Made by a program: the position numbers and the translations under genes
NCBI RefSeq assembly: GCF_000092245.1
Contig: NC_014166.1
Span: forward strand, 62,001 to 126,000
From: Arcobacter nitrofigilis DSM 7299
GTDB taxonomy: Bacteria > Campylobacterota > Campylobacteria > Campylobacterales > Arcobacteraceae
Reading direction: 5' to 3'
Length of the DNA stretch: 64,000 nt
Notes under the pieces: generated by a model
The model's input: only the letters and a program-made list of their open reading frames with translations
What the model was told of the DNA's origin: nothing
The model's database searches: none
Part shown: positions 1 to 64,000 of the stretch, piece after piece
How the letters are laid out: the number at the start of each line of letters is the position of its first letter
Position numbering within the stretch: position 1 is the first letter of the stretch

Positions 1-81
1 AATTCCTAATAGTCTTGTGCTTCCATTTATCATCTCTAACCCTAATGCTTTTACTATTGGTCTTTGTAAATTAATGCCCAT
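1..81 (-). CDS. Partial gene following nifN, product not recognised
   Basis: An open frame starts at an ATG at 81-79 inside the 3' end of nifN (11-base overlap) and stays open for 27 codons to the window edge. It begins MGINLQRPIVKALG. The overlap points to translational coupling and one nif operon running off the left end. A gene after nifN is often nifX, but a clear nifX already lies at 7770, and these 27 residues do not show the usual NifX opening. I do not assign a function. Only the N-terminus is visible. Confidence 0.6.
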   Translation of the reverse strand, partial: MGINLQRPIVKALGLEMINGSTRLLGI

Positions 82-1366
82 GAAATGCCCCTTGATTATG
101 ATGGTTTATTAGGTTTGCTAACTCAAAAAGTAAATAAGTGCTTCCTTCATATAATACATCATTTTTTAGTTGATTACCAACTCCTTCGAAATCAGGAAAC
201 CCTCTTAACATAAGAGCTTTTTTATGTCTCATTGTGTATCTTTCTCCATGAAAGTTTGATATTAATACATCACTATCTTTTAGATATTTTTCAACATCTT
301 CAAAATCACCAATTAATATATTTTCACACTCTATATTATCTAGTAAATCATTTTTGTGGGTAGTTATTATTGCTTTTATATTTGCCCCTGCTTCAATAAT
401 TGTATTTGCAACGCTTATACACTGGTCAGGCTCAAGTGCGAGTACAACAGAAGCACTTCCAATTGCAAAGTGAGAATCAAGCATGGCATCTTGTAATCTT
501 TTTCTCCATCTAACAATACTTGGATGGGGAGTTGAGATATTTTTGATTTGGCAAAGGGCTTTGAAAAACTTATCACTATCTTCTAAGCCACCTAAAGAAT
601 CAAAATGTAGTAATTTCATATTTTCATTTTTTGCTTTTAATTTATCTCCAGCTTTTTTTACACTACTTCCTATACTAATAGCTAGTGAACAAGTTCCTAA
701 TTTCTCTATATCTTCTACGGTTATTCCTCCACTACTTAAAGCACCTTGCTTTAATCCTAAGTGACCATCTAATGAATCACTTAAATCAGGAAGAGATAAA
801 ACTTCATAACCAAATAATGCTATTGTGTCTTTGATTTTTTCTATCTCTATTGGTTTTAGATTTACATTTGGAATAATTACTGCTTTATTCACATCAACTT
901 CACTTGCACTTGCAACAAGTTGGTCAATGATTGCTTCAATAGATTTTGCAAAACCACTTTCAATAGAACCTTCAAAATCAGGAGTATTTACATAGACCAT
1001 TTTTTGTTGGTCTTGGACAAGTAAACAAGCTCCTTTTATATCATCCCCTTTTGTCTCCGTAAGACCTGTTGTAAAAAGACCTACAAGATCAGGTTGTACT
1101 TTTTTAGTGATATTTTTAATTGATTCTGAAATGGCATAATCTCCTCCATCAATTACAGCTGTTATATCATTTACAGCTGTTGTTTGAACTGCTATTGGGT
1201 CATTGAAATGTCTTGTGAAAAACACCTTTGTAAATGAAGCACAACCTTGCGCTCCATGCATAAGTGGCATACAGTTTTTTATCCCTAAAAAGCAAAGCAT
1301 CGCTCCCATAGGTTGAGATAGTTTGATAGGGTTTAGTTGTAGAGGTTTTGCACTTATACTTTCCAT
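71..1366 (-). CDS. nifN: NifN, FeMo-cofactor assembly scaffold subunit
   Basis: NifN pairs with NifE to form the NifEN scaffold on which the NifB-derived cluster matures into FeMo-cofactor before transfer to NifDK; it is cytoplasmic. The 431-residue length fits the family. The N-terminal region has Cys25, Cys32 and Cys42 in the pattern GIKNCMPLMHGAQGCASF, typical of NifN/NifK-like nitrogenase component 1 proteins, and the motif FFTRHFNDPIAVQTTA follows. The start ATG at 1366 sits about 30 bases downstream of a sigma-54-type promoter (1396-1411). Its normal partner nifE is not adjacent: 3.5 kb of unrelated genes separate them. A gene overlapping its stop codon continues past the left edge. Confidence 0.95.
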   Translation of the reverse strand: MESISAKPLQLNPIKLSQPMGAMLCFLGIKNCMPLMHGAQGCASFTKVFFTRHFNDPIAVQTTAVNDITAVIDGGDYAISESIKNITKKVQPDLVGLFTTGLTETKGDDIKGACLLVQDQQKMVYVNTPDFEGSIESGFAKSIEAIIDQLVASASEVDVNKAVIIPNVNLKPIEIEKIKDTIALFGYEVLSLPDLSDSLDGHLGLKQGALSSGGITVEDIEKLGTCSLAISIGSSVKKAGDKLKAKNENMKLLHFDSLGGLEDSDKFFKALCQIKNISTPHPSIVRWRKRLQDAMLDSHFAIGSASVVLALEPDQCISVANTIIEAGANIKAIITTHKNDLLDNIECENILIGDFEDVEKYLKDSDVLISNFHGERYTMRHKKALMLRGFPDFEGVGNQLKNDVLYEGSTYLLFELANLINHHNQGAFHGH

Positions 1367-1395
1367 GATATTTCCTATATTATTTTTAGTATATA

Positions 1396-1411
1396 TGCAA
1401 ATAGTGTTCCT
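1396..1411 (-). promoter_or_regulatory. Sigma-54 (-24/-12) promoter of nifN
   Basis: The minus strand reads AGGAACACTATTTGCA, with GG and GC separated by exactly 10 bases as sigma-54 RNA polymerase requires. It lies 30 bases before the nifN start and shares GGAA-N7-TGCA with five other nif promoters in the window. Confidence 0.8.
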
Positions 1412-1524
1412 AAAATTAAAATAACCAAATAATCTCTAAAATAATCATTTTAATCTAATTTTAAGGTAAGTGTTCTTATAATTTTGTATTATTTAAATAA
1501 TAATTTTGTAATTAAGGAGTAACT

Positions 1525-1947
1525 ATGTCTGGAATTAATGATGTTGTGGATAGTTTTAATGTTGGATTTTTTCAAACAACTAATACTAACAAAAATCCGA
1601 TTGATTTAAATATTCCAGAAAACACTCAATTTGGTGATTTTAGTGAAAAACTTAAAGTTATAAGCTCTGAAGCTACTTATCGCCCTCCTGAAACTGTCTA
1701 TCTTGATGGATTTGATGGTTCTGATCCAAAAAATCCCATACCTATAAAAATTCCACTTACAGGTTATTTCCAACATCCTTTTTTGGATAAGGATGGAAAT
1801 TGGGATGAGGAAGCAGAATATAAATCCTATGCAGAAAAAGAATTGGAGTATAAAAAAGGAGTAGTATCTAACTGGATGGAAGAGCGAGGTTATGATTTGC
1901 AAAAAAATGCAGAGTTAATGAAAGCTTTATTGGAAAAAGAAGGATAA
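1525..1947 (+). CDS. Hypothetical protein, paralogue of the next gene
   Basis: A 140-residue acidic protein without signal peptide or membrane segment; I do not recognise the family. A good ribosome binding site (AAGGAG, 5 bases before the ATG) supports it. Its N-terminal part (FNVGFFQTTNTN, then NIPENTQFGDF) and its last residues (NAELMKALLEKEG) match the same positions in the 81-residue product of the next gene (FSSGIFKTDTNG, NIPKDSEFDD, NATLMKAVLGNQG). The middle, about residues 50-110, is extra, Pro/Asp/Gly-rich and charged. The pair lies between nifN and nifE on the opposite strand, with no sigma-54 motif in front, so a role in nitrogen fixation is not indicated. Confidence 0.75.
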   Translation: MSGINDVVDSFNVGFFQTTNTNKNPIDLNIPENTQFGDFSEKLKVISSEATYRPPETVYLDGFDGSDPKNPIPIKIPLTGYFQHPFLDKDGNWDEEAEYKSYAEKELEYKKGVVSNWMEERGYDLQKNAELMKALLEKEG

Positions 1948-1995
1948 ATATTTTTTTCTTTTTAAATATTTAACATAAATTATAAGGAGTTACTT

Positions 1996-2241
1996 ATGGC
2001 AACAATTGGGGAAATAACTGGTGGTTTTAGTTCTGGTATTTTTAAAACAGATACTAATGGTGAATTTAATATTCCAAAGGATTCTGAATTTGATGACCTA
2101 ATGAAAGGAGAATTTACAGACGTAGGTTCAAGTAATATAGAGCCTGTACCTTATGAACAAGCTCCTTTGGAGTATGATAATAATACTGAATTAACTAATA
2201 ATGCAACTTTAATGAAAGCTGTATTAGGAAATCAAGGATAA
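1996..2241 (+). CDS. Small hypothetical protein, paralogue of the preceding gene
   Basis: An 81-residue acidic protein with a strong ribosome binding site (AAGGAG) and an ATG start 48 bases after the previous stop, so the two are probably co-transcribed. It shares the opening F-x2-G-(I/F)-F-(K/Q)-T-x-TN, the NIP-x-(D/N)-(S/T)-(E/Q)-F block and the C-terminal NA-x-LMKA(V/L)L block with the 140-residue protein. It looks like a shortened duplicate. No known domain, cysteines, signal peptide or membrane segment is visible. A terminator hairpin overlaps its stop codon. Confidence 0.7.
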   Translation: MATIGEITGGFSSGIFKTDTNGEFNIPKDSEFDDLMKGEFTDVGSSNIEPVPYEQAPLEYDNNTELTNNATLMKAVLGNQG

Positions 2242-2260
2242 TTATTTTTATCCTTCTTTT
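2234..2260. terminator. Bidirectional terminator between convergent genes
   Basis: AAGGATAA (2234-2241) pairs with TTATCCTT (2248-2255) around a T-rich loop, followed by CTTTT on the plus strand. The hairpin covers the stop codons of the 81-residue gene (plus) and the AI-2E-type transporter gene (minus), so it can serve both. Confidence 0.65.
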
Positions 2261-3270
2261 ACACTTGACATAAGTAGGGATATCCATTTAGTAGTTTTAT
2301 TTGAATCAAAGGCAATTTTTAATGTCATTGTAATAGGTACTGCTAAAAACATCCCTACTATTCCCAATACCCAACCCCATAAAATCAATGAGAAAAATAT
2401 AACTAAAGGAGAAAGACCAAGCTCTTTTCCCATAAATTTCGGTTCGATAATATTACTTATAAAAATATTTATTGCAAGATATAATACTATTAATATCAAA
2501 GTAGTATTTAAATCACTTGTTAAAAAAGATAAAAGTATTGCTGGAACTGCTGCTATTATAGACCCTACTACTGGAATAAAATTAAATAGCATTGCAATTA
2601 CTCCCCAAAGTATGGGGTAGCTAATATCAAAAAATATTAAAGTTATAGCCACTAAAAATCCTGTTAAAAAACTAGTTGCTGTTTTTACTAAAAAATATTT
2701 TTGTATATTATTTGAAAAAAGGTTGAAATGCTCTATTTTATCACTCTCTTTTCTAAAAAGTATTTTTAACTTTTTTTCAAAAGATTTTGATTCGGCTAAA
2801 ATAAATCCTATACCAATGATAATAAGTAAAAATTTTGATAAAAATGTACCAATACTTCCAATTAGGTTTGTAGTAATTCCAAAAAATGAGTTTAGATTTA
2901 AAGCATCTAAAATAGTCTTTTTATCAATTGAGTAGCCATAGTTTTCTGCTAATGAAATAATATTTACAATAGTTTGTTGTAATTTCTCTTCATAAGTTGG
3001 AAGATTTGTTATAAAGTCTTTTAAAGAGATATTTACAATGTAAGCTAAAAGTAGTGAAATAAGTGTAAAAAAACCAAGTACTAATAAATAAGAGATGAGT
3101 TTAGGAATATGTCTTTTATCTAAGATTTTTATTAAAGTTGATATTATAGATGAGATAAAAATTGCTAAAAATAAGACAATTACAATTTCACTGGCTATTT
3201 TTACTCCGGCAATAATAACTACTATACAAGCCAAATAAAAAAAATAGTTCCTTATTTTTTCTTCATCCAT
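2248..3270 (-). CDS. AI-2E/PerM-family membrane transporter
   Basis: A 340-residue inner-membrane protein with paired N-terminal hydrophobic segments (about residues 10-45), further segments near 60-85 and 135-160, and a hydrophobic C-terminal half (about 195-325). The latter contains the family-typical block from LWGVIAMLFNFIPVVGS to IIEPKFMGKELGLSPLVI. The family (AI-2E transporter, formerly UPF0118/PerM) includes the AI-2 exporter TqsA and Na+/H+ antiporters, so the substrate cannot be predicted. It is followed by a terminator and has no nif promoter. It belongs to the block separating nifE from nifN and has no clear link to nitrogen fixation. Confidence 0.88.
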   Translation of the reverse strand: MDEEKIRNYFFYLACIVVIIAGVKIASEIVIVLFLAIFISSIISTLIKILDKRHIPKLISYLLVLGFFTLISLLLAYIVNISLKDFITNLPTYEEKLQQTIVNIISLAENYGYSIDKKTILDALNLNSFFGITTNLIGSIGTFLSKFLLIIIGIGFILAESKSFEKKLKILFRKESDKIEHFNLFSNNIQKYFLVKTATSFLTGFLVAITLIFFDISYPILWGVIAMLFNFIPVVGSIIAAVPAILLSFLTSDLNTTLILIVLYLAINIFISNIIEPKFMGKELGLSPLVIFFSLILWGWVLGIVGMFLAVPITMTLKIAFDSNKTTKWISLLMSSVKEG

Positions 3271-3319
3271 ATTTTCCCTTTATTTTATAAAAGTAATTAT
3301 AACGGCTTTTTATATAAAT

Positions 3320-4825
3320 CTAAGAAAATAGATTATTTTTGATCTCATTGTATTGAGAAATAAAATTTGAATATGCCTCTATAATATTTTTGTTATAGGT
3401 TTTTGGGGGTGTTTGACCTGCATTTTTAGCTGATTTTTCTACAATATCTATAATAGAATCAAGATTTAAGGCTTTTGCATCCACTTGCTGTGTATTTGGA
3501 GGATTTTTATCTTCTTTTTGATTTTCATCATTATCTTTGTTATCTTCATTTTTTTGAATATCACTTGGATAAACTAATAACCCATCAATTATGATGGAAT
3601 CAAGATTTCCATTTTGAAGGTTTTCTATATTTTCATTAATAACTAAATTACTCCATACTGCCACTTTAGGATCTTCTATATTTTGAAGTTTATTGTATAT
3701 CGTTTCGTTTAAAGTATCATCTTTTAGGTAAGCCACTTTTTCTAATTGGGCTTTAAAAGCAAGTATATTATCAGTATCTTTTTTATTAAGAGTAGAAATA
3801 TTTTTTAAAGAATCATCTAAAATTCTTTTTAAATCTTCATAATTTTTTTTAGCTTCATCAAAAGTTATCTGTCTTAATTGAGCCGCTGAATAGGTATTAT
3901 AATCTGGTTTAATATCTTCATTTTCTATTTCTTCTGTTTTTGAATCTACTTCTGTATTCTCTTTAATTTGATTATTCTCATTTTTTGAATAATCATTATT
4001 TACACTTTTTTTGACTTCATATAGGCTAAATGTTTTATTAGAAATTGTTATTTCTTTTCCTGAAATCATAAAGCCATGATTATAACCATATTGACTATCA
4101 AATTGTTTATTAGATTGTATAAATCCATGGGCATCCATAAATTCAGTTGCATCTTCAATTGATTGTACAATTTGTTTAAGATCTGTACCTTGGATAGAGT
4201 AAGAACTTCCTGCAAAAAAACCATCAGAACCATCTAAGTCAGCAGGATCGGAATAGTCATAGAAAACTTGAGCATTATCCTCATAATTAGAATATATTGC
4301 TCTATTTATTTCATCATTATCAAAATAATTAACAATTTTGAATTTATCATTAAAGTTAAGTAAGTTTTGTGTCTCTTTATTTACTCTTGTTACTTCTCCG
4401 TATTGCTTATCAAGCATATTATTAGTGATTTTATCTTCATTTGCAAAATTCGATGTAACTTCATTCAAATATACTTCGTGGTCTTTAGAACCACCTCTTA
4501 TCTCAGAAGGATTACTAACAAGAAGTCTTTTTTGATAATTTTTAAAAGATTCAGAATTTAGAATATCTTGAGATTCTTTCATTCTAGATTCTAATTCCTT
4601 TTTAATCTCTTCATAATTTTTTTTTATTTCATTATAAGATAGTTCACTTAATTCTGCTGCACTATATGTAGAATAATCACCTTCAACTTTTTTAGTAAAA
4701 GCAGTAATTTGTACATTAACTTCATCTTTTTCTATTTCTAAAGTTGAACTTTTAGGATTGGTATTAAGTGTATTTGATATATTAGCAAAGGCATTGAAAT
4801 TATTTATATTTGTCATATTAATCAT
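3320..4825 (-). CDS. Large hypothetical protein with an internal duplication
   Basis: A 501-residue hydrophilic protein rich in Asn, Lys, Glu, Ser and Thr, of no family I recognise. Two copies of a roughly 33-residue unit are visible: residues 50-82, beginning DYSTYSAAELSELSYNEIKK, and residues 308-340, beginning DYNTYSAAQLRQITFDEAKK. The first copy is followed by a long region with no match after the second. Between them lie an acidic DYSDPADLDGSDGFF stretch (190-204) and an Asn/Glu-rich linker (275-306); another acidic linker is near 425-445. No signal peptide or membrane helix is seen. The ATG at 4825 has AAAGGA 5 bases upstream. It stands alone between nifE and the AI-2E-type transporter gene. 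A leaderless secreted or surface protein is possible but not shown. Confidence 0.75.
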   Translation of the reverse strand: MINMTNINNFNAFANISNTLNTNPKSSTLEIEKDEVNVQITAFTKKVEGDYSTYSAAELSELSYNEIKKNYEEIKKELESRMKESQDILNSESFKNYQKRLLVSNPSEIRGGSKDHEVYLNEVTSNFANEDKITNNMLDKQYGEVTRVNKETQNLLNFNDKFKIVNYFDNDEINRAIYSNYEDNAQVFYDYSDPADLDGSDGFFAGSSYSIQGTDLKQIVQSIEDATEFMDAHGFIQSNKQFDSQYGYNHGFMISGKEITISNKTFSLYEVKKSVNNDYSKNENNQIKENTEVDSKTEEIENEDIKPDYNTYSAAQLRQITFDEAKKNYEDLKRILDDSLKNISTLNKKDTDNILAFKAQLEKVAYLKDDTLNETIYNKLQNIEDPKVAVWSNLVINENIENLQNGNLDSIIIDGLLVYPSDIQKNEDNKDNDENQKEDKNPPNTQQVDAKALNLDSIIDIVEKSAKNAGQTPPKTYNKNIIEAYSNFISQYNEIKNNLFS

Positions 4826-4909
4826 ATTTATCCTTTAACAAAGTCATAATAACATTATATTAATACTTTCTTAATATTAGATAAAATACAATTAATTAAG
4901 TGATTTTTT

Positions 4910-6250
4910 TTAATTCCAAGGTTCTGGACTTCCGACAACTTTAAATACCTTGTTATTAACTGCATTAGAGACATCTTTTGCTAAATTTATAAGTCCACTA
5001 TATGCCCCATAACTTACTTTTTTCTCTTGATTTACATCCACAAAGGCTACTTTTTTCTTAATAGCTGTATATAAACTTCGTCCACCTGCTAATAAAATAT
5101 CAATATTATGTTCATCTATTAGTTTTGCTTGTTCAGTTCCTGGATCATTCATAAGTATTTTTACATATGTTGCACAAATCTCTTTATCCTCTAAGGTTGC
5201 TTTTTTTACACTTGTTGCAACCACATCTATACCTATATCTTGTAAGGCAGATGCTATAGACCAGGTTTTATTCCCACCTGTATTTAAAATAGCTTTTTTC
5301 CCTTCAAGTATTTTTCTATATGGAGTTAACGCTTTTTCAAGTTTTGTCTCTTCCTCTTCTATAACTTCTTTTGCTCTTTTGATAAGTTTTTCATCTCCAA
5401 AGGCATTTACTATGCTCATAATTGCATTTGTTGTATCACGTTTTCCATAAAATGAGATACTTATATATGGTATATTGTATCTCTCTTGCATCTTTCTTGT
5501 TAGAGAGATAAGTGATTTAGCACAAACTATTACATTTAGTTTTGCCCTATGTGCCATTTGGATATTTTCTATCCTTCCATCACCTGCTAGGGTTGAAACT
5601 ACTTTTATCCCTATTTTTTCTAATATTGGAGTGTATTGCCACATGTCACCTGTAACATTGTATTCACCAATTAAATTTATTCCAAAAGGGTGAATCTCTT
5701 CAGGCTCTTTTGTTCCTATTAGTTGGTGTAAAACTGATTCTCCTCCAAGTCTTGAGCCTAAGTTTTTACCACCAACAAAGCCAGGAGAGTGAATAACAAC
5801 TATGGGAATACCGTGTTTCTCTTCCATCCTATTACAAGTATTATCCATATCATCACCAATCATTGCAGTTACACAAGTTTCGTATACAAAAATTCCTTTT
5901 GGATTTTTATTTGCAACTATATAATTAATAGCATCTTCTAGTTTTTTATCTCCACCAAAAATTACATCATTTGTATTTACATCTGTTGTATATCCAGTAA
6001 TTGTATTATTTTCCCCATGGTGTGAAGTTAGAGTTTGTCTAGTCTCCCATGAAGCTCCTATACATGTGGCTGGTGAATGAACTAAATGTACTACATCAGC
6101 AAAAGGGAAAAGCGCGATTTGAGCCCCTTCAAAAGCGCATCCACCACTAGTAGCCCCTGGTTTTGGTTTATCACATGATGATTTTTTTTCTTTATTATGA
6201 GAGCAGGCACTTTCGCTTAATAACTCTTGTATTAGTTTTTTATTTACCAT
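4910..6250 (-). CDS. nifE: NifE, FeMo-cofactor assembly scaffold subunit
   Basis: NifE forms the NifEN heterotetramer with NifN. There the NifB cluster receives Mo and homocitrate before delivery to apo-dinitrogenase. The 446-residue protein has the expected cluster cysteines Cys38 (SGGCAFEGAQIALFPFAD), Cys63 (VHSPATCIGASWE) and Cys126 (VYETCVTAMIGDD), close to the positions known for Azotobacter NifE. Cys243 (LNVIVCAKSL) may match the cysteine proposed to anchor the precursor. FYGKRDTTNAI and a C-terminal GSPEPW are further family marks. The ATG has AAAGGA upstream and a sigma-54 promoter at 6330-6345. It is monocistronic or read into the 501-residue gene rather than into nifN. Confidence 0.96.
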   Translation of the reverse strand: MVNKKLIQELLSESACSHNKEKKSSCDKPKPGATSGGCAFEGAQIALFPFADVVHLVHSPATCIGASWETRQTLTSHHGENNTITGYTTDVNTNDVIFGGDKKLEDAINYIVANKNPKGIFVYETCVTAMIGDDMDNTCNRMEEKHGIPIVVIHSPGFVGGKNLGSRLGGESVLHQLIGTKEPEEIHPFGINLIGEYNVTGDMWQYTPILEKIGIKVVSTLAGDGRIENIQMAHRAKLNVIVCAKSLISLTRKMQERYNIPYISISFYGKRDTTNAIMSIVNAFGDEKLIKRAKEVIEEEETKLEKALTPYRKILEGKKAILNTGGNKTWSIASALQDIGIDVVATSVKKATLEDKEICATYVKILMNDPGTEQAKLIDEHNIDILLAGGRSLYTAIKKKVAFVDVNQEKKVSYGAYSGLINLAKDVSNAVNNKVFKVVGSPEPWN

Positions 6251-6329
6251 TTTAGTTCCTTTGTTATCTACTTTTGTAGGAAAACACTAAAGAGGATAAT
6301 CTCTTACCCTGATATTTAATTGTTGTAGT

Positions 6330-6345
6330 TGCAATAAGCGTTCCC
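6330..6345 (-). promoter_or_regulatory. Sigma-54 (-24/-12) promoter of nifE
   Basis: The minus strand reads GGGAACGCTTATTGCA, GG-N10-GC, about 80 bases before the nifE ATG. Its -24 element lies only 12 bases from the -24 element of the divergent promoter at 6356-6371, so the two polymerase sites are back to back. An inverted repeat AAGAG-N6-CTCTT (6290-6305) lies in the nifE leader. Confidence 0.8.
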
Positions 6346-6355
6346 TCTTTTATTG

Positions 6356-6371
6356 TGGAATAGATTTTGCA
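6356..6371 (+). promoter_or_regulatory. Sigma-54 (-24/-12) promoter of the FeMo-co protein operon
   Basis: TGGAATAGATTTTGCA, GG-N10-GC, lies 33 bases before the ATG at 6404. The 16-mer is identical, base for base, to the promoter of nifV at 11827-11842. It should drive the operon from 6404 to the flavodiiron gene ending at 9369. Confidence 0.85.
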
Positions 6372-6403
6372 TGATAAAAATATAATGATTTAAAGGATTT
6401 AAA

Positions 6404-6790
6404 ATGATTGCAATACCATTAAGTAAAGAAGACTCAACAGTAATTTCTGATTTATATGGAAATGCTCCATATTTTGCCTTACTAGATTTAAGTTCTGGAT
6501 ATTTTAATGTAAAAGAAAATATTGGATGTGGAAATGGGCTTGAAACAGCAAAATGTGTAGAAGAGTTAGGTGCAAAAAGTACTATTTTTTATCATATGGG
6601 TGAAGGTGTTTTTAATCATCTAAATGAAAATAAAGTAAAAGTTTATAGTGCAGCAAAAACTTATTTGACAATAGAAGATATATATAGAAATATTTTAAAC
6701 AAGTCGTGCAAAGTTGTTACAAAAGAGAATTGTGAGAGTTTATTGGACTCTGGAACTACATCTTGCTCATGTGAGTGTGATAAAAACTAA
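6404..6790 (+). CDS. FeMo-cofactor-binding protein of the NifX/NifB C-terminal family
   Basis: A 128-residue protein of the dinitrogenase iron-molybdenum cofactor family, whose members (NifX, NafY, the NifB C-terminus) bind and shuttle FeMo-co or its precursors in the cytoplasm. Family signs are the opening MIAIPLSKEDSTVISDLYG with a Phe/Tyr-rich strand after it, and the block ENIGCGNGLETAKCVEELGAK. The tail is unusually Cys-rich (SCSCECDKN), adding to Cys in NKSCKVV and KENCESL; extra metal ligands are possible. It is the first gene of an operon with the HicB-Sel1-NifU fusion, nifX and the flavodiiron protein. The regular nifX is at 7770, so this is a second, separate family member. Confidence 0.85.
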   Translation: MIAIPLSKEDSTVISDLYGNAPYFALLDLSSGYFNVKENIGCGNGLETAKCVEELGAKSTIFYHMGEGVFNHLNENKVKVYSAAKTYLTIEDIYRNILNKSCKVVTKENCESLLDSGTTSCSCECDKN

Positions 6791-6801
6791 TTGAGTTGAA
6801 T

Positions 6802-7773
6802 ATGGAAAAAGATTTAGAATATTATCTGTCTTTAGACTATCCCTTTGAAACATATAGTGGAGAAAATGAAGTTGGAGATGCTTTTTTAGTAGAGTTTTTT
6901 GATTTTGATATAAAAGCTTCAAGTGAAGATTTTGATGAGGCAGTTGAACTTGCACATACATATTTAGAAGAACACTTAAAAAGAGAATTAAAAGCAAAAA
7001 GAGAAATACCAAAGCCAAATGAAGGAAGAAGATTTATGGAACATAGAACTGCATTAGCTGCATATAAAAACAAAGACTTTGAAAAGGCCTATAGCATTTG
7101 GGAAGAAGAAGCAAAATTAAAAAATGATCAAGCTATGGCAAATTTAGGTTTGATGTACTTAAAAGGTGAAGGTGTAGAAAAGGATTATTCTATAGCTAAA
7201 GATTGGTTTGAGAAAGCTAGTTCTTATGATAATGATTCTGCAAATTTTAATTTGGCACTTATGTATCAAACAAAAATTGGTGTTGAAGAAGATATAGAAA
7301 AAGCAAAAGAGTATTTTAGAAAAGCAGTTAGAAAAAATCATACCCAAGCAGCCTTTAGATTGGCTCTTGTTTTACTTCAAGATAGACAAAATTTAGATGG
7401 GGTAAGAGAAGGTTTTGACTGTATGTTAAAAGCTGCAAAAAACGGTCATGCAATGGCAAGTATTCAATTAACAGGTATAGATAAAGATCTAGCAACCAAT
7501 GTGGAATTAAATGAGCATTTTAGAGCTCAAAGCATGGAAAAACAACTAGAAATCATCAATGATACTTTAGATAGATTTATTAGACCAATTTTATTAAAAG
7601 ATGGTGGGAATATTTTACTAATAGATTATGTAAATGAACCAGAAATAGAACTAAGACTTGCTTATCAAGGCGCTTGTGTTGGGTGTTCAATTGCAAGTAC
7701 GGGAACTTATGAGATGATAAAAGGTACTTTAGAAAAGGTAATTGACCCAAGAGTTAGGTTATATATATTATGA
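6802..7773 (+). CDS. HicB-like / Sel1-repeat / NifU C-terminal domain fusion protein
   Basis: A 323-residue cytoplasmic protein with three parts. Residues 5-74 resemble a HicB-type antitoxin fold (YYLSLDYPFETY, then DAFLVEFFDFDIKASSEDFDEAVE and a following helix). Residues 80-225 contain Sel1/TPR-like repeats (ANLGLMYLKGEGVEKDYSIA, ANFNLALMYQTKIGVEEDIEKA and a third copy near 180). Residues 249-323 are a NifU C-terminal (Nfu) domain with RPILLKDGGNILLIDYV and GACVGCSIAST, Cys292-x2-Cys295 being the expected Fe-S ligands. This suggests an Fe-S carrier with an added protein-protein interaction scaffold, serving nitrogenase maturation. The ATG at 6802 is preferred over an in-frame TTG at 6796. 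The stop codon overlaps the nifX start (ATGA). Confidence 0.85.
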   Translation: MEKDLEYYLSLDYPFETYSGENEVGDAFLVEFFDFDIKASSEDFDEAVELAHTYLEEHLKRELKAKREIPKPNEGRRFMEHRTALAAYKNKDFEKAYSIWEEEAKLKNDQAMANLGLMYLKGEGVEKDYSIAKDWFEKASSYDNDSANFNLALMYQTKIGVEEDIEKAKEYFRKAVRKNHTQAAFRLALVLLQDRQNLDGVREGFDCMLKAAKNGHAMASIQLTGIDKDLATNVELNEHFRAQSMEKQLEIINDTLDRFIRPILLKDGGNILLIDYVNEPEIELRLAYQGACVGCSIASTGTYEMIKGTLEKVIDPRVRLYIL

Positions 7774-8126
7774 GAATTGCATTTGCTTCTAAAGATAATA
7801 TTCATGTAAACCAACATTTTGGTTGGGCAAAAGAGTTTTATATTTATGAAATAAAAGATGATAATTATACTTTTGTAAAATCAGTTGATTCTTCAATTGA
7901 GATTGAAGATGAAATAGAGAAACTTAATTACAAAATTGAATGTTGTGAAGGTTGTGATATTTTATATGTTCAACAAATCGGACCAAAAGCCTCTTTGATG
8001 GTAAAAGCTTCAAAAATATTTCCAATGCAAGCAAGTGCTGAAAATGAAAAGATAGAAGAAATTCTACAAAAATTAATTAAAATGAAAGAGAACCCTCCCC
8101 TTTGGATGAGAAGGTTGATAGGTTAA
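7770..8126 (+). CDS. nifX: NifX, FeMo-cofactor precursor carrier
   Basis: A 118-residue member of the dinitrogenase iron-molybdenum cofactor family. It opens MRIAFASKDNIHVNQHFGWA, with the conserved HFG, then FYIYEIKDD, and ends NPPLWMRRLIG, the hallmark NifX tail. NifX holds NifB-co and the VK-cluster between NifB, NifEN and the apoenzyme. It overlaps the preceding fusion gene by 4 bases (ATGA) and is followed 4 bases later by the flavodiiron gene, so translation is coupled. nifX sits here rather than after nifN, where it is usually found. Confidence 0.92.
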   Translation: MRIAFASKDNIHVNQHFGWAKEFYIYEIKDDNYTFVKSVDSSIEIEDEIEKLNYKIECCEGCDILYVQQIGPKASLMVKASKIFPMQASAENEKIEEILQKLIKMKENPPLWMRRLIG

Positions 8127-8130
8127 TAAC

Positions 8131-9369
8131 ATGTATTCAAATAAACCTATAGAAATTGCACCAAATATTTATTTTATAGGATCATTTGATCCAGATATCA
8201 GAACTTTTGATATTATTATGAAAACAGCCAATGGCTCATCATATAATGCTTATTTAATCAAAACAGATGAAGGTGTGATTATTCTAGATACTGTAAAACT
8301 GGAGTTTCAAGATGAATTTTTCAAAAAGATTGAAGCTTTGTGTTCTTATGAAGAGATTAAATATGTCATCTCTCATCACCTAGAACCAGACCATGCAGGT
8401 GCAATTCCTGAATTAATAAATAGAGCTCCAAGGGCAAAAGTTTTAATCTCTCCCCAAGCAACACCTATGTTAAAAGCAATAACAAGAAACGAAAATATTG
8501 ATTTTGAGACAGTCTGGACAAATAAAAGTTTGACCTTAGGTAATAAAACAATCAAATTTCTTACAACGCCATATTTACATTGGCCAGAAACTATGAGTTC
8601 ATATGTGGTAGAGGATAAATTACTATTTTCAGGTGATGTTTTTGGAAGTCATTATCACGATAGAAGACTGTTTGATGATTTAGTTGGAGATTTTTTCTAC
8701 GCTTTTAAATACTATTATGACCATATTATGAGACCCTTTAAATCTTATGCTTTAAATGCAATCAAACTTTATGACAAACTTGAAATTGATATGATAGCAA
8801 CCCTTCATGGACCAATATTAAGGAATAATCCAAAACAATATATTGATTATTATAGAAAGTGGAGCCAAGATAATTATAAAGATAGTGCACATGGTAAAAA
8901 AATCTTGTCTATTTTTTATCTAACAAGTTACAAAAATACTAAAGATATGGCCGAAGCTATATTTGAAGGTGCGGAAAGTGTTGATGGAATCATCACCAAT
9001 GTGTATGATTTAGCCTCTATTGAAGAATCAAATATGATAAATATACTTGAAGAGAGTGATGGTGTTTTAATAGGAACACCAACAATTAATGCAGATGCCC
9101 CAAAACCTGTTTGGGATCTGCTCTCATGTATGATGTTGTTGGAAAAAAAGGGAAAAACAGGAGGTGCTTTTGGTTCTTATGGTTGGAGTGGTGAAGCTAT
9201 TGATATGATTTTACATAGATTAAAATCCCTAAACTTTAGAGTTCCTCCAATGGATTCTTTAAAAATAAAACTAATACCCACAACAGAAGAACTTGCCCAA
9301 TGTTACGATTATGGAGTAGAGTTTGCAGAAATTATAAATGGAAAAATGTTAGAAATGACCATGAACTAA
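8131..9369 (+). CDS. Flavodiiron protein (FprA-type oxygen/NO reductase)
   Basis: A 412-residue A-type flavoprotein. The N-terminal metallo-beta-lactamase-like domain (1-250) carries the diiron ligand motif HHLEPDHAG (His83, Glu85, Asp87, His88), a later FSGDVFGSHYHD block with the bridging Asp, and a ligand His in TLHGP. The C-terminal flavodoxin domain (about 258-405) has IFYLTSYKNTKDMAEAI and GSYGWSGEA for FMN binding. Such proteins reduce O2 to water or NO to N2O in the cytoplasm. Its place as last gene of a sigma-54-driven nif operon suggests it protects oxygen-sensitive nitrogenase assembly. No rubredoxin domain is fused, so electrons must come from a separate donor. A terminator hairpin follows. 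Confidence 0.93.
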   Translation: MYSNKPIEIAPNIYFIGSFDPDIRTFDIIMKTANGSSYNAYLIKTDEGVIILDTVKLEFQDEFFKKIEALCSYEEIKYVISHHLEPDHAGAIPELINRAPRAKVLISPQATPMLKAITRNENIDFETVWTNKSLTLGNKTIKFLTTPYLHWPETMSSYVVEDKLLFSGDVFGSHYHDRRLFDDLVGDFFYAFKYYYDHIMRPFKSYALNAIKLYDKLEIDMIATLHGPILRNNPKQYIDYYRKWSQDNYKDSAHGKKILSIFYLTSYKNTKDMAEAIFEGAESVDGIITNVYDLASIEESNMINILEESDGVLIGTPTINADAPKPVWDLLSCMMLLEKKGKTGGAFGSYGWSGEAIDMILHRLKSLNFRVPPMDSLKIKLIPTTEELAQCYDYGVEFAEIINGKMLEMTMN

Positions 9370-9382
9370 TATGAATGAATAA

Positions 9383-9424
9383 GTGATGAGTATGAATTAA
9401 TTGACTAAAACTAATACTCATCAC
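9383..9424. terminator. Bidirectional terminator hairpin
   Basis: GTGATGAGTAT (9383-9393) and ATACTCATCAC (9414-9424) are perfect 11-base inverted arms around a 20-base AT-rich loop, in the gap between the convergent flavodiiron and 61-residue genes. Confidence 0.65.
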
Positions 9425-9432
9425 CTATTTGT

Positions 9433-9618
9433 TTATGATAGGTCACTAAGTGTTGATACCTTATAAACTACATCTTTGAGTTCATTTAGTTTTTTTATTA
9501 TATCTTCATCACAGTGTTTATCCATATCAAATCTTGTCTCCATAAAATAATATATATTATCTATATTTGAAAATACTTCTTGGAGAAGTTGCTCTTTTAT
9601 ACTATCTTGTATACTCAT
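9433..9618 (-). CDS. Small nif-linked hypothetical protein (61 residues)
   Basis: A short acidic, mostly helical protein (MSIQDSIKEQLLQEVFSNID...) with one cysteine (Cys36). Its ATG overlaps the end of the ArsC-like nitrogenase-associated gene by 4 bases, so it is translated from the same sigma-54-driven message. I do not recognise the family; small helical proteins of unknown role are common in nif clusters. It ends 9 bases before a terminator hairpin. Confidence 0.65.
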   Translation of the reverse strand: MSIQDSIKEQLLQEVFSNIDNIYYFMETRFDMDKHCDEDIIKKLNELKDVVYKVSTLSDLS

Positions 9619-9974
9619 CTTAACTCCCTTAGTTTAAAATCTAAAATTTTATTTAAATCAAATCCACAAAATTTATTTGTACCAATTGTTATAAGAGGTC
9701 TTTTTATTAAAATAGGATTTGAAATCATAAGATTTAGTAACTCCTCATCAGAAGTATTATCTAAATCTATCTCCTTGTTTTTTACAAGTGGGGCATTTGG
9801 ATTTATGCACTCTTTTATACTTTTATTCTCAAAAAAGTTAAGTAGTTGGTTTTTTGAAAAGTTTGTTTTCAATAAATCTGTACTAATAACATTGAAGCCA
9901 AAGTCTTTTAATCTCTTCTTTTGTTTGGTGTTATTTACACATCCAACTTTTTCATAAAAAATTACTGGAATCAT
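9615..9974 (-). CDS. Nitrogenase-associated ArsC/Spx-like protein
   Basis: A 119-residue thioredoxin-fold protein of the ArsC/Spx group, matching the nif-specific subfamily (TIGR01616, nitrogenase-associated protein) through YEKVGCVNNTKQKKRL at the N-terminus. A single Cys12 sits where arsenate reductases have their active cysteine. Further family marks are the SNPILIKRPLITIG block and the C-terminal FCGFD. The role is unknown; a redox or regulatory function near nitrogenase is assumed for the subfamily. It is transcribed from a sigma-54 promoter at 10001-10016, divergent from nifB, and is coupled to the 61-residue gene. Confidence 0.88.
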   Translation of the reverse strand: MIPVIFYEKVGCVNNTKQKKRLKDFGFNVISTDLLKTNFSKNQLLNFFENKSIKECINPNAPLVKNKEIDLDNTSDEELLNLMISNPILIKRPLITIGTNKFCGFDLNKILDFKLRELR

Positions 9975-10000
9975 TTTTTCTCCTTAATAAAGAGTATAGA

Positions 10001-10016
10001 TGCATATTTCATTCCT
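10001..10016 (-). promoter_or_regulatory. Sigma-54 (-24/-12) promoter of the ArsC-like gene
   Basis: The minus strand reads AGGAATGAAATATGCA, GG-N10-GC, 27 bases before the ATG at 9974. It diverges from the nifB promoter, and the two -24 elements are 13 bases apart, the same back-to-back layout as at nifE. Confidence 0.75.
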
Positions 10017-10026
10017 AATAATTTTA

Positions 10027-10042
10027 TGGAACGCTATATGCA
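10027..10042 (+). promoter_or_regulatory. Sigma-54 (-24/-12) promoter of nifB
   Basis: TGGAACGCTATATGCA, GG-N10-GC, lies 34 bases before the nifB ATG, which has its own strong AAAGGAG ribosome binding site. Confidence 0.85.
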
Positions 10043-10075
10043 TAAAGTAAAACAGAAATAAAAAAAGGAGATACT

Positions 10076-11524
10076 ATGAGTTGTTCTTGTACATCTAGTA
10101 GTACACAAGAGGAATTACAACAAGAAGTTATGGATAAGATTAACAACCATCCATGTTATTCTGAGGGTGCTCACCAACACTATGCGAGAATTCACGTAGC
10201 TGTTGCACCTGCTTGTAATATCCAATGTAACTACTGTAATAGAAAATTTGATTGTTCAAATGAGAGTCGTCCTGGTGTTACTTCAGCAAAATTAAGTCCT
10301 GAAGATGCAGTTAAAAAGGTTTTATATGTTGGTGGTGATATTCAACAACTTTCAGTTGTCGGAATAGCAGGACCTGGAGATGCACTAGCAAATCCTAAAA
10401 AAACATTTGATACTTTTAGAATGCTTCATGAAAAAGCACCTGACCAAAAACTATGTTTATCAACAAATGGACTTAGACTTCCTGATTATGTTGATGAGAT
10501 GGTTAAATACAATGTTGATCATGTAACAGTAACTATTAATTCAGTTGATCCAACTGGAGAAATTGGGGCTAAGATTTATCCATGGGTTCACTGGAATCAT
10601 GAAAAAGTATTTGGGGCAGAAGGTGCAAAAATTCTTCTAGAGCAACAACTTAAAGGTATTAAAATGCTAACTGAGCGAGGCATTTTAGTAAAAGCAAACT
10701 CTGTTTTAATCCCTGGGGTTAATGATAAAGAGTTAGTAAATGTTGCTAAAAAACTAAAAGAGCTAAATGTATTTTTACACAACATTATGCCACTTCTTTC
10801 AAAAGAAGAGTATGGTACATATTATGGACTAAATGGACAAGCAAGTGCAACTGACCAAGAAGTAATGGCAGCTCAAGAAGCATGTGGTATGGATATGAAA
10901 CTAATGTCTCACTGTAGACAATGTCGAGCAGATGCTGTTGGACTGATTGGTGAAGATAGAGGAGAAGAGTTTACTCCTGATGTTTTCCAAAACATGTCTT
11001 GGGAAGAGTTACAAACTCAATATAACATGGAAGCAAGAGCTAAAAAACATGAAGTTATTGAAAACTGGAGAGCTGCACTTGATGCTGCAAATGATAGAAT
11101 CAAAATAGAACAAGCAAGTAAAGAAGAATTAAGTTCTACTGGTGAGACTAAACTTGTAGCTGTTACAACAGCAGGTGAAGGAACAGTAAACTTACACTTT
11201 GGTAATGCTACAGAGTTCCTAATTTACGAAGTTGGTGACAAAGCTATCAAATTTGTAATGCATAGAAAAGTTGAAAATGCGTACTGTAAAGGTCCTGAAG
11301 ATTGTGATGGTTCATATCCAATTGAAGAGATCAAAAATACTTTAAAAGATGTTGATATTTTATTAACAGAAAAAATTGGAGGATGTCCTCAAGATGAATT
11401 GGCACAAATCAATCTGATTTCTGATGATTCTTATGCTCTTCAACCAATAGAAAAATCAGTTTTTGCAGCAGCGCAAAAATATTTCTTCGCTGTTGATACA
11501 AAATCAGAGAAAGAGTTAGGATAA
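10076..11524 (+). CDS. nifB: NifB, radical SAM FeMo-cofactor core synthase
   Basis: NifB builds the 8Fe-9S-carbide core (NifB-co), using SAM as the carbide source; it is the committed step of FeMo-co synthesis. The 482-residue protein has the radical SAM motif CNIQCNYC (Cys47, Cys51, Cys54), additional conserved Cys27 and Cys60 (RKFDCSNESRPGV), GPGDALANP, and SHCRQCRADAVGL with further cluster ligands. A C-terminal NifX-like domain starts near residue 365 (TKLVAVTTAGEGTVNLHFG). So this is the two-domain form typical of bacteria. It has its own sigma-54 promoter; a 93-residue gene follows after 15 bases. Confidence 0.97.
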   Translation: MSCSCTSSSTQEELQQEVMDKINNHPCYSEGAHQHYARIHVAVAPACNIQCNYCNRKFDCSNESRPGVTSAKLSPEDAVKKVLYVGGDIQQLSVVGIAGPGDALANPKKTFDTFRMLHEKAPDQKLCLSTNGLRLPDYVDEMVKYNVDHVTVTINSVDPTGEIGAKIYPWVHWNHEKVFGAEGAKILLEQQLKGIKMLTERGILVKANSVLIPGVNDKELVNVAKKLKELNVFLHNIMPLLSKEEYGTYYGLNGQASATDQEVMAAQEACGMDMKLMSHCRQCRADAVGLIGEDRGEEFTPDVFQNMSWEELQTQYNMEARAKKHEVIENWRAALDAANDRIKIEQASKEELSSTGETKLVAVTTAGEGTVNLHFGNATEFLIYEVGDKAIKFVMHRKVENAYCKGPEDCDGSYPIEEIKNTLKDVDILLTEKIGGCPQDELAQINLISDDSYALQPIEKSVFAAAQKYFFAVDTKSEKELG

Positions 11525-11539
11525 TTCCTAACTTATTCT

Positions 11540-11821
11540 ATGAAAAATAATCCTAAAATAATCCTTTTAAAAGGAAATGGACCCATTTCTATAAATAATG
11601 AGTTACTGGAGCTTTATCCAGTAACTACTTGTCATGGAGCTATTGGTTTCCCTTTAAAATCATTGCGAGCTGATAATGTTTATATTGTAAATTCCCTTGA
11701 TGAATTTTGGCAAATAGAAAAAACTATCAAAGAAAAACCTTGCTGTTTTGTATATGCTTATGAAAATCTTGAGAAAGAGGATTTATCAAAAATTCATGCA
11801 CTTGATATGATAAGTGTATAA
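11540..11821 (+). CDS. Small nif-linked hypothetical protein (93 residues)
   Basis: A 93-residue protein (MKNNPKIILLKGNGPISINN...) with Cys in VTTCHGAIG and a CC pair in EKPCCFVYAYE; I do not recognise the family. It follows nifB by 15 bases with no intervening promoter, so it is probably expressed with nifB. The ribosome binding site is weak. The next unit, nifV, has its own sigma-54 promoter starting 6 bases after this stop codon. Confidence 0.7.
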   Translation: MKNNPKIILLKGNGPISINNELLELYPVTTCHGAIGFPLKSLRADNVYIVNSLDEFWQIEKTIKEKPCCFVYAYENLEKEDLSKIHALDMISV

Positions 11822-11826
11822 AGTAA

Positions 11827-11842
11827 TGGAATAGATTTTGCA
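11827..11842 (+). promoter_or_regulatory. Sigma-54 (-24/-12) promoter of the nifV operon
   Basis: TGGAATAGATTTTGCA, identical over all 16 bases to the promoter at 6356-6371. The -12 GC lies 34 bases before the nifV ATG. It should drive the genes from nifV through nifQ. Confidence 0.85.
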
Positions 11843-11874
11843 TCTATACTTTTAATCCAACAAAAGGCAAAATA

Positions 11875-12990
11875 ATGTTTCTTATAAATGACACAACATT
11901 ACGAGATGGCGAACAAGCTCCTTATGTAGCATTTAATACAAAAGAAAAATTAGATATTGCCCAAAAACTTTATGAAGCGGGCGCAGATGAACTTGAAGTT
12001 GGAATTCCTGCAATGGGAAAAAAAGAACAAGAAGACCTAAAAGAGATTTTAGCTTTAAATCTTCCTATTCCAATCATGAGTTGGAATAGAGCAACAATGA
12101 GCGATTTGGAAGCTTCTTTAGAGTGTGGGCTCAAATCAGTTGATTTATCAATTCCTGTTTCAGATATCTTAATTGATGTGAAATTTGGTGGAGATAAAGA
12201 AAAAGTCTTATCTCAACTTGAAAAGGTGATTCTACATGCAAAAAAAGAAGGCTTATTTGTTTGCATTGGAGGAGAAGATTCAAGTAGAGCTGATTTGAAC
12301 TTTTTAAAAGAGATTTTGGCACTAGGAAAAAGTCTTGGTGCAAATAGATTTAGATATTGTGATACAGTTGGAATATTAACTCCTACAAAAACTTATCAAA
12401 ATATTAGTGAGCTTACAAAGTTAGATTTACTTGATATTGAAATGCATACCCATAATGATTTTGGTATGGCAACAGCGAATGCTATTTCGGGTTATGAAGC
12501 AGGAGCAAAAAGTGCTAATACTACCGTTATTGGGTTAGGTGAACGCGCGGGAAATGCCTCTTTTGAACAAGTATTGATGACTTTGGCAAGACTTCTTGGA
12601 AAAGATACACAAATAAAATCTGATAAATTAAAAGCACTTATTCAAACAGTAGGATTAGCATCAAATAGAAGAATAGATACTAATTTACCTATTGTTGGAG
12701 AGTATATCTTCTCCCATGAATCTGGTATTCATGTAAATGGAATGATGAAATCAAAAAGTGCTTATGAGCCGTTTACTCCAATGGAAGTTGGATTAGAGAG
12801 ATATTTCCCTATAGGAAAACACTCAGGAACATCTACTTTACTTTTTCACTTACAAACTTTAGGAATCACTCCTACAAAAGAGAGCCTACAAAAGTTATTG
12901 CCATTGGTTAGAGAAATGGTTACAAATAGAAAAAAAGTGTTAGATATAAAAGAATTGGAAGAGTTATACTTATGTTCGTTGGATATTTAA
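11875..12990 (+). CDS. nifV: NifV, homocitrate synthase
   Basis: Condenses acetyl-CoA with 2-oxoglutarate to (R)-homocitrate, the organic ligand of FeMo-cofactor. The 371-residue protein shows the DRE-TIM metallolyase opening INDTTLRDGEQAPYVAF (Asp6, Arg10, Asp11, Gln14), DTVG near residue 163, metal-binding HTHNDFGMATANA, and the GERAGNASFEQV signature with HESGIHVNGM later. The length matches NifV rather than the longer LeuA isopropylmalate synthases. Lying under a nif-type promoter in a nif cluster, NifV is favoured over a lysine-pathway enzyme. The next gene starts 19 bases inside its 3' end. Confidence 0.95.
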   Translation: MFLINDTTLRDGEQAPYVAFNTKEKLDIAQKLYEAGADELEVGIPAMGKKEQEDLKEILALNLPIPIMSWNRATMSDLEASLECGLKSVDLSIPVSDILIDVKFGGDKEKVLSQLEKVILHAKKEGLFVCIGGEDSSRADLNFLKEILALGKSLGANRFRYCDTVGILTPTKTYQNISELTKLDLLDIEMHTHNDFGMATANAISGYEAGAKSANTTVIGLGERAGNASFEQVLMTLARLLGKDTQIKSDKLKALIQTVGLASNRRIDTNLPIVGEYIFSHESGIHVNGMMKSKSAYEPFTPMEVGLERYFPIGKHSGTSTLLFHLQTLGITPTKESLQKLLPLVREMVTNRKKVLDIKELEELYLCSLDI

Positions 12991-13778
12991 GAAATGATTT
13001 TGAGGAAGAACTTTCTAGTATATTAGAAAGTGATACTCTTTTTGACTTGGAATTGTTAAAACAAACATATGAGATATTCCCTCAATACTGTTTTGCTGCC
13101 TATGAAGATGGTAAAATTGTAGGGGTAGTTAGTGCTTATGCTTTTAGTAAACATGTATTTATAAATGTAATTAAAGCTTTGGATACACACAAAGATGTAC
13201 TTACACGACTTATTAAGTTATTAGTGCAAAATGTGTCAAGTATGAATATATATGTACTAATAGAAGATAAGTTAGCTTCATATTTTACTGCTTTTAATTT
13301 TCAAGAACATTCAAAGTTTTTAAGATATTTACATAGTGGTGAAGCTGTTGCTTTTAACTTTTCAAATTCAACTGCGAAACAAGTAAGTGGAGAAAACTAT
13401 GATGATATCTCTAGAAAAATAGATAGGGAAGTCTTTTTAGATGACAGAGAAGAGTACATAAAAAAAGATTGCGTATTTACAAACTCTTTGAAACTTTCAA
13501 CAACAAGTGGTTTTATGCACTCATATGTAGTAAATAAAAGATATATAAAAATCTCACCTTGGCTTATGCAAAATGAATCTTACTTAGATGCTGAAAAGCT
13601 TTTAAGAGGAGTTTTGTATTATCGAGGGTTAAAGAAAATATTTGCTTTTATCCCAAAAGATATAAAAGAGATAAGTGAACTCTATGAGAGTTATAAGTTT
13701 AAAAAAGATGGAAATTTTTCTTTGCTTTATTTAGGTGAAAAGCCTGAACTAAAGTTAGAGAATTTATATGCACTTTAA
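12972..13778 (+). CDS. GNAT-like acetyltransferase-fold protein in the nifV operon
   Basis: A 268-residue protein that looks like two GNAT-type halves. The first has YCFAAYEDGKIVGVVSAYAF, the usual beta-strand pair of acyl-CoA N-acyltransferases. The second (about residues 155-260) ends with LRGVLYYRGLKKIFAFIP and SYKFKKDGNFSLLYLG, resembling the last strands of the fold. The substrate is unknown. The start lies 19 bases inside nifV with GGAAGAG 8 bases upstream, so translation is coupled to homocitrate synthase. The link to nitrogen fixation comes from context only; no Gly-rich Q/RxxGxG/A acetyl-CoA loop is obvious, so it may not be a catalytic acetyltransferase. Confidence 0.6.
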   Translation: MFVGYLRNDFEEELSSILESDTLFDLELLKQTYEIFPQYCFAAYEDGKIVGVVSAYAFSKHVFINVIKALDTHKDVLTRLIKLLVQNVSSMNIYVLIEDKLASYFTAFNFQEHSKFLRYLHSGEAVAFNFSNSTAKQVSGENYDDISRKIDREVFLDDREEYIKKDCVFTNSLKLSTTSGFMHSYVVNKRYIKISPWLMQNESYLDAEKLLRGVLYYRGLKKIFAFIPKDIKEISELYESYKFKKDGNFSLLYLGEKPELKLENLYAL

Positions 13779-13801
13779 TAAACAGAAAAGGAGACTAGAA
13801 G

Positions 13802-14011
13802 ATGGCAGATTTAACAGAAGAGCAAAAAGAGAAGAAAAAAGAGTTAGCAAAATATAAAAGAAAAGTTATAGAAAAAGCTGGTGTCGTACATGATATAGTT
13901 GAAGATACAATTTGGACAGAATATGATAAGTTGCCAAAACTTAGTGAAGAGATAGGCTTGGCTATGAAAGATGTGGAGAGTTTTTTAGAAGAACATCCTT
14001 ATTTAAAGTGA
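13802..14011 (+). CDS. Small helical nif-operon protein, possibly DUF683/CCE_0567-like
   Basis: A 69-residue highly charged protein with AAAAGGAG before its ATG. An N-terminal Lys/Glu-rich helix leads into KAGVVHDIVEDTIWTEYDKLP and a second helix. The arrangement (long helix, conserved His-Asp, second helix) recalls the small Rop-like metalloproteins (DUF683, CCE_0567 type) found in many nif clusters, but the match is by eye and weak. It lies 23 bases after the GNAT-like gene and 6 before the Cys-rich 80-residue gene. Confidence 0.6.
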   Translation: MADLTEEQKEKKKELAKYKRKVIEKAGVVHDIVEDTIWTEYDKLPKLSEEIGLAMKDVESFLEEHPYLK

Positions 14012-14017
14012 TATAAC

Positions 14018-14260
14018 ATGGAAGATTTAAAAAATAAACTTATTTGTGAGTGTGGACAGAAATCGATTCTTGATGCAGTAAAAATATTTGAAAATACGGA
14101 TCTTCCATATAAAAAAGCTAAAAAGCTAGTAACAGGATGTAATAAAACCTGTTGTAGAAAACCTCTTATGGCATTGTTTAATATGGTCGATTTTGGTTTT
14201 GTTGATTATGAAGAGATTTCATTTTTAATAGATGCTATGAATGATAGATTAAAGGGATAA
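14018..14260 (+). CDS. Small Cys-rich protein, possible BFD-like [2Fe-2S] protein
   Basis: An 80-residue protein whose first half follows the layout of bacterioferritin-associated ferredoxin/NifU-central domains: CEC (Cys10, Cys12), a helix with ILDAVKIFENTD, then GCNKTCC (Cys41, Cys45, Cys46). The canonical spacing is C-x-C-(31 to 34)-C-x2-C. Here it is 28 residues and the last pair is C-x3-C or C-x4-C, so cluster binding is plausible but not assured. It may supply electrons or Fe-S clusters for cofactor synthesis. It is tightly packed between the 69-residue gene and the leucine-rich repeat gene. Confidence 0.6.
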   Translation: MEDLKNKLICECGQKSILDAVKIFENTDLPYKKAKKLVTGCNKTCCRKPLMALFNMVDFGFVDYEEISFLIDAMNDRLKG

Positions 14261-14261
14261 A

Positions 14262-15254
14262 ATGAGAAGTGAAATAGAAGACTTTATTAAATGGGTAAAT
14301 GTTAATGGTTTAAACTCTTATATCTCTACACATATTGATGATATAAATGGTATGACACACTTAGATTTATCAAAAAAGAAAATAAGAGAACTTCCTGAAT
14401 CCTTTGGTGTATTACAAAATCTTACAGTATTGAAATTGTCAAATAATAGATTAAAGAAACTACCTAATTGTATTGGTGAATTTAAATACTTAAAAAATTT
14501 ACAATGTGAAAATAATCTTTTAAGTGAGATACCAAGCAGTATTGGCAAGCTTTCAAAATTGTTGATTTTAAATCTAAATGGTAATAGATTAGAAGAATTG
14601 CCAAAAGAGTTATATGATTTAAAAAGCCTGACAAGGCTAACTTTAGCAGCAAATAAGATAAAAAGACTTGATGTTGAATTAGGAAAATTATCAAAACTTT
14701 TATATTTTTCTTTAGATACAAATGAATTAGACGAATTACCTGATAGTTTTTCTAAGATGAAGTCTTTGTATTATCTTGATGTTTCATTTAACAATTTAAC
14801 AAAGTTACCTAAATCTATTTCCCAAATAGATGAGTTACAAACATTATTGTTAGAGGGAAATCAAATAGATGATTTACCATCTTTAGAATCCCATGATATG
14901 CTCATAAAACTTGATTTAAGTGATAATTCTCTAAAATCTTTAGATTTTAATGTAAGTAAATTAGAAGATTTAAAAATACTTATTTTGGATAATAATTTTC
15001 TAGTAAAACTTCCCGATGAGGTATGTGATTTAACTAATCTAACTAACTTAAGTGTTAGTTCAAATTCTTTGATTGAACTTCCTAAAAACATAGGAAAACT
15101 GCAAAATCTTGAAGAGTTGGATATAGAAGATAATAGTGTAGAAAAGCTACCAGACTCTTTTTTTGAATTAAAAAAGTTAAAAAACTTATATTTAGCAGAT
15201 AATGAGGGATTAAAAAGACCAGAGGGAATGGATTTTGAATATTGTGATATATAA
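14262..15254 (+). CDS. Leucine-rich repeat protein in the nifV operon
   Basis: A 330-residue protein made almost wholly of about twelve 23-residue leucine-rich repeats of the form LxxLxxLxLxxNxLxxLPxxIGxL (for example LTVLKLSNNRLKKLPNCIG), after a short N-terminal cap. The repeats are of the bacterial/plant cytoplasmic LRR type. No signal peptide, kinase, GTPase or membrane anchor is present, so it is likely a cytoplasmic binding scaffold. It starts 1 base after the stop of the Cys-rich gene and lies before nifQ, so it is part of the sigma-54-driven nif operon. Its partner is unknown. Functional analogy with the LRV Fe-S repeat protein near Azotobacter nif genes is speculative. Confidence 0.88.
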   Translation: MRSEIEDFIKWVNVNGLNSYISTHIDDINGMTHLDLSKKKIRELPESFGVLQNLTVLKLSNNRLKKLPNCIGEFKYLKNLQCENNLLSEIPSSIGKLSKLLILNLNGNRLEELPKELYDLKSLTRLTLAANKIKRLDVELGKLSKLLYFSLDTNELDELPDSFSKMKSLYYLDVSFNNLTKLPKSISQIDELQTLLLEGNQIDDLPSLESHDMLIKLDLSDNSLKSLDFNVSKLEDLKILILDNNFLVKLPDEVCDLTNLTNLSVSSNSLIELPKNIGKLQNLEELDIEDNSVEKLPDSFFELKKLKNLYLADNEGLKRPEGMDFEYCDI

Positions 15255-15288
15255 GAAAAGATATTAGAAACTTATAAAGGAGTTTGAT

Positions 15289-15609
15289 ATGAGAGATTTA
15301 GAACTTATGGAAAAAGAGGTTTTAGACCTTTTAAGTAAACATGCCAATACTGAACAAATAAAAGCTACTTTAGCTCCACTTATAGCAAAAACTTCTATAG
15401 AGATGGGACATCTTTATTCTGATTTAGGATTACCAACTAGAGAAGAGATGGGAAAACTTATGAGTGCAAATTTTAGCTCACTAGCAAAACTAAAACCCTC
15501 AGATGTAAGATGGAAAAAGTACCTATATGACTGTATTGGTAAAACTGCACCTGCTTGTGCAAAGTGCAATGATATATCTAACTGTTTTAATTGTTCTTTA
15601 GCCTCATAA
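15289..15609 (+). CDS. nifQ: Short NifQ-like molybdenum/Fe-S donor protein
   Basis: NifQ carries a Mo-Fe-S cluster and donates molybdenum to NifEN/NifH for FeMo-co. The 106 residues match the C-terminal core of NifQ: DLGLPTREEMGKLMSANFSSL, then VRWKKYLYD and a cysteine cluster. The cluster is Cys82, Cys90, Cys93, Cys99, Cys102 (CAKCNDISNCFNC). The usual pattern C-x4-C-x2-C-x5-C is only partly kept: C90-x2-C93-x5-C99 is intact, the first Cys is 8 residues before Cys90, and an extra Cys102 follows. Classical NifQ is markedly longer (roughly 170-200 residues), so this is a minimal form. It has a good AAAGGAG ribosome binding site and is the last gene of the nifV operon. Confidence 0.85.
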   Translation: MRDLELMEKEVLDLLSKHANTEQIKATLAPLIAKTSIEMGHLYSDLGLPTREEMGKLMSANFSSLAKLKPSDVRWKKYLYDCIGKTAPACAKCNDISNCFNCSLAS

Positions 15610-15611
15610 AA

Positions 15612-16514
15612 TCAGTTATCTTCTAAAAACTGCTCATAAAGATCTTTGTTTTGAGAGTAGATTTTATATAAAACGTTTTCGTAATTAAACTCCAAGTAGT
15701 TTGCATGAAGCCATAATCTATGTGAACCACTAACTTCTTCTCTTCTTTTGTCATCTAAAAGTCTATCTAAATAAGCATCTGCAAAATCATCATCAACACC
15801 ATATATTGGATCACCAAAGATTGGATGACCTATTGAATAAAGATGCACTCTTATTTGGTGTTGTCTTCCCGTTACGGGAATAGCTTCTATTAAAGTCAAA
15901 TCTTTTTTTTCATTATATTTTATTGGATTGATTATTGTTTTAGATTTTTTTCCTTCAGCCCCTGCCGCCATTCTTACTCCTATATTTTTTCCCTCTTTTT
16001 GTATAGAAGTATCAATGATAACGGACTCTTTTATATGACCTCTTACTATGGCTAAATATGATTTTTGATACTTTTTCTCTTCAAACATTAATTTTAGCTT
16101 AGATTCTATGTCCCTATCTTTGGCACACATGATTAATCCAGAAGTTTCTGCATCAATTCTATGTACCAAATTGGCATCAGGCCCGAAGTGATAGCGAACT
16201 TCATCCAATAAACAGTATTCAGTATTTTTACTGATTGGATGAACAACAATTCCAGAGGGCTTTTCAAAAATAGCAAAGTAATTGGTTTGAAATAGGGGTT
16301 TTAAGCCTCTTGTATGACCTTCAAATTGAGCCATATATATCAAATCAGAATCAATGATATCTCCATACTTTAAAGTATTGAAAGCTTCATCAAAAACTCT
16401 TCCTTTACTAATTGACTTTTGCGCTGTAGAGGTCTTTATCTTTAAATTTTTGACTAAATGCACTTGGATTTTTTCTCCAGAAAGTGCGGGGTATTCTTTT
16501 AGTATAAACGGCAA
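15612..16514 (-). CDS. RluA-family RNA pseudouridine synthase
   Basis: Isomerises uridine to pseudouridine in rRNA or tRNA. The 300-residue protein has an S4-like N-terminal part (about 10-65, with VHLVKNLKIKTSTAQKSISKGRVF), then the catalytic motif HRIDAETSGLIMCAKD with the active Asp, and VTGRQHQIRVHLYSIGHPIFGDPIYG near residue 220. Target uridines (RluC- or RluD-like) cannot be told from sequence alone. A TTG start is needed: 16514 is a TTG with AAGGA 7 bases upstream and no ATG is available nearby. It converges with nifQ with only 2 bases between. Confidence 0.92.
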   Translation of the reverse strand: MPFILKEYPALSGEKIQVHLVKNLKIKTSTAQKSISKGRVFDEAFNTLKYGDIIDSDLIYMAQFEGHTRGLKPLFQTNYFAIFEKPSGIVVHPISKNTEYCLLDEVRYHFGPDANLVHRIDAETSGLIMCAKDRDIESKLKLMFEEKKYQKSYLAIVRGHIKESVIIDTSIQKEGKNIGVRMAAGAEGKKSKTIINPIKYNEKKDLTLIEAIPVTGRQHQIRVHLYSIGHPIFGDPIYGVDDDFADAYLDRLLDDKRREEVSGSHRLWLHANYLEFNYENVLYKIYSQNKDLYEQFLEDN

Positions 16515-16647
16515 AACTATATCCTTAAATTAAGTAAAAATTAACCAAAAATTAATAAGATTCTTTGACTAAAGTAGATAACATATCATATTAAAAAAAA
16601 TCGAAATTTATGATAAAAATGTAGAAAATGCTATAAGGAATTTATTA

Positions 16648-17976
16648 ATGGTTGAAAGATACGCAAGAGAAGAGATGAGTTCAAAGTGGACTCAACAGGC
16701 AAGATATGCAGCTTGGCTTGAAGTAGAAAAAGCAGCTGTAAAAGCTTGGAATAAGATAGGGCTTATTCCTGATGAGGATTGTGAGAAAATAGTAAAAAAT
16801 GCTACTTTTTCTGTTGAGAGAATAGAAGAAATTGAAGCTGTTACAAAGCATGATTTAATTGCATTTAATACAAGCGTATCTGAGTCACTTGGTTCTGAGT
16901 CAAGATGGTTTCACTATGGTATGACTTCTTCAGATGCTGTTGATACTGGTGTTGCAATTCAAATGAGAGACTCTTTAAAAATCATTATTGAAGACGTAAA
17001 AATGTTAATGGAGTCTATTAAAAAAAGAGCCCAAGAACATAAATTCACTTTAATGGTAGGAAGAAGTCATGGTATTCATGGTGAGCCTATTACTTTTGGC
17101 TTGACTTTAGCTGTTTGGTATGATGAAGTATCAAGACATCTTAAAAATCTTGAAGAGACTATGGAAGTGATTTCTGTAGGACAAATCTCAGGAGCTATGG
17201 GTAACTTTGCTCATGCACCACTTGAACTTGAAGAGTATGCAATGGAAGAACTTGGACTTAAACCAGAACCTTGTTCAAATCAAGTAATTCATAGGGACAG
17301 ATATGCAAGACTTGCAACTGCTTTAGCGCTACTTGCAAGTTCTGTTGAAAAGTTTGCAGTACAAGTAAGACATCTACAAAGAACAGAAGTTTATGAAGCA
17401 GAGGAATATTTTGCAAAAGGGCAAAAAGGCTCTTCTGCTATGCCACACAAAAGAAATCCTATTTTAACAGAAAATATAACTGGACTTGCAAGAATGATTA
17501 GATCTTATGCAGCTCCTGCTATGGAAAATGTTGCTTTATGGCATGAAAGAGATATCTCACACTCATCAACTGAGAGATTTTGGTTACCAGATGCATTTAT
17601 CACAAGTGATTTTATGCTTCATAGAATGAACAGTGTAATTGCAAATTTATCAGTTATGCCAGAAAATATGATGAAGAATTTAAATTTAACTGGTGGATTA
17701 GTATTTTCACAAAGAGTATTATTAGAACTTCCAAAAGCTGGAGTTTCAAGAGAAGATGCTTATAGAATAGTTCAAAGAAATGCGATGAAAGTATGGGAAG
17801 AGATACAACAAGGTAAACCTAGTACAAATGAAAAAGGTGAATCTTTATATTTACAATATTTATTAGGAGATGAAGAGTTAAGAAATTCTTTATCTGAAGA
17901 GCAAATAAGAGAGTGTTTTAATTTTGACTACTACACTAAAAATGTAGATGCAATTTTTAAAAGAGTTTTTAAATAA
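16648..17976 (+). CDS. purB: Adenylosuccinate lyase
   Basis: Removes fumarate from SAICAR and from adenylosuccinate in purine synthesis. The 442-residue homotetrameric enzyme has the fumarase/aspartase signature loop GSSAMPHKRNPI, the catalytic His in GRSHGIHGEPITFG, TSSDAVDTG, and HERDISHSSTERFWLPD. Residues and length fit the short PurB type. It starts 133 bases after the divergent pseudouridine synthase and is followed 29 bases later by nrdA, so nucleotide genes may be co-transcribed. Confidence 0.97.
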   Translation: MVERYAREEMSSKWTQQARYAAWLEVEKAAVKAWNKIGLIPDEDCEKIVKNATFSVERIEEIEAVTKHDLIAFNTSVSESLGSESRWFHYGMTSSDAVDTGVAIQMRDSLKIIIEDVKMLMESIKKRAQEHKFTLMVGRSHGIHGEPITFGLTLAVWYDEVSRHLKNLEETMEVISVGQISGAMGNFAHAPLELEEYAMEELGLKPEPCSNQVIHRDRYARLATALALLASSVEKFAVQVRHLQRTEVYEAEEYFAKGQKGSSAMPHKRNPILTENITGLARMIRSYAAPAMENVALWHERDISHSSTERFWLPDAFITSDFMLHRMNSVIANLSVMPENMMKNLNLTGGLVFSQRVLLELPKAGVSREDAYRIVQRNAMKVWEEIQQGKPSTNEKGESLYLQYLLGDEELRNSLSEEQIRECFNFDYYTKNVDAIFKRVFK

Positions 17977-18005
17977 GAAATATATAACTATCAAAAGGTA
18001 ATACG

Positions 18006-20390
18006 ATGGCTTTAATGATTCAAAAAAGAAATGGAAGAAAAGAGGTTTTAGATATAACTAAAATCCAAAAGATGTCAATAGCAGCAACGGAAGGACTAGA
18101 AGGAGTTTCTCAAAGTGAGCTAGAACTTGATGCTCAAATTAAATTCATAGATGGGATGAGTTCATCTGATATTCAAGATGCTTTAATAAAAACAGCTATT
18201 GAAAAAATTGATATTGATGTTCCTAACTGGACTTTTGTGGCAGCTAGACTGTTTATATTTAATTTATACCATAGAGTTGGTAGAACAACAAATAGTGTAA
18301 AAGGTGAAGCTTATTCTCATATGAGTGATTATATAAAAACTGCACAAGATGCAGGAAGAATGATTCCTGGACTTGAAAGAGGATATGATTTAGAAGATTT
18401 AAATAACTATTTAAAGCCAGAGAGAGATTTACAATTTAATTATCTTGGTATTAAAACTTTATATGATAGATATTTAATAAAAGACAAAAATTCTGACCCA
18501 ATAGAGTTACCACAACATATGTTTATGGGTATTGCTATGTTCTTAGCACAAGATGAAGATGATAAACAAGCAAGAGCAAAAGAGTTCTATGATGTTGTAT
18601 CTAAATTTGAAGTTATGTTAGCAACTCCAACATTAAGTAATGCAAGAACAAATAGACATCAATTATCATCTTGTTATATAGGTTCAAGTCCTGATAATAT
18701 TGAAGGTATTTTTGATGGTTATAAAGAGATGGCACTATTATCTAAGTATGGTGGTGGTATTGGTTGGGATTGGAACCAAATTAGAGCCTTAGGTGGAGCA
18801 ATAGATGGACACAAAAGTGCTGCTGGTGGTACTGTTCCTTTCTTAAAAATCACGAATGATATTGCAATTGCAGTTGACCAATTAGGTACTAGAAAAGGTG
18901 CAATCGCAGTCTATTTAGAACCTTGGCATATGGATATTTCTGATTTCCTTGACTTGAAGAAAAATTCAGGTGAAGAGAGAAGAAGAGCACATGATTTATT
19001 CCCTTCCCTTTGGATTTGTGACCTTTTTATGCAAAGAATTATGGAAGACTCACATTGGACATTGTTTGATCCAAATGATGTAAAAGACTTAAGTGAACTT
19101 CATGGTGATGCTTTTGAAAAAAGATATATCGAATATGAAAATGATAATTCAATTGTAAAAGATAGAATTAAAGCAAAAGATTTATGGAAGAAAATTTTAA
19201 CTTCATATTTTGAATCAGGTTCTCCATTTTTATGTTTCAAAGATAATGCAAATAGAGCAAATCCAAATGCTCACGTTGGACATATCAGAAGCTCAAACCT
19301 ATGTACAGAGATATTCCAAAATACAAACCCAAATAAATACAAGATAAAGTTAGAGTTTGATGATGGTTCAATAGAACTTTACGATGAAGATGATACAATA
19401 AAAGTAGATTCAGGAATCATTAAAAAAGCTAATAAAGTAACAGCACTAGACTCTGTTGGTGGTAAAAAAATCTTTATAGTTGAAAAAGAAAAAACAGATG
19501 GTGATACAGCTGTTTGTAATCTAGCTTCTGTAAACTTAAGTAAAATCCATACAAAAGAAGATATTGAAAGAGTAGTACCAACTGCTATTAGAATGTTAGA
19601 TAATGTTATTGATTTAAATTTCTACCCTCTTAGAAAAGTAAAAGCTACAAATCTAAAATCAAGAAGTATAGGTCTTGGTGTAATGGGTGAAGCTCAAATG
19701 TTAGCGGAAGAAAAGCTTGTTTGGGGAAGTGTTGACCACTTGAAAAAAATAGATAAAGTAATGGAAGCAATTTCATATAATGCTATCAAATCAAGTGCAG
19801 AACTTGCAGTAGAAAAAGGTAAATATCCTACATTTGATGGTTCAAATTGGTCAAAAGGTATTATGCCTCATGACCATGCACCACAAGCTGTTAATGCACT
19901 AGTAGAAAAAGATTTATTTGATACAGGTTATGATTGGGATGCACTAAGAGCACAAGTTAAAAAAGATGGTATGAGAAATGGTTATTTAATGGCTGTTGCT
20001 CCTACTTCATCTATTTCTATTTTAGTTGGAACTACTCAAGCTATTGAGCCAGTATACAAAAGAAAATGGTATGAGGAGAACTTATCAGGACTTATTCCCG
20101 TAGTTGTTCCAAAACTTAGCCCTGAGACTTGGTCTTATTATACACCAGCTTATGAAGTAGATCAATTGGATATAATCAAAGCAGCAGCAGTAAGACAAAA
20201 ATGGATAGATCAAGGTCAAAGTACAAATATTTTCCTTTCTTTAGATAAAGCAAGTGGAAAGTATATGCATCAGATTTATACTTTAGCTTGGCAGTTAGGT
20301 TTAAAATCAACTTACTACCTAAGAAGTCAATCACCTGAAGCTTCAAATGATGTAGAAGATAGAAGTATGGAGTGTGCGGGTTGTCAATAA
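18006..20390 (+). CDS. nrdA: Class I ribonucleotide reductase, alpha subunit
   Basis: Large catalytic subunit that reduces ribonucleoside diphosphates to deoxyribonucleotides. The 794-residue protein has an N-terminal ATP-cone (about 4-95), the active-site cysteines in LSSCYIGSSPDN, RSSNLCTEIFQNT and TAVCNLASVNLSKI, and the C-terminal redox shuttle MECAGCQ. A stretch near residues 445-500 (IKLEFDDGSIELYDEDDTIK to KKIFIVEKEK) between the NLCTEI and AVCNLAS blocks is a small beta-rich insertion also seen in some other NrdA proteins; it lacks splice motifs, so it is not read as an intein. nrdB follows 48 bases later. Confidence 0.96.
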   Translation: MALMIQKRNGRKEVLDITKIQKMSIAATEGLEGVSQSELELDAQIKFIDGMSSSDIQDALIKTAIEKIDIDVPNWTFVAARLFIFNLYHRVGRTTNSVKGEAYSHMSDYIKTAQDAGRMIPGLERGYDLEDLNNYLKPERDLQFNYLGIKTLYDRYLIKDKNSDPIELPQHMFMGIAMFLAQDEDDKQARAKEFYDVVSKFEVMLATPTLSNARTNRHQLSSCYIGSSPDNIEGIFDGYKEMALLSKYGGGIGWDWNQIRALGGAIDGHKSAAGGTVPFLKITNDIAIAVDQLGTRKGAIAVYLEPWHMDISDFLDLKKNSGEERRRAHDLFPSLWICDLFMQRIMEDSHWTLFDPNDVKDLSELHGDAFEKRYIEYENDNSIVKDRIKAKDLWKKILTSYFESGSPFLCFKDNANRANPNAHVGHIRSSNLCTEIFQNTNPNKYKIKLEFDDGSIELYDEDDTIKVDSGIIKKANKVTALDSVGGKKIFIVEKEKTDGDTAVCNLASVNLSKIHTKEDIERVVPTAIRMLDNVIDLNFYPLRKVKATNLKSRSIGLGVMGEAQMLAEEKLVWGSVDHLKKIDKVMEAISYNAIKSSAELAVEKGKYPTFDGSNWSKGIMPHDHAPQAVNALVEKDLFDTGYDWDALRAQVKKDGMRNGYLMAVAPTSSISILVGTTQAIEPVYKRKWYEENLSGLIPVVVPKLSPETWSYYTPAYEVDQLDIIKAAAVRQKWIDQGQSTNIFLSLDKASGKYMHQIYTLAWQLGLKSTYYLRSQSPEASNDVEDRSMECAGCQ

Positions 20391-20438
20391 GATAACCTGA
20401 TTTTCCATTGTATGATAAAAATAATATAAGGTAAAAAA

Positions 20439-21458
20439 GTGGCAAGAAAAACAATATATAATCCAGATTCAAAAGAGAGTTTAAGCGATAGAAGAATTTT
20501 TGGTGGTAACCCAGATGGTATGATTAACTTTACAAAAATGAAGTACCAATGGGCTCTAAATCTTTGGGATACTATGGAAGCAAATACTTGGTTCCCAAGA
20601 GAAGTACAAATGACAGGTGATGCCAAGGATTATAAGTACCTGACACCTGCTGAAAAGAGAATGTATGATTTAGTATTATCCCAGCTAATTTTTATGGATT
20701 CGTTACAAACAAATAACTTGATGGATAATATAAATCCTTATATTACTGTTCCTGAAATCAATGCTTGCCTTTCAAGACAATCATATGAAGAAGCAAATCA
20801 CTCAAAATCATATGCAGTTATGGTTGAGTCAATTTCTGATAATACAGATGAAATCTATGATATGTGGAAAAATGACACTCAATTAAGAGAAAAAAATAAC
20901 TACATAGCAGCGGTTTATGATAACTTATCTGACAATATTACAGATGAAAAGATGGTTTTAGCAATGTTTGCAAACCAAATCTTAGAGGGATTATATTTCT
21001 ATGCAGGTTTTGCAGCTATATATGCCCTTGGAAAATCAGGAAAGATGTTAGGAAGCTCACAAATGATTAAATTCATCCAAAGAGATGAAGTAACGCATTT
21101 ATTACTTTTTCAAAACATGATTAACTCTACAAGAAAAGAGAGACCTGATTTATTTACTCCTGAGTTAGAAGTAAAAGTAAGAGCTATGTTTAGAAAAGCT
21201 GTTGAACTAGAAGCTGCATGGGGAGCATACATCACTCAAGGTCAAATCTTAGGTTTCACAGATGGAATTATCACACAATATATCCAATACCTAGCAGATA
21301 AAAGATTAGATGCAGTAGGATATAAACCAGAATACAACGTAAAACACCCTATTCCATGGGTAGATGGATACAGTAGTTTTAATGACCAAAGAACAAATTT
21401 CTTCGAAGGGAACGTGGTTAACTATTCAAAAGGTAGTATCGACTTCGACGATTTCTAA
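20439..21458 (+). CDS. nrdB: Class I ribonucleotide reductase, beta (radical) subunit
   Basis: Ferritin-like small subunit that holds the diiron-tyrosyl radical for NrdA. The 339-residue protein shows [18 protein letters not shown], in which Glu, His and Tyr match the E. coli E115-H118-Y122 spacing, so the radical tyrosine is kept. [16 protein letters not shown] supplies further metal ligands, and the C-terminal tail ends in acidic residues (SIDFDDF) for NrdA docking. Translation starts at GTG (20439) with AAGG 7 bases upstream; no better ATG exists before the conserved region. A palindromic element follows the stop. Confidence 0.95.
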
Positions 21459-21485
21459 AAAGGAGATTTTCTAATCTTTCTTTTT

Positions 21486-21556
21486 GCCAATCTCTGCGTT
21501 GGCATTTGGATTTTATAGACTCACTTACTCTAGTAAGCTCCTCCATAAAATCCAAA
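21486..21556. repeat. Palindromic intergenic element after nrdB
   Basis: A short hairpin GCCAA-N8-TTGGC (21486-21503) is followed by perfect arms TTTGGATTTTAT (21505-21516) and ATAAAATCCAAA (21545-21556), with a nested CTTACT-CT-AGTAAG (21524-21537) at the centre. A weaker outer pair flanks it: AAAAAGGAGATTTT right after nrdB and AAAATCTCTTTTT near 21590. It is more GC-rich than its surroundings and resembles dispersed intergenic palindromes. It may also act as the nrdB terminator. Confidence 0.7.
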
Positions 21557-21634
21557 CACCGCCTTGACCTTAACAAAAATAAACATCATAAAATCTCTTT
21601 TTGTTTTTTTTATTTAAATATTAGTGGAGTTAAT

Positions 21635-22354
21635 ATGAATGAAGATGAATTAATTAATAACTTTAAAGAAGATCCTGCGAGTACAGTTTTAAAATTTACA
21701 CAAAGTGTATTAGAGGAAATTAGGGAAAACGTAAGATTTAATCAATCTGGACTGACTGTAATAAATGATATAAATAAAGATAAATTTTACGATAAAATAA
21801 TTGATTATTACAGTGCTTTATATTCTATGTTTACACATAGTGATTTATTTACAGAAATACATTTTAAAGAACCAGAAGGAAATATTGAACAAGATATAGA
21901 TTCAATATTTGATGTATTTTATGCAATTTCAGAAGAATATAGAGCATTATGTGCAAGAAGAAAATTTAAAAGTGTTTCAGATAAATATACGGGGTTGTTT
22001 AATAATGAATTTATGTATCATTTTTCAGATAAGGAAGTTGATAAAATTCAAGAATTAATTAATCTTTTACGTGAAGAAATTTCTAAATCAACTTTATTTG
22101 AAGAAGAGCATCAACAAAGATTATTAAAGCGTTTAGAAAAACTACAGGCTGAAATACATAAAAAAATGTCTGATTTGGATAGATTTTGGGGCTTAGTTGG
22201 AGATGCTGGAGTTGCAATAGGTAAATTTGGGAAAGATGCAAAACCTATAGTAGATAGAATACGCGAGTTAACAGATGTAGTTTGGGGAGCACAACGACGT
22301 GCAGAGAAACTTCCTGATAATTCATCTAATCCATTAATTGATAATGAAAGCTAA
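21635..22354 (+). CDS. Orphan accessory protein (239 residues) between palindromes
   Basis: A cytoplasmic, largely helical acidic protein I cannot assign. The start is taken at ATG 21635 (MNEDELINNFKEDPAS), with TGGAG 6 bases upstream. The frame is open further upstream, but that part lies inside a palindromic element and is not credible coding. The N-terminal 150 residues are charged helices; the C-terminal part has HQQRLLKRLEKLQAEIHKK followed by LDRFWGLVGDAGVAIGKFG and VDRIRELTDVVWGAQRRA. This C-terminal pattern recalls single-gene accessory proteins in mobile or defence-related loci, but that is recollection, not evidence. It has no operon partner and is bracketed by palindromes on both sides, which hints at acquisition. 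Confidence 0.7.
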   Translation: MNEDELINNFKEDPASTVLKFTQSVLEEIRENVRFNQSGLTVINDINKDKFYDKIIDYYSALYSMFTHSDLFTEIHFKEPEGNIEQDIDSIFDVFYAISEEYRALCARRKFKSVSDKYTGLFNNEFMYHFSDKEVDKIQELINLLREEISKSTLFEEEHQQRLLKRLEKLQAEIHKKMSDLDRFWGLVGDAGVAIGKFGKDAKPIVDRIRELTDVVWGAQRRAEKLPDNSSNPLIDNES

Positions 22355-22368
22355 AACACCAAAGAAAT

Positions 22369-22530
22369 CCCAGCTTTTGTCAAAGCCGAGTGTTTATTTC
22401 TCTTTTCGGAAAACGCCCGAAACTGTTTGAGCGTAAAGAAATGACCTAAACGGTCATTTTAGCGAGTTTTGCAGGGCAGAAAAGAGAAATAATAAGCGAG
22501 GGTAGCTTTGCCTTTGACAATACGGCTGGT
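22369..22530. repeat. Long imperfect palindrome, about 160 bases
   Basis: Nested inverted arms fold this segment into one long hairpin. CCAGC plus TTGTCAAAG-type arms lie at the outside (22370-22386 with 22507-22529). TTATTTCTCTTTTC (near 22394-22407) pairs with GAAAAGAGAAATAA (near 22479-22492). GCCC pairs with GGGC, and AAATGACC (22439-22446) faces GGTCATTT (22452-22459) at the tip. It is more GC-rich than its surroundings and non-coding. The rest, to 22645, has a small CTTTTTG/CAAAAAG hairpin and nothing else evident. It looks like a dispersed hairpin element or small non-autonomous mobile element. Confidence 0.75.
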
Positions 22531-22645
22531 GGCTTTTTCTCAAAGAGAGTGCAAGCACAAGTCTTACTTTTTGCCACCAAAAAGTGAGAAAGCGAAGAAC
22601 TTGTTCTTCAAGAGAATACTTAAAATTTAAATAGGACAAATATAT

Positions 22646-24388
22646 TTATACAATATCCCCATCAACTACAACATTTCTCCCATTATTTTTAGCCATATAA
22701 AGTCTTTTATCAGCTCTTGCAATAAGTTCATCCATGTTATTGTCCTCTTTTCTTAAAGAAGAGACACCACAACTAACAGTAAAGCAAATAGTAGAATCCT
22801 TTGTTTTAACTTGAAAAGTTTCCACCTCTTTTCTTATCTCTTCTGCTATGATAAAAGCATCTTTATGAGTTGTTGAGGGAAGTAAGATTACAAACTCTTC
22901 TCCACCTATTCTTGCAACTATATCCGAGTTTCTTCTATCTTTTTTAAGGATTTTTGAAAAAGCTTTTATAACTTCATCTCCTTCTTTATGCCCGTAAGTA
23001 TCATTTATAGCTTTAAATTTATCTATATCAAAAAGTAAAACACTTATAGTCGTATTCTCTCTTTTAGCAAGGCTTATTAGTCTATTACTTATCTCAAAAA
23101 GTGGACGTCTATTTAAAAGGTCTGATAGGAAGTCTTTATTCGCAAGTATTTCTAATTTCTTTTTTGATTCTTCTAACTCTTTTGTTCTTTTCTTTACATT
23201 TATTTCTAGGTTATCTTTTGCTTTTTGCATGATAATAAATTTTTCTTTTTCTAAGATTTTGATTCTATATGCTAAAGCTAAAGAGAATAGAATCATCTCT
23301 ATAAAAGAACCCACCATTATCCCATGTCTTGAATAAAAGTTATACTCCAAAAATCCATAAGATGATAGTGAAAAAAGTGTGCTCATAGATAAAAACCCCA
23401 CTTGAGCCAAAAGATAAAAAATAGCTATTATATTTCCATTTTTGTAACTTTTATACCCCATATAAAGAAGAAAAGGCAAGACAAAAGTTGTAGTTGCATT
23501 CATAACTAGAATTGAAGGTTTAAATGCAAAAATACTACAAATAGCTAGAAATATATAAAAGCTTCCTATGAAATTTAATACATAGTAATATTTTTTAGAC
23601 ATAGTTCTTATATCTAAGATATGGTTTGTAAAGAGAGTTAAAAATGCAACCAAAAGAGGAATACTAGCTCCTACAAAATAGTAAGATTGAGTATTTAAAA
23701 ATGTATCAAAAGGGTATATCCCACTCATGGAAGTTTGCCATGATATAAAAGATAAAGAATATAAAACATAAAAGATATATGAGATATCTCTTGTATAAAA
23801 AAATATCATTAAGTTATATAAAGCAAGTGAAAGTAATGAGCCAATTAAAAATGCATAAATAGTTGTATATTCTCGTTCAAATGTATTGAGTGCATTTTTA
23901 TCATAAATTTGAAATGAATTAAACATTGGATACAAAGAGCTTATTTTTATATATATTGTTTTTGTTTCATCTTTTTTTAAATCAAACTCTATAAATGGTC
24001 TTTCTAAATAATTCTTTTGACCCTCTTTAAAATATCCCACACCATCTTTTTTGTATTTTATCATTTTGTTATTTGAGTATATGTAAAAGTCAATTTTATC
24101 CATAATACTTTCTGTTAGTTTTAAATATCTTTGGATAGTTTGGGGACTTGTATTTTTTATGGTAAGTTTGTACCAAAAGGTAGAATTTGTAAATCCATTA
24201 CTTATGTTGTTATTAACTTCTTTGAATTTTTTTATTGATCTTATATCTTTAATAGTTAAACTTGAAGTTTTATCTTCATAAGTAGAGATTTTAAACTTTT
24301 CTATTGTTGAATTATTATCTATTATTAGAGTATGCTCTGCAAATAAAGTAGTAAAAAAAAAGATAAGTAGTAAAAGGTATTTAATCAA
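22646..24388 (-). CDS. 7TM-DISM membrane diguanylate cyclase
   Basis: Makes the second messenger cyclic di-GMP from GTP in response to an extracytoplasmic signal. Its 580 residues contain a signal peptide (1-17), a periplasmic 7TMR-DISMED2-like beta domain (about 28-160, with NGFTNSTFWYKLTIKN), seven membrane helices (about 175-385), a coiled coil (388-415) and a GGDEF domain. The active site is ARIGGEEFVILL (GGEEF at 495-499). The inhibitory I-site RxxD (RNSD, five residues before GGEEF) is intact, so product inhibition is expected. Translation seems to start at a TTG; an in-frame stop lies just upstream and the signal peptide needs this start. The sensed ligand is unknown. Confidence 0.92.
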   Translation of the reverse strand: MIKYLLLLIFFFTTLFAEHTLIIDNNSTIEKFKISTYEDKTSSLTIKDIRSIKKFKEVNNNISNGFTNSTFWYKLTIKNTSPQTIQRYLKLTESIMDKIDFYIYSNNKMIKYKKDGVGYFKEGQKNYLERPFIEFDLKKDETKTIYIKISSLYPMFNSFQIYDKNALNTFEREYTTIYAFLIGSLLSLALYNLMIFFYTRDISYIFYVLYSLSFISWQTSMSGIYPFDTFLNTQSYYFVGASIPLLVAFLTLFTNHILDIRTMSKKYYYVLNFIGSFYIFLAICSIFAFKPSILVMNATTTFVLPFLLYMGYKSYKNGNIIAIFYLLAQVGFLSMSTLFSLSSYGFLEYNFYSRHGIMVGSFIEMILFSLALAYRIKILEKEKFIIMQKAKDNLEINVKKRTKELEESKKKLEILANKDFLSDLLNRRPLFEISNRLISLAKRENTTISVLLFDIDKFKAINDTYGHKEGDEVIKAFSKILKKDRRNSDIVARIGGEEFVILLPSTTHKDAFIIAEEIRKEVETFQVKTKDSTICFTVSCGVSSLRKEDNNMDELIARADKRLYMAKNNGRNVVVDGDIV

Positions 24389-24593
24389 CTTTAGGCCTAA
24401 GATTTATAGTGAAAATAAATTTTATCTAAAAAACAATTTTATTTGGTTTCATTTATGATTACAAATTAATTAAGTACTTCATTTTTATGAAGAATTGGTT
24501 TCTTTGTAACATATAAAATTTAAATTTAAACAAAAAACAAATATCTTTTGATAAACTATTTGATTAAAATTTATTAATTATAAGAGGCAATAA

Positions 24594-25043
24594 ATGTTTA
24601 CAGAAATTATTAAACCTAGATTTTTAGAAACAGATGCACTAGGGCATATAAATAATAATACTTATGGAGTGTGGTTTGAAGCTGCAAGGGATGAGATATT
24701 TCGTATCTTTATGCCAAAAGCAAACGTAAAAGAATGGAATCTAATCATGGCTCATACTTCATTTGATTTTCTAAAAGAAGTATTTTGGGGTAAAGAAGTT
24801 ATCGTAAAAACTGGTGTTGCAAAACTTGGGAACTCCTCAATAGAGTTGTGTCATGCAGTTTATCAAGATGGGAAATTATGCACAATAGGAAAGTGTATAC
24901 TTATTCATTATGACTTTGAGACAAAACAAGCAGTATCAATACCTGAAAAAATAAGAGCAGAATTAGAAGCTCATCTTTTCACATCACCTTGGATGGGCAC
25001 ACTAGAAGAAGTTGAAGAGTTTGAAAATAGTAATAAGAGTTAA
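24594..25043 (+). CDS. Hotdog-fold acyl-CoA thioesterase
   Basis: A 149-residue 4-hydroxybenzoyl-CoA thioesterase-like protein, probably hydrolysing an acyl-CoA. The opening FLETDALGHINNNTYGVWFEAAR carries the catalytic Asp and the HxNN motif of the YbgC/FadM group. The remaining strands (SIELCHAVYQDGKLCTIGKCILIHYD) complete a single hotdog domain. The substrate is not determined. It stands alone, followed by a near-perfect palindromic terminator shared with the converging LysE gene. Confidence 0.88.
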   Translation: MFTEIIKPRFLETDALGHINNNTYGVWFEAARDEIFRIFMPKANVKEWNLIMAHTSFDFLKEVFWGKEVIVKTGVAKLGNSSIELCHAVYQDGKLCTIGKCILIHYDFETKQAVSIPEKIRAELEAHLFTSPWMGTLEEVEEFENSNKS

Positions 25044-25055
25044 ACTCTTATTACT
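25029..25055. terminator. Bidirectional palindromic terminator
   Basis: AGTAATAAGAGTT (25029-25041) and AACTCTTATTACT (25043-25055) are 13-base perfect arms with one central base. It covers the stop codons of the converging thioesterase and LysE-family genes. Confidence 0.65.
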
Positions 25056-25668
25056 AAGACTCAATTATCACAGGGAGAATTGATACAACTAAAAGTATCG
25101 CCATGATAAGATTGAATTTTCTAACATGACTTTCTTCTTTTATAAACCTTTTTAAGGCAACTCCACCCATAGCCCAAACATTACAAGATATTGCACCTGC
25201 AAGTAAAAATAAAAAAGCTATAATAACTACTTGAGCTATACTATTCTCTTTTGAAGTTACAAAAATAGACATTGCAGTCATAGACATAATCCAACCTTTT
25301 GGATTAACCCATTGAAAAAGTGCTGCTTGTATAAAAGTAAAAGGCTTATGTTTTTCTTTTATTTTCATATGTCCTTTACTAGAACCTATTTTATATGCCA
25401 TCCAAAAAAGATAAAGTATTCCTATTACTTTAAGTATTTTTAGAACTATTGGAAATCTCTCAAATACAATACCAATACCTAAACCCACAAGTAAAACCAT
25501 TAATCCAAAACCTAAAAATACTCCAAATACATGGGGTAAAGTTCTCTTATATCCAAAGGTAAGTCCAGAAGATAAAAGTAGGACATTATTAGGTCCTGGG
25601 GTTATTGTAGCTGTTAGTGCGAATGTTGCTATAGAAATCAACAGTGAAACTGTGTATAACTCTTCCAT
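25054..25668 (-). CDS. LysE/RhtB-family exporter
   Basis: A 204-residue inner-membrane protein with about six hydrophobic segments and the family signature TPGPNNVLLLSSGLTFGYKR near the N-terminus, plus QWVNPKGWIMSMTAMS in the middle. The family exports amino acids or related small metabolites; the substrate is unknown. It lies directly after the EamA-family gene (no gap), so the two exporters form an operon transcribed away from the AraC/GyrI-like regulator at 26689. Confidence 0.9.
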   Translation of the reverse strand: MEELYTVSLLISIATFALTATITPGPNNVLLLSSGLTFGYKRTLPHVFGVFLGFGLMVLLVGLGIGIVFERFPIVLKILKVIGILYLFWMAYKIGSSKGHMKIKEKHKPFTFIQAALFQWVNPKGWIMSMTAMSIFVTSKENSIAQVVIIAFLFLLAGAISCNVWAMGGVALKRFIKEESHVRKFNLIMAILLVVSILPVIIES

Positions 25669-26550
25669 TTATACTCCTTTGTATTTTTTTAGGGAGATTC
25701 TTTTCCCAAAAGTATTGATTACTAATGCCAATATAATTAACCCTGCTGCCACTATTTTAATAAGTCCAATCTTTTCATCAAAAATAAAATATGACCCAGC
25801 TATTCCAAATATTGGAATAAGCAAACTAAGGGGTGCCACACTTGATACTGGATACTTATGTAAGAGTGTATTCCATATCCAATAACCTAAAAGCGTAGTT
25901 GGATAAACTTGAAACATAATTGAAAAAATAGCCATATTACTAAGATTTTCAAAAAAGTTTGTAAATACAATACCTCCATTTGTTAAAAATGCTAAAACAA
26001 ATAGTGGAATAGGTGAAAATAGACTTGCCCAAACCATAAATGAAAATAGATTTTTAGTACCAGCTTTTTTTATAATGATATTTGTAAAACTAAGTGATAC
26101 AGCAGCAATTAATACAAGTACCGAACCAAGTATTGTCACAGAACCATCAGTAACACTAATAATTAATAAAAGACCAAATAATGATATAGCAAAAGCTATC
26201 TTTTTTGTTATATCAATAGTCTCATCTAATAATATTGCTCCTAAAATCACAGTTAAAAAGGCACTCATTTGAAGTACTAAAGAAGCCATTCCTGCTGACA
26301 TTCCAAAATAGATGCCTAAAGAGACCATTCCCCAAAGTCCTACACCAAAGAGTAAGCCATAAGAAATCAACCATTTTATATGAACCTTTGGTTTTTTTAC
26401 AAAAAATACTAAGGGTAAAGCACATAATAAAAATCTCATACCAGATAAGATAAAAGGATCAAGGGATAAAAGTCCTAGTTTAATTACAGAAAAATTCACA
26501 CCCCAAATGAAAGCAACCAAAACTGCTAATAATAAATCATTTATTTTCAT
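25669..26550 (-). CDS. EamA (DMT)-family transporter
   Basis: A 293-residue protein with ten predicted membrane helices in two five-helix EamA repeats (about 5-130 and 140-285). It shows AFIWGVNFSVIKLGL at the start and LGYWIWNTLLHKYPVSSVAPLSLLIPIFG in the second half. This type includes the O-acetylserine/cysteine exporter and other metabolite exporters; the substrate is unknown. The ATG at 26550 with AGGAG 7 bases upstream is preferred over a TTG one codon earlier. It diverges from the AraC-type regulator gene and is followed by a LysE-family exporter gene, suggesting an efflux operon under that regulator. Confidence 0.9.
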   Translation of the reverse strand: MKINDLLLAVLVAFIWGVNFSVIKLGLLSLDPFILSGMRFLLCALPLVFFVKKPKVHIKWLISYGLLFGVGLWGMVSLGIYFGMSAGMASLVLQMSAFLTVILGAILLDETIDITKKIAFAISLFGLLLIISVTDGSVTILGSVLVLIAAVSLSFTNIIIKKAGTKNLFSFMVWASLFSPIPLFVLAFLTNGGIVFTNFFENLSNMAIFSIMFQVYPTTLLGYWIWNTLLHKYPVSSVAPLSLLIPIFGIAGSYFIFDEKIGLIKIVAAGLIILALVINTFGKRISLKKYKGV

Positions 26551-26688
26551 CAAACTACTCCTTTTAATTTTTGTAAAGAGTTTATCTTTTATATTTTTTT
26601 TATTCTTTACATATATTGGTTATAAAGTTATCTATTTTTGTTCAATATATATACATTATATGTTAAAATTAGAATAATAAGGATAAAT

Positions 26689-27573
26689 ATGCAAAAAAGA
26701 AGTACTTATAACAAAAATGTGCAAATAGCAAATGATGCTATGTATTATATATATGAGTATATCGATACAGATATTAATATTGATGATTTGGCACTAAATT
26801 TTGGTATTAGTAAATTTCATTTGCATAAGCTATTTAAAGAAGTTATGGGCATAAATATATATGAAACCATAAAATCAATACGACTACAAAAAGCCGCAAG
26901 TCTACTTCTTACAAATAGATACTCAACTATAACCCAAATAGCCTCTATGTGTGGGTACTCTTCTCAAACTTCTTTTATACGTGCTTTTAAAGAGAGATTT
27001 CATCAAACTCCAAAAGTATGGAGAAATGGTGGAAGTGAAGAGTATTCAACAAGTATATTAAAAAACTCTTCAATGCTTTTATATGAAGAAAAAGGTTTTG
27101 AAAATATTGAACCAAAGATAATAAAATCAAAGGCTTTAAAAACTTATTATATAAGACAAAGGGGCTATTTAAAAGAAGATGTTGTAAAGATTTGGCAGAA
27201 ACTTCAAGCTTGGGTTTATACAAATAATATAACACAATATGATGAAATAGGAATATATCATGATAACCCAACCATTACTCCCCACAATGAGTGTTTTTAT
27301 GTGGCAGGTATTATTCCAAAGGGTGAAGTTGATTTGTCAAATACAAGTCTTCCTATTTTTTACACTCCAGAGGCCTTATATGCAACCTTTGAAATAAAAG
27401 GAAAAATGGGAGATATTCTTAGGTTTATACAATGGGCATATCAAGAGTGGCTTCCAAAAAGTGGCTTTGAAACAACAACAAATCCTCCTTATGTAATATT
27501 TAAAAAGAATCATTTTCTAAATGAAGATAGATTTTTTGAAGCAACTTATTATTTACCTATACAATATGTGTAA
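26689..27573 (+). CDS. AraC-family regulator with GyrI-like ligand domain
   Basis: A 294-residue transcription factor. Residues 8-110 form the AraC double helix-turn-helix (INIDDLALNFGISKFHLHKLFKEVMG and ITQIASMCGYSSQTSFIRAFKERFHQTPKVWR). Residues about 125-293 form a GyrI/Rob-type effector-binding domain, which binds small hydrophobic or cationic compounds. The start is ATG 26689 with AAGGA upstream; an upstream in-frame ATG at 26638 is less likely. It diverges from the EamA-LysE pair, so control of those exporters is a reasonable inference. A VOC-family gene follows after 18 bases. Confidence 0.9.
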   Translation: MQKRSTYNKNVQIANDAMYYIYEYIDTDINIDDLALNFGISKFHLHKLFKEVMGINIYETIKSIRLQKAASLLLTNRYSTITQIASMCGYSSQTSFIRAFKERFHQTPKVWRNGGSEEYSTSILKNSSMLLYEEKGFENIEPKIIKSKALKTYYIRQRGYLKEDVVKIWQKLQAWVYTNNITQYDEIGIYHDNPTITPHNECFYVAGIIPKGEVDLSNTSLPIFYTPEALYATFEIKGKMGDILRFIQWAYQEWLPKSGFETTTNPPYVIFKKNHFLNEDRFFEATYYLPIQYV

Positions 27574-27591
27574 AATTTGTTATAATTTTTT

Positions 27592-27972
27592 ATGATAAAA
27601 ATAAACCACTTAGACCATCTTGTACTAACTGTTAAAAATATAGATGCTACCGTAGAGTTTTATACTCAAATTTTAGGTATGGAAAAAGAAGTTTTCAAAG
27701 GCTCACGAATTGCTTTAAAATATGGTAACCAGAAAATAAATCTACATGAATTAGGAAAAGAATTTGAACCTAAAGCCTTCAATGTAAAAGAGGGAAGTGC
27801 TGATTTATGCTTCATTGTAGATACTCCTGTAAAAGAAGTAAAAGAGTTTTTAGAATCAAAAAATATAGAAATCATAGAAGGAATAGTTCCAAGAACTGGT
27901 GCAAGGGGACCTATTGAATCTGTTTATATAAGAGATCCAGATATGAACTTAATAGAGTTATCTAATTATTAG
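27592..27972 (+). CDS. VOC (glyoxalase/bleomycin-resistance) family protein
   Basis: A 126-residue single vicinal-oxygen-chelate domain with the two beta-alpha-beta-beta-beta repeats: INHLDHLVLTVKNIDATVEFY, with metal-ligand His6, and at the C-terminus PIESVYIRDPDMNLIELSNY with the ligand Glu. The family covers dioxygenases, glyoxalases, fosfomycin resistance enzymes and binding proteins, so the reaction is open; the sequence is closest in feel to virulence/dioxygenase-type VOC proteins. It is probably co-transcribed with the AraC/GyrI-like regulator. Its last four bases overlap the convergent cytochrome gene. Confidence 0.88.
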   Translation: MIKINHLDHLVLTVKNIDATVEFYTQILGMEKEVFKGSRIALKYGNQKINLHELGKEFEPKAFNVKEGSADLCFIVDTPVKEVKEFLESKNIEIIEGIVPRTGARGPIESVYIRDPDMNLIELSNY

Positions 27973-28451
27973 AATTTGGTTTCATCATGATAAAACTCAT
28001 TTACATCATTGAAGCCTTCTAAGAAATAAAGGAAAAAGTTCACATCTTCAATTTCCTCTAAAGATATTTTTCCTTTTTGGCTTGGCATTGTATCAAAGTG
28101 TTTTATTACACCTTCTAGACAAATAGTTTTTGATTTATCTGGATAATATAAATAATCTTTTAGAAAATCAGCTGTTTCTTCTAAGTGAAATCCAATATCT
28201 TCCATACTTCCAATTTGATGTTTTAGTCTATAAGATATCTCATTTCCTGTTGGAGCTTTAAGATTTAAGAGTTTATTATTTTCTTCAAAAAAGTTTTTCA
28301 TTAATAGTTGAATATCCATAGATTTGACATGACAATTGTTACATTTTTGTTCAAAAATCTCTTCACCTTGAAGGTATCTTTGTTTATCAAACTCATCAGG
28401 TAAAGCATAAATAAAATTTAATATTATAAGTAAAAGAGTTAATATTCGCAT
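27969..28451 (-). CDS. Periplasmic c-type cytochrome
   Basis: A 160-residue secreted monohaem cytochrome. A signal peptide (1-16, MRILTLLLIILNFIYA) precedes a haem-binding CNNCH (Cys37, Cys40, His41). A distal Met in FDTMPSQKG is the likely sixth ligand, and ISLEEIEDVNFFLYFLEG forms the last helix of the cytochrome fold. The middle part (45-115) is longer than in small class I cytochromes. It may be a periplasmic electron carrier; its partner enzyme is not encoded nearby. Confidence 0.85.
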   Translation of the reverse strand: MRILTLLLIILNFIYALPDEFDKQRYLQGEEIFEQKCNNCHVKSMDIQLLMKNFFEENNKLLNLKAPTGNEISYRLKHQIGSMEDIGFHLEETADFLKDYLYYPDKSKTICLEGVIKHFDTMPSQKGKISLEEIEDVNFFLYFLEGFNDVNEFYHDETKF

Positions 28452-28634
28452 GAGTACTCCTTCTTGTTATTTATTATAATGAAATTATCTGTAATTGTAA
28501 AATTACAGGTATATAAATAATAAATTAAATATTTTTTATAAGAAATAGTTTATTTTCTTATAAATATTATTATTTTTTGTTGAAAAATATAATTTTTTTA
28601 GATACAATTAAAAGATTTAACTAAAGAGAGTTGC

Positions 28635-29450
28635 ATGAGTATTCTAAAACAAATAATTTTTTTGTCATTTCTTCTAGTAGCAATTATGGTTGCTTGTGTA
28701 TATTTATATATAAATCAAGATAAATTTGGAACAACTACTTTTTATACTCCCTCAATTTCTCAGAAAATAATCATTCCAGAAAAAACAGTTCCTATTCAAG
28801 AAGAAATAGTAGAAGGACCATCTGAAAAAGTTGTACCACCAATAATTGAAGATCAAAAAGATGATGCTGTTATTGATGAAAATACAGATGAAGATCAAAA
28901 AAAGATAGATGATATAGAAAAACCTGACATAGAAAATGCTGATATAATAGTAGATGACAAAAAAGAAGTTGATAATACTAAAAAAGTAGTAATACCTGAA
29001 GATAAAAAAATAGAAGAACTTTCTCATAAAATTCAACCTAAAAATATTCAAGATGATACTATTGAATCTAAAATGGATAAAAATAAAAAAACTCAAGATG
29101 AGATAAATGCAGTTATATCAAAGGATCATATCTTTTTCAAAAGATTAGGTACAGATATAACAGATGAAAGTTATAAAGTTGTAGAACAAATAGCAAAAAT
29201 ATTAAAAAATAATCCAAGTGTAAAGATAGAAATAGGTGGACATACAGATGCGAAAGGAGAAGCTGATGTTAATCAGTGGATATCTTTGCAAAGAGCAAAA
29301 AGTGTAAAAAAAGAGTTAGAAAAGCTTGGAATAGCAGAAGATAGAATTACAGCCGTTGGATATGGGGAATCACAACCTTTAGTTCCTAATGATAAAAACG
29401 GATATTCTTCTGAAAATAGAAGAGTTGAATTTAAAATAATAGAGGAATAA
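28635..29450 (+). CDS. OmpA-domain envelope protein with acidic linker
   Basis: A 271-residue protein with one N-terminal membrane segment (about 6-27) and no cleavage site, a low-complexity Glu/Asp/Lys/Ile-rich periplasmic spacer (about 50-150), and a C-terminal OmpA-type peptidoglycan-binding domain (about 158-271). The last is marked by KIEIGGHTDAKG, NQWISLQRAKSVKKEL and ENRRVEFKI. It probably tethers the inner membrane to peptidoglycan, like PG-anchored stator or envelope proteins. The next gene, two bases later, encodes a membrane-anchored helix-hairpin-helix protein that may act with it. Confidence 0.88.
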   Translation: MSILKQIIFLSFLLVAIMVACVYLYINQDKFGTTTFYTPSISQKIIIPEKTVPIQEEIVEGPSEKVVPPIIEDQKDDAVIDENTDEDQKKIDDIEKPDIENADIIVDDKKEVDNTKKVVIPEDKKIEELSHKIQPKNIQDDTIESKMDKNKKTQDEINAVISKDHIFFKRLGTDITDESYKVVEQIAKILKNNPSVKIEIGGHTDAKGEADVNQWISLQRAKSVKKELEKLGIAEDRITAVGYGESQPLVPNDKNGYSSENRRVEFKIIEE

Positions 29451-29452
29451 GT

Positions 29453-29842
29453 ATGTTGATAATTGCTTCAAAAATAGTTTTTTGGTTAATAGCTGTTGCT
29501 ATAATTGCAATGTATATAGGATTCTTAATTGGGAAACTAAGATACAAAAAAAGACAAGTTTCTTATGAAATAAACCCAATTTTAAGAAAACCAGGAAATA
29601 TATATAATAAACCTTTTATTTTAGGAAATCCAAGACCTACTGGTAAAGATGATTTAAAAGCAATTGAAGGCATTGACCATCAAATGGAAAATAAATTAAA
29701 TGCCCTTGGAATCTTTCATATTGAGCAAATTGCCAAGTGGAGTGAAAAAAATATTGATTGGATAGAAGAGTATTTTTCTATTGATAATAGAGTTTCTGAA
29801 GAACAATGGGTAGAAAAAGCAAAAGTAATCATAAAAAGATAG
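29453..29842 (+). CDS. Membrane-anchored helix-hairpin-helix protein
   Basis: A 129-residue protein with one N-terminal membrane segment (about 5-28) and a soluble C-terminal part containing DDLKAIEGIDHQMENKLNALGI and HIEQIAKWSEKNIDWIEEYF. That is the helix-hairpin-helix unit also found at the end of some respiratory-chain-related and ribosomal proteins (DUF4332-like/NuoE-tail-like). The function is unknown. Located 2 bases after the OmpA-domain gene, so translationally linked to it. The stop overlaps a terminator hairpin. Confidence 0.75.
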   Translation: MLIIASKIVFWLIAVAIIAMYIGFLIGKLRYKKRQVSYEINPILRKPGNIYNKPFILGNPRPTGKDDLKAIEGIDHQMENKLNALGIFHIEQIAKWSEKNIDWIEEYFSIDNRVSEEQWVEKAKVIIKR

Positions 29843-29862
29843 AGTTTATTTCTCTATTTTTT
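29839..29862 (+). terminator. Rho-independent terminator
   Basis: ATAGAG (29839-29844) and CTCTAT (29852-29857) form a stem followed by TTTTTTC. It ends the OmpA-domain operon and faces the convergent phosphatase gene. Confidence 0.6.
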
Positions 29863-30289
29863 CTTTTAGTAAATTTTTAACACAAGTCTCAATCATCTCA
29901 AAAACTTTATCAAAACCTTCAAAACCATCAAAGAAATAAGGATCAGGTACATCTTGACCTTCATATCCAAAATCACCTATTAATAGTGGATTTTGACATC
30001 CTAAATTTTTTAGTGAGGCAATATTTTTAGAGTCAAGCCCTACTATTAAATCAAACTTTTTAAAATCTTCTTTTTGTACTTGTCTAGCTTTATAATTTGA
30101 AATATCAAGACCTTTTATTTTTGCTATTTTTTGAGAATCAAGACAAGGTGCTTCACCTATATGCCAAGAGCCTGTGCCACAAGAATCAACTTCTATCTTA
30201 TAATTATTTTGTTTGGCAAAATCTTTTGCAATAGCTTCTGCAAGTGGTGACCTACAAATATTTCCTAAACATACAAATAAAATCTTCAT
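29846..30289 (-). CDS. Low-molecular-weight protein tyrosine phosphatase
   Basis: A 147-residue cytoplasmic phosphatase. The P-loop VCLGNICRSPLAEAI (Cys7, Arg13) lies at the N-terminus and the general-acid DPYFFDG near residue 115, the standard LMW-PTP layout. Such enzymes act on phosphotyrosine in exopolysaccharide kinases or other regulators; no tyrosine kinase is seen nearby. It is separated by one base from the nitrilase-family gene upstream, forming a three-gene minus-strand operon with it and the phosphomannomutase. Confidence 0.93.
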   Translation of the reverse strand: MKILFVCLGNICRSPLAEAIAKDFAKQNNYKIEVDSCGTGSWHIGEAPCLDSQKIAKIKGLDISNYKARQVQKEDFKKFDLIVGLDSKNIASLKNLGCQNPLLIGDFGYEGQDVPDPYFFDGFEGFDKVFEMIETCVKNLLKEKIEK

Positions 30290-30290
30290 G

Positions 30291-31007
30291 TTATTTTATA
30301 CCCACGTCTAAATATTTTCTCATAAGTTGTATATCTTTTAGGTCAATTAATTTAGAAATAAGTTCTTTGTTATCATCTATAGTTATATCTCCAAAAGGGT
30401 TGATGATAGCTGAACTTTTAGCACAAGATTCATCTGAACTATCACTTGCAATTACAAAGCATTGGTTTGTAATTGCTAAGGCTCTTGTTAGAGTTTCATA
30501 ATTCTCTTTTCGTTTAGCTCCCCACATAGCAGGTATAAGAATAATATCTGCACCTTGAAGTTTTTTCCAATAATCTAAAAATCTAAGTTCAAAACATATG
30601 AGAACACCTACTTTTAAACCCTCAAAGTCAAAAAGTTTTATGTCTTCTTCTCTTCCACTTTCAAAATATTTATTTTCATCATTTATTGCAAAAAGTTTTA
30701 TTTTTGATTGCTTGTGTAGGATTTTACCCTTATGGAAGATATAAAAAGTATTGAAATATTCTTCACACTCTTTATTTGTCATAGTAAGACTTATTGTTCT
30801 ATCTTTTGAAAGCTGGGTTAGTTTATCAATAGCTGTTCTAGCAAACTTTCCTGCTTCTATTATTCGTCCATAAGCATACCCTGTAAGACATAATTCAGGA
30901 GCTAAAATAAAAGAGTCCTTCGGTGTTTGTAAAATAAGTTCTTCAAGGTGGTTTAAATTATCTTGAAAGTTTGTACTAGGTTTAATTTGTAGTGTTACTA
31001 AGTTCAT
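30291..31007 (-). CDS. Nitrilase-superfamily amidohydrolase
   Basis: A 238-residue carbon-nitrogen hydrolase with the Glu-Lys-Cys triad: Glu38 (ILAPELCLTGYAYG), Lys102 (KQSKIKLF) and Cys138 (VGVLICFELRF). It hydrolyses an amide or nitrile such as omega-amidase or carbamoyl-type substrates; the exact substrate is unknown. The product ends ISKLIDLKDIQLMRKYLDVG. Its start overlaps the 3' end of the phosphomannomutase gene by 26 bases, and one base separates it from the phosphatase gene. Confidence 0.9.
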   Translation of the reverse strand: MNLVTLQIKPSTNFQDNLNHLEELILQTPKDSFILAPELCLTGYAYGRIIEAGKFARTAIDKLTQLSKDRTISLTMTNKECEEYFNTFYIFHKGKILHKQSKIKLFAINDENKYFESGREEDIKLFDFEGLKVGVLICFELRFLDYWKKLQGADIILIPAMWGAKRKENYETLTRALAITNQCFVIASDSSDESCAKSSAIINPFGDITIDDNKELISKLIDLKDIQLMRKYLDVGIK

Positions 31008-32382
31008 TTTTACTTCTTAAAATTAATTCATTTATTTTGTTTTCATAAAGCTTTGCAACTTCAAGGTCTGTTGACTCAAATCTAGTCACAAGTACTGGCG
31101 TCGTATTTGAAGCTCTTACCAAGCCCCAACCTTGTTCAAAGACAATTCTCACTCCATCTACCTCTATGATATCTAAGATTTTAGGAAAGTCATCTCCTAC
31201 GGTGATTAGATTCTTTTTAATTTGGTGCATTAAAAGAAATTTTTCTTCTTCTGTTGTCTCTACTTTTATCTCTTCTGTTGAATATACCTTTGGTAATGAG
31301 TCTATCTCTTTATCTATATCCATGCCATTAAAAATAAGTTCTAAAAGTCTAAATGTAGCATAAATAGCATCATCAAAACCATAATATCTATCATTAAAAA
31401 AGATGTGTCCTGATACTTCTGCTGCCATATCTGCATTTAACTCTTTTAATTTTACTTTTAAGTTTGAATGACCTGTTTTATACATAACAGCAGTGCCATT
31501 TTCATTGATTCTATCATACATGATTTGAGTACATTTTACTTCACCAATGATTACTGGGTTTTTCATAGTTTTTGCAAAAAGTAATGCCATAATATCGCCT
31601 TTTACATTATGATTTTTAGTCAAAAATGCGATCCTATCAGCATCTCCATCATAAGCAAAACCATATTCATAGTCACCTTTTAATTTTTCAATAACATCTT
31701 TTAGGTTTTTTTCTTCACTTGGATCTGGATGGTGATTTGGAAAAGTTCCATCTGGTTCACAATATAGTGCATCATAATTTAGTTCTAAGGCATCTAAAAT
31801 ATCCGTTAAAACAGTATCCGCAACTCCATTCCCACAATCAATAATAAGCTTTTGTTTCATACCTTTTAGGTGGGCAAATTCTGTTATCATATAGTTCTTA
31901 TATAAACTTTTTACATCTATTTCTTTATAAGTTTCATTATCTTTAATGTTCATATTTTGATTATTAATAATCTCTTCACCCATAGCGTAAATATCATCAC
32001 CAAAAAATGGTGCATTGTTAATAGTTATTTTAAAGCCATTATAAGGACTTGGATTGTGGCTACCTGTTATCATAACTGAGGCATTTGGCTTTTCCCCATC
32101 AAACTCTTGAAAAGAAGCAAAATAATTAACTCCTGTTGCAACCATTCCCATACCTAAAACTTTGCAACCAGCTTTGTTAAATCCAGAGGTTAAATAATTA
32201 AATAGTTCAGGAGAATGAATTCTTGCATCATATCCAATTACCACAACTGGTTCTTGCACATTTGTTCTTTTTATAGCTTCTAAGCCCAAATAGTAACCTA
32301 TGAGTTTTGAACTTTGTTCATTTAGTTCATTTCCTACAATTCCTCTAATATCATACTCTCTAAAAATACTTTTATTTATCAT
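30982..32382 (-). CDS. Phosphomannomutase/phosphoglucomutase
   Basis: A 466-residue alpha-D-phosphohexomutase that interconverts hexose-1- and 6-phosphates for polysaccharide precursor synthesis (AlgC/ManB type). Its motifs are FREYDIRGIVG at the start, the phosphoserine loop VMITGSHNPSPYNGFK (Ser108), the metal loop YDGDADRIAF near 245, the sugar-binding region AEVSGHIFFNDRYYG and the phosphate-binding RASNTTPVLVTRFE at the C-terminus. Four expected domains are present. It is the first gene of the operon with the amidohydrolase and phosphatase. Confidence 0.94.
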   Translation of the reverse strand: MINKSIFREYDIRGIVGNELNEQSSKLIGYYLGLEAIKRTNVQEPVVVIGYDARIHSPELFNYLTSGFNKAGCKVLGMGMVATGVNYFASFQEFDGEKPNASVMITGSHNPSPYNGFKITINNAPFFGDDIYAMGEEIINNQNMNIKDNETYKEIDVKSLYKNYMITEFAHLKGMKQKLIIDCGNGVADTVLTDILDALELNYDALYCEPDGTFPNHHPDPSEEKNLKDVIEKLKGDYEYGFAYDGDADRIAFLTKNHNVKGDIMALLFAKTMKNPVIIGEVKCTQIMYDRINENGTAVMYKTGHSNLKVKLKELNADMAAEVSGHIFFNDRYYGFDDAIYATFRLLELIFNGMDIDKEIDSLPKVYSTEEIKVETTEEEKFLLMHQIKKNLITVGDDFPKILDIIEVDGVRIVFEQGWGLVRASNTTPVLVTRFESTDLEVAKLYENKINELILRSKNELSNTTN

Positions 32383-32491
32383 TATCTTCGCTTTTTTTAT
32401 TTTGATTATATCAAAAAAGTATTTATATTACATTTTCTATGGAGAGTATTTGTTAAAGCTAAGAGTAGTTATAATTTAAAAAAGGAATATT

Positions 32492-33121
32492 ATGCTAGAA
32501 CTATCAAATCTTTATATGTTTATACTTGCTTCATTTTTATTATGTTTAGCTCCAGGACCTGATAATATCTATGTTTTAACCCAAGGCATGACAAAAAGTA
32601 AAAAGGCAGCTCTTGTTACAACTTTAGGTTTATGTACCGGACTTATTATTCATACAAGTGCAGCTGCTTTTGGAATATCTGTTATTTTTAAAACTTCAGA
32701 AATAGCTTTCAATATTGTAAAATTTGCAGGTGCTGCTTACTTATTGTATATTGCTTTTCAATCGTTTAAATATAGAAATACACCCCTTGATTTATCGGTT
32801 CAAAACTCATCGAATGAACTCAAAAAACTCTATATAAAGGGTTTTTTTATGAATGTCTTAAATCCAAAGGTTTCTATATTCTTTTTAGCCTTTTTGCCAC
32901 AATTTGTTAGCCCGCAAAATGGAAGTGTTCCCATACAGATGATAATATTAGGTTTAGTATTTATGGCTTTGACAATTATAGTTTTTTCATCTATTGGAAT
33001 TGCTGGAAATCTTTTAAGTGCAAAGTTAATACAAAAGCCAAGTATCGTAAAGTATATGAATATTATGACTTCATTTGTTTTAGGTGGATTGGCTGTAAAG
33101 TTAGCTTTATCACAAAGGTAG
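32492..33121 (+). CDS. LysE/RhtB-family exporter
   Basis: A 209-residue inner-membrane protein of the amino-acid exporter family, with six hydrophobic segments, LCLAPGPDNIYVLTQGMTKSK at residues 17-37, and NVLNPKVSIFFLAFLPQFV in the middle. A second family member lies at 25054. The substrate is unknown. It stands alone, converging with the degenerate TpsB gene; an imperfect hairpin (33117-33137) between them could terminate either. Confidence 0.9.
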   Translation: MLELSNLYMFILASFLLCLAPGPDNIYVLTQGMTKSKKAALVTTLGLCTGLIIHTSAAAFGISVIFKTSEIAFNIVKFAGAAYLLYIAFQSFKYRNTPLDLSVQNSSNELKKLYIKGFFMNVLNPKVSIFFLAFLPQFVSPQNGSVPIQMIILGLVFMALTIIVFSSIGIAGNLLSAKLIQKPSIVKYMNIMTSFVLGGLAVKLALSQR

Positions 33122-33123
33122 GT

Positions 33124-34053
33124 TTAAAAAACCCACCCACCTTGAAAAAGAACTCTACTGTTTCTATTAGGCTCACTAGTAACAGGAGCACTATTAGCAT
33201 TCCAAGCAACTTGAACTTGACCAAAGAAGTCTTTATATGAAGCATAATATCCAACACCAACATCTTGTAAAGATTTAGCTTCAAAGCCTACATTATTATT
33301 TGCCATAAATGCTCTTCCTCTATCATAGAAGATTCCAACACTACTTGATAAAGCATTTATATCAGGCAATCTATATTTTCCTTCTATATTAAATATATAT
33401 CCATTCTCAGCACTAACTTCACTAGTAGGATATAACTTAACCCCATAAGCTCCCCCAATAGATAAATCTTCACTTCCATCTAGGTTTTTATGTGCTAGGG
33501 CATATTGTAAGTTTAATGAAGTATCTAATGAGATTTTAGAAGTAAAGTTTATACTATGTGATAAATCCAAATTAACTTTAGAATAATTACCATTTGTATT
33601 AGCTCCATTTTCATCATCTACTCTTTTAGCATTATCATCAAAGCTTAACTTCCCATAGGTATAATTAAAACTAACTTTTGAAGTTGATGGAAGATTAAAG
33701 GCTAAATAACTCTTATCATAGTCTAATCCTAAGCTTAAAGATTTAACATCTTTTTTTGTTGTATCATCTTGAGAATTAATTTCATCTTTTAAATTCTTTT
33801 TAGCAATATCTAATGAAGCTTTTAAATTCTCCATTCTTGTTCGTATAATTGGATATGTTAATGTTGCATCTAAAGCTGTAGAGTTACCCTTTGCATCAAG
33901 ACTTGAATATTTATCTCCTAAGGTATAAGTTGTTTTAGAATAACTTAGTTCTCCTCTTAGTCCATTTGACATCAAAGGAGCTGAATATGCTACTCTACCA
34001 TTTTTTAAATCAGTTTTATTACTTAATAAACCGTTTAAAATGTATCTTTCCTT
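33124..34053 (-). pseudogene. Truncated TpsB (two-partner secretion) barrel
   Basis: The open frame encodes only the C-terminal beta-barrel part of a FhaC/ShlB-type outer-membrane transporter. It shows GRVAYSAPLMSNGLRGELSY, then TLGDKYSSLDAKGNS and LTYPIIRTRMENL, which follow the family pattern from mid-barrel. The frame ends with the terminal Phe (GGWVF) expected of an outer-membrane protein. The N-terminal signal peptide, POTRA domains and first strands are missing. The frame is closed by TAA at 34054-34056 and has no good start; the earliest candidates are a TTG/ATG at 33975/33972. Its upstream end overlaps the truncated tpsA in another frame, consistent with a deletion joining the two genes. 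No function is expected. Confidence 0.8.
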
Positions 34054-34615
34054 TTACTGCTTTTATACTTCCTTCATTTGTTACTTTTTTTCCAGCTAAA
34101 ACTGCATAGGCTTCATTTGAGATATTTATTGTCCCTAAGTTTATAACTGAGTTTGAAGAAGAGTTTTTAAAGTTATAGTTTCCTATATTAAAATCATTAT
34201 CAGAAAGTTTTGCTGTAGTTGCTAATAGACCTGCTGTATTAATACTAGCATTTTTACCAAATAAAACACCATTTGAGTTTAAAATCCAAACTTGACCATT
34301 GGCATTAAGTGCTCCATTGATAACAGATCTTTCATTTCCTATTACTCTGTTTAATGTAATTGAACTTGCATTTGGTTGATTGAAGTTTACTGTTTCATTT
34401 TGTGCAATGTTAAATTTATTCCAATTAATAGTTGCTTTATGGGTGGATTGGTTTATGTTTGTGGTATTTCCATTTTGGGAAATATTTGCAGTTCCACTTG
34501 TAACTACTCCTCCGCTAGGTGCAGCATAAGAGATAGTAACTCCAGCTAATAGAGCTGATACTACCATACTTATCTTTCTTATAAATCTTGATCTATATTC
34601 AAGAAGTTGATTCAT
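34019..34615 (-). pseudogene. Truncated TpsA filamentous-haemagglutinin-like exoprotein
   Basis: Encodes 198 residues: an extended signal peptide (about 1-31, FIRKISMVVSALLAGVTISYA) and a TPS secretion domain with NGNTTNINQSTHKATINWNKF, ERSVINGALNANGQVWILNSNGVLFGK and AGLLATTAKLSDNDF. Such exoproteins normally continue for one to several thousand residues of haemagglutinin repeats, whereas this one stops after NEGSIKAVKGKIHFKRFIK. The last codons run into the barrel part of a tpsB gene in another frame. The secretion domain could still be made and exported to the periplasm, but the surface adhesin and its transporter are lost. Confidence 0.82.
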
Positions 34616-34693
34616 TCTTATTTCCTATATATCTTTTTATACATAAATTATAAAACATGGAAATTAGAATGGCGTTAGAAAATGGTTTTTTTA

Positions 34694-35359
34694 TTAATCT
34701 TTTAGGATATAGCCTATATTTATACTATTGTCTATATGTAAGTTTGGTAGTTTTTTTCTTATTCTATATACAAGTTCTCTTAAGGAATTAAATTTTATAG
34801 ATGCCTCCACATTCCATAAGTGATTTATTAAGATTTCAGGAGAGATATAGGTGTTTTTATTTTGAAGTAATAACTCAAAACATTTTAATTCATTTTTTGT
34901 AAGTTTTATTAACTCATTATTCTCTTCTACTGTTTTATTTATAATATGATATTTATAAGTGGCTATTGTTATATAATCATTATTTTCTTCTATTTCAGTA
35001 TTTGTTTCACAAACCATCAAAATAGCTTCCAAATCCTCTTTTGATACGGGCTTAATAAGATATCCATTGGGTTTTGAAAGTTTTGCCATTTGTAAAATTT
35101 GGCTATCTTTATATGAAGTAATAAATACAATTTTTATGGTTTTGTTTATTTCTCTTAGTCTTTTGGCTATTTGTGTACCATCTAATGCTCCCTTTAGTAA
35201 AATATCCATAAAAACTAAATCAATATTTTCTTTTTCAATAAATTCAAAAAAACCTAAATAACTATTAAATGTAGCTTTTACTGTATGTCCTCTTTTCTCT
35301 AAGGAGTCTTTTAAAAACATCATCATAATTGCTTCATCTTCTAAAATAATAATATTCAA
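34694..35359 (-). CDS. OmpR-type response regulator
   Basis: A 221-residue DNA-binding response regulator. The receiver domain (1-120) has LEDEA acidic residues, phospho-acceptor Asp52 (VFMDILLKG) and the conserved Lys in YLIKPVSKED. A winged-helix output domain follows (about 135-220, KLTKNELKCFELLL, SLRELVYRIRKKLPN, NIGYIL). It diverges from the 7TM-DISM histidine kinase at 35473 with 113 bases between, so the kinase is the probable partner, although divergent arrangement is less usual than an operon. Confidence 0.9.
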   Translation of the reverse strand: MNIIILEDEAIMMMFLKDSLEKRGHTVKATFNSYLGFFEFIEKENIDLVFMDILLKGALDGTQIAKRLREINKTIKIVFITSYKDSQILQMAKLSKPNGYLIKPVSKEDLEAILMVCETNTEIEENNDYITIATYKYHIINKTVEENNELIKLTKNELKCFELLLQNKNTYISPEILINHLWNVEASIKFNSLRELVYRIRKKLPNLHIDNSINIGYILKD

Positions 35360-35472
35360 ACGCTAATCTCTTTCTTTATTCTTCTGCTTTTTATAATATA
35401 TATTCATAACTTAAAACAGTATAATACTTATTTTATTATTATATTACACATAAAATACGAGAAAGGTTTATT

Positions 35473-37323
35473 TTGAGACTATACTATTTAATTATTTTAC
35501 TTGTTAGTTTTTCTTCTGTTTTTGCAACAGAAATTGATTTATCAAATAAAAATTTAACTTATGAAGGTAAAAAGATGAGTTATTTTGAAGATAAAGACTC
35601 ATCTTATACTATAAATAAAATAAAAGAGCTAAATAATAAAAGCTTTACAAAACAAGAAAAAGAAGTTTTTCTTAGGTTTTTTACTGACTCTACTTATTGG
35701 TTTAAATTCGATGCACTTAATAAAACAAATAATAACTTAAAAAGATATTTTGTATTTGATACACCTTGGATAGATTCTATTAATATTTATATATATGATA
35801 ACCAAAATAGATTGACAACTTATAAATTGGGTACCTTATTACCTTTTAAAGAGAGATCAATGAAGATTAATCTTCTAAATCAAGCCCATAACTTCTCTAA
35901 AGGTAAATCAACTGTATATTTACAAATAAAAACAAGAGATCCTTTTATAGTACCTTTTTCAATTTTAAGTGAAAAGAACTTTTATAAAAAAATAATGAAT
36001 ATGGATTTGATAGTAATAAGTACTTATAGTATTGTTTTTGCTATTTTTATTTTTAATATTTTAATATTTATTATTGCAAGATATAAGCCTTATTTTTATT
36101 ATTCATTATATTTATTATCATATCTTTTGATGAGTTTAAGTTATGATAGCCATACTTTTAAATATATATTCTACGACTACCCAAATATTCAAAACTGGAT
36201 GCAATCTCTTACTATACTTTTCTATTTGGTTTTTAGTTTACTTTTTGCTAAATCATTTTTAGAGTTAAAAGATAATTTTCCTAAAATAAATACTTATACA
36301 AACTATATTTTGATTGGACATATTGGAATATGTATTCTTGCTTCTATTTTAGGATATAAATATACTATTTTTTATGCCTCTTGTATTACTCCATTATTTA
36401 GTATCTATATGTTATTTTTAGGAGTTTACTCTTATTTAAAGGGAAATAAAAAAGCAGTATTCTTTACTTTAGCAACTATTTTTGGCTGTACTGGTGCCTT
36501 TTTAACAGCTTCAATTGCAGCTTCTATGATTGATTATAATTGGTACTTGTTTAAAGGAGTGGATATTGGAGTAAGTATAGACTCTATTCTTTTTTCTATT
36601 GCTTTAGCATATAGATATACTTCCTTGAACCTTATTTTAGAAAATACTAAAAAAGAAGTAACTCTACTAAATAAAAACTTAGAGAAAAAAGTTGAAGAGA
36701 GAACAAAAGAGTTAGATATACAAGTAAAAAATAAAACAGTATTATTAAAAGAGTTATCACATAGAATTAAAAACAATTTGCAAATAATAAGTGCCTTGTT
36801 ATCTATGGATAAGGACAAATTAGAGAATGAAAAAGATAAAGATATTTTGGATGAAAATATAAAAAGAATCAAATCAATATCTATCTTATATGAAAACTTC
36901 TTAGAAATAAAAAATCCAAATAAAATTGAGTTAAAAAAGTATATTGAAAAAATCATATCTGAGATCAAAAATAGTTACTCTTCTTTAGATATTCAATATG
37001 ATTTAGATATTCACAAAATCTTGTTAAACCAAAATAGCCTAATCCCAATAGGGCTTGTAATGAATGAGCTAATCTTAAATAGTGTTAAATATGCTTTTAA
37101 ACAAACTCCTAATCCAAAAATTAGTATCTATTTTTCTAAAGATGATAAAAATATAAATTTTATGTATAAAGATAATGGTATTGGAGCAAATATTGATGAA
37201 GTGGAGAGTGGGTTTGGATTTAGTCTTATGAAAACTCTTATCTCTTTTCAATTAAATGGGAAACTTGATTGTAAAAATAATGATGGATTGGAATATAAGA
37301 TTATTTTACCAGCTGACTCATAA
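35473..37323 (+). CDS. 7TM-DISM sensor histidine kinase (HisKA_2 type)
   Basis: A 616-residue membrane kinase with a signal peptide (1-18), a periplasmic 7TMR-DISMED2-like domain (about 25-165), seven membrane helices (about 175-380), a coiled coil, a HisKA_2 dimerisation domain with phospho-acceptor His430 (LSHRIKNNLQIISALLSM), and a HATPase domain with NELILNSVKYAF and DNGIGAN. HisKA_2 kinases often pair with stand-alone or OmpR-like receivers. Translation appears to start at TTG with AAAGG 6 bases upstream. The ligand is unknown. Divergent response regulator at 34694 is the natural candidate partner. Confidence 0.9.
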   Translation: MRLYYLIILLVSFSSVFATEIDLSNKNLTYEGKKMSYFEDKDSSYTINKIKELNNKSFTKQEKEVFLRFFTDSTYWFKFDALNKTNNNLKRYFVFDTPWIDSINIYIYDNQNRLTTYKLGTLLPFKERSMKINLLNQAHNFSKGKSTVYLQIKTRDPFIVPFSILSEKNFYKKIMNMDLIVISTYSIVFAIFIFNILIFIIARYKPYFYYSLYLLSYLLMSLSYDSHTFKYIFYDYPNIQNWMQSLTILFYLVFSLLFAKSFLELKDNFPKINTYTNYILIGHIGICILASILGYKYTIFYASCITPLFSIYMLFLGVYSYLKGNKKAVFFTLATIFGCTGAFLTASIAASMIDYNWYLFKGVDIGVSIDSILFSIALAYRYTSLNLILENTKKEVTLLNKNLEKKVEERTKELDIQVKNKTVLLKELSHRIKNNLQIISALLSMDKDKLENEKDKDILDENIKRIKSISILYENFLEIKNPNKIELKKYIEKIISEIKNSYSSLDIQYDLDIHKILLNQNSLIPIGLVMNELILNSVKYAFKQTPNPKISIYFSKDDKNINFMYKDNGIGANIDEVESGFGFSLMKTLISFQLNGKLDCKNNDGLEYKIILPADS

Positions 37324-37342
37324 GAAAGGCAAGTTAGATTGA

Positions 37343-38575
37343 TTATCTAATTTGTCCATTTCCATAAACTTTAAATTTAAAAGTTGTGAGGTCATTAATT
37401 CCCATTGGTCCTCTTGAGTGAAGTTTATTTGTTGAAATCCCAACTTCAGCACCAAGTCCAAAAGCACCACCATCTGTAAATCTTGTACTTGCATTTGCAT
37501 ATACACAAGCAGAATCAACCTCATCTAAAAACTTATTTATACTGCTATAGTTTTCACTTATTATTGCTTCTGAGTGACCTGAACCATGTTTTGCAATATG
37601 TGCTATTGCATCATCTATATTTTTTACAACTTTGATAGATAAGATATTTGCTAAATATTCTGTATCATAGTCATTTTCACTTGCAGAATGAATATCTATA
37701 TAATTTCTAGTGATACTACAACCTCTCAGTTCCGTACCATTTTTCATAAAGGCTTCATGTAATGGAGGCAAAATATATGCTGCTACATCTTTATGAATAA
37801 GAAGTGTTTCTAAAGCATTACAAGCACTTGGTCTTGAGCATTTTGCATTTATAGATATTGCTATTGCTTTTTCATGATTTGCATCTTTATCAATATATGT
37901 ATGGCAAACTCCCTTATCATGTTTTACAACAGGAACAGTGGCATTTTCACTTACATATTTTATTAAAGCTTCTCCACCTCTTGGGACTATTAAGTCCACA
38001 TATTTGTCTTGTTTTATTAAAAAAGCTACTCCTTCTCTTGAAGAGTCAGGAAGTAAAGAAATAGCATTTTGTGGAAGACCATTATCATCTAATACTTTTC
38101 TTAAAATTGTTGCTATTGCTTTATTTGAGTTTTCAGCTTCTTTTCCACCTTTTAAAACACAAACATTTCCACTTTTAAAACAAAGGGCCGCTGTATCACT
38201 TGTAACATTTGGTCTACTTTCATAAATGATTCCGATAACACCAATTGGTATAGATACTTTTTGAATATTTAAGCCATCTTCCGTAACCCAGCCATCAAGT
38301 GTTCTTCCTACTGGTTCTTTTAGTGCTGCTATTTCTTTTATAGCTTTTGCCATATCCATTACTCTATCACCTGTTAGAAGTAATCTATCCATTAAGGCAG
38401 CATCTAAGTTATTTACTCTTGCATTCTCCATATCTTTTTCATTGTGGTTAATTATGTAATCGCAGTGTTCAATAATAGCCTCAGCCATTTGATTTAGAAC
38501 TTTGTTTTTTACTTCACCACTAAGTGTTGAGATATGTCTGCTTGTCTTTTTTGCTTCTATTAAAAATTGTTGCAT
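37343..38575 (-). CDS. proA: Gamma-glutamyl phosphate reductase
   Basis: Second step of proline synthesis: NADPH reduction of gamma-glutamyl phosphate to glutamate semialdehyde. The 410-residue protein has the aldehyde-dehydrogenase fold with IPIGVIGIIYESRPNVTSD, the catalytic cysteine in SRPSACNALETLLIH, and ASTRFTDGGAFGLGAEVGIS followed by HSRGPMGINDLTTFK, all typical of ProA. The length matches the family. proB is not nearby. It converges with the histidine kinase gene. Confidence 0.96.
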   Translation of the reverse strand: MQQFLIEAKKTSRHISTLSGEVKNKVLNQMAEAIIEHCDYIINHNEKDMENARVNNLDAALMDRLLLTGDRVMDMAKAIKEIAALKEPVGRTLDGWVTEDGLNIQKVSIPIGVIGIIYESRPNVTSDTAALCFKSGNVCVLKGGKEAENSNKAIATILRKVLDDNGLPQNAISLLPDSSREGVAFLIKQDKYVDLIVPRGGEALIKYVSENATVPVVKHDKGVCHTYIDKDANHEKAIAISINAKCSRPSACNALETLLIHKDVAAYILPPLHEAFMKNGTELRGCSITRNYIDIHSASENDYDTEYLANILSIKVVKNIDDAIAHIAKHGSGHSEAIISENYSSINKFLDEVDSACVYANASTRFTDGGAFGLGAEVGISTNKLHSRGPMGINDLTTFKFKVYGNGQIR

Positions 38576-38631
38576 GAAACTCTCTTTTCCAATGTGTTGT
38601 ATATATTTTGACTATTTTAGCTAAAAAATCT

Positions 38632-40569
38632 TTAACTATTTTTTTCAATACTTAAAATTGTATTTTTTAAAGTACTAATAACACTACTTTTATTAATCTC
38701 ATTTAAATCTAAAATAAGATTAAATCCATTTTGTTCTTCTATAATTGTACTATTGCTACTACTTGAAAGTACTTCATAGGTCTGAATAGGATGGGATATC
38801 CCTTTTACATTTAACTCTTCTCTTTTGGTACATTTTATACTATCTTTGATAAACATATATGTTTCACTTGATATTAAAATCTCATCAGGGTTTGCATTTG
38901 ATTCTAACCTAGAGGCTAAGTTCACAACTCCTCCTATAATAGTATAATCAAGTCTATTTTTAGAGCCAAAATTTCCAACTGTACAATATCCACTATTTAT
39001 TCCCATTCTTATATGAACGGGTTTACTTATTCCATCTTTTTGCCATTTTATACGTAGCTCTCCCATGGCTTCTCTCATCTCTATTGCCATATTTATACAA
39101 GAAATAGCATCTTTGGTCTTACCATTTGAAAGTGGATCTCCAAAGAAAACCATAATAGAATCACCTATATACTTATCAATAGTTCCTCCATGTTTTATTA
39201 CAATACTTGACATGATATCTAAGTACTCATTTAAAAGTTGTGTTAAAGTCTCTGTTTCAACACTATCTGTTAAGTCTGTAAAGCCTTGTATATCTGAAAA
39301 AAAGACGGTTAAATATTTTCTTTTAGATTCTAATTGAACATCTTGTTTTCCACTAAAGATTGATTCGAAGATTTGAGGTGATAAATATTTGGAAAGTTTA
39401 TTTGATAAATTTTCTAAAGTATCTTTTTGCTCTTGTATATTAATAAGAGCAGTTTGTAATTCATTTGTTCTACTTTTTATTCTTTGTTCTAGGGTATTTT
39501 GATTCTCTTTTATATTTTGAGACATGTTATTAAATGTTTTTGCTATCTCATTAAACTCTTTATCTTCTTGAATACTTATATTAGCATCATAATCACCATT
39601 TTTCAACTTTTGTACACCATTTTTTAATTTTTTTAATATTATAGTAAGCCTTGATGTAATATATAAAGTTAAAACAAAAGTGATAAAAACAATACTTGCT
39701 ACTAGGGTAAATTCTAGTGTGGATAGATTACTTAAGAATTGGTCAGTTATCTCTTCTATTTTTCTTTCAATTGAAACTGAAACTTGTTTGTTCTCTTTTA
39801 ATATAGAAATTAGTACGTTTACAAGAACTTTTTCTTGTTTTTCTATGTTGTTTATGTCTAAGACAATTTTACCAACTTTTTGTACTGTCTTTTTGTAATT
39901 GGTAAATAAATCAAACAGCTCTTTTTCATCTTTTTTAAGTAGCTCTAGAATGATTTTATCTATAGAACTTATCCATTTTTCATATCTTTCTTTATCTTTA
40001 TGTTGATATAGAGTCTCTTTGCTATAATATTTCAAATCACCAAATTCTTGAACCAAAGTTAGACTTTTTGTCTCTTTTATTAGTTTTTGTAGTTTATTTC
40101 TTGCTTCATCTTCTTTGGGATATACTTTTTTAAACATATTTTGGTGAAAAACATGTTTTTTTTGAAAGTTATATACTTCATCAAAAATTAATTCAATGGT
40201 ATGTTCATTTTCAAATAATTTATCTAAATGGCTTTTTACCTCGTCATTTTGGCGAATATTATGTATTATATTATCAATAAAATCTTTTTTGTTTTTTTTG
40301 AGAATTTCATGTTTTAGTAATTCAAATTTCTTTTCAAAGGAGTTGAAATTTTCTTTTATTTTATCTAAGTTTTTAAGAGAACTTTCTAGTGTTGCTAAAT
40401 TAATTAGTTCATTCATATCTTCTTGAATGTTAATTAATTTAGAAACTTCCTTAGCAAAACTAGCGTTCTCTTTCATGTGATATGTTGTTATTAGACTAAG
40501 GGAACTAATAGAAATAATGAATAGAATTAATATAACAAAACTAAAAATAACTTTTTTTCTTATATTCAT
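38632..40569 (-). CDS. Membrane class III adenylate/guanylate cyclase with HAMP domain
   Basis: Makes a cyclic nucleotide, probably cAMP, in response to a membrane signal. The 645-residue protein has an N-terminal membrane segment (about 7-28), a helical periplasmic region (30-285), a second membrane segment (286-308), HAMP (about 308-360) and a coiled coil. The cyclase domain (about 410-610) has TVFFSDIQGFTDLTDSVE with a metal-binding Asp, GDSIMVFFGDP with the second, and LDYTIIGGVVNLASRLES with transition-state Asn and Arg. The sensor half resembles a chemoreceptor-like helical bundle; the signal is unknown. Single gene, between acuI and proA. Confidence 0.92.
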   Translation of the reverse strand: MNIRKKVIFSFVILILFIISISSLSLITTYHMKENASFAKEVSKLINIQEDMNELINLATLESSLKNLDKIKENFNSFEKKFELLKHEILKKNKKDFIDNIIHNIRQNDEVKSHLDKLFENEHTIELIFDEVYNFQKKHVFHQNMFKKVYPKEDEARNKLQKLIKETKSLTLVQEFGDLKYYSKETLYQHKDKERYEKWISSIDKIILELLKKDEKELFDLFTNYKKTVQKVGKIVLDINNIEKQEKVLVNVLISILKENKQVSVSIERKIEEITDQFLSNLSTLEFTLVASIVFITFVLTLYITSRLTIILKKLKNGVQKLKNGDYDANISIQEDKEFNEIAKTFNNMSQNIKENQNTLEQRIKSRTNELQTALINIQEQKDTLENLSNKLSKYLSPQIFESIFSGKQDVQLESKRKYLTVFFSDIQGFTDLTDSVETETLTQLLNEYLDIMSSIVIKHGGTIDKYIGDSIMVFFGDPLSNGKTKDAISCINMAIEMREAMGELRIKWQKDGISKPVHIRMGINSGYCTVGNFGSKNRLDYTIIGGVVNLASRLESNANPDEILISSETYMFIKDSIKCTKREELNVKGISHPIQTYEVLSSSSNSTIIEEQNGFNLILDLNEINKSSVISTLKNTILSIEKNS

Positions 40570-40609
40570 ATGGGTCTCTTTATTATAAAATAATTAGACC
40601 CTAATGATA

Positions 40610-41584
40610 TTATATTTTTACTAAAAATCTTCCTGAAGCTTTACCTTTAAGTAATGCATCATAGGCATCTTTAATATTATCCAATGATATTTCATTTGTA
40701 AGTTGTTCTAGATTTTCTATTTTAAACTCACTTGCAATTTTTTCCCAAGCTGCAATTTTTTTCTCAATTTTGCACTCAACTGAATCAATACCAATAAGTC
40801 TAACTCCTCTTAAAATAAATGGAAATACATTTGTATTTAATTCAAAAGAAGAAGTTAATCCACAACAAGTAACCACTCCATCATATCTAACTATTTTTAA
40901 TGCTTCTGCTAAAATATTTCCACCAACTGTATCAATTACTCCATCAAATTTTTCACTTCCCATTGGTCTTTTATTTTCCACATCAAATTCACTTCTTAGG
41001 ATAACTTCACTTGCACCCAAATCTTTTAAGAATGGTATTTTATCCTCTTTACCACTAATTGCAGTTGTATTAAATCCAAGTTTATGCAGGATGCTTATTG
41101 CAATACTCCCAACTCCACCTGTAGCTCCTGTTACTAAAATATTTCCTTCTGTAATTCCATTATTTAGTAATTCATTTACACTTAAAGCAGCAGTTAATCC
41201 AGCTGTTCCATAAGTCATAATTTCTCTATCTGTGATAGTATCTGGGATTTTAACTACCCATGAATCTGGAACCTTAACAAACTCTTGATGACCACCATCT
41301 GTATTCATTCCAAGATCATAACCAGTTACTAAAACTTTTTCTCCAACAGAAAATTTATCTGAGTTTGACTTTTCAACTACACCTGCAACATCAATACCTG
41401 TTACATGGGGAAAATTTCTTGTAACCCCTGGATTTCCAACAGAACTTAGAGCATCTTTATAATTAAGTGAAGAGTATGTTGCTTTTATTAAAACTTCATT
41501 TTCTCCAATTGTTGGGATATCTATATCTTTTAATCCTGATTGAAACTTTTTATCTTCTAATTTTTCTACTATATATGCTTTCAT
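40610..41584 (-). CDS. acuI: Acryloyl-CoA reductase, YhdH/YhfP family
   Basis: A 324-residue zinc-free medium-chain NADPH-dependent reductase. Family marks are TYSSLNYKDALSSVGNPGVTR, DVAGVV and the nucleotide-binding VTGATGGVGSIAISILHKLGF (about 149-169). YhdH/AcuI enzymes reduce acryloyl-CoA to propionyl-CoA, which detoxifies acrylate released by DMSP lyases. Its place next to dddY and the shared operator-promoter arrangement make AcuI the best call over a general quinone oxidoreductase. Its promoter fits TTGCTA-N17-TAGACT (41633 to 41605 on the minus strand), with the 41-base element just upstream. Confidence 0.92.
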   Translation of the reverse strand: MKAYIVEKLEDKKFQSGLKDIDIPTIGENEVLIKATYSSLNYKDALSSVGNPGVTRNFPHVTGIDVAGVVEKSNSDKFSVGEKVLVTGYDLGMNTDGGHQEFVKVPDSWVVKIPDTITDREIMTYGTAGLTAALSVNELLNNGITEGNILVTGATGGVGSIAISILHKLGFNTTAISGKEDKIPFLKDLGASEVILRSEFDVENKRPMGSEKFDGVIDTVGGNILAEALKIVRYDGVVTCCGLTSSFELNTNVFPFILRGVRLIGIDSVECKIEKKIAAWEKIASEFKIENLEQLTNEISLDNIKDAYDALLKGKASGRFLVKI

Positions 41585-41630
41585 ATTTATCCTTTGTTTT
41601 TTTTAGTCTATCATAAATATTATCTTCTAG

Positions 41631-41671
41631 CAAGAACTTACAAAAAAGAAATGTACTATCTAAAAAGATAC
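41631..41671 (-). promoter_or_regulatory. Operator-like 41-base element upstream of acuI
   Basis: The 41 bases match the element at 43010-43050 at 36 positions. It lies 47-87 bases before the acuI ATG and touches the predicted -35 box (TTGCTA, plus-strand 41628-41633) in the same register as the dddY copy. It lies in the gap between dddY and acuI, so it points to a separate acuI promoter under the same regulator. Confidence 0.75.
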
Positions 41672-41673
41672 CA

Positions 41674-42954
41674 TTACCATTTTGTATGTGTTAATTCGCA
41701 TTGAATCATCTCACCTCTTTTAGCAGGTGTATTAGGATTTTTTGCTGATTCACACAATAATGTTGTTCCATAATCATTTCTTCTATCATTAGCATTACTT
41801 CTTGCCCAAACTGATACTATTGCTCTCTCTTCTGGTTTTGCTTCACAATTCCCATCAACTTCAAAAGCATGGATTGTATTTTGGTGAAAATACATAAGTG
41901 GATCTTTTTTATAACTACTATCTAACCACATATCATGCTCATGCGCTTGTCCCGAGTCAAATTGAACTTTTCTCATTTTGTCAGTTACTTCTACAGTTTT
42001 TAATAGAGGTGAATCTTCTCTTATTGCAAAGCTTTTAAACTCTTTTACACAAGCTGGAACTCTCATATTATAATAAATCTCTGAAATAGCATGGTTGTGA
42101 TATGGGTAGAAAGTATTAACAGATTGAACAGTCATACCTACTTCTGCGCCTACTTCTTGTCCATTTATTTTTTCAATTCTTAGTAAACCCCATGGTCCAA
42201 ATACTTCCCCATATGCATAACCTCCTCGGATATTTAAGAAGTTCTTTTCATTTCGTTTGCTCTCTTCTGCATACATTGGAAACCAACCAACTGCTGCCCA
42301 AAGATTTGGAAGTGAGTTAGCACTAACGTCATAAGGAAAAACTGAAGGCATTTTTACTTCATCTCCTGTTACCATTTTATAGAAGTTTTTTGTAAACTCA
42401 AGTCCTAATTTTTTTACTTCTTTATTTTTTACTTTTTTGTTAAAGAACTCTTCATAAGTAGTTCTTTTTAGCCATTTTGCAACTGGAGATTTTTCTTCTA
42501 ACTCTCCTCCTGGACTATATATCCAATTTACATCTTCCCTTGCACTAAAGCATGCTTTTGCTTTATCTGGGTTATTTATAACTTGGTAAATATTTTTTAC
42601 CATTAACTTCATATCTCTTCTATCCATGATACACATTTTTTTGATACCTGCACTTGTGTCATACATTGCTTCATCAGAATTTCGGCAATTATTCTCTTTA
42701 GAATTGGTTAAGGCAATTGCATAAGCATTTAAATACTTTAATGTTTCATCCCAAAGGATGTCTACATATTTTTGTTCTTCTTTCGAATACTTAGTTGTTG
42801 TTCCAAGACATTTAAAATTTGCATTTAAAATATCTTTTTTATCTAAGAAAGTTGGTAAATCACCTGCTTTTGCATTTGTCATTAATACAAAAGTAACTAG
42901 TATCATACTTCCCCATTTGATACAGTTGTCTTTTAAAATCTTTACATGGCCCAT
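41674..42954 (-). CDS. dddY: DddY, periplasmic DMSP lyase
   Basis: Cleaves dimethylsulfoniopropionate to dimethyl sulfide and acrylate in the periplasm. The 426-residue protein has a signal peptide (about 12-30, ending TNAKA). The cupin-like core carries FYPYHNHAISEIYYNMR with Tyr283, His286, His288, Glu292 and Tyr294, the spacing I recall for the zinc-binding and catalytic residues of characterised DddY (Tyr260, His263, His265, Glu269, Tyr271). QAHEHDMWLDS and YFHQNTIHAFE carry further His, including the probable last ligand near 357-362. Start ATG has AAAGGAG 6 bases upstream; promoter TTGACC-N17-TAAACT. acuI lies downstream and an HxlR regulator diverges. DddY has been reported in Arcobacter nitrofigilis. 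Confidence 0.92.
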   Translation of the reverse strand: MGHVKILKDNCIKWGSMILVTFVLMTNAKAGDLPTFLDKKDILNANFKCLGTTTKYSKEEQKYVDILWDETLKYLNAYAIALTNSKENNCRNSDEAMYDTSAGIKKMCIMDRRDMKLMVKNIYQVINNPDKAKACFSAREDVNWIYSPGGELEEKSPVAKWLKRTTYEEFFNKKVKNKEVKKLGLEFTKNFYKMVTGDEVKMPSVFPYDVSANSLPNLWAAVGWFPMYAEESKRNEKNFLNIRGGYAYGEVFGPWGLLRIEKINGQEVGAEVGMTVQSVNTFYPYHNHAISEIYYNMRVPACVKEFKSFAIREDSPLLKTVEVTDKMRKVQFDSGQAHEHDMWLDSSYKKDPLMYFHQNTIHAFEVDGNCEAKPEERAIVSVWARSNANDRRNDYGTTLLCESAKNPNTPAKRGEMIQCELTHTKW

Positions 42955-43009
42955 TTTTACTCCTTTAAAGTTAACATTTAGAAAGTTTAGTTAAAATATG
43001 TCAAAAGGT

Positions 43010-43050
43010 CAAGAACTTACTAAAAGTAAATGTACTTACTAAAAAGATAC
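43010..43050 (-). promoter_or_regulatory. Operator-like 41-base element between dddY and hxlR-type gene
   Basis: Lies 56-96 bases before the dddY ATG, abutting its predicted -35 box (TTGACC, plus-strand 43007-43012; -10 TAAACT at 42984-42989). It ends 13 bases before the ATG of the HxlR gene. It contains TTACTAAAA twice as a direct repeat (spacing 18) and a small inverted AGTA-N4-TACT. A second copy lies before acuI. Position just above the -35 suggests activation of dddY/acuI; position over the regulator's own start region suggests autorepression. Confidence 0.75.
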
Positions 43051-43063
43051 TATGGAGTGAACA

Positions 43064-43408
43064 ATGACTAAAAGAATTGATAAAGATTTTCAAGAAATTA
43101 TTGAAAAATGTCCTGTAGAAACAGCACTTGATGCCCTAGCTGGAAAGTGGAAAATACTAATTTTGTGGTATTTGAGAACTGAAACAAAAAGATTTAGTGA
43201 ATTACAAAAACTTCTTCCAAGAACGACACAAAAGATGTTGATACAAAAGTTAAGAGAACTTGAAGAAGATGGAGTAGTTCATCGTGAAGTTTATCCTGTC
43301 GTTCCACCAAAGGTTGAATATTCGTTAACTGATTATGGGAAAACATTAAAACCAATATTAAAACAACTGTATTTATGGGGTGAAATTCATAAAAACAAGG
43401 ATTTATAA
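43064..43408 (+). CDS. HxlR-family transcriptional regulator, probable DMSP/acrylate regulator
   Basis: A 114-residue winged-helix regulator of the HxlR type, with the signature [22 protein letters not shown] (Cys15) and [28 protein letters not shown], then the wing [21 protein letters not shown]. HxlR proteins respond to aldehydes, oxidants or aromatic compounds, often through the N-terminal cysteine. It diverges from dddY with 109 bases between. The repeated 41-base element in that gap and before acuI is its likely binding site, and acrylate or DMSP its likely inducer; both points are inference. Confidence 0.9.
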
Positions 43409-43409
43409 A

Positions 43410-44102
43410 CTAGATATCTTTTCTTTTTAGTGTGAAGTATATTATTGCACTAATTCCTGCACTTGATAAAACCATAGTCATAATCATGATTTGATATCTA
43501 ACTGCAATCAAAGGATCAATACCAGAGAGTATTTGCCCTGTCATCATTCCAGGCAAGGAAACTAGTCCTACTGCAAGTAAAGAGTTTATTTGGGGTATTA
43601 AACAGGCTTTAAAGGCTACTTCTCTTGCTTTTTCAAAAGAAACATCTCTACTTATTTCTTTTTCATATCTTTCAATCGCCAAAGATAGAGCATTCATAGT
43701 ATTTGCAAATATCATGCCTGCTATTGGGATTACATATCTTGGTTCATAAAGAGTATGTAAGTCAAGTACAAAAGCTATGATTAAAATAAGATGTATTATT
43801 CCAGATATTCCTATTGATAAAAAAATTTTACTGTAGTGATTAAATGACCTATCTTGAGTATTTCTTAAGGCAATCCAAGTTGATACTGTAATCATAAAAG
43901 TTATAATCAATAAACCAACAAAATCATTTTTTTCTTTAAACAAATAAATTAAAAAATATCCTATTATTAAAAGTTGTATTACCATTCTAATAGTTGAAGT
44001 GATTATCTCATATTTTTCATTTGTCCATTTTTTATAAAAATACCACACTATTAAAAGGGGTAAAATAGAATAAACTAAATGAGTAAAAGGAATAATTTGC
44101 AT
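43410..44102 (-). CDS. FetB-like ABC transporter permease (UPF0014)
   Basis: A 230-residue inner-membrane protein with about seven hydrophobic helices and family blocks YEPRYVIPIAGMIFANTMNALSLAIERYEKE and GMMTGQILSGIDPLIAVRYQIMIM. In E. coli, FetB pairs with the ATPase FetA in iron export and oxidative-stress tolerance. No fetA partner is adjacent; gpsA lies one base upstream and overlaps functionally with nothing here. The missing ATPase gene may be elsewhere. Confidence 0.88.
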   Translation of the reverse strand: MQIIPFTHLVYSILPLLIVWYFYKKWTNEKYEIITSTIRMVIQLLIIGYFLIYLFKEKNDFVGLLIITFMITVSTWIALRNTQDRSFNHYSKIFLSIGISGIIHLILIIAFVLDLHTLYEPRYVIPIAGMIFANTMNALSLAIERYEKEISRDVSFEKAREVAFKACLIPQINSLLAVGLVSLPGMMTGQILSGIDPLIAVRYQIMIMTMVLSSAGISAIIYFTLKRKDI

Positions 44103-44103
44103 T

Positions 44104-44994
44104 TTAGCTTTTTAACAAATCTTTTAAACTATCTATTGGCTCTTTACCATTAAGTATTTTTTTTACTTCATTTGCTATTGGAGTATAGATATTGTGCTCT
44201 TTTGATAGTCCATATATAGCTTCGGCTGTTTTAACACCTTCTGCCACTTCTCCTAGTTCTTCTAAAATGTCTTCAAGTTTTTTATTAAGGGCAAGTCCAA
44301 GTCCTACTCTATAATTTCTACTCATAGTAGAACTAGCTGTTAAAAACAGATCCCCTGCTCCACTTAGTCCTAAAAAAGTAGATTTTTTTGCTCCAAACTC
44401 TTTACCAAATCTTGCCATTTCAACTAAACCCCTTGAAATCAAAGAGGCTCTTGCATTATTACCAAGTTTTAAACCATCACAAATACCACTTGCTATGGCT
44501 AAAACATTTTTATAGGCACCTGCTATTTCTGCACCAATAACATCTTTTGAGTGGTAAGTTTTTAAGTATTCTGGAAAAAACTTGCTAAATTCATCATATA
44601 GTTTTTTTGATTTTGAATTTATAACTATTGCTGCTGGTAGGGCTTTTATAACTTCTGCTGCAAAGGAAGGACCTGAGATAAAACCAATATTTTTGTTTGG
44701 TACAAACTTTTCATATATCTCATTAAGAAATTTTCCACTAGAAGCTTCAATTCCTTTTGATGCCACAAGTATTTTTTGCCCTTTATAAGTAAAGTTTTCT
44801 TTTAGCCATTTTTTTATCTCTTGGGCAGGAATAGCAATAATTAGGTATTCACACTCCATTGCAGTTTCTAAATCAACAAAGTTCTTAATATCTTTTTTTG
44901 TTCTTGAGCTTATATAAACTTCTTGTTTTAAACTAAGAGCAAAATGTAAGGCTTGTCCCCATTTCCCAGCTCCTATAACTGCAATTTTTCCCAT
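44104..44994 (-). CDS. gpsA: Glycerol-3-phosphate dehydrogenase [NAD(P)+]
   Basis: Reduces dihydroxyacetone phosphate to sn-glycerol-3-phosphate for phospholipid synthesis. The 296-residue protein has the Rossmann motif IGAGKWGQALHFAL, KGIEASSGKFLNEIY, SGPSFAAEV, and the catalytic lysine region IAGAYKNVLAIASGICDGLKLGNNARASLISRG, followed by GLSGAGDLFLT. Slightly shorter than E. coli GpsA (339) but typical for Campylobacterota. The fetB-like gene starts two bases downstream. Confidence 0.95.
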   Translation of the reverse strand: MGKIAVIGAGKWGQALHFALSLKQEVYISSRTKKDIKNFVDLETAMECEYLIIAIPAQEIKKWLKENFTYKGQKILVASKGIEASSGKFLNEIYEKFVPNKNIGFISGPSFAAEVIKALPAAIVINSKSKKLYDEFSKFFPEYLKTYHSKDVIGAEIAGAYKNVLAIASGICDGLKLGNNARASLISRGLVEMARFGKEFGAKKSTFLGLSGAGDLFLTASSTMSRNYRVGLGLALNKKLEDILEELGEVAEGVKTAEAIYGLSKEHNIYTPIANEVKKILNGKEPIDSLKDLLKS

Positions 44995-45145
44995 AAAATA
45001 CCTTTGATTAAAAAAATTATTAATACTATATTATCTAAATATTGCTTTTATATATTTTTGCTCTATTTTCTTGTATCTTAAAATCTAAAAATAATTTTAA
45101 GGAATATATAAAGTTGTATATGCAACTATTGTATAAGGAGTTTAA

Positions 45146-45580
45146 ATGAATGACATAAAAAAGGTATCTCTTCCTCATAAAGTTGCACAAACTGCATATA
45201 AAATAAATCAATCTTTATCAAAAGTTTTAATAGATTTTGATATTGCTCCAGAACAAAGAGTAATCCTTGAAGTTATTGATAAGAACAAAAAAGTTTCACA
45301 AAATGAATTAAGCCAATACTTAAAAAAAGACAAAACTACAGTATCTAGAACTTTAGATGTGATTGAAAGAAAAGGTTATATTGTAAGAAAATATACAAAT
45401 GAAGATAAAAGAATAAAGTTTATTACCTTGACTTCTTTTGGTAAAGAGGCTTTAGATAAAACAGAAAAAACAGTTAACTTATTTAGAGAAAAAACTTTAA
45501 ATAATTTTTCTAAAGAAGAGATAGATACCTTTTATCATTTTTTAGAAAAACTTACATTAAATATTGAAAGTGAAGAATAA
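45146..45580 (+). CDS. MarR-family transcriptional regulator
   Basis: A 144-residue winged-helix dimeric repressor type: a helical N-terminus, DNA-binding QNELSQYLKKDKTTVSRTLDVIERKGYIVRKYTNEDKR with the conserved Asp-x-Arg wing, and a C-terminal helix. The inducer is unknown. It has AAGGAG before the ATG and diverges from gpsA; no obvious target gene is adjacent, and a strong terminator follows. Confidence 0.92.
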   Translation: MNDIKKVSLPHKVAQTAYKINQSLSKVLIDFDIAPEQRVILEVIDKNKKVSQNELSQYLKKDKTTVSRTLDVIERKGYIVRKYTNEDKRIKFITLTSFGKEALDKTEKTVNLFREKTLNNFSKEEIDTFYHFLEKLTLNIESEE

Positions 45581-45624
45581 ATAACTAAATGCACTACAAA
45601 GTAGAGAATTCTCTACTTAGTTAT
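45581..45624. terminator. Strong palindromic terminator between marR-type gene and gatB
   Basis: A perfect 20-base palindrome AAGTAGAGAATTCTCTACTT (45599-45618) plus outer arms ATAACTAA (45581-45588) and TTAGTTAT (45617-45624) lie between convergent genes. The two pairings are partly exclusive, so alternative folds are possible. Confidence 0.65.
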
Positions 45625-47039
45625 GCTAATCTTTGTTTTAAAAGTTCACTTACTTTTTGAGGATTTGCAGTACCTTTACTAGCTTTCATAGTTTGACCTA
45701 CAAAGAAAGCAAACATCTTTTCTTTTCCTGCTTTATATTCTTCGACTTTATCTTGGTTATTAGCTAAAATTTCATCAATCATAGTAAGTAAAGCCCCATC
45801 ATCAGATACTTGTTTTAATCCTAGTTTTTCAATGACACTATCAACACTCGCGTCATTTTCCATTAGATAATCAAGTACTTCTTTAGCAGCTTTCCCAGAG
45901 ATAGTATTATCTTCAATTTTTTTAACTATTGTTGCTAGTTTTTTAGCATCAACTGGTGATGTTGCTAGTGAATCTGTTAATCTTCCTTGTAGTTCAACTG
46001 TTAACCAAGTAACTGCATTTTTACCACTGATTCCCTCTGCTAACATCTCTTCAAAGAAATTAGCCATTTCAAGTTGACTTGTAATAACACTTGCATCATA
46101 ATCTTTAATTCCATAATCTTTTACAAATCTAGCTTTTTTCTCATCTGGAAGTTCTGGGATTTGTGAATATTTTTCTAACATTTCATCTGTAATTATTACA
46201 GGTCTTAAATCTGGGTCTGGAAAATATCTATAATCAGCAGCATCTTCTTTCCCTCTCATAGATCTAGTCTCACCTTTTTCTGGGTCAAATAGTCTTGTTT
46301 CTTGTACTATCTCAGTTGAGTGAATACCATCTTCCCAAGCTTCGATATGTCTATTTACTTCATAAGCAATTGCTTTTTCAATAAATTTAAATGAGTTCAT
46401 ATTTTTGATTTCACATCTTGTGTAAAGATTTGTATCACCTTTTGGTCTAATAGAAACATTAACATCACATCTGAAGCTTCCTTCTTGCATATTAGCATCA
46501 CTAATTCCAAGGTATCTTACTATTGAGTGAAGTTTTTTAAGATATAAAATTGCCTCTTCAGCTGTTCTCATATCTGGTTCTGAAACTATTTCAAGTAAAG
46601 GTGTTCCAGCTCTATTTAAATCCACATGTGAAACTGCTCCTGCATGGATATTTTTACCTGCATCATTTTCTAAGTGAGCTCGTGTTACTCCAATAGTTTT
46701 TTGGCTTCCATCAGGAAAATCAATAACTAATTCTCCAAGTCCTACAACAGGAACTTCAAATTGAGATATTTGGTAACCAGATGGTAGGTCAGGATAGAAA
46801 TAGTTTTTTCTATTGAAAATAGATTTTTGATTAATTTTTGATTTTAATGCAGTTCCTAACATAATTGCTTTATGAACAGCCTCTTTATTTAATACAGGAA
46901 GAGCTCCAGGAAGACCTAAACAAGTAGGACATACATTTGTATTTGGATCCTCTCCAAAACTAGTTGCACACGAACAAAAAAGTTTACTATTTGTGTTCAG
47001 TTGTACATGTACCTCAAGACCTATTATTACTTCAAACAT
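45621..47039 (-). CDS. gatB: Aspartyl/glutamyl-tRNA amidotransferase subunit B
   Basis: GatB, with GatA and GatC, amidates Glu-tRNA(Gln) and Asp-tRNA(Asn). The 472-residue protein opens [21 protein letters not shown], has [15 protein letters not shown], the kinase-domain signature [26 protein letters not shown], and the C-terminal YqeY-like helical domain ending [23 protein letters not shown]. gatA and gatC are not in the window. The SurA-like gene lies 9 bases upstream in the same direction, suggesting one operon. Confidence 0.97.
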
Positions 47040-47048
47040 CTATTTCCT

Positions 47049-47900
47049 TTATCTTATCACTTTTATATCAGCTGTTAATTTTAATTTTTCAAAATACTCT
47101 TTTAAGAATTTTTGTTCTCTTTCACCCATTAATGCATTAAAGATTTTTTCTTTTACTTCATCAAATTTTAAAGTAGTAACTCCACTTTTACTTTTTACAA
47201 AAAACATTACAAAAGTTCTATCTGCTGTAAAAATTGGTGTAAAACTACCATCTTTTGTATCATTTAAAAGGAATTTTAATTGTGGATTTAACTTATCTTG
47301 CTCTAAAGTAAAGTCTTTTTTTACAACATCATTTAAAAGTGCCATTGGATTTTGAGACATTATTATTAAAGATCTTTTATTTTTACTAGCATATTGTGTT
47401 ACATTTATTTTTGATGCCGTTGTAAACATTGATTTGTTATTGTCATAATAAATTTTTAAATCTTCTTCTGTAGCAACGGGAATATTTCCACGTATTAGTT
47501 TTGCTGCAAGTTTTTTCTTCATCAGCTCTTTTTTTGTTTGAGCTTCAAACTCATCAAAGTTTTTATTTTTTTGTCTTAGGATTGATTTAAATGTATATAA
47601 ATCCATACCATTAGAAGCAGCTAGTTTTTCCAAATAATCATTAACTTCAAAAATATCAACTGTTATATTTTGTTTTTCAAGTTCTTGTTTATACAAAATT
47701 TGGTCAATTAGTTCACTCACAGCATCTGCTTTTTTCAAATGTGTTTCTGCCATTTTTTGATTTATATCACTTGTAGTTATTGGTTCATCATTTACTGTTA
47801 AGGCCAAAGCATCTATCATTTGTGCATTTGAAAATGTAAATGTTGCCATCAAAGTAAAAAGAACTCTTTTAGCAAAAAGTTTAATTTGCTTATCTTTCAT
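47049..47900 (-). CDS. SurA-like periplasmic chaperone / peptidylprolyl isomerase
   Basis: A 283-residue secreted protein. The signal peptide (about 8-26, ending FSNAQ) is followed by the SurA_N chaperone region (ALTVNDEPITTSDINQKMAETH through EDLKIYYDNNKSMF). A poorly conserved parvulin-like region near 160-250 includes TFVMFFVKSKSG, and a C-terminal helix ends the protein. It helps outer-membrane proteins fold. A standard parvulin signature is weak, so isomerase activity is uncertain, as for many Campylobacterota homologues. Followed by gatB. Confidence 0.85.
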   Translation of the reverse strand: MKDKQIKLFAKRVLFTLMATFTFSNAQMIDALALTVNDEPITTSDINQKMAETHLKKADAVSELIDQILYKQELEKQNITVDIFEVNDYLEKLAASNGMDLYTFKSILRQKNKNFDEFEAQTKKELMKKKLAAKLIRGNIPVATEEDLKIYYDNNKSMFTTASKINVTQYASKNKRSLIIMSQNPMALLNDVVKKDFTLEQDKLNPQLKFLLNDTKDGSFTPIFTADRTFVMFFVKSKSGVTTLKFDEVKEKIFNALMGEREQKFLKEYFEKLKLTADIKVIR

Positions 47901-47975
47901 CGTTTAATCCTTTTTTATAAAGCAAATATTCTACCACAAAGTTGGTAAAATATTTGTTTGATGAAAGTTGTGTTT

Positions 47976-50807
47976 TTAAACTTTAGTAGAACTACATCTA
48001 TTTACCAAATATAAAATTGAGTTATAGTCAAGTCCTGAGTGCTCACTTAATCCTATTTCACAAGTTTTTGATGTAGAAAATGCAAGTTTTGCTTTTGATG
48101 TTTGCTCTTTTAGTTTATTAAGGGCTGAATCATTTAGTTCAGGGAAATTAAATCCTCTATCCCCTGCAAATCCACAACATTTTACATCTGTTGGAACTAT
48201 TACTTCATTGGCACATAGTTTTGCAAGATTAATAAATTTTTCATGTATACCCATTTTTCTTGAACTACAAGTTGAGTGTATTGTTATTGGTTCATCTATT
48301 TTGGTAAGCTCTAATTCATTTACTACATAGTCTAAACAAAATTCAATAGGTTCATAAATTTTAATATCGCTAATAAAACTCTCATGCATCTTTTTAGTAC
48401 AAGGACTTGTATCACATAGAATTGGATATTCTCCATTAGCACTTGCATCTATTAATGCTTGTTCTAGTTGTATTGATTTATGTTCAGCTTGTTTTTTAAA
48501 TCCTTTTGATGAAAAAGGCATTCCACAACATAACTCTTCAAGCTCTTTTGGTAATATAATTTCAAAACCTGCTTTTTGAAGAACTTCAACTGTTGTATCA
48601 TATAGGTTTTTCTCTTCTTGAGAAAAACTACTTTGTCCCATAGTTCTACTTAAGCAAGAAGGGAAATAAACTACTTTTTTATCACTTGCTTTATTTACAA
48701 ATTTTTTATTTATACTTAAGCCACTAGGTAAAGTAGGACTCCATTTTGGTGTTCCTAATAGTTTTCTAAAGCTACTTGTCATTCCACTCATTAAAGAAGT
48801 TCCTACTATATTGTGAACAAGGTTTGCACCTTTTAGCCCTACTCTCATACCACTTAGTGTTGTAGAAAAGTTATTTGCAATAAATGTAGCAATTTTATCT
48901 TGTGTTGGAGTTATTCTTTCATGTCTTAAATACTTCGTAAGAGCTCCTGTATCAATTCCTACTGGACAGGCAGTTGAACATAAACTACATGTTGCACAAG
49001 TCTCTATTCCATCATATACGTACGCTTCTTTTAACTCATCTGCTTCTTTTTGTTCACCAATTGATTCTAATCTACTTATTTCTCTATTTGCTACAATTCT
49101 ATGTCTTGGAGTAAAGGTAATAGCATTTGATGGACACATAGGCTCACAAAATCCACACTCAATACATGTATCAACTAAATCATTTGTTTGTGGCAATGGT
49201 TTTAAGTTTTTTAAATGGGCTTGTTTATCATGATTTATAATTACACCTGGATTTAAAATACCACTTGGGTCAAAGATATTTTTAATACTTTCCATCATAT
49301 TAAAAGCAGCTTTTCCCCATTCTAACTCTATAAATGCAGCCATATTTCTACCAGTTCCATGCTCTGCTTTTAAGCTTCCTTGGTATTTTAAGGCAACTGA
49401 ATTAGTAACATCATTCATAAATTCATCGTATCTTTTAATCTCTTTTTCATCATTAAAATCTTGAGTAAATACAAAGTGAAAGTTTCCATCTAAAGCATGT
49501 CCAAAAATAAGTGCTTCATGGTAACCATGTTTTTCAAATAAGCTTTGAAGTTCTAATGTTGCTTCTGATAAAGACTCTATTGGATAAGCAACATCTTCAA
49601 TAATAACTGTTGTTCCTATTTTTCGTACAGCTCCCACAGCAGGGAAAAGACCTTTTCTTATTTTCCAAAATAGTGTATATTCTTCTACTTTTGAAGTAAA
49701 TTCTATCTCTCTTACAGTTGTAAATTCACTTAAAAGAGTCTCTATCTCTTTTGTTTGTTTTGTCAAGAGTGTTTTTTTACTAGCTCTTGTTTCAACTAAT
49801 AAAGCTGTTACTTCATTATTAAACTCTTTTAAATACTCCGGCATTCCTTCTTTATCTTGTACAGATTTTAAGGCCTTATTATCCATAAGTTCAACAGCAT
49901 CTACAACTATTTTTTTATCATCTTTTGCTAATTTTATTTTTGCTACAGCATCACAGGCATCTTTTATATTTTCAAAAAATATTAAAGCACTTGCTTTATT
50001 TGGATAATCTTCAACTGTGTTATACGTTACTTCTTCAATAAAGGCTAAAGTCCCTTCACTTCCAATTATTAGGTGTGATAAAATATCAAATTCGTCTTCA
50101 TAATCAATAAGAGCATTTAAAGAGTACCCACATGTATTTTTAATCTTATATTTTTTTTCAATAAGTTTACTTAACTCTTTATTATCTTTAGTGATTTTTG
50201 CTAACTCTTTTAAATCATTTAAAAGTTTTCCATGCTCTTTTTTAAACTCTTTTTTTGATTTTTCACTAGCTGTATCTAGTCTTGTTCCATCTGCCATAAT
50301 AAGTTTTATTGATTTTAGTGTTTTATATGAGTTTTGAGCAGTTCCACAACACATACCTGAAGCATTATTTGCTGCAATTCCACCTATCATAGCTGCATTT
50401 ATACTTGCTGGATCTGGTCCTATTTTTTTATTAAACTCTTTTAATATATTATTTGCTTGTTCACCTGTAATTGCTGGTTCTAAGCTTATATAACTTTTAT
50501 CTTCTGCCAGTTTAAAATTAGTAAATTTTCTTGATGTAATTATCAAAATCGAATCACTAATTGCTTGTCCTGATAAAGATGTTCCCCCTGCTCTAAAAGT
50601 GATTGGTAACTCTCTTTTATATGCTTCTTTTATGATAACTTGTACTTCATTTGAATTATCTGCTTTTATTACGATTTTTGGAAGTAATCTATAAAATGAT
50701 GCATCAGTTCCATAAACTAAAGTATGTAGTTTATCTGTAAAAATTCTATTATGTTCAATATCTTTAGAAATGCTTTCTAAAAAGTCCTTGTATTTCCCTT
50801 CTAACAT
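47976..50807 (-). CDS. D-lactate dehydrogenase-like FAD/Fe-S oxidoreductase
   Basis: A 943-residue fused flavo-iron-sulfur protein that oxidises a 2-hydroxyacid, probably D-lactate, and passes electrons to the quinone pool. An FAD-binding_4 domain (about 35-215, ITFRAGGTSLSGQAIS) is followed by an FAD-oxidase C-terminal domain (250-520, GHALDGNFHFVFTQD). Two 4Fe-4S motifs come next, CIECGFCEPMCPSN near 546 and CATCSLCSTACPVG near 607, and two CCG domains end it (CCGMPFSSKG and KCCGFAGDRG). This GlcD-GlpC-like fusion matches the Dld-II type of lactate users. It follows the TRAP transporter genes in the same direction, linking lactate import to oxidation. Confidence 0.9.
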   Translation of the reverse strand: MLEGKYKDFLESISKDIEHNRIFTDKLHTLVYGTDASFYRLLPKIVIKADNSNEVQVIIKEAYKRELPITFRAGGTSLSGQAISDSILIITSRKFTNFKLAEDKSYISLEPAITGEQANNILKEFNKKIGPDPASINAAMIGGIAANNASGMCCGTAQNSYKTLKSIKLIMADGTRLDTASEKSKKEFKKEHGKLLNDLKELAKITKDNKELSKLIEKKYKIKNTCGYSLNALIDYEDEFDILSHLIIGSEGTLAFIEEVTYNTVEDYPNKASALIFFENIKDACDAVAKIKLAKDDKKIVVDAVELMDNKALKSVQDKEGMPEYLKEFNNEVTALLVETRASKKTLLTKQTKEIETLLSEFTTVREIEFTSKVEEYTLFWKIRKGLFPAVGAVRKIGTTVIIEDVAYPIESLSEATLELQSLFEKHGYHEALIFGHALDGNFHFVFTQDFNDEKEIKRYDEFMNDVTNSVALKYQGSLKAEHGTGRNMAAFIELEWGKAAFNMMESIKNIFDPSGILNPGVIINHDKQAHLKNLKPLPQTNDLVDTCIECGFCEPMCPSNAITFTPRHRIVANREISRLESIGEQKEADELKEAYVYDGIETCATCSLCSTACPVGIDTGALTKYLRHERITPTQDKIATFIANNFSTTLSGMRVGLKGANLVHNIVGTSLMSGMTSSFRKLLGTPKWSPTLPSGLSINKKFVNKASDKKVVYFPSCLSRTMGQSSFSQEEKNLYDTTVEVLQKAGFEIILPKELEELCCGMPFSSKGFKKQAEHKSIQLEQALIDASANGEYPILCDTSPCTKKMHESFISDIKIYEPIEFCLDYVVNELELTKIDEPITIHSTCSSRKMGIHEKFINLAKLCANEVIVPTDVKCCGFAGDRGFNFPELNDSALNKLKEQTSKAKLAFSTSKTCEIGLSEHSGLDYNSILYLVNRCSSTKV

Positions 50808-50915
50808 TCGAAATCCTTTTTAATTTTTTATAACTTTACTAAATCAAAAAGAGTTATCTACTCTAGTCTAGGTACTGTATATATTCTTTGTTGGGGGTCA
50901 TTAATAAATGAGTGC

Positions 50916-50974
50916 ATTATGTCACTATGTTTTAAAATTATATTTAATAACAGTTCTAAAAATTGTGACATAAT
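50916..50974. promoter_or_regulatory. Perfect 10-base inverted repeat between dctM and dld-like gene
   Basis: ATTATGTCAC (50916-50925) and GTGACATAAT (50965-50974) are exact inverse complements separated by 39 bases, in the 176-base gap before the lactate dehydrogenase-like gene. It could be a pair of regulator half-sites or a looped operator; as a terminator the loop is long and no T-run follows. Confidence 0.45.
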
Positions 50975-50983
50975 ACCTCTTTG

Positions 50984-52345
50984 TTAGTTTGTAATACTCA
51001 TTCCAAATATTTGTGGATAGAATGCAACTAGTGCTAATACAATAATTTGTATTAAAATAAACGGTAAAACACCTTTGTAAATATCTATTGTCCTCACTCC
51101 ATCTGGGGCACAGCCTTTTAAATAAAAGAGTGCAAACCCAAACGGTGGGGTTAAGAAAGATGTTTGTAAATTCATAGCTATTAAAATAGCAAACCATACT
51201 GGGTCAATTCCTAATGTTTGTGAAACAGGAATTAATATTGGCACTATTATATATGAAATTTCTATAAAATCAATAAAGAAACCTAAAAATAATATAGCTA
51301 ACATTGTAAATATTATAAATGACCATTTCCCATCACCACCTGGCAAGTTCAACATAAAGTCATGAACAATATCTTCTCCACCTGTATATGAAAATACCAT
51401 AGAAAAGGCTGTTGCACCAATTAAAATAGCAAATACCATTGATGTGATTTTAACAGATTCTAAAGCAGCTTCTTTTACCATAGCAGTTGTAAAAGTTCTA
51501 TACATCAAAGATAAGAAAATCGCCCCTAAACATCCAACTGCAGCAGATTCTGTTGGCGTTGCAACACCTTCAAAAATAGAACCTAAAACTAAAACAATAA
51601 GAGTAAGTGAAGGAATAATTGCAATAAGTGCTTGAACTATTTGTTGTTTTTTTGTTCCCATATCTGCATGTTTTGGAATAGCGGGTGCCATATCTTTTTT
51701 AAAATATGAAACAATTAATATAAAAAGAATATAAGCAACAACAAGTGCAAGTCCTGGCCAAACAGCAGATGAAAACAGATCACCAACAGGAACTTGGAAT
51801 ACATCACCCAATATAATTAATACTAAAGAAGGAGGAATAATCTGCCCTAGTGTTCCAGAGGCACAGATTGTTCCAGCAGCGAGTGGGACGTTATATTTGT
51901 ATTTCATCATAACAGGAAGTGAAATAACCCCCATAGCTACAACAGATGCTCCCACAACTCCAGTAGAAGCAGCAAGTAGTGTTCCTACAAGTACAGTTGA
52001 AATTGCAACTCCACCTCTAACTTCTCCAAATAAGAATCCCATAGATTCAAGTAATTTTTCAGCAAGACCAGTTTTTTGTAAAACTATACCCATAAAAATA
52101 AACATAGGAATAGCCATCAAAATAGTATTTTGTTGAATTGCATAAATCCTAAAAGGCATATAATCAAACATCAAAACACCCTCATGAAGACCTTCAATCA
52201 AGCTATGTAAACTACCATCAAAACCAATTTCTACAATTCCAGCGATTAATCCAAAAAATACAGAAACAGCACCAAAAGTAAAGGCAACTGGAAAGCCAAT
52301 TAACAGCATAAATAATGCTGTAAAAAACATTACTACACCAATCAT
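50984..52345 (-). CDS. dctM: TRAP transporter large permease (DctM)
   Basis: A 453-residue membrane protein with about 12-13 helices, the large permease of a tripartite ATP-independent periplasmic transporter. Typical blocks are LLIGFPVAFTFGAVSVFFG near the start, MAIPMFIFMGIVLQKTGLAEKLLE, STVLVGTLLAASTGVVGASVVAMG and CASGTLGQIIPPSLVLIILGD. The C-terminus has LQTSFLTPPFGFALFYLKG. It starts 4 bases inside dctQ (ATGA overlap). Together with DctP and DctQ it most likely imports lactate, judged from flanking lactate genes. Confidence 0.95.
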   Translation of the reverse strand: MIGVVMFFTALFMLLIGFPVAFTFGAVSVFFGLIAGIVEIGFDGSLHSLIEGLHEGVLMFDYMPFRIYAIQQNTILMAIPMFIFMGIVLQKTGLAEKLLESMGFLFGEVRGGVAISTVLVGTLLAASTGVVGASVVAMGVISLPVMMKYKYNVPLAAGTICASGTLGQIIPPSLVLIILGDVFQVPVGDLFSSAVWPGLALVVAYILFILIVSYFKKDMAPAIPKHADMGTKKQQIVQALIAIIPSLTLIVLVLGSIFEGVATPTESAAVGCLGAIFLSLMYRTFTTAMVKEAALESVKITSMVFAILIGATAFSMVFSYTGGEDIVHDFMLNLPGGDGKWSFIIFTMLAILFLGFFIDFIEISYIIVPILIPVSQTLGIDPVWFAILIAMNLQTSFLTPPFGFALFYLKGCAPDGVRTIDIYKGVLPFILIQIIVLALVAFYPQIFGMSITN

Positions 52346-52950
52346 TTAGAATCCCCTCTTTCATCAATATCAATAGTATGAAATTTATGTTGTTCTAAAT
52401 CACATTTTAGATTTGATATTTCACCTTTTAAGTTATAATCATCTGATGGGTGAAGTCCTTTGTAGATATTTAAATTTTTAATAAAATAACCAATTGATGT
52501 TATTATTAAAAGTAAAAATGATAAAGGAATTAAAGATTTTACAATCCATCTATAAGGTAATCCTCCCGGATCGCCACTTTGTTCCATTGATAAGTATGCT
52601 TCGTGAGCATTATTAATTGAACTTAATCCTACAAGTATTGCTATTGGTAATATAAAAGTAATAACACCAACCATATTAATCATAGCTTTTTTTCTATCAG
52701 TTAATCTATCATAAATTAAGTCTACTCTTACATGTCCATCTTCTTTTAAAGTATATGACATTCCTAAAAGTATAACTACAGAGAAGAGATGCCACTCCAT
52801 CTCTTGCATTGCTATACTTCCATCTCTAAAAAAGTATCTCATGATTACATCATAAAAGACATTTAAAATCATAAGTACTATAGTAAAAGAAGTTATAGTT
52901 CCAATAAAATCAGCAAATTTATCGAAACCTTTTTCTAATTTTAACAGCAT
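52342..52950 (-). CDS. dctQ: TRAP transporter small permease (DctQ)
   Basis: A 202-residue inner-membrane protein with four hydrophobic helices (about 18-38, 50-65, 90-112, 132-155) and the DctQ block FYDVIMRYFFRDGSIAMQEMEWHLF. The C-terminal 40 residues are soluble and charged, somewhat longer than usual. It is coupled to dctM by a 4-base overlap. The gap to dctP upstream holds a strong hairpin that may limit expression of the permeases relative to the binding protein. Confidence 0.93.
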   Translation of the reverse strand: MLLKLEKGFDKFADFIGTITSFTIVLMILNVFYDVIMRYFFRDGSIAMQEMEWHLFSVVILLGMSYTLKEDGHVRVDLIYDRLTDRKKAMINMVGVITFILPIAILVGLSSINNAHEAYLSMEQSGDPGGLPYRWIVKSLIPLSFLLLIITSIGYFIKNLNIYKGLHPSDDYNLKGEISNLKCDLEQHKFHTIDIDERGDSK

Positions 52951-53024
52951 AAAAAATTCCTTTGGGTTTTCAAATAAGTCAGATAAACATACTTTATTAA
53001 GTATATTTATCTAATATATAAAAG

Positions 53025-53052
53025 GTTTAATCCCTTTAAAAAGGGATTAAAC
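53025..53052 (-). terminator. Attenuating hairpin between dctP and dctQ
   Basis: GTTTAATCCCTTT (53025-53037) and AAAGGGATTAAAC (53040-53052) form a 13-base perfect stem. On the minus strand it is followed by CTTTTATAT and lies 7 bases after the dctP stop, before dctQ. Partial termination or 3'-end protection would make more binding protein than permease. Confidence 0.7.
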
Positions 53053-53059
53053 AAACTTC

Positions 53060-54133
53060 TTATAAATTATCTTTTAAGTATAAGTAGTCTGACATTTTTG
53101 TCCATTCTCTAACTTTCTTTTGATAAGCTTCTTGTGAATCTAAAACTTCTTTTAATAAAGGATGACCTACAACCATCTCTTTTCTTAGTTCTTGGTTTGC
53201 TTTTTTCATAGCATCCATAACTGGTTTTGGAAAAGTTTCAACTTTAATATTTGGGTAATCTTTTTTCATTTTTTCCCAAGCTGTTGCACTCATGTCATAA
53301 TTTTGAATATACATATCATATGAACTTAATTTCATTGCTGTTACTAAAATCGCTTGTAAATCTTTTGGAAGTTTATCATATGCTCTTTTATTTACTAAAA
53401 ATTGTAACTCAGTTGCTGGTTCATGCCAACCTGTATAGTAATAAGGTGCAATTTTATGGAATCCCATATTGATATCCATTCCAGGCCCAACCCATTCTAA
53501 GGCATCAATTGTTCCTCTTTCAAGTGAAGTATATAATTCACCTGGAGCAATATTTGTAACTGTAAGACCTAGTTTTGCCATAATTTCCCCTGCAAAACCT
53601 GGAATTCTCATTTTAAGACCTTTTAAGTCATCAAGTGTTTTAATCTCTTTTCTAAACCATCCACCCATTTGAGCCCCAGTATTTCCTCCAGGGAAAGATA
53701 GCATTTTATGTGGTGCATAAGCTTTTTCCATTAATTCCATTCCCCCACCGTAATAGAACCATGCATATTGCTCAGGTGCAGTCATACCAAATGGCATTGT
53801 TGTAAATGGTAATAGATTGATATCTTTACCTTTCCAATAATATGATGCAGAGTGCCCCATTTCATATTGACCCCCTTGTACCATATCTAAAACACCAAAT
53901 GGAGCTTTATGTTTATTAGCAGCATCTACTCTAATTAAAAGTCTACCATTAGACATTTTTTCTACCATTTCTGCCATTTTTGTAGGTGCATCAATAAATG
54001 GATGTAGCGTAGGCCCCCAAGTTGTCGCTAACTTCCATTTATATACTTTATCTGCAGCTAATGAAGCAGTACTAAGCCCCGCAAGTACTACTGAAGCTAC
54101 AAGTAACTTAGTTGTTTTACTAAACATTTTCAT
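53060..54133 (-). CDS. dctP: TRAP transporter substrate-binding protein (DctP)
   Basis: A 357-residue periplasmic binding protein with a cleaved signal peptide (about 1-27, LLVASVVLAGLSTASLA). Features are YKWKLATTWGPTLHPFIDAP, the substrate-contacting Arg in KGLKMRIPGFAGEIMAKLG and LERGTIDALEWVGPGMDINMGFH. The WVGPGMD pattern and Tyr/Trp-rich pocket (YYYTGWHEP) are of the type that binds 2-oxo or 2-hydroxy monocarboxylates (TakP, lactate-binding TTHA0766), in line with lactate as substrate. It is the first gene of dctPQM and is preceded by an inverted repeat. Confidence 0.93.
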   Translation of the reverse strand: MKMFSKTTKLLVASVVLAGLSTASLAADKVYKWKLATTWGPTLHPFIDAPTKMAEMVEKMSNGRLLIRVDAANKHKAPFGVLDMVQGGQYEMGHSASYYWKGKDINLLPFTTMPFGMTAPEQYAWFYYGGGMELMEKAYAPHKMLSFPGGNTGAQMGGWFRKEIKTLDDLKGLKMRIPGFAGEIMAKLGLTVTNIAPGELYTSLERGTIDALEWVGPGMDINMGFHKIAPYYYTGWHEPATELQFLVNKRAYDKLPKDLQAILVTAMKLSSYDMYIQNYDMSATAWEKMKKDYPNIKVETFPKPVMDAMKKANQELRKEMVVGHPLLKEVLDSQEAYQKKVREWTKMSDYLYLKDNL

Positions 54134-54152
54134 ATATTCTCCTTTTTATTTG

Positions 54153-54176
54153 TTCACATAAATTGTAACTTGTGAA
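54153..54176. promoter_or_regulatory. Inverted repeat upstream of dctP
   Basis: TTCACA (54153-54158) and TGTGAA (54171-54176) face each other across 12 bases, 20-43 bases before the dctP ATG. It may be a binding site for the adjacent response regulator or another activator. Short arms make this tentative. Confidence 0.35.
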
Positions 54177-54227
54177 TATGATAATGAAATGATATTTTAA
54201 GCTTAATTATTTAAAGTGGGCTAAAAT

Positions 54228-54869
54228 TTATATTTTAAATATATAACCCGTATCAACGACTGTATGAATATAATCTTTTATTAGAATTTTTCTAAGACGT
54301 CTTATTAAACTTCTTATTGATTCTAGTGTAACAAAGTTACCTTCCCAAACATAGTTCTCAATTGCTACATAAGTGATTACTTCATTTTTTTTAGTTACAA
54401 AAAGATTTAAAAGAAGTCGCTCTTTTTTTGTAAGTCTTACTTCTTGATCCTCTATTTTTAATAAAGAGGATTTAAAATCAAAGTAATAATTTTGGTCAAA
54501 CATAATAATTGTATTTGTGATTTTACATAGTTTTTCAATTTTTATTTCTAATTCATCTATGAAAAAAGGTTTTTTAAGATAATCATTACAGCCATAATCA
54601 TAAGCTTCTTTAATAATATCAAGTTCAACAGTAGAACTAATTATGATAATAGGTACTTCTGTGTAGTAATCTCTAATCTTTTTTAGTATTTTAATTCCAT
54701 CAATATTTGGAACATTTATATCCAATAAAAAACAATTATAACCATTTGATATAGAATCATATGCTTTTTGCCCATCAGAAAAAGAATCGACTTTATAACC
54801 TTTTAATGCTAGTCTTTTAGATATGGTTTGGCTAAGTTTTGTATTATCTTCTAAGAGTAAGATTTTCAT
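54228..54869 (-). CDS. OmpR-type response regulator of the lactate cluster
   Basis: A 213-residue response regulator: receiver domain (1-118) with LLEDNT, phospho-acceptor Asp50 (FLLDINVPNIDG) and Lys in YLKKPFFIDEL, then a winged-helix DNA-binding domain (about 130-213, VRLTKKERLLLNLF, LESIRSLIRRLRKIL, VVDTGYIF). Its ATG shares one base with the kinase stop, so the two are made together. It probably controls dctPQM downstream and possibly the lut genes upstream. Confidence 0.93.
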   Translation of the reverse strand: MKILLLEDNTKLSQTISKRLALKGYKVDSFSDGQKAYDSISNGYNCFLLDINVPNIDGIKILKKIRDYYTEVPIIIISSTVELDIIKEAYDYGCNDYLKKPFFIDELEIKIEKLCKITNTIIMFDQNYYFDFKSSLLKIEDQEVRLTKKERLLLNLFVTKKNEVITYVAIENYVWEGNFVTLESIRSLIRRLRKILIKDYIHTVVDTGYIFKI

Positions 54870-57067
54870 TATAAAACCTTTTTCATTTTAGGAATTTTCA
54901 TTGTAAATATAACTTTGTTTTCATCATTTTTCACAAACATTTGACCTTTCATCTTATCTTCAATAATTACTTTTGCCATATATAATCCAATTCCTGTACC
55001 ATCTTTTTTTGTGGTGAAGTATGGGTCAAAAATAGAGTGTATGATTTTTTCATCTATTCCACCAGCATCATCTATTACTTCTATTATAGTGTAATTATTA
55101 TTTGTGTAAACATTAACCATTATTTTGCATCTATTTTCTAAAGATTTTTCTGATATTTTATTTTTTGCATTATTAACAAGGTTTAGAAGTACTTGCTTAA
55201 ACTCATTTTTATAACCATACACAACAAATTCATCATTCTTTTTTTGATAATTTATGTCAATTTTAATATTTAAATAGAAGAGTTGTTTGCCTACTATTTC
55301 TAATATATCATCAAAAGATTGTTTTACAGAAAAATTTGTTTTTTTAGTTGAGGGTTTTAAAAAATTCCTAAAATCACTTAAAGTTTGAGACATATATTGA
55401 ATTTGAACCATTGAACTTTTCACAAAACTTTCCACATCTTGAGTTTGCAATTCTTCAAGCATGTGTGAAGTTTGTATATCTTGAACTAATGCTGATAATT
55501 CAACTAATGGTTCATTCCATTGGTGTGCGATGGCTGCTACCATATCTCCCATTTCTGCTAATTTTGTTTGTTGTATTAAGAATTGTTTTTGTTGAACTCT
55601 TTCTGTAATATCATCCATAATACAAACAATACCACCAACTTCTCCATTTATATTCTCATAAGGGGCTTTATTTAAAATGAAATATTTCATTTGCAAGTTT
55701 GCAAAGTGCAATACTATCTCTGAGGTATCTGTTTCTTGACTTTTTTGAATCTTTTCATCTATCTCAATATTTTTTATAGCTATATCTTTTGGAAAAAAAT
55801 CAAAGGCAGTTTTTCCAATAACCTCTTGTTTTGTGATATTAAATAACTTTGCAAAAGCTAAATTAGAGCCAATAAATTTACCATCTTTATTTTTATAATA
55901 TATTGCATTTGGTAGGGTATCTAATAAAACTTTTTCAAACTTCAGTCGATTTGAAAGGTCATTTTCAAGTTTCTTTCTTCTTTGGATATTTGCTCTCATA
56001 CTAATAACCATGATTGAAAGAATGAAAATTATAGAAAAAACAATAACTATAAATTTTGTATATTTTTTATAAAAAGAACTTGGTTCATTTAAAATTGTAT
56101 ATTTTTCATGGATATTATTTAATGAAATATCAAATTTCTTTAGTTCGTTATAATCAAAAATATATCGATTGGGAGATTTTTCTAAAATAGGAATATCTTT
56201 TATATCTTTTCCATTTAAAACTTGTAAAGCCATATCTGCAACACTATTTCCTTGGGCAGTTGCTGAGGTTACTAATCCCCCTACAATCCCATAGTTTAAA
56301 TAAAAATCCCATAAGCCATAAATAGGATTATGGCTTATTGATTTTACTTGTTTTAATCCCTCTTTATAAGTAAAGTTTTTTCCTGTTTTATCTTTAAAAA
56401 GAAGTACAAAAAGTAGAACATCATTTTTATCTAAATTCTTAACTTTCTTTTTTAGAGTTTCCATATCCCATTGATCTATGTATTCTACATGGAATTCATC
56501 TTTGTATTTTTTTATTATAGGTCTTAAATCTCTTTTTATTGCATAACCTGTTTTTGACTTGTCATTTATAATAACAAGGTTTTTCATCTTAGGGTGAAGT
56601 TTATGTATTAGCTTAAAGTTATTTTCTAAATCAACTTGTTCTACTACACCTGACATATACTCTTTTATGTTATTTTCATCTAATAGGGCTTTATCAAAGT
56701 TATTGATACCACAAAAGAGTACAGGGGTTTTGGGAAAGAGGACATCATGATATTTTATAATAAATTCAAAGGCATTATTGTCACTTACGATTATTAAGTC
56801 AAATTTTCTATTTGCAAATTGTGTTTTGTAAAGTTCTGCAAGTTCATCAAAATATGTGTTCCCAAGAACTCTTTTGGTATCCATATATCTAGTTGTAAGT
56901 TCTATATTCCCATGAGAAGCAAATTTATCTTCAATTGCTTTTGAAATGTCATCACTCCATTTATAACCTTTATGGTATGAATGGAGTAATAAAACCTCTT
57001 TATTATTGTCTATCGCAAAAGAAAATGTAACAAAGATTAAAAAGTATAGTAATAAAAGTTTTTTCAT
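54869..57067 (-). CDS. Sensor histidine kinase with periplasmic binding-protein domain
   Basis: A 732-residue hybrid-free kinase. A signal peptide (1-19) precedes a periplasmic ABC substrate-binding-like domain (about 22-325; EVLLLHSYHKGYKWSDDI, then FDLIIVSDNNAFEF and PVLFCGINNFD). A membrane helix (about 335-357) leads to a cytoplasmic PAS domain (375-490), HisKA with His515 (AAIAHQWNEPLVELSAL) and HATPase with DDAGGIDEKII and YFTTKKDGTGIGLYMAK. The sensor half belongs to the same broad family as ABC_sub_bind proteins. Lying between lutC and the TRAP transporter genes, it likely senses lactate or a related carboxylate in the periplasm. Stop and start of the next gene share one base. Confidence 0.92.
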   Translation of the reverse strand: MKKLLLLYFLIFVTFSFAIDNNKEVLLLHSYHKGYKWSDDISKAIEDKFASHGNIELTTRYMDTKRVLGNTYFDELAELYKTQFANRKFDLIIVSDNNAFEFIIKYHDVLFPKTPVLFCGINNFDKALLDENNIKEYMSGVVEQVDLENNFKLIHKLHPKMKNLVIINDKSKTGYAIKRDLRPIIKKYKDEFHVEYIDQWDMETLKKKVKNLDKNDVLLFVLLFKDKTGKNFTYKEGLKQVKSISHNPIYGLWDFYLNYGIVGGLVTSATAQGNSVADMALQVLNGKDIKDIPILEKSPNRYIFDYNELKKFDISLNNIHEKYTILNEPSSFYKKYTKFIVIVFSIIFILSIMVISMRANIQRRKKLENDLSNRLKFEKVLLDTLPNAIYYKNKDGKFIGSNLAFAKLFNITKQEVIGKTAFDFFPKDIAIKNIEIDEKIQKSQETDTSEIVLHFANLQMKYFILNKAPYENINGEVGGIVCIMDDITERVQQKQFLIQQTKLAEMGDMVAAIAHQWNEPLVELSALVQDIQTSHMLEELQTQDVESFVKSSMVQIQYMSQTLSDFRNFLKPSTKKTNFSVKQSFDDILEIVGKQLFYLNIKIDINYQKKNDEFVVYGYKNEFKQVLLNLVNNAKNKISEKSLENRCKIMVNVYTNNNYTIIEVIDDAGGIDEKIIHSIFDPYFTTKKDGTGIGLYMAKVIIEDKMKGQMFVKNDENKVIFTMKIPKMKKVL

Positions 57068-57085
57068 ATTACGGTGATTATATCA

Positions 57086-57673
57086 CTAATCTACAAAAAT
57101 GACATATCCTGATTTTGGACCGTGTGCTCCTATTACAAGTGATTGTTCTATGTCTGCTGTTTTTGAAGGTCCTGAAACAAATACCCCATATCCACTATTT
57201 TCAAATTCGATTTTTGTATATGCTTCATGCATATTATTTACAATATCATTTTTGTTTACTACTATTATGATATTTTGAGCTATGAAATAAAGACTTCGGT
57301 GTCTATTATTTTCATCTTTTAACCAAACTGCACCATTTTCAGCAACTGCAAAATTTCCTTTTACTATTGCTAAATCTATATCTTTTAAGTTGTGAGCATC
57401 ATCTTGTGCATTTGCATCAAAATTACTTAATGAACAAAACTCAACATTTGAGTAAACTTGTCCCAATCCCTCTTTATAAAGATCTTTTATAGTTTCATCA
57501 AGTTTATCTTTTGTTGTTACAAGAGATTCTCCACCTACAGTTTTTAAAACCTGACCATATTTTTCTAATTTATTTTCAAAAGTTATTCCAAAATGATCAT
57601 ATTCAGGAAGGATTTCATCTTTTACTACATTATTTGATTTAATAGCATTTAATATCTCATCTCTACTTGACAT
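57086..57673 (-). CDS. lutC: LutC, lactate utilisation protein
   Basis: A 195-residue LUD-domain protein, third subunit of the LutABC L-lactate oxidising complex. Features are MSSRDEILNAIKSN, ADIEQSLVIGAHGPKSGYVIFVD at the C-terminus and the VAENGAVWLKDENNRHRSLYFIAQNIIIVV block. Its start overlaps the lutB stop by one base (TAATG-type junction). The sensor kinase gene follows 18 bases later. Confidence 0.93.
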   Translation of the reverse strand: MSSRDEILNAIKSNNVVKDEILPEYDHFGITFENKLEKYGQVLKTVGGESLVTTKDKLDETIKDLYKEGLGQVYSNVEFCSLSNFDANAQDDAHNLKDIDLAIVKGNFAVAENGAVWLKDENNRHRSLYFIAQNIIIVVNKNDIVNNMHEAYTKIEFENSGYGVFVSGPSKTADIEQSLVIGAHGPKSGYVIFVD

Positions 57674-59037
57674 TATGAATCCTTTCTTTGTTTATATAAC
57701 TCTTTGAAAGAGTTTTTTGGCATCTTTGGAATATCCCTTTGTTTTCCCCAAACATTTGCTTTTGAGTAAATAATAGAATCAGGTAGCATTGGAATTACTT
57801 TTCTCATGATTTTCCCACCTATATTAAATAGTGTAGGGTGATCCATTACCCATGAAGTTATCTTCATCGCTACTGCTTTTTTTGTATCTATTAAATGCTT
57901 TTTAGCAAGATCTTGTCTATGTGCATAAAGTTGTGAATCCAAGTCAATTTTTACAGGACATACATTTGTACATGAAGCACAAAGGGTACAAGCAAAAGGT
58001 AAGGACTTGTGTTCTTTAGGATTTCTAAATGCTCCTAAATTTGAACCAATAGGTCCTGGAATTACATATTTATAAGAGTGACCACCACTTCTTCTATAGA
58101 TTGGACAAGTATTCATACAAGCACCACATCTAATACAATTAAGTGATTTTTGATAAGTGGCATCTGCTAATATTGGAGTTCTTTTATTATCTACTATTAC
58201 AATATGCATCTCTCCACCTTCCACTGGACCATGGTAATGTGAGGTATAAGATGTAATAGCTTGACCAGTTGCACTTCGTGCTAATAATCTTGTAAATACT
58301 GATAAGTCTTTAAGTCTCGGAATAGTTTTTTCAATACCCATAGAAGCAATATGAAGTTTAGGAACACTTGCCCCCATATCTGCATTTCCTTCATTTGTAC
58401 AAACAACTATTCCACCTGTTTCACTTATGGCAAAGTTTACTCCCGTAAGTCCTGCTTGTGCTGTCAGGAAATCTTCTCTTAAACTAGCTCTTGCCGCCCT
58501 TGTTAAATAAGTAGGATCATCGTTTCCTTTTTCAGTTCCCAAGTGTTCATGAAATGTATCTGATACATCCATTTTTTTAAGGTGAATTGCTGGTAATACT
58601 ATATGGGAAGGTGTTTCTTTTCTTAATTGAACAATCCTTTCACCTAAGTCAGTATCAATAACTTCAATTCCTTTGCTTTCTAAATAGGGATTTAAATGAC
58701 ACTCTTCTGTTAACATTGATTTTGATTTTACAAGTTTTGTAACATTGTGTGAAGCTAAGATTTCATGAACAATTTTATTGTGTTCTTGCGCATCCTTTGC
58801 CCAATGAACAATAATTCCTTTTTTTGTAGCGTTTTTTTCAAACTCTTCTAGATAAAAATCAAGTTTATGCATAGTATGAGTTTTTATATTATTTGCATAT
58901 TCTCTTAATTTTTCCCATTCAGGTATTCCCTTACTTGAGACATCTCTTTTTTCTCTTACAAACCATAATGCTTTGTCATGCCAATGCATTCTCTCATCAT
59001 TGGCAACAAATTTTGCTGCTTCTTCTGGGTGGCTCAT
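57673..59037 (-). CDS. lutB: LutB, lactate utilisation iron-sulfur protein
   Basis: A 454-residue LUD-domain plus ferredoxin protein. Residues 60-290 form the LUD fold (KSMLTEECHLNPYLESKGIEVIDTDLGERI, NFAISETGGIVVCTNEGNADMG). Two 4Fe-4S motifs follow, CIRCGACMNTCPIYRRSGG and CTLCASCTNVCPVKID. A C-terminal DUF3390-like segment (about 390-454) is present. With LutA and LutC it oxidises L-lactate to pyruvate. It overlaps lutA by 4 bases and lutC by one. Confidence 0.95.
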   Translation of the reverse strand: MSHPEEAAKFVANDERMHWHDKALWFVREKRDVSSKGIPEWEKLREYANNIKTHTMHKLDFYLEEFEKNATKKGIIVHWAKDAQEHNKIVHEILASHNVTKLVKSKSMLTEECHLNPYLESKGIEVIDTDLGERIVQLRKETPSHIVLPAIHLKKMDVSDTFHEHLGTEKGNDDPTYLTRAARASLREDFLTAQAGLTGVNFAISETGGIVVCTNEGNADMGASVPKLHIASMGIEKTIPRLKDLSVFTRLLARSATGQAITSYTSHYHGPVEGGEMHIVIVDNKRTPILADATYQKSLNCIRCGACMNTCPIYRRSGGHSYKYVIPGPIGSNLGAFRNPKEHKSLPFACTLCASCTNVCPVKIDLDSQLYAHRQDLAKKHLIDTKKAVAMKITSWVMDHPTLFNIGGKIMRKVIPMLPDSIIYSKANVWGKQRDIPKMPKNSFKELYKQRKDS

Positions 59038-59777
59038 ATCGTTTCTCCTAAAAGTATTTCACTTATATGCATAACTTTTATTGGGTTTTTATCCCTATTC
59101 ATTATTCCTTGCATATGCATCAAACATGACATATCTGCACCTGTCATAATTTGAACATTTGAATCCATGTGATCTTTTATTCTATCTTTTCCCATAGCAA
59201 CAGATATTGCTTCTTCTGTTACACAAAAAGTACCACCAAAGCCACAGCATTCATCCTCTCTATTTAATTTAACTAGTTCTATCCCCTCAACAAGAGATAA
59301 AAGATTTTCTAATTTATTAAAATGAGGAATATTAAGTTCACTTGCACTTCCAAGTTTTAAAACTCTATGTCCATGACATGAATTATGGACTCCAACTTTG
59401 TAGTTAAATTTTGAATCTAATTTATCGATTTTTGCAATGTCATGTAAAAATTCTGTTATTTCGTATATTGATGTTTTGATTTTATTATAATCTTTATTAT
59501 CATTAAAAAATGGTTCATAATGCTCTTTTACCATGGTTACACATGAACCACTAGGTGCTACTACATAATCATATTTTTTAAAAGTATTTACAAATCTGTG
59601 TGCTAGTTTTTCAATATCTTGGCTACAACCTGAGTTTGCCATAGGCTGTCCACAGCAAGTCTGCTCCATTGGATATTCTACATTAAATTTTAATTTTTCT
59701 AAAAGCTTTAAAGTTGCCATTGATGCTTCTGGATAAAGCTCATTCATAAAGCAAGGTATAAATAGTCCTATAGTCAT
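59034..59777 (-). CDS. lutA: LutA, lactate utilisation CCG-domain protein
   Basis: A 247-residue cysteine-rich protein with the two CCG (heterodisulfide-reductase-like) modules: EQTCCGQPMANSGC near residue 40 and EDECCGFGGTFCVTEEA near 185, with SGSCVTMVKEHY and HNSCHGHR before them. It is the first gene of lutABC, and its promoter should lie in the 59-base gap before the methyltransferase gene. It probably takes electrons from lactate oxidation to a quinone-linked carrier. Confidence 0.95.
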   Translation of the reverse strand: MTIGLFIPCFMNELYPEASMATLKLLEKLKFNVEYPMEQTCCGQPMANSGCSQDIEKLAHRFVNTFKKYDYVVAPSGSCVTMVKEHYEPFFNDNKDYNKIKTSIYEITEFLHDIAKIDKLDSKFNYKVGVHNSCHGHRVLKLGSASELNIPHFNKLENLLSLVEGIELVKLNREDECCGFGGTFCVTEEAISVAMGKDRIKDHMDSNVQIMTGADMSCLMHMQGIMNRDKNPIKVMHISEILLGETI

Positions 59778-59836
59778 AAAAACTCCTCTTTTGATGCTAA
59801 ATTATATAAAATTGGTATAACAATAATATGATATTT

Positions 59837-60406
59837 CTATTTTTTCATAAAAACTGAAAAATCATTATATAAATAATTATCTTTGATTGTTATAATTTTG
59901 CTTAGAGTCTTGACATATAATAATATATCTTCTGCTTTAATGTTAGTCAAGGAGTCATTTTTTAAGAAGTTAAAAATAAAGCCTTTTTTTGATGCAGAAA
60001 AACACTTATTAATAAATGTAAAGATTTCATTTTTTGTTAGAATACTCAAAGCTCCACTACATATATAATAATCTGCTTCTTCTAATTCATCTAAAAGAAT
60101 ATCTGCAAGATAAAATTTAGTATTTAAAAATCTTTTGCTAGCTAATTCTATCATTTGTTTTTCGCAATCAATTCCAATGTAAGATTTCGGTTTTAGACTA
60201 TTGTCAAAGAGATAATTATAATACTCTCCAAAACCACATCCAGCATCAATAATGTTAGAATCTTTTATTTCATCTTTTATAAACTCTGTTAAAATCTCAA
60301 ATCTTTTATATTGTGTATATTCAGAGTTCCAGTGAACTCCCCTTGCACTTATGCCATATTTTTTAATGGTTTTATCATAAAAGGTTTTGTTGTCTTTGTG
60401 AGCCAT
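59837..60406 (-). CDS. Class I SAM-dependent methyltransferase
   Basis: A 189-residue methyltransferase with a Rossmann core: SAM-binding NIIDAGCGFGEYYNYLF near residues 53-69, SYIGIDCEKQMIEL, TKFYLADIL and YYICSGALSIL. The C-terminal substrate region is short, and the substrate is unknown. It follows the dCMP deaminase-like gene with no gap, so the two are co-transcribed. Confidence 0.85.
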   Translation of the reverse strand: MAHKDNKTFYDKTIKKYGISARGVHWNSEYTQYKRFEILTEFIKDEIKDSNIIDAGCGFGEYYNYLFDNSLKPKSYIGIDCEKQMIELASKRFLNTKFYLADILLDELEEADYYICSGALSILTKNEIFTFINKCFSASKKGFIFNFLKNDSLTNIKAEDILLYVKTLSKIITIKDNYLYNDFSVFMKK

Positions 60407-60841
60407 TTAACTAATTTGTTCTATTATTACTTTGTTATCTTTTAGAAATTTTGAAACGATATCTGAGTCTGTATGTTCATAAGCTTTTTGAAAAACAATT
60501 CTTTGGATTCCTGCTGCTATTAGGTTTTTTGAACATTCACTACAAGGTTCTAAAGTCACATAAATAGTTGCTCCTTCTATACTTATGCCTTTTCTTGCAG
60601 CCCAAATTATTGCATTCATTTCTGCATGAATTTCATAAGTTTTTGACCAATCATGATGTTCTTTTGTATATGAATCATTCCAATGTTCTTTACAATTTAC
60701 ATATCCAGCTGGTGTTCCATTGTATCCTGTTGATAAAATTCTTCCATCTTTTACTATTACTGCACCTACTTGTTTTGATACACATTTTGAGGCACTTGCT
60801 ATTTCATGTGCAATATTTATAAAGTTTTTATCGCTTATCAT
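60407..60841 (-). CDS. dCMP deaminase-like zinc enzyme (ComEB family)
   Basis: A 144-residue cytidine/deoxycytidylate deaminase-fold protein. The zinc site is HAEMNAI (His72, Glu74) with EPCSECSKNL (Cys100, Cys103), and STGYNGTPAGYVNC is the dCMP-type nucleotide-binding loop. It would deaminate dCMP to dUMP for thymidylate synthesis. The fit to dCMP deaminase is better than to tRNA or riboflavin deaminases. It is the first gene of a unit that includes the methyltransferase. Confidence 0.92.
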   Translation of the reverse strand: MISDKNFINIAHEIASASKCVSKQVGAVIVKDGRILSTGYNGTPAGYVNCKEHWNDSYTKEHHDWSKTYEIHAEMNAIIWAARKGISIEGATIYVTLEPCSECSKNLIAAGIQRIVFQKAYEHTDSDIVSKFLKDNKVIIEQIS

Positions 60842-61034
60842 TTCTTATCCTAAAGCATTTTCTATTTTTTAAAAAAACAGCAATTTTTCCAAAAAATCAG
60901 TAGTTTTTTTTAAATTTTTGTAAAAAATGTATAAATTATGTTAAAAATTGTTGAATTTTATAAATTTCTGATTTATTACATTTTTATAGTTATTTGTGTA
61001 TTATACCCTAAAATTTTCAAAATAAAGGCTAGAG

Positions 61035-61487
61035 ATGGAATTCAAAGATATAAAAGAATTAATTAGAGTTTTTGATAAAAGTGATTTAAATAAATTAAAA
61101 ATCAAAGATGGAGAATTTGAAATTAGTATGCAAACTGGTTTTGATGGGGGATCTATTGTAACAACTACTGCACCTGCAGTTCAATCAGCACCTGCACCTG
61201 TTGCCACAACTACTTCAGTTACTGCTGAAACAGCAGCACCTATTATAGGAGATACAATTAACTCACCAATGATTGGAACTTTTTATGCTTCACCATCTCC
61301 TGAATCTGCTGCATTTGTAAAAGTAGGGGATACAGTAAAAGCTGGACAAACTTTATGTATTTTAGAAGCTATGAAAATCATGAATGAAGTTGAAGCAGAA
61401 TTTGATTGTAAAATTGTGAAAGTATTAGTTGAAGATTCTAATCCAGTAGAATATGATATGCCACTATTTGTTGTAGAAAAATTATAA
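61035..61487 (+). CDS. accB: Biotin carboxyl carrier protein of acetyl-CoA carboxylase
   Basis: A 150-residue carrier for the first step of fatty acid synthesis. The N-terminal helix region (1-35) is followed by a flexible Ala/Pro/Thr/Val-rich linker (40-70) and a biotinyl domain (75-150) with the biotinylation site LEAMKIMNEVEA (Lys114) and the thumb loop SPMIGTFYASPSPES. It lies after a 193-base AT-rich gap that holds its promoter and nothing else evident, and 12 bases before accC. Confidence 0.96.
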   Translation: MEFKDIKELIRVFDKSDLNKLKIKDGEFEISMQTGFDGGSIVTTTAPAVQSAPAPVATTTSVTAETAAPIIGDTINSPMIGTFYASPSPESAAFVKVGDTVKAGQTLCILEAMKIMNEVEAEFDCKIVKVLVEDSNPVEYDMPLFVVEKL

Positions 61488-61499
61488 GAAAGATAAAAT

Positions 61500-62852
61500 A
61501 TGGCAGAAATAAAAAAAATCTTAATAGCTAATAGGGGAGAAATTGTTCAAAGAGCAGTTCGAACTATTAGGGAAATGGGTAAAAAATCAGTTGCAATTTA
61601 TAGTGCAGGGGATAAAGAAGCTTCATATTTAAAACATGCTGATGAAGCAGTTTGTATTGGTGGTGCTAAATCTAGTGAATCTTATTTAAATATTCCTGCA
61701 ATTATTACAGCAGCTGAAATGACTGGTTGTGATGCAATTTTCCCAGGGTATGGGTTTTTATCTGAAAATCAAGATTTTGTAGAAATTTGTAGATTACACA
61801 ATATTAAATTTATTGGTCCTTCTGTTGAAGTAATGGAAAAAATGGCTGATAAATCTAAAGCAAAAGAAGAGATGGTAAGAGCAGGAGTTCCTGTTGTTCC
61901 TGGATCTACTGGAGCTGTTCATAATGTGGATGAAGGTAGAAAAGTAGCTCGTGAAATAGGTTATCCAATCATGGCAAAAGCATCTGCTGGTGGTGGTGGT
62001 AGAGGTATGAGACTTATTGAATCAGAAGATAAGTTCGACCAACTATTCACAGCAGCTTCAAGTGAAGCCTTAGCAGCTTTTGGTGATGGTACTATGTACT
62101 TAGAAAGATTTATCAATAATCCAAGACATATTGAAGTTCAAGTTGTAGGTGATTCTCATGGAAATGCTATTCATATAGGTGAGAGAGATTGTTCACTACA
62201 AAGAAGACATCAAAAGGTTATTGAAGAATCTCCTGCAATTATATTAAATGATGAAACTAGAGCAAAACTTCATGCTGTGGCAGTAAAAGCTACTAAATAC
62301 CTAAATTACGAAGGTGCGGGTACTTTTGAATTTTTAGCAGATGATAAACAAAATATCTATTTTATGGAAATGAATACAAGACTTCAAGTTGAACATCCAG
62401 TTTCTGAAATGGTTTCAGGAATTGATATTGTTGAGCTTATGATTAAAGTTGCAGAAGGAGAAGAAGTTCCTCCTCAAGAAACAATTAAATTTAGAGGTCA
62501 TGCAATTGAGTGCAGAATTACAGCAGAAGATCCAAATACATTTTTACCAAGTCCTGGAAAAATCACCCAATGGATGGTTCCTGGTGGAAGAAATGTAAGA
62601 GTTGATTCTCATATTTATACAAATTATATTGTGCCCCCTTATTATGACTCTATGATTGGGAAACTAATTGTTTGGGGAAGAGATAGAGAAAAAGCTATCA
62701 AAATTATGAAAAGAGCTTTAAATGAGTTCGAAGTATATGGAATCAAGACAACTATTCCTTTTCATATTAAAATGATGGGAAATAAAGATTTCAATAATAA
62801 CACTTATGATACAAAATACCTAGAACACTACAAAGGTTTAGGTGATATTTAA
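61500..62852 (+). CDS. accC: Biotin carboxylase subunit of acetyl-CoA carboxylase
   Basis: Carboxylates the biotin on AccB using ATP and bicarbonate. The 450-residue protein has KKILIANRGEIVQRAVRTI at the N-terminus, the Gly-rich ATP loop KASAGGGGRGMRL, HIGERDCSLQRRHQKVIEESPA and the catalytic EMNTRLQVEHPVSEMV, then ECRITAEDP at the C-terminal domain. The length matches bacterial AccC. It ends directly in a terminator hairpin. Confidence 0.97.
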   Translation: MAEIKKILIANRGEIVQRAVRTIREMGKKSVAIYSAGDKEASYLKHADEAVCIGGAKSSESYLNIPAIITAAEMTGCDAIFPGYGFLSENQDFVEICRLHNIKFIGPSVEVMEKMADKSKAKEEMVRAGVPVVPGSTGAVHNVDEGRKVAREIGYPIMAKASAGGGGRGMRLIESEDKFDQLFTAASSEALAAFGDGTMYLERFINNPRHIEVQVVGDSHGNAIHIGERDCSLQRRHQKVIEESPAIILNDETRAKLHAVAVKATKYLNYEGAGTFEFLADDKQNIYFMEMNTRLQVEHPVSEMVSGIDIVELMIKVAEGEEVPPQETIKFRGHAIECRITAEDPNTFLPSPGKITQWMVPGGRNVRVDSHIYTNYIVPPYYDSMIGKLIVWGRDREKAIKIMKRALNEFEVYGIKTTIPFHIKMMGNKDFNNNTYDTKYLEHYKGLGDI

Positions 62853-62880
62853 CAAAAGAGCATAAAACTCTTTTGTTAAA
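62851..62880 (+). terminator. Rho-independent terminator of accBC
   Basis: AACAAAAGAG (62851-62860) and CTCTTTTGTT (62868-62877) form a 10-base perfect stem overlapping the accC stop codon. The following 165 bases to the helicase gene are AT-rich with no other clear feature. Confidence 0.75.
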
Positions 62881-63044
62881 GCTTAAACTAATACAAATTT
62901 GTATATAATCCAGCAAATATACACAATTATACTTATTACTCACTCATTTAGTTACTGTACACTTTTATAACTAAACTGTTTTATCAAGTTTCAAACTTTT
63001 AGTTTTAAATATATACGTGTATATCAAATACACAAAGGTAACAC

Positions 63045-64000
63045 ATGACTTTCAAAGATTTCAATTTTAAAGAAAATTTACAAAGAGCTATTGAAGATGC
63101 TGGCTTTAAAGAACCAAGTCCTATTCAACAAGATGCAATTCCTGTAGTTTTAAGCGGTAAAGATATGGTTGGTCAAGCACAAACAGGTACTGGTAAAACA
63201 GCAGCATTTGGACTTCCAATGATTAATATGATGAATGGTAACTCTGGCGTTGAAGCTGTAGTTATTGTTCCAACAAGAGAACTTGCAATGCAAGTATCTG
63301 ATGAATTATTTAGATTCGGTAAAAGTTCAGGAATGAACACAGCAACTGTTTATGGTGGACAATCTTACAATATGCAGTTAAGAAACATTGATAGAGCATC
63401 AATTATTGTTGCAACTCCAGGAAGACTAATTGATTTACTAAAAGGTAAAAAGATTGATATAAAACCGTCTTTTGTAGTTTTAGATGAAGCTGATGAGATG
63501 TTAGATATGGGATTTCTTGATGATATCAAAGAAATTTTCACTTATTTACCAAAAGAGAGACAAACTCTTCTTTTCTCAGCAACAATGCCTCCTGCAATTA
63601 AAAAACTTGCGCAAAATATTTTAAAAGAACCTGAGTTTATTACAGTTACAAAAGCTGAAATGACTAACTCTAAAATTACTCAATTATTTTATGTAGTTGA
63701 TGAATATGAAAGAGATGATGCTTTAATCAGACTTTTTGATTTCAAAAATCCTGAAAAATCTATCATATTCTGTCGCACTAAAAAGGAAGTTGATAGATTA
63801 TCAACTTACCTAGTATCTCAGGGACATATGGCTAAAGGTCTTCATGGAGATATGGAACAAAGACAAAGAGAAGAAGTAATTAGATCTTTCAAAAAAGGTG
63901 CATTAGATGTTCTTATTGCTACAGATGTTGCTGCAAGAGGATTAGATGTAAATGATGTATCTCACGTATTTAATTATCATTTACCATTTGATTCTGAATC
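63045..64000 (+). CDS. DEAD-box ATP-dependent RNA helicase (partial, 3' end cut by window)
   Basis: The first 318 codons are open to the right edge. Motifs in order: Q-motif with SPIQQDAIPVVLSG (25-38), Walker A AQTGTGKT (45-52), PTRELAMQV, ATPGRLIDLLKG, the DEAD box VVLDEADEMLDMGF near 150, SATMP, and in the second RecA domain IIFCRTKKEVDRL, GLHGDMEQRQREEVI and ATDVAARGLDVNDVSHVFNY. It matches CsdA/DeaD or RhlE-type RNA helicases used in ribosome assembly and cold growth; the missing C-terminus would decide which. The ATG has AAAGGT 7 bases upstream. Confidence 0.95.
   Translation, partial: MTFKDFNFKENLQRAIEDAGFKEPSPIQQDAIPVVLSGKDMVGQAQTGTGKTAAFGLPMINMMNGNSGVEAVVIVPTRELAMQVSDELFRFGKSSGMNTATVYGGQSYNMQLRNIDRASIIVATPGRLIDLLKGKKIDIKPSFVVLDEADEMLDMGFLDDIKEIFTYLPKERQTLLFSATMPPAIKKLAQNILKEPEFITVTKAEMTNSKITQLFYVVDEYERDDALIRLFDFKNPEKSIIFCRTKKEVDRLSTYLVSQGHMAKGLHGDMEQRQREEVIRSFKKGALDVLIATDVAARGLDVNDVSHVFNYHLPFDSE

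Follow-up and report, generated by a model that had tools for sequence, protein, structure and literature searches.

A nif-linked Sel1-Nfu protein with a HicB-like N-terminus in Arcobacter nitrofigilis, a probable delivery protein for nitrogenase assembly

We investigated a gene of Arcobacter nitrofigilis DSM 7299 that lies within a 64,000-nucleotide stretch of the chromosome (NC_014166.1, positions 62,001 to 126,000; hereafter the window, with the whole genome designated G000). The initial annotation described it as a fusion of HicB-like, Sel1-repeat, and NifU C-terminal domains between a FeMo-co-binding protein gene and nifX. The reading frame, its two cysteines, and both neighbours are found exactly as described. 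The features of the locus, in window coordinates, are as follows.

4910..6250, minus strand: divergent upstream gene, presumptively of nifE type (nifD-model score of 278 bits for the match at G000:C1:66925-68235)
6356..6371, plus strand: candidate sigma-54 (-24/-12) site TGGAATAGATTTTGCA, before 6404, two mismatches
6404..6790, plus strand: FeMo-co-binding-domain protein (PF02579, Pfam), upstream neighbour
6802..7773, plus strand: HicB-like/Sel1/Nfu gene, 323 aa, ATG at 6802, stop at 7771-7773
6802..7026, plus strand: HicB-like N-terminal domain, residues 1-75, the N-terminal half of HicB without the ribbon-helix-helix
7027..7467, plus strand: Sel1 helical solenoid, residues 76-222, two repeats above threshold and further helix pairs in the model
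7531..7770, plus strand: Nfu (NifU C-terminal) domain, residues 244-323, from Pfam and the model
7675..7686, plus strand: codons of Cys292-x2-Cys295, predicted Fe-S ligands, both Cys invariant in two alignments
7770..8126, plus strand: nifX, its start overlapping the stop of the HicB-like/Sel1/Nfu gene (ATGA)
8131..9369, plus strand: flavodiiron-type protein after nifX (PF19583 ODP plus flavodoxin)

The nifX of the window scores 101.3 bits against TIGR02663, below the cut-off of 112. The same genome carries nifH, nifD, nifW, nifZ, and genes for a DUF269 protein and sigma-54 upstream of the HicB-like/Sel1/Nfu gene, at distances of up to about 24 kb, and nifB, nifV, and nifQ lie further downstream in the cluster. 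The names nifE, nifN, nifB, nifV, and nifK are used here partly by presumption. The sigma-54 gene has all three Pfam domains and lies within the nif cluster (L173 12794-14041; G000:C1 about 54.8-56.0 kb). Two further genes of the cluster keep their positions elsewhere: a GNAT-type acetyltransferase-like gene (window 12972-13778) overlaps the end of nifV and accompanies nifV in several genomes, and a leucine-rich-repeat protein of 330 aa (window 14262-15254) lies ahead of nifQ, as it does in related genomes.

A sigma-54 promoter had also been proposed for the operon. The candidate site at 6356-6371 lies 33-48 bp ahead of the first gene (6404), so that a promoter there is plausible only by its position; the number of sigma-54-like patterns in the window is at chance (22 versus 20.15 expected). 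Five sigma-54-like sites of this chance-level total (window 1396, 6330, 6356, 10027, and 11827) lie about 30-80 bp before nif-cluster genes.

Next, we analyzed the domains of the protein. Pfam identifies Sel1 repeats (PF08238) in two stretches, with an E-value of 3.6e-20 and 72.1 bits against a cut-off of 30.7, and NifU (PF01106) at residues 252-318, with an E-value of 3.5e-13 and 49.9 bits against a cut-off of 27. Cys292 and Cys295 are invariant in all 29 sequences of one alignment and all 17 of another. With a PF01106 match above cut-off and the CxxC pair, the C-terminal part is a predicted Nfu-type carrier domain. An AlphaFold2 model of the full-length protein, built with 29 sequences (pLDDT 88.0, pTM 0.71), contains a strand-and-helix domain at residues 1-64, helix pairs from residue 76 to about 222, and a C-terminal domain bearing the CxxC motif. 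A Foldseek search with this model ranks Sel1 proteins first. The Sel1 and Nfu parts of the original description are thus borne out.

The N-terminus required other approaches. Pfam returned no HicB family for the 323-aa protein at E ≤ 1, and nothing over residues 1-75; therefore, a plain profile search would miss the HicB-like part. Across 18 orthologous N-termini, 12 weakly matched the HicB family PF15919 (best E 0.0076), more than matched any other family. DUF2024 and Ribosomal_S30AE, which we considered and rejected, were matched by 8 and 3 of the 18, respectively. We then drew stand-alone HicB-like genes from 60 related genomes, which gave 14 matches with usable N-termini in 10. Two of these HicB proteins, L141 and L137, are each 32% identical to the window protein over 74 and 78 residues (BLAST E 2e-11 and 2e-9, each as a single comparison), and their similar starts (YYLSLDY and YYMSLDY) resemble its own. 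L137 has its ribbon-helix-helix part, and a HicA gene (PF07927, E 5.6e-7) overlaps its start; with HicA alongside, it is by context a real antitoxin.

Profile alignment of the 18 N-termini with the 10 HicB N-termini using hhalign gave 97.5% with a score of 62.1, a match that leans on L141 and L137, both HicB proteins from the same order. Among 100 column-shuffled versions of the HicB alignment the highest score was 15.9, and the reversed alignment reached 7.8. Upon removal of L141 and L137, the match fell to 10.5% with a score of 20.3, so the link runs via a HicB group of Campylobacterota. Residues 1-78 modeled alone with AlphaFold2 (pLDDT 87.8) gave VIA results in which HicB-family entries fill most of the top rows, including 6u0i (Z 7.6), 6g1c (7.2), 6g1n (6.8), 6g26 (6.4), and 2dsy (TTHA0281; Z 8.3), which we take to be a HicB-family structure; most HicB rows are below Z 8, and unrelated folds come next at 5 to 6. 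The dsRNA-binding and S30AE domains, also entertained for this segment, score below the best HicB rows. A Foldseek search of the N-terminal model against the PDB gave no match below E 0.001, and the best natural PDB sequence match is HicB 5yrz at E 0.033. We reject chance resemblance on the shuffle controls and the fold, with the reservation that the profile match depends on L141 and L137. Identity to L141 and L137, the HicB profile, and solved HicB folds all indicate that residues 1-75 are truly HicB-like. Profile searches and structure prediction thus recovered all three segments named in the initial annotation, Sel1 and NifU over their Pfam cut-offs and HicB by hhalign, BLAST, and fold, but the HicB homology covers only the N-terminal half of that protein, without its tail.

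We surveyed the gene across genomes. Within the family to which the window's organism belongs, it occurs in 30 of 104 genomes (E ≤ 1e-25), and a nifD-model match occurs in 32, above cut-off in 31. All 30 gene-bearing genomes are among these 32, and none of the 72 genomes negative for the nifD model has the gene; of the two nif-positive genomes that lack it, one is 84% and the other 86% complete. Among 397 genomes drawn from the phylum, 48 had the gene (E ≤ 1e-28), 74 had nifD (E ≤ 1e-150), and 47 had both. The 48th gene-bearing genome, G441, has a nifE-level match (E 3.8e-89) and nifX as the adjoining gene. Neither outcome that the initial annotation named as refuting, a lack of HicB or Sel1 similarity or homologues detached from nif genes, was seen, and the Sel1-Nfu core is tightly and near-exclusively nif-linked. 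The full gene is missing from 27 of the 74 nifD-positive genomes. Five of these (G169, G289, G385, G431, and G434) have a shortened form, with open frames of about 150-172 aa that keep the C-terminal half, and nifX is downstream in all four that were read. The remaining 22 have partial matches at most, neither form being present at the thresholds used; therefore, the gene is not needed for every nitrogenase of Campylobacterota.

A scan of genome contigs with two short peptide patterns, which distant members would escape, gave 30 loci. The sole locus named as belonging to another phylum is L113 (Chlamydiales), whose match covers the Nfu part alone; the others are named Campylobacterota or, in two cases, just "bacterium." Plasmid records gave 328 partial matches, none covering 80% of the query.

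The surroundings of the gene are similarly conserved. Of 73 distinct genes, a number that includes the fragment of an interrupted copy (L084), 69 have nifX on the same strand no more than 3 kb downstream, and in 38 the two genes overlap or directly abut. The four exceptions are L061 (nifX about 5 kb off), L065, L070 (a 3-kb contig), and L125. A FeMo-co-binding-domain gene is found within 1 kb upstream in 53 of the 73, on the same strand in 40; many loci have a flank of only 1.5 kb, where absences mean little. No other neighbour is as constant as nifX, and nifQ is frequently near. Orthologues without the HicB-like domain keep the same locus. Since nifX is so constant, with a stop/start overlap in many genomes, the arrangement suggests coupled translation and perhaps a complex. 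Individual loci vary. In L057 (G014), presumed oxidoreductase-like and regulator-like genes replace the FeMo-co-binding-domain gene and the HicB-like part, and a presumed chemoreceptor-like gene separates the Sel1-Nfu gene from nifX. In L062 (G010), a 4Fe-4S ferredoxin gene (9432-9812) lies between the FeMo-co-binding-domain gene and the Sel1-Nfu gene, where other loci have gaps of 280-410 bp.

Two of these neighbours suggest alternative roles. As in the window, a flavodiiron-type gene follows nifX in many loci, and the two proteins could form an oxygen-defence module that protects or repairs Fe-S clusters instead of supplying assembly. Holo-NfuA is described as more oxygen-stable than A-type carriers (PMC8593673), which would fit. 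However, in the Sulfurimonadaceae-type loci L114-L132, the second main tree group, no flavodiiron gene was detected with the window protein as query, while nifX stays, and we consider this role unlikely. The protein could also be the specific Fe-S donor for NifQ, the molybdenum donor. In G003 and G118, nifQ is the one gene separating the FeMo-co-binding-domain gene from the Sel1-Nfu gene, and it is close in many other loci; in Azotobacter, the NifQ donor is NifU (PMC11605450). Yet nifQ is about 7.5 kb away in the window, and the authors of that paper suggest that NifQ receives its clusters chiefly from the N-terminal domain of NifU and not from the Nfu part. This role seems to us slightly less likely still.

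Furthermore, we examined the history of the N-terminus on a tree of 72 Sel1-Nfu cores, from which the interrupted copy and identical cores were dropped. The tree has two main groups, and the N-terminus states require at least seven changes. The window-type N-terminus is present in 31 rows, a second HicB-like type (A3) in 9, and none in 32. The A3 assignment to HicB relies on hhalign (95.6% over 40 columns; score 44.5 against a best shuffle of 18.1 in 100), as a Pfam scan of A3 gave weak matches alone, with PF15919 in 2 of 9 and other families as often or oftener. Window-type and A3 profiles match each other at 93.0% over 46 columns, and the two types may share one origin. G014, G104, and G105, which have no N-terminus, are nested among rows that bear one, and these three look like clear losses. 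Four Sulfurimonadaceae-type genomes that were read lack most Sel1 repeats as well. No split HicB-like gene was found beside domain-less orthologues in 9,029 frames, apart from the interrupted copy in G002 (L003/L084); there, an in-frame stop after the HicB-like part interrupts the orthologue, in a metagenome assembly where it may be an error.

Since the HicB-like part occurs, in two sequence types, in only 40 of 72 distinct genes, the stable unit is Sel1-Nfu. Median dN/dS is 0.207 for the N-terminus, 0.167 for Sel1, and 0.169 for Nfu, calculated from 175 of 325 pairs, those with dS of 0.1-2.0 in each of the three parts, with the remaining 150 left out. Purifying selection acts on all three parts, the HicB-like add-on included. 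The HicB-like module had been presented as a defining feature of the protein, which does not hold, as 32 of the 72 orthologues lack it and what is conserved is Sel1-Nfu beside nifX.

The selection on the HicB-like domain, and its homology to L137, the HicB member of a genuine HicA-HicB pair from the same family, would be expected if it were still an antitoxin or RNA-binding regulator linking nitrogenase assembly to a toxin. We regard this as very improbable. No HicA (PF07927) was found at E ≤ 0.001 in the 3.19-Mb genome, no toxin-like gene lies alongside, and orthologues lacking the domain sit in the same locus. Pfam also gives no ribbon-helix-helix or helix-turn-helix C-terminal family in the 323-aa protein, in which Sel1 follows residue 75, and with this DNA-binding tail absent, an antitoxin role is unlikely. 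A comparison with an anti-phage library gave nothing notable.

Our preferred reading, to which we give a probability of roughly 60%, is that the protein is a nif-dedicated Nfu-type Fe-S cluster carrier, in which the Nfu domain would pick up the cluster, Sel1 would serve for docking, and the HicB-like part would offer an extra surface. There are three Nfu-domain proteins in the genome: the window protein and those in frames of 93 aa (at 758988) and 330 aa (at 872465), the latter directly after an epsilon-type nifS at 870494. The other two, and this nifS, are far from the nif cluster, so the cluster (G000 about 44.5-77.6 kb) encodes no Nfu-domain protein besides the window protein. A second, weaker match occurs near some orthologues, including those in L096 and L110, and may be a NifU-type gene; replacement of NifU is therefore no general rule.

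The scheme that follows is an inference in every part, from the binding of a cluster and its origin to the client and the tasks of Sel1 and the HicB-like part. The C-terminal domain would load a cluster onto Cys292/Cys295, with the housekeeping NifS/NifU pair, whose genes lie elsewhere in the genome, as the most likely source, and the carrier would act between this general assembly system and FeMo-co assembly. The Sel1 solenoid would dock it on a FeMo-co assembly partner and confer specificity, the flanking genes pointing most likely to the NifX/NifEN/NifQ group, and the HicB-like domain may be an optional further contact or oligomerisation surface. Delivery to NifB or NifEN, as the initial annotation proposed, is a fair guess. 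A wider picture, held tentatively and at less than even odds, is that Campylobacterota have a nitrogenase-dedicated Fe-S branch of their own, running from housekeeping NifS/NifU through a NifX-coupled Sel1-Nfu protein to FeMo-co assembly, for which half of a HicB antitoxin was captured, once or more, for docking. If this is true, the HicB fold would be used outside toxin-antitoxin systems, in metallocluster transfer. The locus also offers an example of an antitoxin domain that has probably been put to a new use and is retained under selection.

The open question of how Fe-S clusters reach the right nitrogenase assembly proteins also bears on moving nif to other hosts. It can be tested directly with a carrier that hardly ever occurs in genomes without nif and whose docking modules are separable, one or two of them being absent from some natural variants.

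Nfu carriers, Sel1 repeats, and HicB domains are each already known. A search of open-licence PMC papers (titles and abstract starts) found no description of a Sel1-Nfu nif architecture. One paper lists nifU and nifX for an epsilonproteobacterium, apparently the source of L105, and the architecture goes unremarked in the part available (PMC4674564). The protein has the helical solenoid in common with Sel1-repeat proteins (PDB 6ok3, 8sxq, and 1ouv, HcpC), but its solenoid is joined to an Nfu domain in a nif operon. With HicB antitoxins (L137, L141; PDB 6u0i, 6g1c, 6g26) it shares N-terminal sequence and predicted fold, but it has no ribbon-helix-helix tail, is fused to Sel1-Nfu, and has no HicA found in its genome.

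The C-terminal Nfu domain and nitrogenase setting are also those of NifU, which in Azotobacter serves NifH, NifB, and NifQ (PMC11605450). The window protein differs in having no IscU-like or ferredoxin domain; the NCBIfam NifU model gives 27.2 bits against 273.3, the match being confined to the C-terminal end (residues 241-319). Paenibacillus, without nifU, offers a second parallel in YutI of P. polymyxa, an Nfu-domain protein that serves nitrogenase without a nif-linked NifU, supports roughly half of the nitrogenase activity, and depends on both of its cysteines (PMC8038749). YutI, however, is single-domain and encoded outside the nif cluster.

NfuA of E. coli and Azotobacter vinelandii, which serves as the model for the mechanism proposed here, likewise has a C-terminal Nfu domain bearing CxxC plus an extra N-terminal domain; in NfuA this A-type domain targets the carrier to apo-proteins (PMC8593673). 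In the window protein, the extra domain is Sel1, with or without the HicB half, instead of a degenerate A-type domain, and the gene is in a nif cluster. The NCBIfam NfuA model gives 19.5 bits against a cut-off of 269.35, over residues 250-313 alone, and Pfam detects no A-type family. The protein is most likely an analogue of NfuA with other targeting domains, and probably a delivery protein dedicated to nitrogenase building.

Follow-up and report, generated by a model that had tools for sequence, protein, structure and literature searches.

A small cysteine-rich protein associated with nitrogenase genes in Campylobacterota, encoded between nifV and nifQ in Arcobacter nitrofigilis

We found that a gene for an 80-residue cysteine-rich (Cys) protein, located between nifV and nifQ in Arcobacter nitrofigilis, accompanies nitrogenase genes across the Campylobacterota, being present in 73 of the 78 genomes with a nifD-like gene and in none of the 319 genomes without one. 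Since it occurs in nearly all sampled fixers and in no sampled non-fixer, the Cys protein is probably an unrecognised part of the nitrogenase assembly line of this phylum. Most of what is known about the genes needed to build an active Mo-nitrogenase comes from Proteobacteria, cyanobacteria and Paenibacillus. The Cys gene is the most constant element of a four-gene block, and the block may be the form taken in A. nitrofigilis by a nif accessory cassette that spans the phylum and is centred on this protein.

Results

Coordinates refer to the analysed window, a 64,000-nucleotide stretch of the A. nitrofigilis DSM 7299 genome, and all features described are on the forward strand. The first gene of the unit is nifV, for homocitrate synthase (11875–12990; TIGR02660 over its cut-off, E 4.2e-143). 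It is followed by ORFs for a tandem GNAT-fold protein of 268 residues (12972–13778), a 69-residue helical protein of the DUF683/Rop-like (CCE_0567) family (13802–14011), the Cys protein (14018–14260) and a canonical leucine-rich repeat (LRR) protein of 330 residues (14262–15254; PF23598 and PF13855), all four lying where the original prediction had placed them. The unit is closed by nifQ (15289–15609; PF04891 E 5.6e-22, 79.3 bits versus a cut-off of 27), whose 106-residue product covers profile positions 58–158 of 159 and is thus a short form without the first ~57 positions. The distances between successive genes from nifV to nifQ are −19, 23, 6, 1 and 34 nt, the start of the GNAT ORF overlapping the end of nifV by 19 nt; the gaps of 1–23 bases first described therefore hold inside the block but not for the step to nifQ.

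In comparisons with three relatives, dN/dS was 0.04–0.17 for nifV and the four block genes (0.04–0.13 for the Cys gene itself) and 0.13–0.26 for nifQ, indicating purifying selection on all genes from nifV through nifQ. Because these ratios are low and the same gene order recurs in other Arcobacteraceae genomes, the ORFs are real genes. By their layout, the genes from nifV through nifQ form one operon-like unit for which co-transcription is predicted. A sigma54-like element, TGGAATAGATTTTGC (11827–11841), 33 nt 5' of nifV, is the presumed start of this transcription unit. The same 15-mer recurs 33 nt 5' of a FeMo-co-domain ORF (6404), and nifB is preceded at 34 nt by a similar site, while none was found in the window ahead of gnat, DUF683, cys, LRR or nifQ. 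Across loci, sigma54-like sites preceded nifV in 9/50, nifH in 4/8 and rop in 4/40 cases (shuffled background, 0.9%), and gnat, cys, lrr or nifQ in 0 of 154. With two mismatches allowed, the pattern was not enriched window-wide (32 matches versus 25 expected), and it is informative solely by its position ahead of nif genes. Sigma70-like sites were rarer in the window than in shuffles.

The link of the Cys gene to nif extends from genome content to gene neighbourhood. Among the Arcobacteraceae it is present in 31 of 104 genomes, exactly those with NifQ. Its usual site in the phylum is just 3' of nifB-nifV: nifV and nifB lie no more than 3 kb upstream in 43 of 48 and 31 of 41 loci, respectively, whereas nifQ is found within 3 kb downstream in only 10 of 45 testable loci. 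The placement of the block between nifV and nifQ is thus characteristic of the Arcobacteraceae and atypical elsewhere. At three loci (L070, L074 and L083) the Cys gene lies away from the nifV locus, and nifD is still in those genomes. One near-complete genome (G282) carries a full nif set and GNAT without the Cys or DUF683 gene, so the Cys gene is dispensable at least in that lineage. The profile search for the Cys family was confined to Campylobacterota, and other diazotrophs were covered by a peptide-pattern scan and by plasmids. The scan of 84,980 species genomes returned 57 matches, all with Campylobacterota names or unassigned MAG labels, and tblastn of the Cys and DUF683 proteins against plasmids gave no match. 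The original prediction named sporadic occurrence unlinked to nif as the outcome that would count against it; for the Cys gene this is excluded by the genome counts, and the proposed tie of the block to nif is borne out by its presence with Mo-nitrogenase genomes and by its layout as one unit with nifV and nifQ.

The Cys protein matched no Pfam, NCBIfam or PDB sequence family. Weak Pfam names obtained for single family members (MTH865, GIDA_C and others) differ between members and were disregarded, and the family profile gave only chance-level matches (RpoF, troponin C) to PDB sequences. Its AlphaFold (AF2) model, with a pLDDT of 92.5, superposes on bacterioferritin-associated ferredoxin (Bfd) with Z 5.9 at 2.1 Å over 55/56 residues, the next match having Z 2.8; a Z of 5.9 is below the level that rules out common small helical arrangements. 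Foldseek with the same model returned nothing at E ≤ 0.001, the Bfd match having an E of 5.6. By residue ranges, positions 7–61 align to Bfd 1–56, which brings C10 and C12 into register with C4 and C6 of Bfd. The model shares the strand-helix-helix-loop-helix order of Bfd (PDB 4e6k/6e6r) and the NifU middle domain (PF04324, Fer2_BFD), with CxC on CxC. In profile–profile comparison the CxC of the family aligned onto the CxC of Campylobacterota NifU in 25.6%, versus 0.1–0.3% for three control families. The fold predicted by the model is Bfd-like (NifU-middle-domain-like).

The Cys protein nevertheless differs from Bfd in several respects. Identity is 7%, PF04324 has no match at the Cys locus of G000 and none in 44 family members even at E ≤ 10, an extra C-terminal helix is modelled at residues 64–79, and the gene is so far limited to nif genomes of one phylum. 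The Bfd ligands are arranged as C-x-C-x~31-34-C-x2-C, whereas the Cys protein has CxC followed after 27–32 residues by C-x3/4-CC, a pattern found in 75 of 75 homologues with all five cysteines invariant. The second group is thus not a standard CxxC, and, with the end of the alignment read literally, a non-cysteine occupies the position of Bfd C38.

The partner genes are less constant. The GNAT ORF scores over the PF18014 cut-off (E 8e-7), and its AF2 model (pLDDT 93.3) best matches 3ddd in the PDB (Z 25.7 over 251 residues, 2.5 Å), in agreement with the GNAT fold originally assigned to it. It shares its whole-length fold with the tandem GNATs (Pyrococcus 3ddd and MAB_4324, PDB 7q3a), but of 53 homologues only 6 retain the acetyl-CoA pyrophosphate-loop motif Q/RxxGxG/A of the N-terminal domain; the other 47 have lost it, including the A. 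nitrofigilis protein, where the loop is degenerate. Because this loop is absent, the protein is probably a GNAT-fold protein that is not an acetyltransferase, and an active acetyltransferase is disfavoured. None of the four Sulfurospirillum-type (f10/g41) genomes searched has GNAT; in the one genome of this type read out, DUF683 lies at a different genome position. In a Sulfurospirillum, cys and LRR are the only two of the four block genes 3' of nifV.

The 69-residue protein scores 27.8 bits against the PF05082 gathering cut-off of 27, its closest PDB sequences are 3csx and 2js5, and HDIVED and W38 are invariant across 21 homologues; by sequence it is assigned to the known nif-linked family PF05082 (DUF683/CCE_0567), which matched over cut-off in 18 of 23 nif genomes. 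CCE_0567 (PDB 3csx), Msi338/Msi276 of Mesorhizobium loti and PST1337 of Pseudomonas stutzeri belong to the same family and are likewise nif-linked, and expression of PST1337 rises 64-fold when nitrogen is being fixed (PMC2820453). The neighbours of DUF683 are DUF269 and FdxB elsewhere but GNAT and the Cys protein in A. nitrofigilis. M. loti has the layout DUF683-fdxB-nifQ (PMC3538637), so that DUF683 and NifQ occur there too with a small Fe-S protein, but not the same one. The M. loti ferredoxin (FdxB/fdxN_nitrog, TIGR02936) occupies an analogous place between DUF683 and nifQ without sequence relation to the Cys protein.

The LRR protein has 54 orthologues with position-specific invariants beyond the repeat consensus; its gene immediately follows cys at 40 of 54 loci and is missing from several Sulfurovum-type loci. 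Taken across the diazotrophic Campylobacterota, the conservation of gene order that the original prediction proposed as a check applies to the Cys gene near nifV, while GNAT, DUF683, LRR and nifQ have been independently lost or relocated. This pattern rejects an obligate four-gene module and speaks against the single four-protein complex that had been proposed.

Discussion

The association of the block with Mo-nitrogenase genomes and its layout with nifV and nifQ most naturally suggest that it takes part in cofactor maturation. We infer, at a little under an even chance, that the Cys protein is a nif factor specific to this phylum that carries Fe-S clusters or donates electrons in FeMo-cofactor maturation, and that the LRR protein is its docking partner. 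The Cys protein would bind an Fe-S cluster, most simply [2Fe-2S] via C10, C12 and two of C41, C45 and C46, and could be a small protein dedicated to redox or cluster transfer at the NifB, NifQ or NifEN step, the part played in other phyla by small nif ferredoxins (FdxN, FdxB). Docking to its client would fall to the LRR protein; DUF683 may act as a small auxiliary metalloprotein, and the GNAT protein as a non-catalytic binding protein in the A. nitrofigilis lineage. FdxB belongs to the 4Fe-4S-type ferredoxins, and of the 23 Campylobacterota genomes examined only one has a match over cut-off to the nif ferredoxin family TIGR02936. Replacement of FdxB/FdxN by the Cys protein is not forced, as further ferredoxin-type proteins are encoded in these nif regions, namely a Fer2 protein and a flavodoxin for A. 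nitrofigilis and, for several relatives, 8Fe-type ferredoxins adjoining nifB. More tentative is the wider proposal that the Cys protein founds an unnamed family, a core phylum-specific maturation factor with a Bfd-like fold and an unusual five-cysteine site, delivered by the LRR protein and doing the job of FdxN/FdxB or of a Mo/Fe-S carrier.

The extra, fifth invariant cysteine relative to the four of Bfd, the adjacent CC and the variable C-x3/4-CC spacing would also suit a metallochaperone for NifQ/NifEN, in which CxC and C-x3-CC make up a thiolate site for Mo, Fe or Zn and there is no redox-active Fe-S cluster; the shared operon and phyletic range with nifQ in Arcobacteraceae would suit it too. 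The predicted fold, however, gives the CxC the placement it has in a [2Fe-2S] protein, and most other lineages link the gene to nifB-nifV rather than to nifQ, which leaves this explanation rather doubtful. That the closest solved fold is Bfd raises the question of whether the protein is a true Bfd-type iron-mobilising ferredoxin, which reduces bacterioferritin and supplies Fe for nitrogenase clusters. We regard this as quite unlikely, given that PF04324 does not match, that no bacterioferritin gene was recognised at the locus, and that the Cys gene is strictly in nif genomes while ordinary PF04324 proteins are found phylum-wide (58/61 genomes).

The frequent pairing of a Fe-S-like small protein with an LRR protein would equally suit docking or protection of nitrogenase, by a Shethna-type Fe-S protein or by a redox sensor with an LRR adaptor, in place of cofactor building. 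Many of these organisms are microaerophiles, which counts for such a function, but in most lineages the site by nifB-nifV and not nifHDK points to cofactor synthesis, and protection or regulation is accordingly unlikely. The lineage-specific loss or movement of GNAT, DUF683 and LRR, together with the lost acetyl-CoA motif, could mean that the genes are passengers held by operon inheritance without nif function; this is very improbable in view of the purifying selection on all four block genes and of a Cys gene lacking from every nif-negative genome and kept in nif genomes even away from nifV. Least credible is the earlier suggestion that the LRR and Cys proteins are a split analogue of the LRV Fe-S protein. 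The two genes are adjacent and often retained as a pair, and repeat proteins in a nif region are also exemplified by PST1332 of P. stutzeri and the LRV Fe-S protein of Azotobacter. The A. nitrofigilis LRR protein, in contrast, is of the canonical LRR_8 kind and matches only LRR families, no LRV or LRV-FeS Pfam match was found in it or in the Cys family, and the Cys protein models as Bfd-like.

The Cys gene tracks nif, has no match to a sequence family in Pfam, NCBIfam or the PDB and was not found mentioned in our literature searches, and for these reasons it is a concrete candidate for a missing nitrogenase maturation factor. As A. nitrofigilis DSM 7299 is apparently a cultured type strain, the gene is open to direct single-gene deletion. 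Which genes are needed for an active Mo-nitrogenase is relevant to the engineering of nitrogen fixation, and this small protein may be one of them in the Campylobacterota.

Organisation of the nifV-nifQ block

The original prediction had placed a GNAT-like protein, a 69-residue protein, an 80-residue Cys-rich protein and an LRR protein between nifV and nifQ, and these six ORFs were borne out exactly as claimed. Family scans assigned nifV (11875-12990) to TIGR02660, the GNAT-like ORF (12972-13778), which overlaps nifV by 19 nt, to PF18014, the 69-aa protein (13802-14011) to PF05082 (DUF683), the LRR ORF (14262-15254) to several LRR families and nifQ (15289-15609) to PF04891, and returned no significant match for the Cys-rich protein (14018-14260, + strand; Cys protein). 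Intergenic gaps from nifV to nifQ are -19, 23, 6, 1 and 34 nt. In three comparisons, nifV and the four block genes had dN/dS values of 0.04-0.17, and nifQ values of 0.13-0.26. The genome is a single contig of 3,192,235 bp; the text of the Arcobacter nitrofigilis type strain genome paper (PMC3035288) does not name nif genes.

A sigma54-type element, TGGAATAGATTTTGC (11827-11841, +), ends 33 nt 5' of nifV; the identical 15-mer (6356-6370, +) lies 33 nt 5' of the FeMo-co-domain ORF at 6404, and a related element is found 34 nt 5' of nifB. Within the window, none precedes the GNAT, DUF683, Cys, LRR or nifQ genes. Across the fetched loci, the strict motif occurred before nifV (9/50), nifH (4/8) and the DUF683 gene (4/40), and before gnat, cys, lrr or nifQ in 0/154 cases (shuffled-sequence background of 0.9%). 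nifV through nifQ is thus predicted to be one transcription unit.

Other ORFs were observed in this nif region. A 93-aa ORF without a significant Pfam family (11540-11821, +) separates nifB from nifV and was detected in Arcobacteraceae loci only. Divergent from nifB is an ArsC-like 'nitrogenase-associated protein' (9615-9974, -; TIGR01616, 100.6 bits versus a cut-off of 109). A 325-aa ORF with Sel1/TPR-like repeats and a C-terminal NifU-like domain (PF01106; 6796-7773, +) adjoins the FeMo-co-binding-domain ORF and is kept in many Campylobacterota nif loci. Just beyond the window's left end lies a redoxin-like 173-aa ORF (L118 1183-1704, -; genome 61182-61703; weak PF08534/PF00578), with like ORFs in several nif loci.

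Gene order and distribution of the Cys gene

Arcobacteraceae share the order nifB-(93-aa ORF)-nifV-gnat-DUF683-cys-LRR-nifQ. Sulfurovum and relatives have nifB-nifV-gnat-DUF683-cys followed by LRR or by nif genes from another unit, and Sulfurospirillum has nifB-nifV-cys-LRR; GNAT was not found in the four Sulfurospirillum-type genomes searched (f10/g41), and in the single genome of this type read out (G156) DUF683 lies ~0.7 Mb from the locus. In named loci, upstream neighbours of cys were nifV (43/48), gnat (32/48) and DUF683 (34/48), and downstream neighbours were LRR (40/54) and nifQ (10/45). At three loci (L083 7989-10310; L070 4356-6682; L074 196-2519) the Cys gene sits away from nifV, beside a Fer2 ferredoxin and an FAD-type, FrdA/NadB-like flavoprotein, in genomes that retain nifD (partial in one). 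Given this variation in gene order, the block is modular, with the Cys protein as the component that stays constant.

Among 397 near-complete Campylobacterota genomes, 78 carry a nifD-like gene and 73 the Cys gene; all 73 of the latter have the nifD-like gene, and the Cys gene was found in 0/319 genomes lacking one. Within Arcobacteraceae, 31 of the 32 nifD genomes have it (31/104 overall), a set identical to the 31 with NifQ. A peptide-pattern scan of 84,980 species genomes gave 57 loci, each bearing either a Campylobacterota name or an unassigned MAG label.

Five nifD-like genomes lack the Cys gene. Two (G291, G335) had weak matches, and G408 is fragmented, its contig terminating inside the GNAT gene. 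G110 has a compact, divergent nif cluster with no nifV seen in it, which looks independently acquired; this cluster (L158 836-9463, -) comprises nifH, two small ORFs, nifD-, nifK- and nifE-like genes and nifB, and the whole block is absent there. G282 (L155 13928-14752, -) is the one real exception: nifV-gnat continues directly into nifHDK, and neither DUF683 nor the Cys protein was found in this lineage though its nif set is intact. Its GNAT acetyl-CoA loop motif is also intact.

Predicted properties of the block proteins

The GNAT protein is a full-length tandem GNAT (pLDDT 93.3; 3ddd, Z 25.7). Since the acetyl-CoA loop, kept in 6 homologues (e.g. QKQGIGKR), is lost in 47 including the window protein, acetyltransferase activity is unlikely in A. 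nitrofigilis. The closest solved structures to the DUF683 protein are 3csx (CCE_0567) and 2js5. Mesorhizobium loti has a DUF683-fdxB-nifQ cluster, in which nifQ alone restored mutants in the first two genes, paralogues being present (PMC3538637), and the Pseudomonas stutzeri DUF683 gene is up 64-fold during nitrogen fixation (PMC2820453). Conserved positions outside the repeat consensus in 54 LRR orthologues suggest a specific binding face.

In the Cys protein, CxC-x27-32-C-x3/4-CC is kept in 75/75 distinct homologues; C10, C12, C41, C45 and C46 are invariant in 44 aligned members, as are most residues of KKAKKLVT. The confident AF2 model (pLDDT 92.5, pTM 0.83) has a CxC-bearing beta hairpin, two helices, a Cys loop and two helices. 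Foldseek gave no significant match; on realignment of its candidates, bacterioferritin-associated ferredoxin (Bfd) ranked top (Z 5.9, 2.1 A, 55/56 residues; next row Z 2.8), with model residues 7-61 superposing on Bfd 1-56, which places C10/C12 on Bfd C4/C6. By hhalign, CxC aligned on CxC of Campylobacterota NifU middle domains (25.6% probability, E 7e-4; three control families, 0.1-0.3%). PF04324, the Pfam family including that domain, did not match. The modelled fold is likely Bfd-like, diverged too far for filing in the Bfd family.

A candidate Fe-S carrier for FeMo-co maturation

Less probably than an Fe-S carrier, the Cys protein could be a metallochaperone with a thiolate site, an Fe-S protein that protects or regulates nitrogenase, or a true iron mobilisation factor. 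Counting against a carrier role, alternatives exist in the form of a flavodoxin and further ferredoxins, and G282 manages without the protein. We infer an Fe-S carrier because the Cys protein is strictly tied to Mo-nif, its gene adjoins nifB-nifV(-nifQ), its model is Bfd-like, and the nif ferredoxin family TIGR02936 had no member over cut-off in 22/23 genomes. As such a carrier, the Cys protein would hold an Fe-S cluster and, docked by the LRR protein, would donate electrons or the cluster during FeMo-co maturation.

Follow-up and report, generated by a model that had tools for sequence, protein, structure and literature searches.

A repeated 41-bp element as the probable operator of an HxlR-type regulator at acuI and dddY in Arcobacter nitrofigilis and its relatives

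DMSP lyase and acuI genes are known to be co-regulated by AcuR (TetR), AcuZ/DddZ or DddR (LysR), in response to DMSP, acrylate or 3-HP, and AcuR of A. faecalis M3A, for example, controls both the DMSP lyase and acuI (PMC13104084). The locus of Arcobacter nitrofigilis DSM 7299 analyzed here likewise combines these two functions, but the protein families and operators of the known systems are unrelated to its HxlR protein (PF01638). The preliminary description of this DNA had proposed that an HxlR-type regulator of dddY is undescribed, in agreement with the literature searched, where the known regulators are TetR or LysR proteins (PMC13104084). No paper linking HxlR with dddY or acrylate was found in that literature, subscription papers being outside its scope. 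HxlR/DUF24 regulator-reductase pairs are already known (RrpA/MdaB, YodB, QsrR); however, the pairing with acuI and dddY appears to be new.

In Campylobacter jejuni, the RrpA/mdaB and RrpB/nfrA pairs likewise place an HxlR/DUF24 protein divergent from a reductase gene, with inverted-repeat sites in the shared intergenic region and cysteine-based sensing, and RrpA activates its divergent quinone reductase gene (PMC8765430). However, the partners there are quinone or flavin reductases without a DMSP lyase, whereas here the partner is an acryloyl-CoA reductase. The HxlR protein of this locus is neither RrpA nor RrpB, because it scores below both NCBIfam cut-offs (78 bits against 185 for RrpA and 101 bits against 175 for RrpB). 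Bacillus subtilis HxlR, the activator of hxlAB, responds to a toxic C1 electrophile through Cys11, which senses formaldehyde and is equivalent in place to Cys16 of the protein described here (PMC7835342). Formaldehyde sensing in B. subtilis needs the Cys11-Lys13 pair, whereas the corresponding +2 residue here is Val18. YodB, CatR and QsrR are further DUF24 proteins, thiol sensors in control of enzymes that detoxify electrophiles, and quinones S-alkylate the conserved Cys5 of QsrR (PMC6798810). Their targets are quinone or azo reductases and dioxygenases, which they repress, whereas the genes concerned here are acuI and dddY.

The window, i.e., the whole stretch of 64,000 nucleotides that was analyzed, contains the following features of interest.

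40610–41584, minus strand: acuI, acryloyl-CoA reductase (YhdH/MDR012; TIGR02823)
41605–41610, minus strand: predicted -10 hexamer of acuI, TAGACT
41628–41633, minus strand: predicted -35 hexamer of acuI, TTGCTA
41631–41671, minus strand: putative operator copy B, 41 bp, upstream of acuI and 2 bases after the dddY stop codon
41674–42954, minus strand: dddY, periplasmic DMSP lyase (NCBIfam equivalog NF053571)
42984–42989, minus strand: predicted -10 hexamer of dddY, TAAACT
42992–42997, plus strand: probable -10 of hxlR, TAAAAT, read from the other strand of this symmetric -10 region
43007–43012, minus strand: predicted -35 hexamer of dddY, TTGACC, whose TTG forms the final three operator bases
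43010–43050, minus strand: putative operator copy A, 41 bp, between the divergent dddY and hxlR, with two tandem inverted repeats
43017–43030, no strand assigned: proximal inverted repeat of copy A, 19 bp from the distal one, centre 27.5
43036–43049, no strand assigned: distal inverted repeat of copy A, family consensus TATCT-N4-AGATA, centre 8.5
43064–43408, plus strand: hxlR, encoding a 114-aa winged-helix regulator of the HxlR/DUF24 type whose only cysteine is Cys16 (PF01638)

The HxlR protein matches PF01638 with 118 bits (cut-off 20.8, E=1.7e-34), and among solved structures it is closest to B. subtilis HxlR (122 bits). DddY scores 776 bits against NF053571 (cut-off 650) and matches the solved DddY structure 5xkx at 9e-67; both the H-x3-E-x-Y motif and the later His are retained when the two are aligned. 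AcuI scores 411 bits against TIGR02823, the YhdH subfamily (cut-off 297), but stays below the narrower NF051456 equivalog (322 bits versus 440). According to an earlier paper (PMC3338564), an E. coli yhdH mutant regains acrylate resistance when given the A. nitrofigilis acuI, and the organism has two dddY genes, one of which (Arnit_0113) lies immediately 5' of a divergent-type acuI (Arnit_0112), apparently the same locus as here. As far as accessible, that paper describes no regulator or operator for the locus. A Pfam scan of the five ORFs at 38632–44102 revealed no TetR or LysR protein beside dddY and acuI. Elsewhere in the window, a 198-aa ORF (34019–34615) adjoining a response regulator gene looks like the beginning of a large secreted protein of the haemagglutinin type that has apparently been truncated.

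The preliminary description had reported that two 41-bp stretches agree at 36 of 41 positions, that each touches the -35 box of the following minus-strand gene in the same register, and that hxlR begins 13 bases past one of them. All three observations were reproduced. The two copies lie on the same strand, the promoter register is exact on the minus strand (TTGACC-N17-TAAACT for dddY and TTGCTA-N17-TAGACT for acuI), and the hxlR start at 43064 is 13 bases past the end of copy A at 43050. The next-best match to the 41-mer in the window was only 25/41, and none of 300 random 41-mers from the window had a second copy at 36/41 or better, their maximum being 33. A whole-genome BLAST search (3,192,235 bp) returned these two places only, with E=1.4e-8 for the second copy. 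A scan of the genome for further copies, as had been proposed, was run with degenerate patterns allowing up to 3 mismatches and found only the same two sites, although weaker regulon members could escape pattern searches of this kind; the reversed control pattern gave no match in the whole genome. A chance repeat as the origin of the two 41-mers is ruled out by the BLAST search, the pattern scan and the random 41-mer comparison.

The anatomy of the element was derived from 53 distinct divergent-promoter elements. The element matches itself at a lag of 19 with a value of 0.63, compared with a background of about 0.3, and its palindromes are centred on positions 8.5, 18 and 27.5. It is most simply read as two inverted repeats resembling TATCT-N4-AGATA and spaced 19 bp apart. 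The terminal TTCTTG is nearly invariant (CTTG in 53/53) and has no symmetric counterpart, consistent with its TTG being the start of the -35 box, which is weak beyond these three bases (TTGTTC/TTGCTC). The -10 region, ATTTTAGCTAAAGT, is symmetric, and its hxlR strand reads TAAAAT in 51 of 59 divergent promoters; this TAAAAT is lost in 4 of the 5 promoters without a divergent hxlR. One -10 region probably serves both directions and is shared with hxlR, which would place the operator upstream of acuI or dddY and, at the same time, inside the presumed hxlR leader.

Comparison with 104 Arcobacteraceae-type genomes revealed an hxlR orthologue in 61 of them. A degenerate pattern of the element was found in 56 of these 61 genomes and in none of the 43 without hxlR (Fisher p=5e-24), and a reversed-pattern control gave no match across the 104 genomes. 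Of the five exceptions, four come from a single genus, g15, with altered spacers (AAAAA for TTTTT), and the fifth, G084, has a one-base shift; these changes account for their being missed by the pattern, and a related element is still visible before acuI in all five. Wherever the contig could be checked and dddY does not intervene, the element separates hxlR from a divergent acuI. The PWM scores of hxlR-linked acuI promoters are mostly 30–58, compared with a shuffled maximum of 12.6, whereas in the 21 genomes that have acuI but no orthologue of hxlR the acuI promoters all stay below a score of 10, none reaching the null maximum. In most hxlR-less relatives, acuI lies 4–40 bp behind a same-strand gene, usually gpsA, with no operator (L120–L139). 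G023 has a degenerate element with no hxlR detected within the 4.5 kb examined.

Within Campylobacterota, the sampled genomes from outside the family yielded no counterpart of this HxlR at E<=1e-35. Weaker relatives of it in Pseudomonadales (48–61% identity; L152–L161) have, as read by eye, similar elements of ~41 bp with ends CAAGAA...GATAC upstream of their own hxlR-type gene. One of the ten is beside a clear, divergent acuI relative, and most are beside other genes. These elements suggest that the operator type may be older than Arcobacteraceae.

We judge it probable that the adjacent HxlR uses the 41-bp element as its operator and acts through it on acuI and dddY as a regulon. The predicted coordinated control of the two genes is supported by the co-occurrence described above, and further backed by elements at promoters away from hxlR, namely those of dddY in G045 and of a second acuI in G004 and G053. 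It does not extend to the second dddY of A. nitrofigilis, which we rejected as a regulon member for want of an element nearby.

A second element copy was found in only five genomes, always before a second acuI or before dddY, which points to hxlR/acuI as the core of the module. The extra copy precedes dddY in A. nitrofigilis DSM 7299 (G000), G073 and G045, and a second acuI in G004 and G053, where the stretch examined holds no hxlR orthologue. In G000 and G073, dddY sits between hxlR and acuI, with copy A kept at the equivalent place in G073; in G045, one contig holds dddY with its element and another holds hxlR and acuI. Every extra copy ends in TTG, followed by a -10 at the same spacing. Extra copies in trans at the same register fit a trans-acting regulator and not a mere insertion scar.

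The history of the dddY site can be read from the same genomes. G001, of the same genus as G000, has the hxlR-operator-acuI arrangement without dddY, and in G000 both sides of dddY align with a 72-bp stretch of it that includes the operator. From these alignments we take the ancestral module to be hxlR/acuI alone, with dddY as a late addition in three genomes. The nucleotide identity between G000 and G073, which belongs to another genus, is mostly 85–95% from hxlR through copy B (window 41600–43410) and falls to about 65–80% in most of acuI; this drop suggests that hxlR, dddY and the operator moved between genera as a block. The name "DMSP regulon" given to the system earlier is thus not apt for the primary module, which is hxlR/acuI with dddY added late. 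A DMSP-only regulon was rejected, as genomes lacking dddY still have the element linked to hxlR/acuI. Because most genomes with the module lack dddY, its natural inducer need not derive from DMSP.

Several further genes deserve mention in their own right. The second dddY of A. nitrofigilis (G000:C1:2791889-2793112; L009 7887-9140) is clustered with genes for a flavocytochrome c reductase (TIGR01813), cytochromes of the NapC/NrfH and c3 types, a dCache histidine kinase and a response regulator, possibly an acrylate-respiration locus under separate control. In G020, a dddY (L012 8132-8977) directly follows hxlR without an operator of its own and shows an in-frame internal loss of about residues 185–325, including the metal-site region. 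An enoyl-CoA hydratase gene (PF00378) comes right after dddY in both G045 (L011 6607-7386) and G020 (L012 9063-9842) and is a candidate acryloyl-CoA hydratase. An HxlR paralogue of the NCFFQLATDMIGGKWK type was found near a thioredoxin-like gene (L012 3962-4318, L010 14661-15041), and several other genomes have an HxlR paralogue at the far side of acuI.

Cys16 is present in all 61 HxlR orthologues and is the sole cysteine in 60 of them. It is N-terminal, before the GKWK motif, and aligns with the sensing cysteine of B. subtilis HxlR as well as with the N-terminal cysteine of YybR/HypR. The Cys-X-Lys pair is absent (Cys16-Pro17-Val18), and because there is no Lys at the +2 position the formaldehyde crosslink of B. 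subtilis HxlR cannot be literally copied; a formaldehyde sensor of that kind was rejected. Acrylyl-CoA, the substrate of AcuI, has been described as a cytotoxic electrophile that attacks sulfhydryls (PMC4029986). We lean slightly towards HxlR being a thiol-based electrophile sensor, with acryloyl-CoA or acrylate at the ligand step.

The two 41-mers might instead be an extended core promoter, or a recombination repeat left by the insertion of dddY, without any dedicated regulator. Such an origin would explain why two copies flank dddY in G000 and why the operator region aligns to both junctions. However, dozens of genomes that lack dddY have the element, it tracks hxlR and is absent where hxlR is absent, and its dyad and tandem symmetry over 40 bp exceeds any promoter consensus, making this explanation extremely improbable. 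Almost as hard to sustain is the idea that another regulator binds the element, e.g., one of the three HxlR paralogues, while the adjacent HxlR acts elsewhere. The A. nitrofigilis genome does contain four PF01638 members, but no element was seen upstream of the other three, the element co-occurs with the adjacent HxlR orthologue genome by genome, and the Pseudomonadales relatives of that same protein have similar elements upstream of their own genes. We consider this alternative very unlikely.

The direction of control by the adjacent HxlR is a closer question. HxlR could be a repressor of acuI, dddY and itself that is released on alkylation of Cys16, as the DUF24 proteins YodB, CatR and QsrR are quinone-responsive repressors (PMC6798810), and the operator overlaps the TTG of the -35 and lies in the presumed hxlR leader. 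However, the site is upstream of the promoter and not between -35 and -10, and the -35 is weak beyond TTG, as expected for dependence on an activator. Moreover, acuI of most genomes without hxlR has no such promoter and lies 4–40 bp behind a same-strand gene, which better fits the loss of an activator. Activation is also how RrpA and the closest solved relative, B. subtilis HxlR, work. A repressor is therefore possible but somewhat doubtful. The position just upstream of the -35, with an overlap of three bases, fits an activator and could also serve repression. Considering the operator position, the weak -35, the fate of the acuI promoter without hxlR and the HxlR and RrpA precedents, we prefer HxlR as an activator of acuI and dddY, which we hold to be moderately likely.

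With HxlR as an activator, two HxlR dimers would bind the two tandem inverted repeats immediately upstream of the acuI -35, the repeat centres lying some 46 and 65 bp before the presumed start. DddY would cleave DMSP to the climate gas DMS and to acrylate, which would be taken up and ligated to CoA. Modification of Cys16 by acryloyl-CoA, acrylate or a related electrophile would then raise acuI and dddY expression. This proposed loop draws on the invariant Cys16, the precedents of B. subtilis HxlR and QsrR, and the electrophilic nature of acrylyl-CoA. Binding of HxlR would also repress hxlR itself, since the operator lies in its presumed leader. In G000 and G073, a second operator copy would have come with dddY between hxlR and acuI, so that DMSP cleavage and disposal of the toxic product would be switched together. 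Evenly balanced in our judgment is the broader proposal that an ancestral HxlR sensor of acryloyl-CoA or acrylate, with a bidirectional -10, captured horizontally acquired dddY more than once through its operator.

For the regulators of DMSP lyase genes that the literature search turned up, the ligands bound are DMSP, acrylate or 3-HP. A single-cysteine HxlR, if the proposal is true, would sense the toxic product by chemistry and not through a binding pocket, and acrylate would be made by the cell only when it can be removed. The growth of the regulon can be read in related genomes, which show a dddY-free site, a duplicated operator and a copy placed in trans. One study of anoxic saltmarsh sediment fed with DMSP found Arcobacteraceae to be the most abundant family (PMC12596276), and a switch of DMS production in this family would therefore be of practical interest.
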